Shown in pieces: positions 1 to 33,863 of a stretch of DNA of 33,863 bases. The notes under the pieces were generated by a model, which was not told the DNA's origin, made no database searches, and was given only the letters and a program-made list of their open reading frames with translations. How positions within the stretch are numbered: position 1 is the first letter of the stretch; each line of letters starts with the position of its first letter. The DNA lies in assembly GCA_017648065.1 (NCBI GenBank), contig JAGCJJ010000008.1:1-33863 (forward strand), read 5' to 3'. Source of the DNA: Kiritimatiellia bacterium (GTDB lineage Bacteria > Verrucomicrobiota > Kiritimatiellia > RFP12 > UBA3636). A program made the position numbers and the translations under genes.

Positions 1-486
1 GACTGTGCAAATTATGGGGATATTGCCTGTGGAAAATATGCTGGCGGTTTCTTGAGTTATGTTGCCGGAAATGGAGGTCATCATCTTGCTTTATCTATGG
101 TTAATTGTGCAAATTATGGTACAATTTCAATCAATGATACTGTAAATGGTGCTGCTGGTCAGACTTTTGCAGCTTTTGATACAGATATGAGTTTTGGCTC
201 GTTTACTCTTACTATATCTAATTGTCTATTAACCTCTTCCGATGTTTATGGCAGAATCATGGAACAGTCTAAAGAAGGTAAAATTATTGAAACTGTTGAG
301 CTAAATCATACTTATGTTGATGATAATAAAATTATCAAAGCTACAGTAAAGGCTCTTGATGGAATAGCTCAAGAGCAAGGATATGAGCCTTGGGTTTTAG
401 GTGTTGTCGATAACAATGTTTATCCTGAACTAGAATGCTTTGCTGAAAGAATCTTTTCACTCGAAACACTTATTATAATAAAATAA
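1..486 (+). CDS. 3' end of a repetitive secreted/surface protein (GLUG-like repeats), truncated by window edge
   Basis: The reading frame is open from base 1 to the stop at 484-486, so this is the C-terminal part (161 residues) of a longer protein whose start lies outside the window. Two copies of a motif of the form (D/N)CANYG(D/T)I are visible, the first at the very edge and the second about 37 residues later, each followed by a glycine-rich stretch. This spacing resembles the GLUG-type and related repeats of large bacterial adhesins and surface proteins; the family assignment is inference from motif shape. The last residues, ending LETLIIIK, form a short hydrophobic tail with a terminal lysine, similar to the end of the secreted protein at 17876-19231. 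Function unknown; an extracellular or cell-surface location is likely. Confidence 0.6.
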   Translation, partial: DCANYGDIACGKYAGGFLSYVAGNGGHHLALSMVNCANYGTISINDTVNGAAGQTFAAFDTDMSFGSFTLTISNCLLTSSDVYGRIMEQSKEGKIIETVELNHTYVDDNKIIKATVKALDGIAQEQGYEPWVLGVVDNNVYPELECFAERIFSLETLIIIK

Positions 487-616
487 TCTTGCTGGTTTAT
501 AGTATAACTAACACCAATTCTAAAGCCAATTATTGTGGCGTTTATATGAGTTGTTAGCTGTGTTCTAGTAGATGATTGTGCAGATATTATTGTTAATGAT
601 GCTCGTTTTATAAGCG

Positions 617-2017
617 TTGCTACTTGGTAATTGGCAGAGATTTAAGCCTATAAATCTGGAGAGCCGTTTTATCACACCGATACGGCTTCAGAATAATCGG
701 AAAATAGTATATCTAAATGCAAAAATAAGGATAATTGCTGATTGGGCAGATGTAATTGTTGCCGGAGGTGGCCCTACAGGTGTTGCAGCAGCTGTCAGTG
801 CTGCACGTGGAGGCAAGAAGGTTCGCCTTTTTGAACTTCAAGGGGCTCTTGGAGGTGTTTGGACATCTGGTTTGTTAACCTATATTTTTGACTTTAATAA
901 AAGTGAAATAGGGTGGGAGATAATTCACAGACTTGATGCTTTGGGAGCAAGAAAGCTTGATAAGACAGATACCTATGATTTACAACGCAATTGGGTGTAC
1001 GAACCTGAATATATGAAGTTTGTATGCGAGGAAATGTGCCGCGAAGCTGGTGTGAAGGTGATTTTACAATGTCCTGTTGTTGCAGCATATCGAGATTCCT
1101 CTAATCGCCGTATTGAAACAATAATAACAGAATCAAAGAGTGGGCGACAAGCCTGGCGTGCAGAGACATTTATTGATTGTACAGGTGATGGCGATTTAGC
1201 TGCACTTGCAGGCTGTGGCTTTGATTATGGTTATCCAGGCCTCTCATATGGTCAGCCAGCAACAATGAATGCTCTTGTTGCTGTAGATGATGGTGATGCA
1301 ATTGAGGAATATCTTTCAAATGAGCCAGCAATGTGGACCCGCGTTAAATTGCCTGATGGTACAGAGACTTGTCACCACATTTATTCCAGCCATAAGCTTA
1401 AGGCATTGCTTCAGGCACAAGGCCTTGATCCAAGCTATGGAGACCCAACGCTTTTTCGTTTTCATAAAAATGTATTTTGTTTTATGGCCAATCATGAATA
1501 TCAGCTTCGTGTTGATGATGCGGAAGCGATATCAGATGCTACGATGCGTGCACACCGCGAGATAATAACACTTGCAGGGGCATTGGAGAAGCTTGGTGGT
1601 CCATGGAAGGGCTTTCGCGTAATAGGTTCTGCAGAGCAGATAGGACACCGAGATGCTCGCCGTATTCATGGACAATGTACTGTAACCAGAGATGATATAG
1701 AAAACGGAACCACATTTGAGGATGTTTGCACCATTTCACGCACCTGTGTAGATATTCATGGTTTAGATAAGAAGATGAATGACAGCAAGGCAGCTGGCAA
1801 TAGTGGAGGTGTTAAATCTCAGCCATTCCAGATACCTATTCGCTGTTGCATTGCACGTGATGTGGATAATCTATATATGGCAGGACGCAATATCTCGGGC
1901 GATTTCTATGCACATGCATCATATCGCATCACAGGAAGCTCAGTTGCACTAGGTGAAGCAGTAGGTAAGGCTGCAGCAGGAATATTTAAACCAGTTACAA
2001 TAGTCGCAGAAGCTTAG
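617..2017 (+). CDS. FAD-dependent oxidoreductase (FAD_oxidored family), possible 5' truncation
   Basis: A Rossmann FAD-binding motif GGGPTGVAAAVSAARGG lies near residue 50, followed by the acidic residue of the second strand (FELQGALGG). The middle carries a conserved DCTGDGDLAALAG stretch and the C-terminus has the FAD-closing segment NLYMAGRNISGDFYAHAS. These match the FAD-dependent oxidoreductases of the PF12831 type common in Lentisphaerota, Verrucomicrobiota and Bacteroidota; the substrate is unknown. The only possible start before the FAD motif is TTG at 617, directly after an in-frame TAA at 611-613, with no Shine-Dalgarno sequence, and about 45 residues precede the nucleotide fold. 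Protein-like sequence continues upstream in another frame (550-606, ending ISVATW), so the true N-terminus may have been lost by an indel. The body of the gene looks intact. Confidence 0.75.
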   Translation: MLLGNWQRFKPINLESRFITPIRLQNNRKIVYLNAKIRIIADWADVIVAGGGPTGVAAAVSAARGGKKVRLFELQGALGGVWTSGLLTYIFDFNKSEIGWEIIHRLDALGARKLDKTDTYDLQRNWVYEPEYMKFVCEEMCREAGVKVILQCPVVAAYRDSSNRRIETIITESKSGRQAWRAETFIDCTGDGDLAALAGCGFDYGYPGLSYGQPATMNALVAVDDGDAIEEYLSNEPAMWTRVKLPDGTETCHHIYSSHKLKALLQAQGLDPSYGDPTLFRFHKNVFCFMANHEYQLRVDDAEAISDATMRAHREIITLAGALEKLGGPWKGFRVIGSAEQIGHRDARRIHGQCTVTRDDIENGTTFEDVCTISRTCVDIHGLDKKMNDSKAAGNSGGVKSQPFQIPIRCCIARDVDNLYMAGRNISGDFYAHASYRITGSSVALGEAVGKAAAGIFKPVTIVAEA

Positions 2018-2074
2018 TCCCTTCTTATAGCCTTACTTGGAAACAATTGATAAGGTCAAAAAAGAATAATTTCG

Positions 2075-2104
2075 TTGACTTTTTTTAGTAAAATTTGCTA
2101 TCTT
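2075..2104 (+). promoter_or_regulatory. Promoter of the tRNA-Thr gene
   Basis: TTGACT (2075-2080) and TATCTT (2099-2104) are separated by 18 bases and lie about 45 bases before the mature tRNA. The match to the sigma-70 consensus is good at -35 and moderate at -10. This would give a short leader removed during tRNA processing. Confidence 0.55.
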
Positions 2105-2147
2105 ACGCCTAGTTTATTTAACAATTCAATTAGGTTCTCCTTTTAAG

Positions 2148-2223
2148 GCCAACATAGCTCAGTTGGTAGAGCAGCGCATTCGTAATGCACAGGTCGCGGG
2201 TTCGATCCCCACTGTTGGCTCCA
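2148..2223 (+). tRNA. tRNA-Thr (anticodon CGT)
   Basis: The 76-base cloverleaf has a perfect 7-bp acceptor stem (GCCAACA with TGTTGGC), D-stem GCTC/GAGC, anticodon loop TTCGTAA with anticodon CGT at 2181-2183, variable loop AGGTC, T-loop TTCGATC, discriminator T and an encoded CCA. It would read ACG threonine codons. Two stems each contain one C.A mismatch: 2175 with 2189 in the anticodon stem and 2197 with 2211 in the T stem. In both, a G on the 3' side would restore pairing. It has its own promoter upstream and a terminator downstream, so it is a stand-alone transcription unit. Confidence 0.93.
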
Positions 2224-2246
2224 TTTTTTCTAGTTGAATACTATCC

Positions 2247-2279
2247 CTCCGGCATTTTTTTAATTTGCTGGAGTTTTTT
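2247..2279 (+). terminator. Rho-independent terminator after tRNA-Thr
   Basis: CTCCGGCA (2247-2254) pairs with TGCTGGAG (2266-2273), one G.T wobble, over an 11-base AT-rich loop, and is followed at once by six T residues (2274-2279). It sits 23 bases after the tRNA CCA end. Confidence 0.75.
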
Positions 2280-2287
2280 AATTTTAC

Positions 2288-2321
2288 TTGCTAAAAATGG
2301 CTATATTATATTATAATATAG
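2288..2321 (+). promoter_or_regulatory. Promoter of the homoserine dehydrogenase gene with a palindrome over the -10
   Basis: TTGCTA (2288-2293) and a perfect TATAAT (2312-2317) have an 18-base spacer and lie about 40 bases before the ATG at 2358. The -10 forms the right half of a perfect inverted repeat: CTATATTATA (2301-2310) and TATAATATAG (2312-2321) around one central T. The palindrome could be an operator, or chance in very AT-rich sequence. Confidence 0.5.
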
Positions 2322-2357
2322 CATTAATTTTATTTGAAATTCATAGGTAAATTAAAC

Positions 2358-3653
2358 ATGAAAAAAATTGGTGTTGGTATTCTAGGTTTTGGCACAGTTG
2401 GTGCAGGTGTAGCAGCAGGTCTTATCAAAAATCGTGAGGTAATGACTGAGCGTACAGGAATTGATATTGAACTACGCAAGATTGCTGATTTAGATATTAC
2501 TACAGACAGAGGTGTTGCTGTTGATCCTGCAATCCTTACAACTGATGCATTTGCTGTAGTTAATGACCCAGAGATTGATGTTGTTGTTGAGCTAATTGGT
2601 GGTACAGGAATTGCAAAGAAGCTTGTAGTTGCTGCAATTGAAGCAGGTAAGCCTGTTGTAACAGCAAACAAAAAGCTACTTGCTGAATATGGTAATGAAA
2701 TCTTCCCATTGGCAGCAGAGAAGGGTGTTGATATTTTCTTCGGTGCTTCCGTTGGTGGTGGTATCCCTGTGATTCGTTCCCTACGTGATGGCCTTGTAGG
2801 TAACGAGATTGAAACAATCTATGGTATCCTAAATGGCACATGTAACTATATCCTTACAACAATGGAAAAGGAAGGCTTGCCATTTGATGTTGTTTTGAAG
2901 AATGCTCAAGAGCTAGGCTTTGCTGAGGCAGATCCAACACTTGATGTTGATGGCTTTGATACTTTACATAAGGGTGCAATTCTTGCTGCTCTTGCTTATG
3001 GTATTCAGCCAGATGTTCATCAGCTATCTGTTGAAGGTATTCGCAACAAGGTTGAGGCAGAGGATATTAAGTACGCAGCTGAATTTGGTTATAAAATCAA
3101 GCTTCTTGCTATCATAAAGAAGCATGAGGATGAGATTGAGCTACGCGTTGCTCCAACACTTGTTCCTGCTGATGGAATGCTTGCTTCTGTTTCTGGCGTA
3201 TTTAACGCAGCTCTTATCAAGAGCGATCTTGACGATAAGACACTTTACTATGGACGTGGTGCAGGTAGAATGCCAACAGCATCAACAGTTATCGGTGATA
3301 TTGCTGATGTTGCTCGTAATCTTGCTGCAGGTACACACCGTGCCACAGCAATGCCTGTAACAAAGCGTGAGTTTAAGCTTATGGACCCAGGCTCAGTTAA
3401 GAGCCGCTACTATGTTCGCGTATCTATCAAAGATGCTGCTGGTTCATTTGCTACAACTGCTGGAATTTTTGCTAAAAATGCTGTTAGCTTCTCAGCTGCT
3501 ATGCAGAAGGATTCTGATAGTAGCAATGGATTCGCTACAGTTATCATCATTACACACGAAACCTCAAAGGCAAGTATGGATGCTACTCTTAAGGAAATTG
3601 CAGAGAATGCTATTTCAGGTGCTGCTCCTATCTGCTTAGGCATTGAGGATTAA
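2358..3653 (+). CDS. hom: Homoserine dehydrogenase
   Basis: The enzyme reduces aspartate 4-semialdehyde to homoserine with NAD(P)H, the branch point to threonine and methionine. The 431-residue protein has the N-terminal dinucleotide motif GILGFGTVGAGV (residues 8-19), the family segment AGKPVVTANKKLLAEYG, the catalytic-domain motif YGILNGTCNYILTTM, the substrate-site stretch ADPTLDVDG, and a C-terminal ACT-type regulatory segment (YYVRVSIKDAAGSFATTAGIF) that suggests allosteric control. I chose ATG 2358, preceded by AGGTAAATTAAAC, over a TTG at 2334 because the Rossmann strand starts directly after it. The aspartate-semialdehyde dehydrogenase gene follows after 73 bases in the same direction, so two successive-pathway enzymes are adjacent. 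Confidence 0.93.
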   Translation: MKKIGVGILGFGTVGAGVAAGLIKNREVMTERTGIDIELRKIADLDITTDRGVAVDPAILTTDAFAVVNDPEIDVVVELIGGTGIAKKLVVAAIEAGKPVVTANKKLLAEYGNEIFPLAAEKGVDIFFGASVGGGIPVIRSLRDGLVGNEIETIYGILNGTCNYILTTMEKEGLPFDVVLKNAQELGFAEADPTLDVDGFDTLHKGAILAALAYGIQPDVHQLSVEGIRNKVEAEDIKYAAEFGYKIKLLAIIKKHEDEIELRVAPTLVPADGMLASVSGVFNAALIKSDLDDKTLYYGRGAGRMPTASTVIGDIADVARNLAAGTHRATAMPVTKREFKLMDPGSVKSRYYVRVSIKDAAGSFATTAGIFAKNAVSFSAAMQKDSDSSNGFATVIIITHETSKASMDATLKEIAENAISGAAPICLGIED

Positions 3654-3726
3654 AATTAAAAACAAGAAAAGTACATTGTGGTTGATACCACAAAAATTAA
3701 TTAAATCTAGGAAAGAGAAAAATAAA

Positions 3727-4740
3727 ATGAGTCGTCAATTCTCTGTTGCTGTAGCTGGCTGCACAGGCGCAGTTGGTGTAGAAATGTTAAAGGTTCTTGA
3801 GGAACGTAATTTCCCAATTTCAAAGCTTAAGCTACTTGCTTCTGCTCGCTCTGCAGGCAAGAAGATGAAGTTCCGTGGTGAGGATATCGTAGTTGAAGAG
3901 CTAACACATGACTCTTTCAAGGGTGTGGATATTGCTCTGTTCAGTGCTGGTGGTTCTATTTCAAAGGAATTCCGCCAGAGCGTTGTTGATGCTGGTGCTA
4001 TCATGATTGATAACTCTAGCGCATTCCGTATGGATGACGATGTTCCACTAGTAGTTCCTGAGGTAAATCCTGAGGATGTTAAGAAGCACAAGGGCGTTAT
4101 TGCTAACCCTAACTGCTCAACAATTATCATGCTAGTTGCTGTTGCTCCTCTGCACAAGGCTTTCGGTTTGAAGCGTCTTGTAGCAAGCACATATCAGGCA
4201 ACAAGTGGTGCTGGTGCTAAGGGTATGGAAGAGATGCTTGTTCAGACACGTCAGGTGCTAAATGAAGAGCCAATCGCTCCAAATGTATTTGCTCACCGCA
4301 TTGCATTTAACCTAATCCCTCACATCGATGTATTTACTGAAAATGGTTACACAAAGGAAGAGCTAAAGATGCTTAACGAAACACGCAAGATGCTTCATGA
4401 TGATTCTATCAAGGTATCATGCACATGTGTTCGCGTTCCTGTAATGCGCGCTCATTCAGAATCTCTAAATCTTGAGTTTAAGACAAAGGTAACTCCTGAG
4501 ATGGCTCGCGAGGTACTTGCTAAGGCAGCAGGCGTTACACTAAAGGATGATCCAGCTGCTAAGGTATATCCAATGCCAGTTGATGCTTCAGGTCAGGGCA
4601 ATGTATTCGTTGGCCGTATCCGTCAGGACATCTCACGTGATGACGAGTGTGGTCTAGATATTTTTGTAGCAGGCGACCAGGTTCTAAAGGGCGCTGCTCT
4701 AAATGCAGTTCAGATTGCTGAGCTAGTTGCAGCTCTTTAA
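3727..4740 (+). CDS. asd: Aspartate-semialdehyde dehydrogenase
   Basis: It converts 4-aspartyl phosphate to aspartate 4-semialdehyde with NADPH, the precursor of threonine, methionine, lysine and meso-diaminopimelate. The 337-residue protein has the nucleotide motif GCTGAVGVEM (11-20), the SAGGSISKE loop, DNSSAFRMDDDVPLVVPEVN (the phosphate/substrate region, about 95-114), the active-site cysteine in ANPNCSTI (Cys130), TYQATSGAGAKGMEEM, and the catalytic-histidine region. The length is normal for the family. ATG 3727 is chosen because AGGAAAGAG precedes it at a good distance; an open frame from 3643 lacks these signals. It lies between hom and a phosphopantetheinyl transferase gene and is likely co-transcribed with hom. 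Its product also supplies the MurE substrate used in the cell-wall genes of this window. Confidence 0.94.
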   Translation: MSRQFSVAVAGCTGAVGVEMLKVLEERNFPISKLKLLASARSAGKKMKFRGEDIVVEELTHDSFKGVDIALFSAGGSISKEFRQSVVDAGAIMIDNSSAFRMDDDVPLVVPEVNPEDVKKHKGVIANPNCSTIIMLVAVAPLHKAFGLKRLVASTYQATSGAGAKGMEEMLVQTRQVLNEEPIAPNVFAHRIAFNLIPHIDVFTENGYTKEELKMLNETRKMLHDDSIKVSCTCVRVPVMRAHSESLNLEFKTKVTPEMAREVLAKAAGVTLKDDPAAKVYPMPVDASGQGNVFVGRIRQDISRDDECGLDIFVAGDQVLKGAALNAVQIAELVAAL

Positions 4741-4786
4741 TAGTCGCAACAAAAATTATAAAATCTCGCAAGCATTGGGGTAAACT

Positions 4787-5611
4787 ATGGCAATAGATGC
4801 ATTTCAGAACATACATCGCGTAATGCCAGAAATCTCTAATGTCAGTGCTATAATGTGGCACACCTCAATGCTTGAAAAATTAAGCCCAGAGCAAATCTCT
4901 AGCTATTTTACACCAACAGAGTTAGAGGAGTGCGCTGGGTTTTCGCATACTCAGCGAAAAAATGAATGGATAGCTGTACGCATCGCATTGAAGCGTCTCT
5001 TAATTCAAGATGGATTGCTAAAGAATCCAAAGCACATGAGCGTTCGTAAAACTAAACTTGGCGCTCCATATATTGTTATTTATGAGCCTGATACAGGACG
5101 TTACCTTCAGCTTAATTGCTCCTTGTCTCATAAGGATAAGATTGTCTTTGCCGCTTATGCAAAGAATAGCAAGCAGCGTGTAGGGATTGATATGGAAAAG
5201 CGTTCATGGCGTATTCCTTGTTTGAGACGCAAATTTGTTGCAGAGCGTGATTTTCTTATTGAAAAAGGCGATTATATTGGCGACAAAACAGTGCTTTGGA
5301 CATTTAAAGAATCTACATCTAAGGTTCGTGGTACAGGATTTAGATGTGGCTTTTGTAATATTGTTTGTAATGAAAAATCTCTTGGTGTTTGTGAGATTAT
5401 AGATGAAGAAAATTCAGCATACATAGGCCATTATTCTTGGTATGGTCAGTATGCAATCTCTATTGTAACGGATGTTATCCCTTATGAGGAGGAGCACCAC
5501 CCAGAGCCTCATAAATATGGTATTTTTGAACGACTCTCTCGTGCTCGCCGATTGAAAAGACTTCAAACTGAGCGTTTGAATGCACGTAAAAATCAAATAA
5601 TTCGCATTTAA
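4787..5611 (+). CDS. 4'-phosphopantetheinyl transferase (Sfp type)
   Basis: It is predicted to transfer the phosphopantetheine arm of CoA to a serine of a carrier protein. The 274-residue protein shows the Sfp-family motifs in order: an arginine-containing region near 55-70, the SLSHKDK segment (112-118), VGIDMEKRS (132-140) with the Mg-binding Asp135, and WTFKESTSKVRGTGF (171-185), which fits W-x-x-K-E-x-x-x-K. The length is Sfp-like rather than the shorter AcpS type. ATG 4787 follows GGGG at a suitable distance. No polyketide or peptide synthetase gene is nearby, so it may be the general enzyme for the fatty-acid carrier protein or serve a partner elsewhere. The basic C-terminal tail (about 245-274, rich in R and K) is beyond the usual domain. 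Confidence 0.85.
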   Translation: MAIDAFQNIHRVMPEISNVSAIMWHTSMLEKLSPEQISSYFTPTELEECAGFSHTQRKNEWIAVRIALKRLLIQDGLLKNPKHMSVRKTKLGAPYIVIYEPDTGRYLQLNCSLSHKDKIVFAAYAKNSKQRVGIDMEKRSWRIPCLRRKFVAERDFLIEKGDYIGDKTVLWTFKESTSKVRGTGFRCGFCNIVCNEKSLGVCEIIDEENSAYIGHYSWYGQYAISIVTDVIPYEEEHHPEPHKYGIFERLSRARRLKRLQTERLNARKNQIIRI

Positions 5612-5644
5612 TTTTGTTAATCTTTTTTTCTTTTGGGTTGATTT

Positions 5645-7273
5645 ATGTTAGATGCGATTTGTGATGTTTTGAATTCTGGGCTGTTAAAATCAGTACTTAC
5701 ACTTTTTCGTGTGCTTTTTTATGTTCTTTGTATAGGAACAATATATGCCCTTTGTATATATTCAAAACCGCATAATCATGTTCCTTCAAAAAATAGTAAG
5801 AAAAAACCATTTGTTCGAGTAATTTTAATCCCATTTCTACTACTCATTATTGTCGGATTTATTTCCATATTGGTTTATCAATCAACATGGCAACTTTCAG
5901 GGTTTACCAGTCCAGAGTTTGTTCGCTTTATGGAGCGCTACAACCCTCGAGCAGATAATGCAGCTCATAAGCTTATTCGAGGCGAAATACTTGATTGTAA
6001 GGGTAGAGTATTAGCTAAGAGTGAGCCAGATTCATACATTACGCGTTCTTATCCTTATGGAGCTGTCACAGCACATATTGTTGGCTATCGCCATCCAACA
6101 GAGGGTTTAACTGGAATGGAGAATGCTGCTGATTTTCTTCTAAGTGGTTATTCTTTAGATAAAGAAACACAATTAAAATTAGCAAGTGAAAATGCTCTGA
6201 AGGAGATGCGTAATGTAGGAACAAATGTGGTTCTTACAATCGATGTAGAGCTTCAGCAGCGAGCCTATGAGCTGATTAATGGACGTAAAGGCGCTGTTGT
6301 AGCAATTGATCCAGATACAGGTGCTATTCGCGTATTGCTTTCTTCTCCTTCTTATGATCCTAATAATTTTACGCGAATGCTTCTTGTTGATAAAGCATCA
6401 CCACTTTTGAATCGTGCACTTCATGGCCATTATCCTGCAGGCTCAACATTTAAGACGCTTATTGCTGCAATGATGGTAGAATGTGGAGTTTCTCAAACAT
6501 TACCTTGCCCTGCTGAAGGCTATTATGCCCCAGGTGCTCGCCGTCCAATTCGCGATCACGAATATTATACCTATGAGAAGCGTGGATTAAAGTGGCATGG
6601 CTTTGGCTCGCTAGATTTAAATACTGCACTATCAAAATCCTCTAATACATATTTTGCAAGAGCAGGTGTGGAGGCGGGTGTTGACCCATTTAATGATTTA
6701 ATAGAAAGACTTGGTTTCAAAAAGCGTTATATAATTTTTGAGGGTGACTCAGGTGTAGTTTCTTCTCGTGAAAGTAAAATTCCTTATCTAAAGAAAGGAA
6801 TGCGTAGGGAGCTATCTCAGCTATCTATAGGACAAGGTCAATTGGCAATGACACCATTCCATATGGCAATGCTTGCTTCTGCTTTTGCAAATAAAAATGG
6901 TGATATTATGGCTCCTCGCTTACTAGAGGAAGAAATACCTAGAGTTTATTCAGAAGGCTTTTCTCAAGCGGTTGCAGCTCGTGTACGCACAGCTATGCGT
7001 TATGTAGTTACAAATGGTACAGGACGTGGAGCGGATGTAGCAGGGCTTGAGGTTTGTGGTAAGACAGGTACCGCGCAAAATCCAGGTGGAGATGACCACT
7101 CTTGGTTTATTTGTTTTAACAATACAGGCTCTCAGCGTTTAGCAATTGCTGTGATTGTAGAGAATGCAGGCTTTGGCTCATCTGCTGCATTGCCTGTGGC
7201 AGTAGGTGTTTTGCAAGCTGCTAATCCAATATCTGCACCTGCTATGAAAAATACATCAGGAGGTGGAAGATGA
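5645..7273 (+). CDS. Penicillin-binding protein, peptidoglycan D,D-transpeptidase (PBP2/PbpA class)
   Basis: This is a class B-like transpeptidase that cross-links peptidoglycan in the periplasm. The catalytic triad of motifs is intact: STFK (267-270, nucleophile Ser267), SSN (332-334) and KTGTAQ (473-478). The N-terminus is unusual: two hydrophobic segments (about 13-38 and 57-79) precede a short linker, where most class B PBPs have one. The dimerisation region is compact and resembles PbpA-type proteins. The stop overlaps the ATG of the RodA/FtsW gene by four bases (ATGA), so the two are translationally coupled. A PBP paired with a SEDS glycosyltransferase is a known functional unit for cell-wall elongation. 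The second PBP of the window (10642-12393) is in the division cluster. Confidence 0.9.
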   Translation: MLDAICDVLNSGLLKSVLTLFRVLFYVLCIGTIYALCIYSKPHNHVPSKNSKKKPFVRVILIPFLLLIIVGFISILVYQSTWQLSGFTSPEFVRFMERYNPRADNAAHKLIRGEILDCKGRVLAKSEPDSYITRSYPYGAVTAHIVGYRHPTEGLTGMENAADFLLSGYSLDKETQLKLASENALKEMRNVGTNVVLTIDVELQQRAYELINGRKGAVVAIDPDTGAIRVLLSSPSYDPNNFTRMLLVDKASPLLNRALHGHYPAGSTFKTLIAAMMVECGVSQTLPCPAEGYYAPGARRPIRDHEYYTYEKRGLKWHGFGSLDLNTALSKSSNTYFARAGVEAGVDPFNDLIERLGFKKRYIIFEGDSGVVSSRESKIPYLKKGMRRELSQLSIGQGQLAMTPFHMAMLASAFANKNGDIMAPRLLEEEIPRVYSEGFSQAVAARVRTAMRYVVTNGTGRGADVAGLEVCGKTGTAQNPGGDDHSWFICFNNTGSQRLAIAVIVENAGFGSSAALPVAVGVLQAANPISAPAMKNTSGGGR

Positions 7274-8682
7274 TTTTAAGATGCTTTGTTTTACCTCTTA
7301 GTATATTCCTTTCAATGTATTGCAGTGTGCTTGCTACACACATTGCTAATTCTCCTTCTATTGGGTTTGTTCAGCTGGCACCACTTGTTTTGTACTTGGC
7401 AATTCTTACATTAACAACACTAGTTCTGTATTATGCTCGCTATAATGGAAATATCTCTGTTGTTAGTATAATCATGATATTATGTGGCATAGGCTTAGTG
7501 CTGCAACATCGTGTAGGAACTCTGCATATTGGATTTTCATTGTCGCAACTTGTTTATCCAATAGCTATTGTTGTAATGCTTTGTACTTATTTAATAGGAC
7601 GGCATGGACGCATTGCAAAACTGAAACCATATTGGGTAGTATTTATGGTTATGGCGTTATTAGCCATCTGTTTTGTTATTATTTTTGGTAGGAAATACAG
7701 AGGTGCTGTATATTTGCCTGGTAATATAAATCCAGTAGAAATAGTTAAGCCATTGCTAGTTATTTCTATGTCAACAATTCTAGCAGGACATAGTTTAATG
7801 TTAAAGCGTGGATTCTTAGGATTTCCATTACCTCCATTTAATATTATTTCAACTGTGGCAATTGTTTGGGCGCCAGCAATGATTTTGCTAATCGTACAGG
7901 GCGATATGGGCATGTTTGCATTGTTAAATGCTGTACTTATCGTTATGCTTTATGGAGCTACGCGTCGCATATTGTATTTGATAGCAGGCTTGGCAATCAT
8001 TATCTGTGCAGGATTATTCTTGATGCCATTAACTACACGTGGAGCAGCACGTATGGCTGCATGGCAGGATCCATTCAGTGTTGCCACAGGATTAGGTTGG
8101 CAGCAGTTGCAAGGTCTTGTGGCATTGTATTCCGGAGGACTACTTGGTAGCGGAATTGGAGCAGGTACGCCAACCGTTGTTCCTATTGTAGAATCTGATT
8201 TTGTTTACATTGTATTAGGTGAAGAGCTTGGCTTTATAGGTTGTGTTTGCATAGTATTTCTTTATATTGCATTTGTAGCGGCAGGAATGAGAGTAGCGGA
8301 GGAAGCGCAAGCTAAAGATTACGAAGATTCAATTTATCTTCGTACAATTGCAACTGGTTTGACTGCATGTATCGCAATACAGACATTGCTTAATATTGGT
8401 GGTGTAACAACAGCAATTCCTTTAACTGGTATTCCATTGCCAATGCTATCTCATGGTGGCAGTTCATTGATAGCAACAATGCTTATGGCAGGTATATTAT
8501 TAGCAATATCAGATTATACTCCTTCTCCTAAACGAGCAAAGAAATCTACTCCTAAAAAGCGCAAAACAAATAGCTCTTCTAGAAAACGTAAGCAAACACC
8601 ATCAGGTAAGGCTAAAACACATGATAAGCCATTTGGTGGTGAAGCAAATGTGTTAGGCTATAACAGTCGCACAAAAAAGTAA
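7270..8682 (+). CDS. SEDS-family peptidoglycan glycosyltransferase (RodA/FtsW)
   Basis: A polytopic inner-membrane protein of 470 residues with about ten hydrophobic segments. SEDS signatures are present: the central stretch NPVEIVKPLLVIS, the VQGDMGMFAL segment, ESDFVYIVLGEELGFIG, and the C-terminal signature TGIPLPMLSHGGSSLIATM. SEDS proteins polymerise lipid II into glycan strands with a partner class B PBP; the partner is evidently the gene just upstream, which overlaps by four bases. A soluble, very basic tail (about 415-470, rich in K, R, S, T) follows the last membrane segment and would face the cytoplasm. RodA is the likelier role because the gene is outside the dcw cluster and paired with a PBP2-like gene, but sequence alone does not exclude FtsW. 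Confidence 0.88.
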   Translation: MILRCFVLPLSIFLSMYCSVLATHIANSPSIGFVQLAPLVLYLAILTLTTLVLYYARYNGNISVVSIIMILCGIGLVLQHRVGTLHIGFSLSQLVYPIAIVVMLCTYLIGRHGRIAKLKPYWVVFMVMALLAICFVIIFGRKYRGAVYLPGNINPVEIVKPLLVISMSTILAGHSLMLKRGFLGFPLPPFNIISTVAIVWAPAMILLIVQGDMGMFALLNAVLIVMLYGATRRILYLIAGLAIIICAGLFLMPLTTRGAARMAAWQDPFSVATGLGWQQLQGLVALYSGGLLGSGIGAGTPTVVPIVESDFVYIVLGEELGFIGCVCIVFLYIAFVAAGMRVAEEAQAKDYEDSIYLRTIATGLTACIAIQTLLNIGGVTTAIPLTGIPLPMLSHGGSSLIATMLMAGILLAISDYTPSPKRAKKSTPKKRKTNSSSRKRKQTPSGKAKTHDKPFGGEANVLGYNSRTKK

Positions 8683-8712
8683 GAGCTTGATTAGATTTTA
8701 CTGGAGGGTGTT

Positions 8713-9075
8713 ATGACAGATGAGGAGTGGAATGCATTAGCAGAGAGGCTGGCACGTTCTAAGTTCCGTTCTCGATTTAAGCTTACAGGCAAGGATTTAG
8801 AGACAGCAAAGCAGCAGCTTGCCAGTGGAGAATTACGAGGTAAAGCAGCACAATGGTTAGAGAATAAGCTATTTTGTGCAAATCCTGTAAATGATGGTAA
8901 GCAAACACCTATGCGTGGGTATCCTGTATTTGTAGCACAGCATGCAACTGCTACCTGCTGCAGAGGGTGCTTGGAGAAGTGGCATCGCATTCCACAAAAC
9001 CGCCCATTATCTCACAACGAGCGCCAGCTTGTGCTCGATATTATAATTCGCTGGATAGAAAACGCTATTCACTAA
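8713..9075 (+). CDS. DUF4186 family protein
   Basis: A soluble 120-residue protein. The centre, NPVNDGKQTPMRGYPVFVAQHATATCCRGCLEKWHRIP in outline, contains the features I recognise from DUF4186: NDGKQTPMRGxPVF, QHAT, and a C-x2-C type pair (CCRGC) followed by LEKWH, then a C-terminal helix around IIIRWIENAI. The clustered histidine and cysteines suggest a metal site, but no function is established. ATG 8713 follows the strong ribosome-binding sequence TGGAGGGTGTT. It starts 30 bases after the RodA/FtsW gene in the same direction and is probably in that operon. The next gene, murE, converges on it. Confidence 0.8.
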   Translation: MTDEEWNALAERLARSKFRSRFKLTGKDLETAKQQLASGELRGKAAQWLENKLFCANPVNDGKQTPMRGYPVFVAQHATATCCRGCLEKWHRIPQNRPLSHNERQLVLDIIIRWIENAIH

Positions 9076-9127
9076 ATTTGTTTCTGATAGCAAATATTAG
9101 CGTTGAAAAAGTGTACGATTAAGTTCT

Positions 9128-10627
9128 TTATGTGTTTGCCAGACCTAGCACTTCGCTTGCCTTATGTAGCTCTTCGATGTCGTCAAAGTGCTCTGTGTGG
9201 TCAGCGAATATTTGATAGTCCTCGTGCCCTTTGCCTGCGATAAGAACAATATCGCCAGGCTGATTTGCTACTTGAATTGCATACTTGATTGCTTCTCTGC
9301 GGTCTTCAATCGTGTGTACCTCAGGTGCGTCAGAAGGAGGAAGTTCTCCAATCGCTGTTCCAGGAATACCCTCAAGTATATCTTCAATAATAGCGCGAGG
9401 TAATTCACTGCGAGGATTATCTGATGTAATAATTAGATAATCAGCATTGTTGAAGGCAGCTTTGCCCATAAGTGGACGTTTCCTGCGATCACGATCTCCA
9501 CCTGCACCAAATACAATAAAGAGGCGACCATCAGTTACTTCACGCAATGTGCGCAGCACATTTTCTATAGCATCAGGCGTGTGTGCATAGTCAACATAAT
9601 AGTTTGCTTGTGAACCAATTAACTTAACATGCTCAAGTCTTCCACGAACAGGTTTCTCTTCTTCAATCGCATTAATCGCAATAGATAAATCAATTCCTGC
9701 ATTCAGTGCTAATCCAATAGCAGTTAAAGCATTGTATATATTATGTCTGCCCAATAGCTTAAGATTAACCTTCCTTATCTCTCCATTATATGAAAGAGTA
9801 AATTCTGTTTTTTCAGATGTAAGTACTGGTTCACTAAAACGTAGGTCCGCATTGGATGTACTGCCATACGTTAAAACACTTCCTCCAACAGCTTTAATTT
9901 GTGCTGCAAGTTTTTGTCCAAATTTGCAATCAATATTGACTGTCGCAGGAGCTACAGGAGGAAGAAATAATAATGATTTTGCTTTAAAGTATTCCTCCAT
10001 TGTTTTATGGTAGTCCAGATGATCTTGTGTGAGATTTGTGAAAGCAACACCTTCAAATTTTGTTCCGTATGTGCGTTTTTGCATCAACGCATGTGATGAG
10101 ACCTCAATTACACATGCGGCACATCCATTTTCATGCATAAGTGCCAAGCTGTCCTGAAGCTCGATAGGACCTGGGGTTGTATTATTTGCAGGTGTTAATT
10201 TATTTGTATCTAATGAATTGTTTTCTCTGTCTTTTTCAAGAGGGTAGAGTGCATTTCCAATAGTGCCAAGTAAACCACAAGGAATATTTGCTTTTGTTAA
10301 AATTGCTCTTAATAGAGTTGCTGTTGTTGTTTTGCCATTTGTTCCAGTTATTGCAAAAACCTTTATTTTATGTGAAGGATTATCAGCTTGCGCACAAGCT
10401 CGACGGGCTAATTCAAATCTAGCATCACGGACTTTTGTCCATTTAATATCTTTTGGAATGTCAGATGGGCGATTCAATTCGCTAATAATTTCTTTTGCTC
10501 CAGCAGCAATAGCATTAGGAATAAACACATTTCCATTTTGTTTTTCACCAGAGATAGCTGCAAAAGTATCTCCAGGCGTTAATTTGCGAGAATCGCATTG
10601 TGTTCTAGGAATCGAAAGCTTTGTCAT
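9128..10627 (-). CDS. murE: UDP-N-acetylmuramoyl-tripeptide synthetase (meso-DAP adding)
   Basis: MurE adds the third amino acid to UDP-MurNAc-L-Ala-D-Glu in the cytoplasm. The 499-residue protein has an N-terminal UDP-binding domain (CDSRKLTPGDTF near 11-22), the ATP motif GTNGKTT (95-101), the carbamylated-lysine region EVSSHAL (175-181) and DHLDYH (202-207), LGRHNIYNALTA (292-303), and the C-terminal motif DNPRSE (403-408), which in known MurE enzymes indicates meso-diaminopimelate rather than lysine. An insertion of about 20 polar residues (about 130-152) lies between the ATP-binding and substrate segments. It is the last gene of the minus-strand division cluster, 14 bases after ftsI. No murF, mraY or murD follows, so the cluster ends early. 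Confidence 0.94.
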   Translation of the reverse strand: MTKLSIPRTQCDSRKLTPGDTFAAISGEKQNGNVFIPNAIAAGAKEIISELNRPSDIPKDIKWTKVRDARFELARRACAQADNPSHKIKVFAITGTNGKTTTATLLRAILTKANIPCGLLGTIGNALYPLEKDRENNSLDTNKLTPANNTTPGPIELQDSLALMHENGCAACVIEVSSHALMQKRTYGTKFEGVAFTNLTQDHLDYHKTMEEYFKAKSLLFLPPVAPATVNIDCKFGQKLAAQIKAVGGSVLTYGSTSNADLRFSEPVLTSEKTEFTLSYNGEIRKVNLKLLGRHNIYNALTAIGLALNAGIDLSIAINAIEEEKPVRGRLEHVKLIGSQANYYVDYAHTPDAIENVLRTLREVTDGRLFIVFGAGGDRDRRKRPLMGKAAFNNADYLIITSDNPRSELPRAIIEDILEGIPGTAIGELPPSDAPEVHTIEDRREAIKYAIQVANQPGDIVLIAGKGHEDYQIFADHTEHFDDIEELHKASEVLGLANT

Positions 10628-10641
10628 AAATCTTGTAATAC

Positions 10642-12393
10642 TTATTTGTTTTTATCAATGTAATTGGATGGATTATGGATACGATCATCATTTTTTGGGA
10701 TATTAAGATAATCGGCAATAAATTTACCTAATTCGGCAAATACAGGTGCAGCAACTGTGCCACCCTGATGCAATGGCTTTGGCGAGTCAAAGCCTACTAA
10801 AATAGTGATTTCTGGGTTTTCTGCAGGGAAAAAACCTACAAATGAAGCAGTGTAATCAGTTGTTGAATATTTTTTGTTAATTACTTTTTGTGCGGTACCT
10901 GTTTTTCCTGCGACAGTGTATCCTGGTATTTTTGCGCGTCTACCTGTGCCTCCAATACTTCTGTCTGTTACACCGACTAATAGGTTTCTCATAATTTCGG
11001 CTGTTTCTTCGCTTATAACTCTTCCGACAGCTTCTTTTTTGTTTTCCAAAATTATTTCACCAGTAGGAGATTGTATTTGTCTGACAAGATATGGCTTATA
11101 TCGAATACCTCCATTTGCGATGGTGCTATACATACCAATCATTTGAATTGGAGTTACTGATATGCCTTGTCCAATAGCAATTCGTATGTGCTGAATATTT
11201 GCCCAATCTTTGTATGAGGTCATAATGCCTTTTTCTTCTCCAATACGAATGATGCCAGTTTTTTGACCAAATCCATAAGCTTTTAGATATTGCTCCATAC
11301 GCTCTTTTGTAGATGTCATTGCGATTATAGAAGAAGCGCGGTTACTTGATTTTGCAAGAGAGCTTGCAAATGTTTCTTCATTATTCACATGGTCAGCAAG
11401 AGGGTATCCAAAGAAATCTCTAGGTCTGCAATCAAATACATCATTTGTTTTATAAAGATTGTCATTTAATCCTAATGAAAAAATCATTGCTTTCATTATT
11501 GAACCAGGCTCAAAATTCCAACTTGTAGCATAATTACGTTGTAACTCTTGGTCTTCTTGTCCATAATTTTCGCGTGTATATGTAGGGTATGAAGCCATAG
11601 CAAGAATTTCGCCAGTATAAGGACGTTGAACAATAATCCAACCTCGTATTGCATTGTTTGTTTCAATAGCTTCCTTAAGTAATGCCTCTGTTTTTTCTTG
11701 GATAGGTGCACTGATTGTCAAAAAAACATTGCAGCCATTTACTGGAGCAACTTCTTCTGTACGATATTGCCGAATTTCATTTTTTCTGGCATCAGCGAGG
11801 CCTTTTACATATCCATTTGTGCCACAGAGATATTTGTTTAATTCATATTCAAAGCCAAATATAGGCTCACCCTGCGAATTAACTATGCCAAGAATAGGAT
11901 TTAGAAAGTTTCCTTGAGGGTAAATTCTTACATGAGTGCTTTCGAGGCCAATACATTTTCTTGTGATAGAATTTGTTTTTAGGAAATCAGCAAATTCTCG
12001 ATTTGTTGTTTTTCCTAATATGTAATATTTATTTGAGCTATCTTTTTCTAGTCCGATTTTGATTCGTTCTTCAGGTAGCTCATCCCATTGAGTAAGCACA
12101 TTATAGAGGGTAGCATCATTTGTTGTTATCATTGAAGAATCGAGGAAAACGCGCCATTGTGGTATTGATGTAGCGAGAATCGTTGGATTTTCAAGATTTC
12201 TGTCAAAGATATTTCCTCTTACGGCATACAGAGTTCTAGAATAGTGTCTAGGATCAAAAGAATATCTCTGAGATTTAAGGTTGTCGCCTAGTTGGGTTCT
12301 GATTAAATCAACAACTATCAGAGTATATGTAATAACTACTAAAATTAGGATAATAATAATCCATTTTTTCTGTTTTCGTGACCTTTGGCTCAT
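10642..12393 (-). CDS. ftsI: Division-specific penicillin-binding protein (FtsI/PBP3)
   Basis: A class B peptidoglycan transpeptidase for septum formation. The 583-residue protein has a short basic cytoplasmic start, one membrane segment (about 11-31), a dimerisation domain starting at the typical RGNIFDRN (59-66), and transpeptidase motifs SIMK (298-301, Ser298), SSN (349-351) and KTGTAQ (497-502). The nucleophile motif is preceded by the usual FEPGS. The ATG at 12393 is preceded by AGAGGTAACGA. Position between an FtsL-like gene and murE is the standard dcw place of ftsI. A strong minus-strand terminator lies 68 bases upstream of the start, so expression may depend on read-through or a promoter in the 12394-12460 interval. 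Confidence 0.93.
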   Translation of the reverse strand: MSQRSRKQKKWIIIILILVVITYTLIVVDLIRTQLGDNLKSQRYSFDPRHYSRTLYAVRGNIFDRNLENPTILATSIPQWRVFLDSSMITTNDATLYNVLTQWDELPEERIKIGLEKDSSNKYYILGKTTNREFADFLKTNSITRKCIGLESTHVRIYPQGNFLNPILGIVNSQGEPIFGFEYELNKYLCGTNGYVKGLADARKNEIRQYRTEEVAPVNGCNVFLTISAPIQEKTEALLKEAIETNNAIRGWIIVQRPYTGEILAMASYPTYTRENYGQEDQELQRNYATSWNFEPGSIMKAMIFSLGLNDNLYKTNDVFDCRPRDFFGYPLADHVNNEETFASSLAKSSNRASSIIAMTSTKERMEQYLKAYGFGQKTGIIRIGEEKGIMTSYKDWANIQHIRIAIGQGISVTPIQMIGMYSTIANGGIRYKPYLVRQIQSPTGEIILENKKEAVGRVISEETAEIMRNLLVGVTDRSIGGTGRRAKIPGYTVAGKTGTAQKVINKKYSTTDYTASFVGFFPAENPEITILVGFDSPKPLHQGGTVAAPVFAELGKFIADYLNIPKNDDRIHNPSNYIDKNK

Positions 12394-12460
12394 TCGTTAC
12401 CTCTGTGAAAAGTTTTTTAGTGGATTGTTTTATCTTGATATTAGGTTATTTGTTGTCGAC

Positions 12461-12490
12461 AAAAAAGGTGCGAAAATATTTTCGCACCTT
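12461..12490 (-). terminator. Perfect-palindrome terminator between ftsL and ftsI
   Basis: Bases 12465-12490 form a perfect 26-bp palindrome with half-site AAGGTGCGAAAAT. Read on the minus strand, the hairpin runs directly into six T residues (plus-strand A at 12461-12466), as in a rho-independent terminator. It points in the direction of the mraZ-rsmH-ftsL transcript. On the plus strand there is no following T run. It would cut the division cluster into two units unless antitermination or a downstream promoter acts. A protein-binding role of the palindrome is possible too. Confidence 0.75.
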
Positions 12491-12547
12491 CAGCTAAAAA
12501 TTTTATAGAGAAAAATATGGTAGAAACGATGCGTAGAAAGGAATAAT

Positions 12548-12928
12548 TTATTTGTTGTTATAAGCAACAATAGTAGGACTAGAAAGAGTAGGAGCCTTGT
12601 TCTTATCAAGACGAGTAACATAGCAACGGCTGCTATTAATATGCGTCATAATTCTTCCATGGCTTCTAAGTGCCTCTTTGATTTGTCTAGTATTTTGCTT
12701 AGAATTTAAGTTTGCTTTTTCACCTTGCACGATGCTAGATAATTTAACAAACTCAGTTTCCGCTTTTTTAATCTGGTTCTCAAGGTTGCTGTTGCAGTGG
12801 CGTGTTAAAAGGCCAACACCAACAAAAGCCAAGATGATAAAAAGGACGATTATAAAGCGTGAAGGCGCAATAAATACATTTAGATTTACATCATTGCGCT
12901 TGTTCTTGTTTTTTTTCGTTCTTCCCAT
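12548..12928 (-). CDS. ftsL: FtsL-like division protein (small bitopic coiled-coil protein)
   Basis: A 126-residue protein with a basic N-terminus (MGRTKKNKNKRND), one membrane helix at about 20-40 (FIIVLFIILAFVGVGLL) and a following helical, coiled-coil-like stretch (LENQIKKAETEFVKLSSIV and onward). This is the architecture of FtsL, which with FtsB and FtsQ regulates the septal synthase. Sequence similarity in FtsL is low, so the assignment relies on size, topology and place between rsmH and ftsI. I choose the ATG at 12928 because TAGGGGGAAAT directly precedes it on the minus strand. A longer frame from 12976 would overlap rsmH and add 16 residues without a ribosome-binding site. Confidence 0.75.
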   Translation of the reverse strand: MGRTKKNKNKRNDVNLNVFIAPSRFIIVLFIILAFVGVGLLTRHCNSNLENQIKKAETEFVKLSSIVQGEKANLNSKQNTRQIKEALRSHGRIMTHINSSRCYVTRLDKNKAPTLSSPTIVAYNNK

Positions 12929-12959
12929 ATTTCCCCCTACAAAATTAACTATTAAAATC

Positions 12960-13889
12960 TTAAATTCTTTCCACAACTCTTAGTTTTGCTGAGCGGGCTC
13001 GTGGATTATTAACCAGCTCCTCTTGGCTTGCTACAATTGGGTGTTTATTCACTCGTTTAACAGCAGGAAGGGTTCCAATCCATTTTGCTCCTCCCTGTTG
13101 CAGGGATTCCCAACGACCCTCGTGCTCTGCAAGTGTTTTCTTTACAACACGGTCTTCAATGCTATGAAAACTTATTACAGCAAGTCTGCCTCCTGGCTTC
13201 AAAAGCGAAATAGCGGCTTCTATTCCTTTTTTAACTTCTTGCAATTCGGAATTTATTGCAATGCGGATTGCTTGAAAGGTTTTTGTGGCAGGGTGTCTAG
13301 GTGCACCTTTACGTCCACCAACAGCCTTCTCCACAATGTCAGCAAGCTGAAGAGTTGTTTTAATTGGAGAGGAGTGTTGTGCATTTATAATCGCACGTGC
13401 GATTTTTGCAGCTTGTGTTTCCTCGCCATAATCAAACAAAACTGAAGCAAGAGACTTCCAATCATCTCCAAAGGAATCGAGATATTCTGCAGCAGTAATG
13501 CCAGAAGAGTTGTCCATGCGCATATCAAGTGGAGCATCGCCCATAAAGCTAAATCCACGCTCACGTTCATCAAGCTGGAAAGAGGAAACACCTAAATCTA
13601 GCATGATGCCATCTACTTGGTCGAAGCCTTCCTTTGGAGCGACTTCTCCCATAAGAGAGAATGGGGTGTGAACTATAGTCACATTTTTGCCAAATTCGTT
13701 AAGTGCAGCTGTGCAGCGTTCTATAGCAGCAGGATCTCGGTCAAGCCCTAGGAGCTTTGCTCCGTTGCCTGCTCGCTTAAGAAGCTCACGAGAGTGGCCA
13801 GCACCACCCAATGTGCCATCAATATATGAGGCATTTGGGGATGGAAGAAGCCCATCAATTGTTTCATTTAGCAGAACAGGAATGTGCAT
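12960..13889 (-). CDS. rsmH: 16S rRNA (cytosine(1402)-N(4))-methyltransferase
   Basis: RsmH (MraW) methylates N4 of C1402 in 16S rRNA using S-adenosylmethionine. The 309-residue protein begins MHIPVLLNETIDGLL, then YIDGTLGGAGHSRELL (the SAM-binding glycine motif), LGLDRDPAAIE (acidic residue for SAM ribose), DGIMLDLGVSSFQLDERERGFSF (the strongly conserved signature), LDMRMD, ATKTFQAIRIAINSEL, LKPGGRLAVISFHSIEDRVVK, and an ending of NPRARSAKLRVVER. All are diagnostic for the family and the length is normal. It starts 30 bases after mraZ, with GGAG upstream, and is the second gene of the dcw cluster. Confidence 0.97.
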   Translation of the reverse strand: MHIPVLLNETIDGLLPSPNASYIDGTLGGAGHSRELLKRAGNGAKLLGLDRDPAAIERCTAALNEFGKNVTIVHTPFSLMGEVAPKEGFDQVDGIMLDLGVSSFQLDERERGFSFMGDAPLDMRMDNSSGITAAEYLDSFGDDWKSLASVLFDYGEETQAAKIARAIINAQHSSPIKTTLQLADIVEKAVGGRKGAPRHPATKTFQAIRIAINSELQEVKKGIEAAISLLKPGGRLAVISFHSIEDRVVKKTLAEHEGRWESLQQGGAKWIGTLPAVKRVNKHPIVASQEELVNNPRARSAKLRVVERI

Positions 13890-13919
13890 ATATAGCAGCT
13901 CCGTACTTATTGCTTTGAC

Positions 13920-14420
13920 TTAGAAGCCCAATTGTTGCGCTTCTGCAGCCAAAATTTCAAGAATGTCAGCTTCTGAGCCATCAAGCTTAGGACGATTGGT
14001 CAATGACCAAACTTCAAAATGATAGCCAGTACCGATAAGAACTACCTCATCTTTTACACCAATGTAAGCGAGGAGAGAGTCCTTCACACGAATACGATTT
14101 TGTGTATCCACCGTGACACAACTAATAAGCTCACCAATTCGACTTGTGAATTTAGAATTACCTGTGTCAGAAAGTGCTTTACTACGAAATGCTTCCATGC
14201 GCTTGTCAAATTCGGCAGGACAAAAAACATCTAGGCAACGTTCACGCGAAAGAGAAGGCATAATATAGACCTGTGTAGGTCTACACATCCTTTCAAACCA
14301 ATCACTTGGAATAGTGAAGCGTCGCTTAGGATCTAAGCGATGATCGGCCCTTCCAAGGATAGGCTGTACTTCAGAAAATTTCTGAATAATTTCTTCTTTT
14401 TTTGTGTCTGTCTCTGACAT
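13920..14420 (-). CDS. mraZ: Transcriptional regulator MraZ
   Basis: MraZ is a DNA-binding regulator of the dcw operon it heads, with two AbrB-like (SpoVT-AbrB) half-folds. Both are visible in this 166-residue protein: LDPKRRFTIPSDWF and, about 80 residues later, VDTQNRIRVKDSLLAYIG, each carrying the D-x-x-x-R pattern. The first has RR where many MraZ proteins have GR. ATG 14418-14420 is chosen because AAAGGGAACGAA precedes it on the minus strand. A longer frame from 14504 would add 28 hydrophobic residues, overlap the predicted promoter, and have no ribosome-binding site. The polar N-terminal extension of about 20 residues (MSETDTKKEE...) before the first fold is longer than in E. coli MraZ. 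Confidence 0.93.
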   Translation of the reverse strand: MSETDTKKEEIIQKFSEVQPILGRADHRLDPKRRFTIPSDWFERMCRPTQVYIMPSLSRERCLDVFCPAEFDKRMEAFRSKALSDTGNSKFTSRIGELISCVTVDTQNRIRVKDSLLAYIGVKDEVVLIGTGYHFEVWSLTNRPKLDGSEADILEILAAEAQQLGF

Positions 14421-14859
14421 TTCGTTCCCTTTGTTGACATTATTAAACACTTTGTGACACAAAATGTAAAGTAGAAAACATAAAAAAACACAATTTTTTT
14501 CCAATTTTTTTCAATTTAAGAGTTAAAAATACCTAACTTAGAGTGCTTTTATTGAAAATTTGCCAGTTAGATGCAAAAAAAGAGTCAAGTCTTGCTTTTT
14601 TTTACCTTTTGTCATTCTTAATTTTTCTTTGTTTGAATTTATAGATAAAGCAATGCTTTTGATGATTATACTTATATAAAAAACAATGCTGATTTTTATT
14701 GTTTTTCTCTAGTGTTATGAATAAAGATATGGTAGAATATGACCTAACAACAAAGCTTGAGCAAAGGTATGTGGATTTACTGCTTGTCCAAATATAACAT
14801 AGTAGAAGAACCTGTCCCTTTAACAAGCTAGAATAATTTCTTAAAAACAGGAGAATAAA
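14421..14859 (+). other. Divergent intergenic region between mraZ and the esterase gene
   Basis: This 439-base AT-rich interval carries the control regions of two divergent genes and no credible gene. On the minus side, TTGGAA and TATGTT (plus-strand 14499-14504 and 14477-14482, 16-base spacer) are a weak promoter candidate for mraZ, and the perfect 13-bp inverted repeat TTTGTGACACAAA (14451-14463) lies just downstream of the predicted start point, where an operator could act. No doubled MraZ-type box was clear. On the plus side, AGGAG at 14850-14854 is the ribosome-binding site of the esterase, and TAGAAT motifs (14733-14738, 14829-14834) are possible -10 elements without a convincing -35. 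Confidence 0.45.
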
Positions 14860-17127
14860 ATGAAAAAAATATTAACATTCGTTTTGGGATTGTTTATGGC
14901 AATGGTTTGCCTCAACGTCCAGGCATTGGAATTCTTTCCTTTGTTTTCTAGTAATTCAATTCTTCAGCGAGACAAGGATTGTCCTGTCTGGGGTTATGGA
15001 GAGCCAAATTCTACAGTTGATGTAAGTCTGATTGGTGTTAAAGCTAATGGCAAAAAATATATAAAGAAGTTTTCTGCTACAGCTGATGCAAATGGACGCT
15101 GGCAGATTGTTCTTCCTAAATTACCAGCAGGTGGCGAATATACTCTTTCAGCAAAAAGCGGAGATAAGAAGATTACATCAACAAATATTACATTTGGTGA
15201 TCTTTGGATTTGCTCAGGTCAATCTAATATGGAAATGAGCTATGGCTGGGGATTGACTCGTGGTAGAGAAGATATTGAGACAGCTTCTTATGATAATGTT
15301 CGCTTGCTAATGGTTCCAAATTATGTAACTCTTGTACCTACTAAAAATCTGACAGAGGGTTGGACATTGTGCACACCAGAGACAGCAAAGAGATTTTCTG
15401 CTTGCGGTTATTTCTTTGGTACTGCTCTTTATAAGGCACTTGAGGAAAAGGTTCCAGTTGGTCTTATTGACGTAACATGGAGTGGTACAGCAATTGAAAC
15501 ATGGCTAAGCTATGATGCTATTGCATCTGTAAGTGCCGACCATGCTACAGCTGTTGCAAACAGACTTGCAGAAATAGATGCTTGGGAAAAAGGTGGTAAG
15601 CTTGTTTATGAAAAAGAACTTGCTGATTGGGAGAAAGCAATTAGCAATTTTGCTATAGATGCAGGTAGCAATGAGTCGGCAGGAGAGTGGAAGCCAGTAA
15701 ATGTTCCACTTCAGATGGAGCTACACATCAGTGATGACTTTGATGGTCTTGTAAAATATACAACAACTGTTGTTCTAACAGAAGAGCAGGCTGCTTCTAA
15801 GAATGCAGTTCTATGCCTAGGTGCTCTTGATGACTTTGATCTTTCATTTGTTAATGGAACAAAGGTCGGTTCAATGAATGTTTGGAATAGACTACGTAAA
15901 TATTCTATCCCAGAGGGCGTTCTAAAGGCTGGCGAAAATAAAATTGATGTTACAGTAATTGACTTTGGTGGCGGTGGCGGTTTTGCTTCAAAGCCAGAGG
16001 AAGTAAAGCTAGTACTTGGTGCTGAGGAAATTTCTTTAGCAAAGGAATGGAAATATCAAGCTAAGGGTTTGACAGATGTTCCTAAGCAGCCAAAGAATAT
16101 TGGTGCAGTAAGCCCATATAACTATTCAACTTGCTACAATGGAATGCTTCATCAGCTATTCCCAGCAGCAATTAAGGGTGCAATTTGGTACCAGGGTTGC
16201 TCCAATGTAGGAAGACACTATCAGTATGATGACCTATTTGCAGCAATGGCAGCAGATTGGAGAAAGAATTTCTCTGCTGGCGATTTCCCAATTTACATGG
16301 TTCAGTTGGCTGCATTTATGGGCACACATGATGAGCCATTCAATAGTAATTGGGCAGCAATGCGTTGGACACAGACACAAATCGGCGAGAGCTTGAAGAA
16401 TTGTGGTACAATCTGTGCAATTGATGTTGGTGATCACGGCGATATTCATCCAAAAGATAAAAAGACAGTAGGTGAGCGTCTGGCAAGAATGGCATGTGCT
16501 CGCACATATAATATGCCAATTTGTGAGGCTGGTCCTACACCTCTTTCCGCAGTATATGATACAAAGGCAAACAAGGTTGTTGTTCGCTTTAAGAATTGCG
16601 CAGGTCTAAAGACTTCCGATGGTGCCGCAATTGAGGGCTTTGAATTGTCAGATGCAGAGGGCACTGTATTTAGAAAGGTTGCTGCTGAGGTAGAAGGCGA
16701 TTGTGTTGTTATTAAGCTAAAGGATGGCGAGGCTCGTCCTGCAAAGGTAAGATACGCATGGGATGATTATCCAAAGTGCAATCTAATCAATGGTGAACTA
16801 CAGCCATGTGGCCCATTTGAGTTAGAGCTTGGCGATCTTGTAACACTTGAGAATGGTGGCTTATCTTTAATTTACGACTCTTCTAATGCTCGTATCGTTT
16901 CCTTTCGTTTAGACGGAAGTGAGAATATGCTTTGGGTAGATGGTTCCATCTACTCAAAGATGAAGAAGTCTAGCTCATGGGTAAATTATGGTGGCGAGAA
17001 GACATGGATTTGGCCAATGGAAACATGGCCAAAGAACTTGGGTCGTCTTTGGCCACCTCCAGCAATCCTAGATGAGGTAGAGAGCTGCAGCGTATCTCCC
17101 AGTAAATTCACAGGGATGCTTGGATAA
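14860..17127 (+). CDS. Secreted sialate O-acetylesterase, N-terminal part of a frameshifted gene
   Basis: Residues 1-22 form a signal peptide (MKKILTFVLG... ending VQA), so the protein is exported. The SGNH-type esterase core has SGQSNMEMSYGW with nucleophile Ser122, the AIWYQGCSN block, and the C-terminal catalytic motif DIHPKDKKTVGERLA with its Asp and His. Together these match the sialate O-acetylesterase (SASA) family, which removes acetyl groups from sialic acids or other glycans. A beta-sandwich insertion (about 270-400) is typical. From about residue 655 a second domain begins (GGLSLIYDSSNARIVSFRLDG, then WVNYGGEKTWIWP), resembling DUF4380/aldose-epimerase-like folds, but this reading frame stops at 17125-17127 in mid-domain. 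The rest continues in the next frame at 17120-17731. Restoring one base would give about 956 residues. Confidence 0.85.
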   Translation: MKKILTFVLGLFMAMVCLNVQALEFFPLFSSNSILQRDKDCPVWGYGEPNSTVDVSLIGVKANGKKYIKKFSATADANGRWQIVLPKLPAGGEYTLSAKSGDKKITSTNITFGDLWICSGQSNMEMSYGWGLTRGREDIETASYDNVRLLMVPNYVTLVPTKNLTEGWTLCTPETAKRFSACGYFFGTALYKALEEKVPVGLIDVTWSGTAIETWLSYDAIASVSADHATAVANRLAEIDAWEKGGKLVYEKELADWEKAISNFAIDAGSNESAGEWKPVNVPLQMELHISDDFDGLVKYTTTVVLTEEQAASKNAVLCLGALDDFDLSFVNGTKVGSMNVWNRLRKYSIPEGVLKAGENKIDVTVIDFGGGGGFASKPEEVKLVLGAEEISLAKEWKYQAKGLTDVPKQPKNIGAVSPYNYSTCYNGMLHQLFPAAIKGAIWYQGCSNVGRHYQYDDLFAAMAADWRKNFSAGDFPIYMVQLAAFMGTHDEPFNSNWAAMRWTQTQIGESLKNCGTICAIDVGDHGDIHPKDKKTVGERLARMACARTYNMPICEAGPTPLSAVYDTKANKVVVRFKNCAGLKTSDGAAIEGFELSDAEGTVFRKVAAEVEGDCVVIKLKDGEARPAKVRYAWDDYPKCNLINGELQPCGPFELELGDLVTLENGGLSLIYDSSNARIVSFRLDGSENMLWVDGSIYSKMKKSSSWVNYGGEKTWIWPMETWPKNLGRLWPPPAILDEVESCSVSPSKFTGMLG

Positions 17128-17731
17128 GATTGTAACACAATCCAAATTGCTGCCTGGCTATAATACAAAAATTAATAAAACAATTCAGCTGGGAGCCGAT
17201 AAACTAGGCTCCTACGCTTTGGTTACTACAACTTTAGAGCCTTGCATAGAAGGTGCAACAGCATGGAGTGTAGTTCAAGCACCTGTAGGTAATGGTGCTT
17301 TTTATGTTCGCCAAGATACACCTGATTGTATCCGCCTTTCAGAGCGAGACAATCCATTTGCAAAGGGCAAGAAGATTGGCAATACAAATATCTATCGCGT
17401 AGAGCGAGCTCGCAAAGATTGCAATAGCAAAGCAGGCTTTGATTCTGATCTTTTGGCGATACGTCGTGGAGATTTCCTTTTTACACTTGTAGACAGAGGC
17501 CGTTATCCGTTGGATAAGTATCGTCCAGGCGAAGGAACTCAGGCTTATGTAGATTGCGAGATAAGTGGAAATATATCTAAAGATTTAGAGCCATATATGG
17601 AGCTTGAATTTGCTTCTCCATTCCGTGAGGATGTTGGAGCCGATACAATCTTGAAAGTAGAGTGGCGAATTATTAAACTTAAGTCAGGTGCTACAGAAGA
17701 AGATATTGCACAAATTTTGACAGATTTATAA
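17120..17731 (+). CDS. C-terminal part of the frameshifted esterase (mutarotase-like/DUF4380-like domain)
   Basis: This frame begins inside the overlap with the preceding one. Its first possible codon is TTG at 17120, without a ribosome-binding site, and it starts in the middle of a beta-rich domain. Segments such as ATAWSVVQAPVGNGAFYV, LFTLVDRGRYPLDKYRPG and YMELEFASPFRE match what is expected for the second half of the DUF4380/aldose-epimerase-like fold that starts at the end of the upstream frame. Skipping the single G at 17122 would read ATG CTT GAT AAG and join both parts. I infer one original gene split by a one-base insertion or a sequencing error. A programmed +1 shift is a less likely alternative. 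Confidence 0.7.
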   Translation: MDKIVTQSKLLPGYNTKINKTIQLGADKLGSYALVTTTLEPCIEGATAWSVVQAPVGNGAFYVRQDTPDCIRLSERDNPFAKGKKIGNTNIYRVERARKDCNSKAGFDSDLLAIRRGDFLFTLVDRGRYPLDKYRPGEGTQAYVDCEISGNISKDLEPYMELEFASPFREDVGADTILKVEWRIIKLKSGATEEDIAQILTDL

Positions 17732-17875
17732 TTTCATATCTATTGATGTAGTCGAGAAAGTTTTTTCATGCTTTACATTGCTCATCATGTAAATGACAAT
17801 TCGGAGTTAGATATATAGCTTATGCTATAAAATATGTCTAGAATAAAGTAAGGAAAATAAACTAGAGAGTGTTTT

Positions 17876-19231
17876 ATGAATACAAAATTCTTTGCCGTAG
17901 TTGCTTTTGCAGGATTACTTAGCTTTGCCAGCGCAGAATCAATGGTGCCGGGTGTTCCTGTTCCTGTTGATGAGGAGATGAATCAAGCGCAAGGATACCC
18001 AACTTGGTCAGGTGACTGCTTTTGGGCATTTGATGGTGATACATCTACTTTCCCTAATAATATTACTTCCAATTTGTTGAAATTTGATGCAGGTGTAGCT
18101 CGCTCTATTTCTAAAATCAAATTGCTTCCATGGAATAACTCTGCTGCAAATGGAAGATATAATAATTTAGCCATTTATGGTTCTGCTGATGGTTTGACAT
18201 GGGATAAATTAGTTGATAATGGTGGGCAAGCTCAAAATATCAGCACATGGTTTGAATACACTCCAGAAAATGGCGAAAGCTTTGGCTCTTACAGATATTT
18301 TGAAATTAGAAATTGCTATCTTGGCTGGGCTAAAGAAGTAGAGTTTTATAGCAATGATTTAATGGTTGAGACATATCGCCCACGTGTTTGGGGTGAGTCA
18401 GATAATAGAACACTTGGAGCTGCTGATGATGCTGATGGTGTATATTTGTCTGGTAAACTAATCAACGTCGCAGGTGCTGATGATAATGTTGTGCTTTATG
18501 TTGCCACAAAAGATTGTGGCACAAATGAGCAAGATTGGATAGAAAATGGTGCCGTCTATGAAATTGACGATATAGCAGCCGATGGAAAGTGGAGCACAAA
18601 AATTAAGCTCAATAGAGGCTTATGGTATGTAAGAGCATTTGCAAAGTCCGGTGCGATAAGCTCTGCTTCTCAACGTACAGAATCTTTTCTTGTTGATTCA
18701 ACTCCGTTGTATCCTGTCGGATATTCCAACTATGGCTCAAGCAGAGCAAATCTAATGTATGATGGAAGCACAGATACTTGTGGCGATTCTGCAAATGCAG
18801 GAAAATTTCCTTTAATTTTAGATGTAAGAAATCTGTCAGACAGCAATGGGAAACAGGTTTGGCCTGCATCCGTTAAGATGTGGTCAGCTAAATCTGCACA
18901 AGCTTTATATTTGGCTTGGACATGGTCCAGAGGTACTATTATTGATGCAACTTGGGATGATCTTGATTTAAGCATGGAAACACTGAATACAAGCGTGAAG
19001 GGTCGCACAGTTTATACTTGCACATTGCCTTCAGCAAATTGGGTTCGAATTACAGATGCATCTGGCTTTATTGAGAAAAATGGACCTGTTTATGAAATGA
19101 CTTTGCCAAAGTCATTTAAAGCAAATCCACCTAAATATTTGCGAGTACGCGGTACTCCGCTAAATTATGTTGCTGAGCTGGAGATTAGAACACTTCCTCT
19201 AATTGATGGATTGGTCTTAATCGTTAAATAA
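17876..19231 (+). CDS. Secreted discoidin-like (F5/8 type C-like) protein
   Basis: A signal peptide (residues 1-20, ending SFASA before ES) indicates export. Residues about 30-160 look like a discoidin/F5/8 type C beta-sandwich: a variable loop with GDCFWAFDGDTSTFPN, then SISKIKLLPWN, LAIYGSADGLTWDKL and YRYFEIRNCYLGWAKEVEFYS. A second similar unit starts near 280 (LMYDGSTDTCGDSANAGKFPLILDVRNL). A middle part (about 165-270) resembles an Ig-like segment. Such domains usually bind glycans; no catalytic motif was seen. The C-terminus, IDGLVLIVK, is a hydrophobic tail with a terminal lysine, like that of the partial protein at the window start. It is the first gene of a probable unit with the GH5 gene 39 bases downstream. 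Confidence 0.6.
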   Translation: MNTKFFAVVAFAGLLSFASAESMVPGVPVPVDEEMNQAQGYPTWSGDCFWAFDGDTSTFPNNITSNLLKFDAGVARSISKIKLLPWNNSAANGRYNNLAIYGSADGLTWDKLVDNGGQAQNISTWFEYTPENGESFGSYRYFEIRNCYLGWAKEVEFYSNDLMVETYRPRVWGESDNRTLGAADDADGVYLSGKLINVAGADDNVVLYVATKDCGTNEQDWIENGAVYEIDDIAADGKWSTKIKLNRGLWYVRAFAKSGAISSASQRTESFLVDSTPLYPVGYSNYGSSRANLMYDGSTDTCGDSANAGKFPLILDVRNLSDSNGKQVWPASVKMWSAKSAQALYLAWTWSRGTIIDATWDDLDLSMETLNTSVKGRTVYTCTLPSANWVRITDASGFIEKNGPVYEMTLPKSFKANPPKYLRVRGTPLNYVAELEIRTLPLIDGLVLIVK

Positions 19232-19270
19232 TTTAATCTATAAAAAATTATATATTCAAAGGAGTTTAAT

Positions 19271-20347
19271 ATGAGCAGTAATTTTGAAGAAAATTTCAAA
19301 TTGAACCAAATTAAGGGTGTAAATATTGGTGGTTGGCTTGTGCTTGAGTCTTGGATGAAGCAAAGCCTGTTTAAGGGTCTTCCTTGCTGGGATGAAACAA
19401 CATTCTGTGCATATTTTAGCACCGAAGAAGGTTCTCGCCGTTTGCGTGAGCACTGGGATACTTTTATTACAGAGGATGATTTTGCATGGATTGCTTCTCA
19501 TGGCTTGAATGCAGTGCGAATCCCTGTTGGTTTTTGGATTTTTGGTTCAGCATCCGGCTATCCATATCATCCAAAATACAATGGTAAGCCACACCCATTT
19601 GTAGACGGCGGAATTGAGCGTCTTGACCGTGCTTTTGATTGGGCAGAGAAATACAATTTAAAGGTTTTAATTGATCTGCATTGTGCACCAGGTTGCCAGA
19701 ATGGCTTTGATAATGGTGGTATCTCAGGTGTGTTTGAGTGGCATACAAAGCAAGAGTATATTGATTTTACAGTGCTTACTCTTGAGCGCTTGGCAGAGAG
19801 ATATTGCGATAGAAAAGCTCTATGGGGTATTCAGACACTTAATGAGCCTCGCTGGGATATTCCTGATGATATTCTTGTTGAATTTAACAAGCGTGCTTAT
19901 CATGCAATCCGTAAGCATTGTTCATATGAAAAATGCGCAGTAGTATTTCATGATGGTTTCCGTGCAGATAGAATTTGCGATGTCTTTGGAGGCAAGATGG
20001 CCCCACCAGAGTACCAGAATGTTGTAATGGATGCTCATCGTTATCAATGCTTTGATGATTTTCATAAGTCACTTGATAATAAAGGCAATATAGCTGAGGT
20101 TGAAGGTCCTTTGACCAATGAGTTGCGTATGCTTCAAGAAAAGGCATATTGGACAATTGTTGGTGAGTGGAGCTTTGGCACAGGTGGCGAAAGAACAATG
20201 GAAGAGCATCAGGCATTTTACGACGCCCAGATTAAGGCATTTAGCAATGTGCTAGGTTACTTCTTCTGGAGCTACAAAGTTGAGTCAGGCAGGGTGGCAT
20301 GGTCATTGCGTCATGCAGTAGAGAATGGCCTTGTTTTGAAGGATTAA
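19271..20347 (+). CDS. Glycoside hydrolase family 5, exo-beta-1,3-glucanase-like
   Basis: A 358-residue TIM-barrel enzyme with retaining GH5 catalytic residues: the acid/base Glu192 in TLNEP and the nucleophile Glu299 in VGEWS. The segments GVNIGGWLVLESWMKQSLF (near 16-34), GLNAVRIPVGFW, VLIDLHCAPGCQNGFDNGG and FFWSYKVESG are close to the fungal and bacterial exo-beta-1,3-glucanases of the Exg1 type (GH5 subfamily 9 by resemblance). Substrates are probably beta-1,3-linked gluco-oligosaccharides. There is no signal peptide, so it likely acts in the cytoplasm on imported oligosaccharides. ATG 19271 follows AAAGGAG. LarA follows after 21 bases, indicating co-transcription. Confidence 0.88.
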   Translation: MSSNFEENFKLNQIKGVNIGGWLVLESWMKQSLFKGLPCWDETTFCAYFSTEEGSRRLREHWDTFITEDDFAWIASHGLNAVRIPVGFWIFGSASGYPYHPKYNGKPHPFVDGGIERLDRAFDWAEKYNLKVLIDLHCAPGCQNGFDNGGISGVFEWHTKQEYIDFTVLTLERLAERYCDRKALWGIQTLNEPRWDIPDDILVEFNKRAYHAIRKHCSYEKCAVVFHDGFRADRICDVFGGKMAPPEYQNVVMDAHRYQCFDDFHKSLDNKGNIAEVEGPLTNELRMLQEKAYWTIVGEWSFGTGGERTMEEHQAFYDAQIKAFSNVLGYFFWSYKVESGRVAWSLRHAVENGLVLKD

Positions 20348-20368
20348 AAATTTAATTTGGATAAGATT

Positions 20369-21643
20369 ATGAAACAAATAGAAATACCATATGGAAGAAC
20401 ACACCTTTTGGCAAATGTTGCTGAGGAGAATTTATTAGGTGTTTACGAATCTGAGGTGCCTCAAGCAGCTGCAGATCCAATTGCAGAGGTAGAGAATGCT
20501 CTTGATAATCCGATTGGTTCACAAAAGCTTGAAGAGCTGGCTGTAGGCAAGAAAAATTGTGTGATTATAGCAAGTGATCATACACGCCCTGTGCCTAGTA
20601 AAGTTCTTATGCCTGCAATGCTTAAGCGCCTAAGATCAGGTAATCCAAATATTGATATTTCTATTTTGATAGCTACTGGATGCCATAGAGAAACATCACG
20701 TGCTGAGCTTGTTGAGAAATTTGGAGAAGAAATCGTTGATAATGAGAAAATTCTTGTTCACGATTCCTCTGACAGGTCACAGCTTTGCTTTGTAGATATT
20801 CTTCCTTCCGGAGGTGAGCTTGTTTTAAATAAAATGGTAATGGAAACTGATTTGTTAGTTTCTGAAGGTTTTATTGAACCACATTTCTTTGCTGGTTTCT
20901 CAGGTGGCAGAAAGAGTGTATTGCCTGGTGTTGCAGCACGTGAAACAGTGCTTGCAAACCATTGCTCAGAATTTATTCAGAGCCCATTTGCACGTACAGG
21001 TAACCTTGCAAATAATCCAATTCATGGAGATATGGTTTTTGCAGCAAAGAAGGCAAATCTTGCATTTATTCTCAATGTTGTAATCAATGGAGAGAAGAAG
21101 ATTGTAAAGGCATTTGCAGGTGACAGAGAGGCTGCTCATGAGGCAGGATGCGCATTTCTTAAGAGCGTATGCCGCGTAGCAGTACCTACTGCTGATATTG
21201 TGATTACAAGTAATGGCGGCTATCCACTTGACCAAAACATTTATCAAAGTGTTAAGGGCATGACAGCTGGTGAGGCAGTTTGCCGTGAGGGTGGTGTAAT
21301 CATACTTACAGCTTGCTGTAATGACGGACATGGTGGAGCCGCCTTCTACAAGGTATTGTCAGAATGTGCTTCTGCACAGGCCCTTTTAGATTCTATCGCA
21401 GATATTCCTCGTGACAAGACAACACCAGATCAGTGGCAGTATCAAATTTTAGTACGAATTCTCACAAAGTACAAGGTAATAATGGTTACATCTGATTGTG
21501 ATCATGAGATGATTCGCAATATGAAGATGGATGCAGCATCAACAATAGATGAGGCATTGCAGCTTGCATATCAATATGTAGGATCATCAGCAAAGGTAGC
21601 TGTTATTCCAGATGGCGTATCAGTTATAGCAGAAAAAGCATAG
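20369..21643 (+). CDS. larA: LarA-type nickel-dependent racemase/epimerase
   Basis: LarA enzymes use the nickel-pincer nucleotide to racemise or epimerise 2-hydroxy acids. This 424-residue protein keeps all residues known from Lactiplantibacillus LarA, each shifted by two: Asp70, Arg73, His106, His172, Lys182 (the cofactor-linked lysine in GFSGGRKSVLPG), His198, Gln293 and Lys296. The signatures IASDHTRPVP, ATGCHRETSRAE and EGFIEPHFFAGFSGG are clear. Conserved chemistry is therefore likely, but the substrate could be lactate or another 2-hydroxy acid. The cofactor makers LarB, LarC and LarE are not in the window. ATG 20369 is chosen over an upstream TTG (20357) since it is preceded by GGATAAG. 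The context, glycosidase genes on both sides, suggests a sugar-derived hydroxy acid. Confidence 0.88.
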   Translation: MKQIEIPYGRTHLLANVAEENLLGVYESEVPQAAADPIAEVENALDNPIGSQKLEELAVGKKNCVIIASDHTRPVPSKVLMPAMLKRLRSGNPNIDISILIATGCHRETSRAELVEKFGEEIVDNEKILVHDSSDRSQLCFVDILPSGGELVLNKMVMETDLLVSEGFIEPHFFAGFSGGRKSVLPGVAARETVLANHCSEFIQSPFARTGNLANNPIHGDMVFAAKKANLAFILNVVINGEKKIVKAFAGDREAAHEAGCAFLKSVCRVAVPTADIVITSNGGYPLDQNIYQSVKGMTAGEAVCREGGVIILTACCNDGHGGAAFYKVLSECASAQALLDSIADIPRDKTTPDQWQYQILVRILTKYKVIMVTSDCDHEMIRNMKMDAASTIDEALQLAYQYVGSSAKVAVIPDGVSVIAEKA

Positions 21644-21733
21644 GCTTTTCGAGAGGTTAGTTTTTGCTTTCGGTGCCTTTTATTTTGACACATTACGATT
21701 GTTTCAAAGTTTTTTTATTTGATATTTTAGAGT

Positions 21734-21761
21734 TTGAATTTGTGTAAAGGTTTGGTATAAT
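21734..21761 (+). promoter_or_regulatory. Promoter of the leucine-rich-repeat protein gene
   Basis: TTGAAT (21734-21739) and a perfect TATAAT (21756-21761) are 16 bases apart, 27 bases before the ATG at 21789. The ribosome-binding site ACGGAG follows at 21776-21781. This is one of the clearest sigma-70-like promoters in the window and marks the start of a new unit after larA. Confidence 0.6.
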
Positions 21762-21788
21762 TAGTTTTATCTAAAACGGAGCATTATT

Positions 21789-22799
21789 ATGAAAAAATCT
21801 TTATTGACCATTGCACTTAGTGTGATTTCTGTTGCTGGTTTTGCTTCAACAGATGCTTGGACTTATAATCCAACAGAAAAAACATTATCCTGGACCGATT
21901 CAACAGGCTTTGAAAATGTTTTTTCAAATGTAACCGCGAGTGGTAAAAATTTAACAATCAATGAACCTAATGGCAGTGCAAATACATTGATTCGTAATGC
22001 AGATTTTTCTGTAGGTATTGAGGATGGATATGCACTTACTTCTATAGGTGGTAATGCAGTTTCTGGAAATCTAGGCATCACAAATATTGTTTTTCCTAGT
22101 ACTTTAACTACAATCAATTGGTATGCTTTCTGTAATATGCCAGTACTGGAAACAATTGTTTTTAATGAAGGCTTAAAATCAATAGGTGACTCTTTTAGAA
22201 ATAACACAGCATTGAAGACTATTTCAGGATTGCCATCTACATTGACTAAATTTGGATCTCCAGCATTTGGTGGTTGTACTTCATTGAATGTAGAAATTGA
22301 TTGGCCAGAGTCTCTCACAACAGTAAATTCTGATTTTGCTAACACTGCAATTTCTGCATTCAAAGCTCCAAAAGGTTTAATTGCAGTTGACGGATATGCT
22401 GCATTTGGTGGTTGTACGAATCTTTCTTATGTATTACTTTCTGATGTGTTTGAATATATAGGAAGACGAGCTTTTGGTGATAATAATAAGATTGGTGTAA
22501 AACAAGGAATATATTTTAAGACATTCCCAAAAAGAGGCTTTCATGAAGATGCTTTTGCAGGAGGAAAATCTAAAGCAATTACAATTTATATGGAATATAG
22601 TGATCGTGATGAATGGAGAGCATTTGCAGAAACAAATACTATTTATCATATAACTATGCCAGAGAATTTTTCAGCAGAAGGCCTAATGGGTAAAATGAAT
22701 AGTGATGGTACACTAAATGATTGGTCCTGTCAGGTTTTACTTAAGTGGTGGAAGGACCCAGATAAATATCCAATGCCATCTGTAATTTCAATTTTCTAA
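21789..22799 (+). CDS. Secreted BspA-like leucine-rich-repeat protein
   Basis: A signal peptide of about 19 residues (MKKSLLTIALSVISVAGFA) is followed by repeats of the BspA/LRR_5 type. The pattern L-x-x-I-x-x-x-A-F-x-x-C/N-x-x-L recurs, for example in LTTINWYAFCNMPVLETIVF, LKSIGDSFRNNTALKTI, AFGGCTSLN and AFGGCTNLSYVLLSDVFEYIGRRAFG. Such proteins are extracellular or surface-attached and usually mediate adhesion or binding. The C-terminal 80 residues (KAITIYMEYSDRDEWRAFAET onward) are not repetitive; the region resembles the usual end of these proteins but no anchor was recognised. There is no catalytic motif. It has its own promoter and lies upstream of the GH78-like gene, so the pair may be expressed together. 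Confidence 0.78.
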   Translation: MKKSLLTIALSVISVAGFASTDAWTYNPTEKTLSWTDSTGFENVFSNVTASGKNLTINEPNGSANTLIRNADFSVGIEDGYALTSIGGNAVSGNLGITNIVFPSTLTTINWYAFCNMPVLETIVFNEGLKSIGDSFRNNTALKTISGLPSTLTKFGSPAFGGCTSLNVEIDWPESLTTVNSDFANTAISAFKAPKGLIAVDGYAAFGGCTNLSYVLLSDVFEYIGRRAFGDNNKIGVKQGIYFKTFPKRGFHEDAFAGGKSKAITIYMEYSDRDEWRAFAETNTIYHITMPENFSAEGLMGKMNSDGTLNDWSCQVLLKWWKDPDKYPMPSVISIF

Positions 22800-22865
22800 C
22801 TTAGTGCAAAGTCTTTGCTAAAGTACAATTGTCTTTAATATATTTTTATTATTTTAGGAGTGTTT

Positions 22866-24875
22866 ATGGCTAAATGGATTTGGTTTCCTGGCTCATTTGA
22901 ACTTTATCATAGTATGTTACTTCACAATAGGCGTACAATCGCACGTAGATATAAAGATGCGAAATCTCCGCTTATGGGAGAGACTCGTTCAATGTACTAT
23001 CAGCCAATGTGGGAAGTAAGCGGTCCTGAACATAATGTTGTTTTGCAAAAGGAAGCAACAATTGATAAAGAAGAAACAATTGAAATGCTTTCAAATACAG
23101 AGTATTCTCTTATCAATGTAGATGGCGTCAGCTATCCACGCAATGTGAAGATTAAGCTTTCTAAAGGACAGCATAAGGTAGTTGTTTCTGGCTTTAATGC
23201 AGAAGCATTTCCTGCATTTTACATTAAAGGCAATGTCTTCGCTTCTGATAGAAGCTATACTGTCCTTAATCGTATGCGCAGAGGACAAAATGCTGGCGAG
23301 AGCGAACTCTACACAGACGAGAATGACAAAGTAGAAATCTTTAAGTTTAAGTATAAGCCAGTAAAGCCTGTAAGTGTACGCAAAGTAAATCGTGGAACAC
23401 TATACGATTTTGGTCGTGAACAATTTGCTAAATTAACTCTAAAGAGTAGCGTCATTAAAAAGGTAACTCTATTCCTTGGTGAGTCAGAGGAAGAAGCTCT
23501 TGATACAGATTATACGCAAATTGTATTAAATGCAGAAATGCAAAAGGGAGCTTATACATCTAATGCAGTTGCATTCCGATATGTGTTTATTCCAACAACT
23601 AAGGCTCATACATTATCTGCAAAGCTAGAATACTTACCAATCGTTAACAGAGGTGGATTTAAGGGAGCAAATGATTTCGTAAATAAGCTATGGGATATTT
23701 GTGCTTATACAATGCTATTAAATTCACGTGAGGGATTCTTTGATGGCATTAAGCGAGATCGTTGGATTTGGAGCGGAGATGCCTACCAAAGCTATTTAGT
23801 AAATTATTATCTTGGTTTTGACAAAGAGATTGTAAAGCGAACAATTCGCTCACTACGTGGTGGTAATCCGATTATTCACCACATGAATACAATTACAGAT
23901 TATACTTTCTTCTGGTTAATCTCTATTTGGGAATATTATTTCTATACTGGCGATAAAGACTTTATTCATGACATCTATTCAGATATGAAGGATGTGCTTG
24001 CTTTTGTTGAGGGACGTCTCTCTCGCGATGGCATGTTTGAAACTCGTCCGGGAGATTGGGTATTTATTGATTGGTCAACCTTTGATTCTGATGGCCCACT
24101 TTGCGCAGAGCAGATTCTGTTAGCACGTGCTTATGAATGCATGTCTAATTGTGCTAAGCTAAATAATGAGCCAGAGGAAGCAGCTCGCTGCAAGAAACGT
24201 TGTGGTGCAATTAAGAAAAAAGTAAATGCATTATATTGGAACGACAAAAAAGGCGCCTTTGTTGATTCTTATACATCAGGTAAAGAGAACGTCACGCGTC
24301 ATGCAAATATTCTTGCATTGCTCTTTGGTTACACCACAAAAGAGAGAGAGCAGAGTATTATCAAAAATGTGATTTACAATAAGAAAATCACACCAATTAC
24401 TACTCCATACTTTGAGTTCTTTGAGCTTGATGCAATGTGCAAGATTGGTGATTTTAAGTATATGACCGATATGCTTGACTCATATTGGGGTGGTATGTTA
24501 AGACTTGGTGCAACAACAATTTGGGAGGAATTTGATCCTCGTAAAAAAGGAATTGAGCACTATGAAATGTATGGTGGTAAGTATGAGAAGAGCCTTTGCC
24601 ATGCCTGGGGTGCTTCACCAATCTATTTGTTAGGTAAGTATGCTTTAGGTATTAAACCTACAGCACCAGGTTATGAGGCGTATGAGGTACGACCAAACAA
24701 GATGGCTTTTTTAGGCAACTTTGAAGGTAAAGTCCCATGCCCAGCTGGTGAGATTTTTGTTAAGGTTTCTGATACAACAGTAACTGTATTATCACCAATT
24801 GACGGTGGAAAGTTAGTTTTACCATCTGGCTCATATAAGATTGAGAAGAACAAAGAGCTTGTGGCTCAGTGGTAA
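22866..24875 (+). CDS. GH78-like alpha-L-rhamnosidase family protein (DGIKRDR subtype)
   Basis: A 669-residue protein without signal peptide. A beta-rich N-terminal half is followed from about 265 by an (alpha/alpha)6-barrel: REGFFDGIKRDRWIWSGD (289-305), GDWVFIDWS, ATTIWEEFDP, and the end motif CHAWGASPIYLLGKYALG. These fit the Bac_rhamnosid family. Aligning by spacing with the classic DCPQRER...GD motif, Asp293 and Asp305 are kept, whereas the position of the general acid Glu is Asp298 (the DGIKRDR form). The substrate may thus differ from plain alpha-L-rhamnosides. ATG 22866 follows TTAGGAG; a GTG six bases earlier is less likely. The two following genes (DUF4091, second GH78) share direction and probable function. 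Confidence 0.82.
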   Translation: MAKWIWFPGSFELYHSMLLHNRRTIARRYKDAKSPLMGETRSMYYQPMWEVSGPEHNVVLQKEATIDKEETIEMLSNTEYSLINVDGVSYPRNVKIKLSKGQHKVVVSGFNAEAFPAFYIKGNVFASDRSYTVLNRMRRGQNAGESELYTDENDKVEIFKFKYKPVKPVSVRKVNRGTLYDFGREQFAKLTLKSSVIKKVTLFLGESEEEALDTDYTQIVLNAEMQKGAYTSNAVAFRYVFIPTTKAHTLSAKLEYLPIVNRGGFKGANDFVNKLWDICAYTMLLNSREGFFDGIKRDRWIWSGDAYQSYLVNYYLGFDKEIVKRTIRSLRGGNPIIHHMNTITDYTFFWLISIWEYYFYTGDKDFIHDIYSDMKDVLAFVEGRLSRDGMFETRPGDWVFIDWSTFDSDGPLCAEQILLARAYECMSNCAKLNNEPEEAARCKKRCGAIKKKVNALYWNDKKGAFVDSYTSGKENVTRHANILALLFGYTTKEREQSIIKNVIYNKKITPITTPYFEFFELDAMCKIGDFKYMTDMLDSYWGGMLRLGATTIWEEFDPRKKGIEHYEMYGGKYEKSLCHAWGASPIYLLGKYALGIKPTAPGYEAYEVRPNKMAFLGNFEGKVPCPAGEIFVKVSDTTVTVLSPIDGGKLVLPSGSYKIEKNKELVAQW

Positions 24876-24962
24876 CGAACGTGAAGGCACCGAGCCCTCC
24901 GCACCACTGTGTCCCTTTGGCGTAGGATTAGCCATCTCGTGCGTCAAACAAGATTTTGTTTG
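24863..24962 (+). other. GC-rich structured intergenic segment
   Basis: The last 13 bases of the GH78-like gene and the next 87 bases are much richer in G and C than the flanks and can form several stems. GGCTC-A-GTG (24863-24871) pairs with CAC-C-GAGCC (24888-24896) except for one A.C mismatch. GGC-TA/TA-GCC forms around 24919-24933. GCAC/GAG (24887-24894) could pair with CTC/GTGC (24936-24942) with one bulge. CAAACAA/TTGTTTG (24945-24951, 24956-24962) closes the segment. No T run follows, so it is not a standard terminator. It may be a structured 3' UTR, a leader of the DUF4091 gene, or an inserted repeat. Function unknown. Confidence 0.4.
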
Positions 24963-25057
24963 TATCTTAAATAAATTTAAGTTAAAATTATTGCATAATA
25001 AAAATCAATAGTTTGTTTGTTTGTTGATTGTTGTTTCTTTTTGAGAGGATATTTTTT

Positions 25058-26674
25058 ATGAATGAGATTTTTACAGTTTCAAGTTTAACAAATGTAATTG
25101 CAGGTGCAAAGCTTAAGCGCGAGACAAAGGGATCTATGCTAAAGAACGAAGTGTTTTCGTTTCAAGTGGTTTATCGCTATGATTGGTGTGCAAGAGAAAT
25201 TGACGTAACAATTGACAGCCCTATTAAGAAATTTGTTTCTATTAGAATGGAAGAGATAGTTCCTGTCACTACACCTAATACTTGGGCAGGCGATGATTTT
25301 GTACTATCAAAAGAACCATTTCTGCTTCCAGATGTGCTTGTGCCAATTGAGAAGCGCCGCCCAACCGGAAGATATAATACGTATAGCGTATTGTGGTTTA
25401 CTGTTAAGGGTGATTTACCTGTTGGCACTCACGACATTGTTATTACACTTGATTCTGGAGGCAATAAGCTAACCTGCAAGTATAAGCTAACAGTTGTTGA
25501 TGCTAAGCTTGAAGAGGTAGATTTTAAATATACACGCTGGTTCCACTATGATGGCATAGCTCAGTATTATAATTTGCCAGTATTCTCTCCAGAATATAAT
25601 AAAATAATGGATAATTTTATCAAGTGTGCAGTAAATCATGGTCAAAATATGCTTCTTGTACCAATGTTTACTCCTCCTCTTGATACAAGAATAGGAAGTG
25701 AGCGCTTAACTGTGCAGCTTGTTGATGTTGAGGTTAAGAATGGAAAATATGTATTTGATCTTGATCGACTAGTTGCCTTTATGAAGCATATTAAAAAGCT
25801 TGGCATAAAATATTTTGAGCTTAGCCATTTATTTACCCAATGGGGAGCAAAGGCTGCACCTAAAATTATGGCAAAGAAAAATGGTAAGCTTGTTCAAATA
25901 ATGGGCTGGGATACACCAACAACTGGAGCAAAGTATAAAAAGTTTTTGAGTGAATTTTTGCCAACACTTAGAGCTCGCTTAATCAAGGAAAAGCTTTTCA
26001 AGAGTTGCTATTTCCATTTATCTGATGAACCAAGTGATAAAACAATAGAAGATTATTCAATTGCGAGAAACATTTTTAAACAGTATGTTCCTGATGGAAT
26101 AGTAATGGATGCATTGAGCCATTATGATTTTTATGAACGTGGACTAGTGGATAGACCAGTATCTGGAACAGACGCTGTTATAAGAGAGTTTATTGCTAAT
26201 AATGTTCAGAATATGTGGGTATATTATTGCTGTGGACAATGTGGTGGTAATTTATCAAATGTTATTATGGCATTCCCAGCTTATAGAAATAGAGTGTTAG
26301 GTGTTCAGCTTTATATGAACCAAATTAACGGCTTCCTACAATGGGGCTACAATTTCTATAATTCAGTTCTTTCAGATGAGCCAGTTAATCCATATTTTAT
26401 TACAGATTGTGGCGGAGGCTTGCAGAGTGGTGATGGATTTATCGTATATCCTGGTAAAAATGGTCCTTACGACTCAATCCGTCACGAAGTGTTCTTTGAG
26501 GCACTTCAGGACTTCTATCTTTTCCATACGCTAGAGAAGAAGATTGGCAGAGTTAAGACAGAAGCATTATTGATGAAGTATGGCTTTAAGAAGAGCTTCA
26601 CTGAATATCCTCACGATGAAGAGGCTCTTATGAAAGCACGCAGTGCTGCTCATCGCTTGCTTGGCAAGAAATAG
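25058..26674 (+). CDS. DUF4091 domain protein, putative glycoside hydrolase
   Basis: A 538-residue protein without signal peptide. The N-terminal part (about 1-155) is a beta-sandwich (VFSFQVVYRYDW, VPVTTPNTWAGDDFVL, TYSVLWFTVKGDLPVGTHDIVITL). The central part is a TIM-barrel-like region (FKYTRWFHYDGIAQYY, IKYFELSHLFTQWGAKAAP, CYFHLSDEPSDKTIEDY). The C-terminal DUF4091 motif includes QINGFLQWGYNFYNS and GDGFIVYPGKNGPYDSIRHEVFFEALQDFYLF. DUF4091 is a Bacteroidota/PVC/Firmicutes family thought to be glycosidase-like; the acidic cluster HLSDEPSD is the best catalytic candidate, which is inference. ATG 25058 follows GAGAGGA; a longer frame from 25028 lacks this. The second GH78 gene begins 35 bases downstream, so both are likely one operon. 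Confidence 0.8.
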   Translation: MNEIFTVSSLTNVIAGAKLKRETKGSMLKNEVFSFQVVYRYDWCAREIDVTIDSPIKKFVSIRMEEIVPVTTPNTWAGDDFVLSKEPFLLPDVLVPIEKRRPTGRYNTYSVLWFTVKGDLPVGTHDIVITLDSGGNKLTCKYKLTVVDAKLEEVDFKYTRWFHYDGIAQYYNLPVFSPEYNKIMDNFIKCAVNHGQNMLLVPMFTPPLDTRIGSERLTVQLVDVEVKNGKYVFDLDRLVAFMKHIKKLGIKYFELSHLFTQWGAKAAPKIMAKKNGKLVQIMGWDTPTTGAKYKKFLSEFLPTLRARLIKEKLFKSCYFHLSDEPSDKTIEDYSIARNIFKQYVPDGIVMDALSHYDFYERGLVDRPVSGTDAVIREFIANNVQNMWVYYCCGQCGGNLSNVIMAFPAYRNRVLGVQLYMNQINGFLQWGYNFYNSVLSDEPVNPYFITDCGGGLQSGDGFIVYPGKNGPYDSIRHEVFFEALQDFYLFHTLEKKIGRVKTEALLMKYGFKKSFTEYPHDEEALMKARSAAHRLLGKK

Positions 26675-26709
26675 AAGATAAAAATAGAATTATATTTTAG
26701 GGAAATCTC

Positions 26710-28626
26710 ATGAAGCCATTTGAAAAATCAAAGTTTATCTGGTTTGAAAACGAAAGCCATGTAAATACATATGCTGAGTTTATTGGTGCATTTTCTCCTA
26801 ATGGGAAAAATGCATCCATTCGCTTAAGTTGTGATGGTGATTATACACTTTATATCAATGGAAAATATGTTGCATCAAATCAGTACGGCGATTTTGAACA
26901 TTATAAGGTTTATGATGAAATAGATGTCTCAAACTTTCTTCAAGAAGGGGAAAATGAGTACTTTTTTGTAGTATGGCATTTTGGTGAGGATTCCCAGCGA
27001 TATGTACGATATAATCCTGGACTGATTTTTGAAATTGAGTCAGATGGTGAGCTTATTGCTTACAGTGGTAAGCATATTCGTTCCCGAAAAAGTAAAGCAT
27101 TCAAGAGCGGAGAATTTAGAAAGATTTCTGATCAATTAAGCTTCAGCTTTTCCTATGATGCAACAGCAAGCTCTCTTCCTGTACGTTTATTAGATGCATC
27201 TGATTTTGCTGAAAGTGTTGAAGTAGAGAAAGAATGTACATTCTTCCCACGCCCAATCGCGAAAAGTTGCTTAGGCACATATGTGGAAGCAAAATGTATT
27301 TTTGCTTCTGAGGATTCTAAGCGTTTTCTTTTTGATTTGGGTCGCGAATATGTGGGACTTTGCTCCTTTGAGCTAGAGGCATCTGAGAAGACTTTAATAA
27401 ATGTTTCATATAGCGAACATCTTAGAGATGGAGCCGTTCCTAGATTTATAGGTAACCGTGATTTTAGCTTTGATTATGTAGCTCGTTCAGGAACTAATAC
27501 CTTTACTAGCTATATGCTTCGTTATGCTTGTCGCTATCTTGAGGTAAATTCGGAAAATCCAATAAATATTAAAACAATTGGTATTGTTCCTCAATTCTAT
27601 GATGTAAAGGTAAAGACTGTTGAAATCAAAGATGCGACAGATAAGGCAATTTATGATGCCTGCGTAAGAACGCTTGAGCTTTGCATGATGGAGCATTATG
27701 TGGATTGTCCTTGGAGAGAGCAGTGCTTATATGCTTCTGACTCGCGTAATCAAATGCTTTGTGGATATTATGCTTTTGAGAAAGGGAATTGGGAATATGT
27801 ACGCTCAAATCTACGCTTGCTAGCGGAATCAAGGCGTGCAGATGGTATTTTGCCTATTTGTTCCCCATGTGGCTTGTGCTTTACAATCCCATCATTTTCA
27901 CTTCACTTTATTACAGCAATATTTGAGTATTATTCTCATACATCAGATGTAGATTTTGTAAGAAGTGTTATGCCTAGAATTGAAGAAATTCTTAAAGGAT
28001 TTCTTGTGAATGAACGTGATGGCTTGATTTACAAGTTTACGGCTCCTGAGCATTGGAATTTCTACGATTGGTCTGATGGAGCAAATGGACGCACAGAAGT
28101 AGAGAAATCTTCAGACATAGATCCAATGATTAATCTATTGTTTGCTCGCGCATATAGATTCTATGCTAAGCTATGTGAAATTTTAAATCGTGATATGGCA
28201 ATAGAATTTAATGTAGGGGAGTGCTTCCTAAAGCTAAAAGACTTGTATTTTGATAGTAAGGCAGGGCTTTGGGAAATGTCTGGAATTAAGACAGAACTTG
28301 TTAATTCATTGGCTATTTTGACCGGTGCCTCACAAGGTGAGGAGGCGGAGCAAATTTTAGAGATATTAGCTAATGGCTCATTAGCAGAATGCTCTTTAAG
28401 TATGAAATGCTTTAAGTACGATGCGCTTTTGTCTATTAATAAAGAAAAGTATCGTAATGCAGTGCTTGAAGAAATTCGCAAGACTTATAAGCCAATGCTT
28501 GAAACAGGCACTGTGTGGGAAACCGCTATTGGCCGAGATGACTTCTTCCTGGCAGGAAGCTTATGCCATGGCTGGAGTTCTATCCCAATATACTATTTCC
28601 ATCAATTAGATGTAGTACTGTCTTAA
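26710..28626 (+). CDS. GH78 alpha-L-rhamnosidase family protein
   Basis: A 638-residue protein without signal peptide. Residues about 30-165 are a jelly-roll carbohydrate-binding-like domain (LSCDGDYTLYINGKYVASN, then YDEIDVSNFLQEGENEYFFVVWHFG), typical for the N-terminus of GH78 enzymes. The (alpha/alpha)6 domain carries DCPWREQCLYASD (332-344), in which Asp332, Glu337 and Asp344 match the three acidic residues of the rhamnosidase site. GTVWETAIGRDDFF and CHGWSSIPIYYF near the end supply the further conserved Glu and the closing motif. The enzyme most likely releases L-rhamnose from an oligosaccharide inside the cell. ATG 26710 follows TAGGGAAATCTC. It is the last plus-strand gene before a convergent operon. 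Confidence 0.88.
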   Translation: MKPFEKSKFIWFENESHVNTYAEFIGAFSPNGKNASIRLSCDGDYTLYINGKYVASNQYGDFEHYKVYDEIDVSNFLQEGENEYFFVVWHFGEDSQRYVRYNPGLIFEIESDGELIAYSGKHIRSRKSKAFKSGEFRKISDQLSFSFSYDATASSLPVRLLDASDFAESVEVEKECTFFPRPIAKSCLGTYVEAKCIFASEDSKRFLFDLGREYVGLCSFELEASEKTLINVSYSEHLRDGAVPRFIGNRDFSFDYVARSGTNTFTSYMLRYACRYLEVNSENPINIKTIGIVPQFYDVKVKTVEIKDATDKAIYDACVRTLELCMMEHYVDCPWREQCLYASDSRNQMLCGYYAFEKGNWEYVRSNLRLLAESRRADGILPICSPCGLCFTIPSFSLHFITAIFEYYSHTSDVDFVRSVMPRIEEILKGFLVNERDGLIYKFTAPEHWNFYDWSDGANGRTEVEKSSDIDPMINLLFARAYRFYAKLCEILNRDMAIEFNVGECFLKLKDLYFDSKAGLWEMSGIKTELVNSLAILTGASQGEEAEQILEILANGSLAECSLSMKCFKYDALLSINKEKYRNAVLEEIRKTYKPMLETGTVWETAIGRDDFFLAGSLCHGWSSIPIYYFHQLDVVLS

Positions 28627-28632
28627 ACTACG

Positions 28633-28678
28633 AATCTAAGGTTAACCTTTGGTGTAAAGAAAATCACAAGCTTAGATT
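28633..28678. other. Inverted repeat between convergent operons
   Basis: AATCTAAG (28633-28640) and CTTAGATT (28671-28678) are perfect complements over 30 bases. They lie just after the GH78 stop and before the convergent GDPD stop at 28751. There is no T run on either strand, so a terminator role is uncertain. Another 6-bp pair TTGTAT/ATACAA follows around 28710-28740. Confidence 0.25.
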
Positions 28679-28750
28679 AATTCTGCTGGTTTTGTTGGAT
28701 TTGTGTAGTTGTATGATTTCCTACATTTATGAGTTATACAAATTCCTTTG

Positions 28751-29497
28751 TTATCCATCTATCTCGTGCTTAAGCTTTGCGGCACAATTACTTGTGATTA
28801 CATCAACACCCATATCAATGAAACGCTTTGCTAACTCAACTGAGTCAATCGTCCAAACTGCAAATTTAAAGCCTGCTGCTTTAACAGTGTCTACGTACTC
28901 TTTGTTTACAAAGACTTGATTACAATGGATATCTACGCCATCTGCCCCCTGAGCCTTTAAATCTTTAATCAAATCCTCAGCACATGGCCACCATGTTCCA
29001 TTTTTATTTACATAGAACATTGTAAGGAATAGCGCCTCGCGCTCTGGATATCTTTCTTTGTAAATACGTACAATGTCAGAATGAAAACTGATAATTACTG
29101 TTTTTTCTGGAGGAATTCCTGCAACGTCAATCTCATGCACTACGGCATCAATAACTGCAGGATCATTTTTCTTGATTTCAATGTAATACTTACGGTTTTT
29201 ACCTAAATATTGAAGGGTATCACTAAAGAGAGGGATCTTCTCATTTTCGTAGCCAGGCTTGTTGTTGTTGGCATAAAGAGCTTGAAGCTCTTCAAAGGTT
29301 GAATCCTCAATGATAATGCCCTCGCCACCACAGGTGCGCTTTGTGCTGGAATCATGGCAGACAACTAGCTTGCCATCTTTAGTGAGATGTACATCGCATT
29401 CCATGCCTTCTGTCTGGCGTTCAAGTGATAACTTGAATGCTGCAAGTGTATTCTCAGGTGCATCAATGCTTTCACCGCGGTATGATATCCAAATCAT
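28751..29497 (-). CDS. Glycerophosphodiester phosphodiesterase family protein (first catalytic His replaced by Tyr)
   Basis: The 248-residue TIM barrel has the GDPD family pattern: ISYRGESIDAPENTLAAF (4-21), GMECDVHLTKDGKLVVCHD (31-49, with Glu33, Asp35 and His48), YIEIK, and a C-terminal KFAVWTIDSVELAKRFIDMGVDVITSN. Active GDPDs hydrolyse glycerophosphodiesters to glycerol-3-phosphate and an alcohol and use two histidines, one in the HRG motif. Here that residue is Tyr6 (YRGES), while the second (His48) and the metal-binding Glu/Asp residues remain. The activity or substrate may therefore be changed. No signal peptide, so probably cytoplasmic. GAGGGAAAT precedes the ATG. It is the last gene of the five-gene operon, 21 bases after the PHP phosphatase. 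Confidence 0.82.
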   Translation of the reverse strand: MIWISYRGESIDAPENTLAAFKLSLERQTEGMECDVHLTKDGKLVVCHDSSTKRTCGGEGIIIEDSTFEELQALYANNNKPGYENEKIPLFSDTLQYLGKNRKYYIEIKKNDPAVIDAVVHEIDVAGIPPEKTVIISFHSDIVRIYKERYPEREALFLTMFYVNKNGTWWPCAEDLIKDLKAQGADGVDIHCNQVFVNKEYVDTVKAAGFKFAVWTIDSVELAKRFIDMGVDVITSNCAAKLKHEIDG

Positions 29498-29518
29498 ATT
29501 TCCCTCGTTGTTAAATGG

Positions 29519-30334
29519 TTAAAGACTGGAAATGTATTGCTTAATGTCTTTTAATGTTGTCAGATACTTGTAACCCAATTTATCAAGACGCTCTTGCTCA
29601 AGTGTCAGATTGCAATCAATTGTGTTTACATTATGTGTGTCTGAATTGATTACAAATGGAATACCTGCATTGCCAATGCATTCCAAAATTGATTGCTCTG
29701 GGTATGAAGTAGTCCTATAACCGCGAGAAATAGCACCAGTATTAATTTCAAAAGGAATGCGTGTTTTTATCAGCGCATTCAATGCTTTTTGCATAGAATT
29801 GATGTATCTTGGGTCATTGATGTCAAATAAATCGCCATGCTCATTGAATTTAGTAACTAAATCAAAATGGCCAATTATATCGCATTTAGTTTTTGCTACA
29901 ACATCTGCCATCAGGGTATAGTAGTCATCAATGTAAGCATAAAAATCGCCATTGTAATGCTCATTTACATCTTCAATCTGGATCTTCTTGCTATGGTCAA
30001 TTTCAAGATATTTACCATCTTTGTAAATTGTATGTACAGAGCCTAATGTGTAGTCGCAGCCTTCAGCAAGCTCAATATGAGAGAAATAATCCATTTCTAA
30101 GCCGAGATGGATTTTGATCTTATCTGCATATTTTTCTTTTAGCATATTAACTTCTGCTTTGTATCGGTTAAGCTTTTCAATTCGGCTCTCCCAAGAGAAA
30201 TATGCGCTGGATGGAGCATGGCCTGAGAAACCTATTTCTGTGAAGCCTTTGCTAATCGCTGCTTCAATCATTTCTTCAAGCGTATTTGCTCCATCGCAAT
30301 ATGTTGAGTGTGTATGATAATTTGATGTAATCAT
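29519..30334 (-). CDS. PHP-domain phosphatase (histidinol-phosphatase HisK-like)
   Basis: A PHP-superfamily metal-dependent phosphatase of 271 residues. Metal-ligand motifs appear in the usual order: NYHTHSTYCDG (5-15), IGFSGHAP (34-41), HLGLEMDYF, YTLGSVHT, IIGHFDLVTKF, PFEINTGA and VINSDTHN. The order and length match the bacterial histidinol-phosphatases of the PHP type, which remove phosphate from histidinol phosphate, but the setting (glycosidase, GDPD) makes another sugar or polyol phosphate possible. I choose ATG 30334, which gives the typical start MITSNYHTH; a TTG at 30346 would overlap the GH30 stop. No clear ribosome-binding site is present, so translation may be coupled to the GH30 gene, whose stop lies four bases upstream. 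Confidence 0.82.
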   Translation of the reverse strand: MITSNYHTHSTYCDGANTLEEMIEAAISKGFTEIGFSGHAPSSAYFSWESRIEKLNRYKAEVNMLKEKYADKIKIHLGLEMDYFSHIELAEGCDYTLGSVHTIYKDGKYLEIDHSKKIQIEDVNEHYNGDFYAYIDDYYTLMADVVAKTKCDIIGHFDLVTKFNEHGDLFDINDPRYINSMQKALNALIKTRIPFEINTGAISRGYRTTSYPEQSILECIGNAGIPFVINSDTHNVNTIDCNLTLEQERLDKLGYKYLTTLKDIKQYISSL

Positions 30335-30338
30335 TTGC

Positions 30339-31613
30339 TTAGTCAATTAAAATTGTGCTGATTGAGTCAGAAGGAAGAATATATGACTTATCTTCAATTG
30401 TTATAATTTTATCGGTCTTGTATGGATTATTAGCAAGAACAACTTTGCTGCCATCTGGGTTGATAAATGAAATGCAGCATGAGCTAAATTCTCCGTTCAT
30501 TTTAACATATTTTGCACCACGCTTTACAAAGTGAGAGAAGTGCTTCATCAAATAGTATTCAGGATTCAAGATAGCTTTGCCATCTTTAACTGTGATTAAA
30601 GAATTTTGCTTCCAGCCCCATGTGCTTAATGCATCTTCTTCTAGCGCAATATTCCAATAAACATAGGCTGTTGTTCCATGTCTGAAATAGATACGAGCAA
30701 GGTCATAAATAAACATTGTGTGTTCCCATGTATTCTGACCGTCTCCACACTGGCTTTCTGTTTGGATAATCTCAAGATTTGGATAGTCTTCATGGGTTTG
30801 AGACAGAGCATTTCTTCCTGCCCATTGATAGCCAACGCCCTTGATGTACTTGCGAGCAGAGGATTCCTGCATTGCATAGCCGAGATAGTCACAGTAGCGA
30901 GTCCATGAGTAGCGACTGTCTGATTCAGGGCCATTGATTGTGCCAAAGAATATGTCTACATTTTCTTCTTCTAGAGCAGGGCCTAAATAGTCGCCTACAA
31001 AATCAGCAAGCCAATCACCACGCCACTCACATGATGGGAATTTTTGTGTGCTGCATGGTTCGTTTTGTGGGTGTATATGAATAAGAGGAATGCCTTCTTT
31101 GTGATATGCCTGAACATATTTCTTAAAATAGAGGGCATAAGCCTTTAGGTATTTCTCTGTGCGATTGAATACGCCAAAGCTGTATGTGTTATGTGTTTTT
31201 AACCATGTTGGTGGGCACCATGGGGAAGCAAACATTTGCATATCGTCGCGACGCTTCACACCTTCTTTGATAAGTGGCAAAAGCAGCTTTTGATCGCGCT
31301 CAATGGAGAATTTCTCCATTTCGAAATCGCCTTCATTATCGTTGTAGCTATAGTAATCAAGGGCGAAATCGCTAGCTCCGATAGGTGTGCGGCAATAATT
31401 GAAAGCACCACCATCGCTGTTAAATAGTTCATCAAGTACGTTTTTCTTATCCTCTGGAGAAAGCTTATTAAGTGCCTTTGCTCCTAGCTCGCTAAAGCAA
31501 CAACCAAAGCCACGAATAGTTTGCTGTTCTTCGCCAAATGAAAGCTCAAAGCCTTTTTCATTACTGATTTTACCTGGTTGCCAATATGCGTTAGATGTAC
31601 TTGTGATAAACAT
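30339..31613 (-). CDS. Glycoside hydrolase family 30 (glucosylceramidase-like beta-glycosidase)
   Basis: A 424-residue (beta/alpha)8 enzyme with C-terminal beta domain. GH30 markers: IRGFGCCFSELGAKAL (33-48), YCRTPIGASDFALDYYSYND (73-92), FASPWCPPTWLKT (128-140), the acid/base Glu185 in HPQNEP, the nucleophile Glu286 in QTESQ, and YVYWNIAL. Retaining GH30 enzymes cleave beta-glucosides, beta-1,6-glucans, xylans or related links; the exact specificity cannot be read here. There is no signal peptide, so a cytoplasmic role on imported oligosaccharides is likely. AAAGGAG precedes the ATG on the minus strand. It is the third gene of the five-gene operon, 12 bases after trmO. Confidence 0.9.
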   Translation of the reverse strand: MFITSTSNAYWQPGKISNEKGFELSFGEEQQTIRGFGCCFSELGAKALNKLSPEDKKNVLDELFNSDGGAFNYCRTPIGASDFALDYYSYNDNEGDFEMEKFSIERDQKLLLPLIKEGVKRRDDMQMFASPWCPPTWLKTHNTYSFGVFNRTEKYLKAYALYFKKYVQAYHKEGIPLIHIHPQNEPCSTQKFPSCEWRGDWLADFVGDYLGPALEEENVDIFFGTINGPESDSRYSWTRYCDYLGYAMQESSARKYIKGVGYQWAGRNALSQTHEDYPNLEIIQTESQCGDGQNTWEHTMFIYDLARIYFRHGTTAYVYWNIALEEDALSTWGWKQNSLITVKDGKAILNPEYYLMKHFSHFVKRGAKYVKMNGEFSSCCISFINPDGSKVVLANNPYKTDKIITIEDKSYILPSDSISTILID

Positions 31614-31625
31614 AAATTTTCTCCT

Positions 31626-32417
31626 TTATTTTGGTTGAAATTGGTTTGTAAATTCTCTATGTATTTCTTTGTCGTTATATTTGTCTGACGGGTCATCAAG
31701 TTCTTCTAATGTGTATCCAGAGCGAATTTCCTCAAGCTCTATAGATGTATCGTGTATAGAAAAATGAATTCTGAACATACGGTAGGAGAGTATTCCTTCG
31801 GTTTGTTCGTCATTGTATTTTATACGTTTACGTTCTATATTAAAAGGGTTTTCTGATAATTGCACTTTTGCAATGCTAAATAAATCGATAGCGAATTTCT
31901 GTAAGAACGAGTTTTGTTTTTGAAATAATTCTGTTTCTGTCAGTGTGTATTTAGAAATTACCTGCTCGTCTACCCATCCGGCCATAGCATTAGGGAAAGC
32001 ATCTGCTTTAGGGATATATGGCTTTATATCTAAAACAGGTGTATCATTTAATAAATCAGATTCATCTACGATAATTTCGTTCCCATTGACAGCCAGGAGC
32101 TTTACACAGCTTAGGCCAATCATATTAGGACGATATGGTGCACGCGATGCAAATACACCAATACGTTTTTGTGTTGCTGTTGGGACGGGTGGGGTAACGA
32201 TTGGCTTCCAAGAATTATTTCTGTTTAGAACAAAGATAATCCAAATACGTTCAAATCCTTCAAGTCCACGTAAGCCTTGCTCGTAATTTTCGCCTTTATT
32301 AAGAATGATTTTTCCAATACGGTTTTGATTGAACACACCTTGGCGTGGAATGTCATGCTTGTATTCAGCATCACACTTAAAATATCCAATTGGGTTGAAT
32401 TCAATCGTCTCTTGCAT
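31626..32417 (-). CDS. trmO: tRNA (N6-threonylcarbamoyladenosine(37)-N6)-methyltransferase TrmO
   Basis: TrmO uses S-adenosylmethionine to methylate t6A37 in threonine tRNAs. The 263-residue protein starts with NPIGYFKC and has IPRQG (23-27), the segment GLEGFERIWIIFVL (51-64), IGVFASRAPYRPNMIGLS (86-103), which is the strongest family signature, and DLLNDTPVLDIKPYIP (121-136). The C-terminal part from about 160 is an extension also present in longer bacterial homologues. ATG 32415-32417 is chosen because the family N-terminus begins right after it; a frame from 32486 would overlap the deacetylase gene. It lies 17 bases after the deacetylase and 12 before GH30. A tRNA modification gene is unexpected in a glycan operon. 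Confidence 0.88.
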   Translation of the reverse strand: MQETIEFNPIGYFKCDAEYKHDIPRQGVFNQNRIGKIILNKGENYEQGLRGLEGFERIWIIFVLNRNNSWKPIVTPPVPTATQKRIGVFASRAPYRPNMIGLSCVKLLAVNGNEIIVDESDLLNDTPVLDIKPYIPKADAFPNAMAGWVDEQVISKYTLTETELFQKQNSFLQKFAIDLFSIAKVQLSENPFNIERKRIKYNDEQTEGILSYRMFRIHFSIHDTSIELEEIRSGYTLEELDDPSDKYNDKEIHREFTNQFQPK

Positions 32418-32434
32418 AGTAAGGCTACTTATGT

Positions 32435-33361
32435 TTAGCGCTTTGTTATGATTATTTCTCCATTTACAGGGGCAACATTGAAGCATGCTTTACCTTTCAT
32501 AACTGGCACAGCATAGCTTACATTGCCTTGGCATAGCTTTGCAACAAGCCATTCCTCTGGCACATCAACAACAATGCTAAGAGGTGTGTCAAAGCTTTCA
32601 GGATCAGTGCCTACAGATAACTCTAGCTTTATTTCTTCGTCATTGTCAGTAGGGAGTACTTTTAGGGAAGCATTATCGCGTTCAGTAATATACTTGTGTA
32701 TGTCTACGGAAGCAGCTACCCATAAATTGCCTTTTGCCTTACGTGTGGCAATGTCTTGAACAAGTAATTCGTGATCCAGGGCAGGGAAGTAGAACCAGTC
32801 TCCTCCAACACCATGAAATATGATGTAGTCATTATTGCCAGAAGCTTCAATAGCATCAAGTGCATTTTTAGCATCATCATATGATTTTATGGAAAGACCT
32901 CCGGCATATTCAGAGCCATCAGGTTTCATACCTTCGCGTCTAAGTGTGTTGACTGAGTCCAGAATTACTTTTTCCTCTTCAATTGTTGCATTCCAGCAAC
33001 AACCGCCAGGACGACCATAAGAAAGTATTTTCTTTGCAGGATACTTTAGTCCATCGCGTAGGACTTTATCATTATTGCAAATTTCTTCTTCAACGATTTT
33101 TAAGGTTTTTGCACCACAGTGACCAACAGAATGGTTGCCAATGAATACGATTTTATCATCAGCTTGGTCAAACCATCTTTGAAGCTCCCATTCCTTATCT
33201 TTATACCAGCCAGTGCATAGGTAAAAGGTTCCAGGAATGTTGTATTTTCTTAGGCATGGTATAACAATATCCATTACGCTATTGCATCCATCATCATAAT
33301 ATAGCGCAAATGCAGCCTTTGCATTGTTTTGCCATTTTGCAATTGAAGCTGTTGTATCCAT
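32435..33361 (-). CDS. Polysaccharide deacetylase (NodB homology) family protein
   Basis: NodB-type carbohydrate esterase (CE4-like) fold: the metal and catalytic Asp pair in YYDDGCNS (21-28; Asp23, Asp24), a GNHSVGH motif (75-81) with metal-binding His77 and His81, and SYGRPGG (about 114-120) in place of the usual RPP motif. A motif near HGVGGDW supplies the late His. The family removes acetyl groups from amino sugars with a divalent metal. The late segment (about 220-308) is beta-rich and beyond the NodB domain. No signal peptide, so it may act inside the cell or on intermediates. CAAGGATTTTCC precedes the ATG. It is the first gene of the minus-strand operon. Confidence 0.82.
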   Translation of the reverse strand: MDTTASIAKWQNNAKAAFALYYDDGCNSVMDIVIPCLRKYNIPGTFYLCTGWYKDKEWELQRWFDQADDKIVFIGNHSVGHCGAKTLKIVEEEICNNDKVLRDGLKYPAKKILSYGRPGGCCWNATIEEEKVILDSVNTLRREGMKPDGSEYAGGLSIKSYDDAKNALDAIEASGNNDYIIFHGVGGDWFYFPALDHELLVQDIATRKAKGNLWVAASVDIHKYITERDNASLKVLPTDNDEEIKLELSVGTDPESFDTPLSIVVDVPEEWLVAKLCQGNVSYAVPVMKGKACFNVAPVNGEIIITKR

Positions 33362-33430
33362 GGAAAATCCTTGTGGTTAAGAGTGTTAATAACCTGAAAT
33401 CGGTATATTTAGAATTGTCTTTTAAAATAT

Positions 33431-33460
33431 ATAATATTTTATCGTACTAATTTAATTCAA
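33431..33460 (-). promoter_or_regulatory. Candidate promoter of the five-gene minus-strand operon
   Basis: On the minus strand, TTGAAT (plus-strand 33455-33460) and TATTAT (33431-33436) are 18 bases apart, about 70 bases before the deacetylase ATG at 33361. The -10 is a moderate match, and the region is AT-rich, so chance similarity is possible. It lies between the operon and the repeat array. Confidence 0.4.
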
Positions 33461-33478
33461 GCAAGTGAAAAATTTCCG

Positions 33479-33863
33479 GTACACGAATGTTTGTGTGGTG
33501 GGTTGTAGTGGAAGGACACGGATATGCACCAATTGACACGAATGCTTATGTGATGGATTTGGGAACCACGAAAAGGCGTACACGGATAGGTTTTGGTGTG
33601 GTGTTTTCAAGGACACGGATATGCACCAATTGGCACGAATGCTTATGTGATGGGTATTTGGAACCACGAAAAGGCGTACACGGATGGGTTTGGGTGTGGT
33701 GTTTTCAAGAACACGGATATGCACCAATTGGCACGAATGCTTATGTGATGGGTATTGGGAATCACGAAAAGGCGTACACGGATAGTATTGGGTGTGGTGT
33801 TTTCAAGAACACGGATATGCATCAATTGGCACGAATGCTTATGTGCTGGGTATTGGGAACCAC
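33479..33863 (+). repeat. Tandem array of about 98-bp non-coding repeats
   Basis: Four units are seen, the last cut by the window end. The phrase ACACGGATATGC starts at 33516, 33613, 33711 and 33809, spacings of 97, 98 and 98 bases. A second landmark (A-A-C-C-A-C-G-A-A-A, one copy AATCACG) starts at 33564, 33662, 33760 and 33858, also 98 apart. Units 2-4 are nearly identical (a few substitutions), while the first 35 bases of unit 1 are more divergent. Each unit contains several CACGAAT/ACACGGAT-type short words. There are no unique spacers, so it is not a CRISPR array. Reading frames across it are artefacts because 98 is not a multiple of three. No gene was seen in 33362-33478. Confidence 0.9.

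Follow-up and report, generated by a model that had tools for sequence, protein, structure and literature searches.

GxxExxY nuclease genes between inverted arrays of seven-base words: a possible class of minimal bacterial mobile elements behind a 98-bp tandem repeat

A gene for a small protein of the GxxExxY family, lying between two arrays of seven-base words that are inverted with respect to each other, recurs in many bacterial phyla, and words of the same design constitute a 98-bp tandem repeat at the end of a contig of a Kiritimatiellia bacterium, a stretch of 33,863 bases hereafter called the window. The element so defined is ~0.4–0.6 kb long and consists of an inward-directed word array, one GxxExxY gene and the inverted array; its words follow the scheme C-R-C-N-R-A-[GAT] and succeed each other in steps of 9–10 bp, corresponding to about one helical turn. 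The association of the arrays with the gene is established by the flank comparisons, the word orientation and the pattern-free word search given below; it recurs across phyla, gene-less pairs with the same ends occur in one genome, close relatives have sites with and without the element, the word matches the protein subfamily and the protein is under purifying selection. The reading that we favor, with fair though by no means full confidence, is that GxxExxY and its word arrays represent a minimal mobile element, that the dispersed arrays are gene-less derivatives of it and that the array of the window is an expanded composite, the nuclease presumably acting on the words.

The array of the window lies upstream of the start of a polysaccharide deacetylase gene (PF01522; 32435–33361, minus strand) and has no gene inside. 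The deacetylase has a 67% relative in G001, a genome of the same genus, with a paralogue ending directly upstream, so that the site is not comparable between the two genomes. Tandem Repeats Finder, applied to the whole window, places the array at 33512–33863 (period 98, 3.6 copies, 94% matches) with a score of 613, the runner-up in the window reaching 47, and CACGRAT words lie at 33482, 33517, 33537, 33581, 33614, 33634, 33679, 33712, 33732, 33777, 33810 and 33830, giving unit-to-unit steps, by the first word, of 97, 98 and 98 bp. These data bear out the preliminary description, which had spoken of near-identical units with this period and of a head diverging from the later units; the head, on the plus strand like all the units, extends from 33482 to 33516 and holds one CACGAAT word and a G-rich spacer. 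Unit 1 (33517–33613, 97 bp) begins with the T-type triple CACGGAT-ATG-CACCAAT-TGA-CACGAAT (33517–33543), which is followed by the A-type word CCACGAAA (33566–33573) and, 14 bp on, by CACGGAT (33581–33587). The same order is maintained in unit 2 (33614–33711, 98 bp), with the triple at 33614–33640, CACGAAA at 33665–33671 and CACGGAT at 33679–33685, and in unit 3 (33712–33809, 98 bp), with the triple at 33712–33738, CACGAAA at 33763–33769 and CACGGAT at 33777–33783; unit 4 (33810–33863) stops with the contig, its last letters, GGGAACCAC, being the beginning of a CCACGAAA word, and any continuation past the window edge, of which the preliminary description had spoken, would fall outside the contig.

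Each unit combines, therefore, two kinds of seven-base word, namely CACGRAT (T-type), at 10- and 14-bp steps, and CCACGAAA (A-type), their order being CACGGAT-N3-CACCAAT-N3-CACGAAT in 10-bp steps, CCACGAAA and a further CACGGAT. The CACGAAT-type words had been correctly recognized at the outset but the CCACGAAA word, belonging to a second word family, had been missed, and CCAATTGG, earlier taken for the centre of the unit, is actually the middle word with its spacer (CACCAAT plus TGG), sitting in three seven-base words at 10-bp steps (CACGGAT-ATG-CACCAAT-TGG-CACGAAT), and not a palindromic centre. A structural RNA, which had also been suggested, is not supported for the unit, either by the Rfam search, in which no family matched in the array, or by its predicted folding, since the 98-nt unit is no better folded than dinucleotide shuffles (z = -1.0 on the plus and +0.7 on the minus strand); a gene-less inverted pair as a whole does fold (z = -3.2). 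The identical repeats with unique spacers that characterize a CRISPR are not found in the array, whose units are contiguous with 94% matches across the 98-bp period.

The proposal that a dispersed family has been tandemly expanded at this place has fared well, since both kinds of word occur throughout the genome, also apart from each other. The recombination hot spot and the protein-binding array, two further suggestions made at the outset, would each be compatible with the association with a nuclease. There are 30 copies of the pair CACGRAT-N3-CACGRAT in the genome and none of its backwards-read control, so that chance does not account for it, and CACGAAA-N2-CACGAA occurs 43 times (control 0). 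Elsewhere in the genome the CCACGAAA word is repeated every 9 bp; indeed, the composite has a fuller A part on C3, C23 and C33, namely CCACGAAA-N2-CACGAAA-N2-CACGAAA in 9-bp steps, and the A-type arrays of contig C1 are gene-less inverted pairs, AACCACGAAA ... TTTCGTGGTT.

That the repeat might be a plain unstable tandem repeat or an assembly artefact, unrelated to any gene, is an explanation to which the position of the array, at a contig end as on several other array-bearing contigs, lends some color. The window is the whole of contig C17 (33863 bases), whose end falls inside the array, in an assembly of 102 contigs and 2.06 Mb that is 88% complete; in 10 of the 21 array-bearing contigs tallied an array lies at most 300 bp from the contig end, compared with ~2% for random points on the same contigs, indicating that arrays are where the assembly breaks. 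We give this explanation hardly any credence, since contig C3 has composites with both word kinds in its interior, C23 and C33 carry them too, and tandem composites comparable to that of the window exist in another genome, G028, where one (L225) is made of CGCGAAA and CGCCAAG words and the other (L226) proceeds in 48-bp steps with CGCGAAT at 10 bp. The first of these (G028:C237:4100-4600) also contains, between its CGCCAAG and CGCGAAA arrays, the direct repeat AGTTCTAAAGTT, possibly a further unrelated family fused into the composite. As to a possible continuation of the window, the first 43 bases of contig C28 (G000:C28:1-43, L025) are 98% identical to 33629–33671, a part of the unit, so that C28 may, judging by this match, continue the window beyond the end of C17; on C28 an inverted CACGAAA array comes next, within ~100 bases.

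The genome of the window has two genes of the GxxExxY family (TIGR04256/PF13366, PD-(D/E)XK nuclease fold) and both are located inside arrays. The one on contig C37 is a 126-aa ORF (TIGR04256, 128.8 bits for a cut-off of 35; PF13366 PDDEXK_3, 125.9 bits for a cut-off of 22) flanked on both sides by CACGAAT arrays of the 10/14-bp kind; the one on C27 encodes a protein of 124 aa (GxxExxY match, 148.5 bits) flanked on both sides by CACGAAA arrays of the 9-bp kind. It follows that the unit of the window is a fusion of two word kinds for each of which the genome has one nuclease gene, and the 98-bp array is probably the local expansion of such a two-end composite by unequal recombination. The T-type words (CACGAAT) would pair with the C37 nuclease and the A-type words (CACGAAA) with that of C27.

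The association was followed in 40 genomes, comprising that of the window and its relatives, of which 30 gave a match to the GxxExxY family and 10 none. The flanking words vary from locus to locus (CACAGAG, CGCAAAG, CACGGAA, CGCGGAT, CGTGAAA, ACAGGATT and others) while the design is constant, the arrays being inverted across the gene and often ending a few tens of bases from the start codon; in the loci read, the gene between the arrays is GxxExxY. When the upstream flank was aligned locally with the reverse complement of the downstream flank, for own and for mismatched pairs, the 30 loci from the order of the window (of 31, L055 being left out for its short flank) gave a median score of 20.5 for their own flanks vs 8.5 for mismatched ones, with a score of at least 14 in 24 of the 30. 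The analysis was extended to 80 named loci, the best 80 of 583 confirmed stretches retrieved with an alignment of 8 of 29 proteins as the query; according to the record titles they belong to Verrucomicrobia, Planctomycetes, Omnitrophota, Bacteroidetes, Proteobacteria, Chloroflexi, Gemmatimonadetes, Calditrichia, Cloacimonadota, Dojkabacteria and others. One record (L094), a metagenome bin, goes under the title Chlamydia trachomatis, a dubious label, and its taxonomy calls for care. Among the named loci (L080 and L106 left out, their flanks being short) a flank score of at least 14 was reached by 47 of 78, as opposed to 350 of 6006 mismatched pairs, a background raised by the words that unrelated loci have in common, and none of 275 pairs shifted within these loci.

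In these best 80 named loci, word pairs upstream of the gene lie on the plus strand in 54 and on the minus strand in 14, and those downstream on the minus strand in 54 and on the plus strand in 16, the control windows giving 57 (plus) and 49 (minus) out of 837; upstream arrays thus point to the gene, and those downstream are inverted. The generic pair is absent from both flanks in 12 of the 80, some of these loci having atypical words (L134, L135) and some being perhaps devoid of arrays. A pattern-free search for tandem seven-base words found them in the flanks of 107 of 144 loci (the 80 named ones and 64 from the order of the window, i.e., the 69 listed minus two fragments and three partial low-scoring rows) vs 19 of 328 shifted controls; of the 107 loci, 78 have R-C-N-R-A running as expected and 10 have it in the opposite direction. 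This search was used in place of a 6-mer frequency test, which separated poorly from its wrong-orientation control (122 vs 107 of 144 at a threshold of at least 4), inverted words being counted in both readings.

The relationship between gene-less and gene-bearing elements can be seen in G019. Among the places listed for this genome, neighboring CRCRRAG pairs 21–600 bp apart are inward in 15 cases, outward in none and in the same direction in 4; of the inward pairs, 13 are spaced 61–132 bp and two, at 465 and 479 bp, hold GxxExxY genes. The ends of ten gene-less elements carry GGA-CACAGAG-N2-CACAGAG and, at a mostly fixed offset, a third CACAGAG, which lay outside the search pattern (16 of 20 exact, 3 with one mismatch); in all this, the third word included, they match the ends of the gene-bearing element (L040) of the same genome. 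The words of the copies are intact, while their spacers and interiors vary. No target-site duplication was found at the ten gene-less elements, the matching lengths being 0, 0, 0, 0, 0, 2, 2, 2, 2 and 4 bp vs a mismatched mean of 0.98, with element ends that may be off by a few bases. A gene-less family of ~200 bp with CACGAAG ends exists also in G024, with five two-ended copies (L207–L211) and two partly truncated ones (L212, L213). In another place of this genome (L214, G024:C52) CACGAAG arrays lie within a GC-rich repeated sequence (GGGGCCGCCGGACCCGCCGCCGC), seemingly another repeat.

An occupied and an empty state of the same site can be compared in the case of an element of G015 (L046, G015:C442) located between two ABC-transporter-like genes, as read from the translated ends. 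The same gene pair occurs without element or array in G012 (flanks 94–95% identical) and in G011 (90–91%), whereas in G003 (L047/L152, G003:C149) and G017 (L044/L150, G017:C358) a GxxExxY element with CGTGAAA words, which differ from the words of the G015 element, is present at this site, which is either a hot spot or the place of one old insertion whose words have changed. Gene and arrays are, then, absent together from the empty sites of two genomes.

Arrays are also modestly more abundant where the gene is present. In the 40 genomes the G-, A- and T-type patterns gave 4590 matches vs 565 for the controls, and the median excess for the three broad patterns was 57.5 in the 30 genomes with the gene and 19.5 in the 10 without (p = 0.035); A-type pairs are higher in genomes with a known A-type gene (p = 0.014) and T-type pairs in genomes with a known T-type gene (p = 0.004, the genome of the window being excluded because its spacing differs), p-values that ignore relatedness and concern genomes of which many are incomplete bins. 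A strict dependence of the repeats on the gene within one genome had led to a more specific prediction, which proved right only in part: CRCGAAT-N3 pairs, expected beforehand only in G028 and in the genome of the window, numbered 86 and 23 there, but also 75 in G024, 24 in G002 and 19 in G027, in which no cognate gene was found, and 7–9 in four further genomes. Likewise, ACAGGATT pairs numbered 21, 5 and 4 in the predicted genomes G028, G010 and G022, with the highest counts in the unpredicted G039 (34) and G024 (22). Three genomes in which no gene was found (G002, G014 and G016) are array-rich; such genomes are 73–87% complete. Genomes of this kind speak against the favored reading, as do the lack of a target-site duplication, the 12 named loci devoid of a generic word pair and the gene-less state of the window array; they imply that arrays can persist in an assembly after the loss of a cognate gene, or exist there with none.

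This persistence is what would be expected if the arrays were older and maintained by the host or otherwise mobilized, the GxxExxY gene being a guest that inserts into them in a homing-like manner. Such an origin, which we regard as unlikely though deserving of some weight, would also accommodate the lack of a detectable target-site duplication in the ten G019 elements and the fact that a sequence common to C1 and C27 precedes a gene-less inverted pair on the former contig and the gene-bearing pair on the latter; on the other hand, the site that is empty in G011 and G012 is free of any array, and in G019 the gene-less and gene-bearing elements have a common end architecture.

The agreement between words and proteins also speaks against a guest gene. 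A word could be assigned to 101 of the 144 loci, and on the protein tree, built from 129 columns and with many forks unresolved, the words change 58 times vs 73.5 in shuffled data (200 shuffles, minimum 69), the last base changing 6 times vs 18.4 (minimum 15); positions 4 and 5 follow the tree more weakly (31 vs 37.9, minimum 29, and 29 vs 32.8, minimum 25, respectively). The nearest protein has the identical word in 34 of the 101 loci, 8.8 being expected. The words ending in A are mostly in one clade (support 96) that includes the C27 gene, L075 being an exception elsewhere, and those ending in T are partly in a clade (81) that includes the C37 gene, the others (L039, L041, L186 and three Bacteroidetes groups) falling outside it. 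This agreement could reflect recognition of the word by the protein, or it could arise because gene and flank are inherited jointly; in both cases the arrays accompany the gene.

The protein itself has the features of a nuclease. All 29 proteins compared share E29, Y32, D69, E79, K81, Q93, Y97, N110 and F111 without exception and, to judge from E29, D69, E79, K81 and Q93, the PD-(D/E)XK active site appears intact in all of them. The structure model (pLDDT 95, pTM 0.87) has its best predicted fold match in the Cas4 protein SSO0001 (Foldseek E = 8.9e-5; Z = 10.0, rmsd 4.3 Å over 100 residues), and the next among the matches listed are restriction enzymes, RecB-type and Holliday-junction nucleases with Z of at most 8, a level at which the modeled similarity may be limited to a common arrangement. 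A sequence profile gave weak matches alone in the PDB, T7 endonuclease I coming first (E = 0.065). The dN/dS ratio is 0.04–0.10 in nine pairs with unsaturated dS and differing protein, an indication that the protein works for something.

Such strong purifying selection, and the intact words of copies that differ in spacers and interiors, would fit a host function as well, in which the arrays would be bound by a host protein with a role in chromosome organization or regulation, the nuclease having been domesticated for their maintenance. Within the genus, however, both copy number and word type vary, G-type word pairs numbering 4 (control 5) in the genome of the window and 194 (control 2) in G001; the gene is patchily distributed (30 of 40 genomes) and the space between two genes of an operon-like pair is occupied by an element in some genomes and not in others, so that we hold this explanation to be very improbable.

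To return to the mobile element, the lack of target duplication combined with iterated, helically spaced words argues against a standard cut-and-paste transposase and in favor of either a multimeric word-binding nuclease with break repair or gene insertion into arrays. In the former case, a dimer or multimer of the nuclease would bind those helically phased words that belong to its subfamily, cutting or nicking at them; repair of the break might then copy the element or gene-less derivatives to other sites, and unequal recombination would subsequently expand arrays such as that of the window. A wider proposition, which we put forward tentatively and hold with rather less confidence than the element itself, is that these elements are a new superfamily of minimal mobile elements of many bacterial phyla, with a Cas4-like nuclease gene between inverted seven-base arrays of helical pitch, each subfamily of which would read a word peculiar to it (ending in A, T or G; 9- or 10-bp pitch), spread without target-site duplication and have seeded the orphan CACAGAG, CGCAAAG, CACGAAT and CAGGATT repeats of environmental bacterial genomes.

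Several known systems offer partial parallels. REP and REPIN sequences are repeats partnered with RAYT (TnpA-REP) transposases (PMC3116915, PMC8266576). These transposases are of the Y1 HUH (IS200-like) type. Like the REPIN–RAYT systems, the present one has short, dispersed, many-copy sequences in inverted pairs with a short spacer, an enzyme gene flanked by the same sequences and a repeat type that tracks the enzyme type. The differences are that the flanked gene encodes a PD-(D/E)XK nuclease instead of a Y1 HUH transposase, that the elements are spread over many phyla and that their ends are direct arrays of seven-base words in 9–10-bp steps and not single palindromes; indeed, a palindromic REP unit of 20–40 nt is not found, the repeat being a direct word array with a unit devoid of special fold. 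MITEs are gene-less elements with terminal inverted sequences common to a gene-bearing DNA transposon. The gene-less elements described here similarly have the terminal inverted sequences of a gene-bearing one (G019 with L040; C1 with C27 in the genome of the window), but no target-site duplication was found and the end words are kept while interiors differ; furthermore, no DDE or other known transposase domain is encoded by the partner, which in the loci read is GxxExxY.

A Q-x3-Y motif after E-x-K is a mark of RecB-type nucleases, and GxxExxY has it invariantly. Cas4/RecB-type PD-(D/E)XK nucleases (SSO0001, 4ic1) also have the closest fold to the GxxExxY model; unlike them, GxxExxY is a minimal core (124 aa in the C27 protein) with an invariant E and Y in its first helices, and no Cas1/Cas2 or helicase partner was apparent in those flanks that were read. 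Free-standing homing endonucleases are encoded by a small, solitary nuclease gene, present at a given site in one genome and absent from it in a close relative. The lone small GxxExxY gene behaves likewise but is flanked by inverted word arrays that also occur gene-less at many sites, and its element lies between genes and not within a host gene, as read at the ABC-transporter-like site.

Short-word repeats of this type are abundant and, as orphan repeats, break assemblies, and no origin is, to our knowledge, accepted for them; since such words flank a small nuclease gene in many phyla, the orphan repeats now have a testable candidate engine. In the literature searched the family is hardly mentioned and almost unstudied: GxxExxY appears as a mere label in the parts consulted of PMC8934634 and PMC12085832, and no paper linking these repeats with GxxExxY proteins was found among open-licence papers. 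As far as these searches reach, a curated family model exists and a description as a mobile element was not found. The preliminary description would have been refuted had the copies elsewhere turned out to be pieces of a known gene or transposon. This is half the case: they do form the ends of GxxExxY-bearing elements, but these are not described as mobile in that literature. The link provides a testable system, with a 124-aa protein, a word set for each subfamily and sites that are occupied or empty in nature. Provided that the words are recognition sites, the family would offer a natural range of kindred nucleases whose word specificities are graded, and would add one more repeat–enzyme partnership to the REPIN–RAYT and MITE–transposase pairs.

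Phages gave no match to one GxxExxY query protein; among plasmids, 8 records have a GxxExxY match. In Hymenobacter polaris and H. arizonensis (L134, L135) the GxxExxY gene lies between seemingly the same two neighbor genes, and the inverted ends, missed by the general word pattern, are long (GCACAGAGTTAGG...AAAATGAGTTTCACAGAG). A long word, GTGATGCCAAAGGGACGC, is also common to the two flanks of a GxxExxY gene of the same genus as the window (L056, G001:C76).
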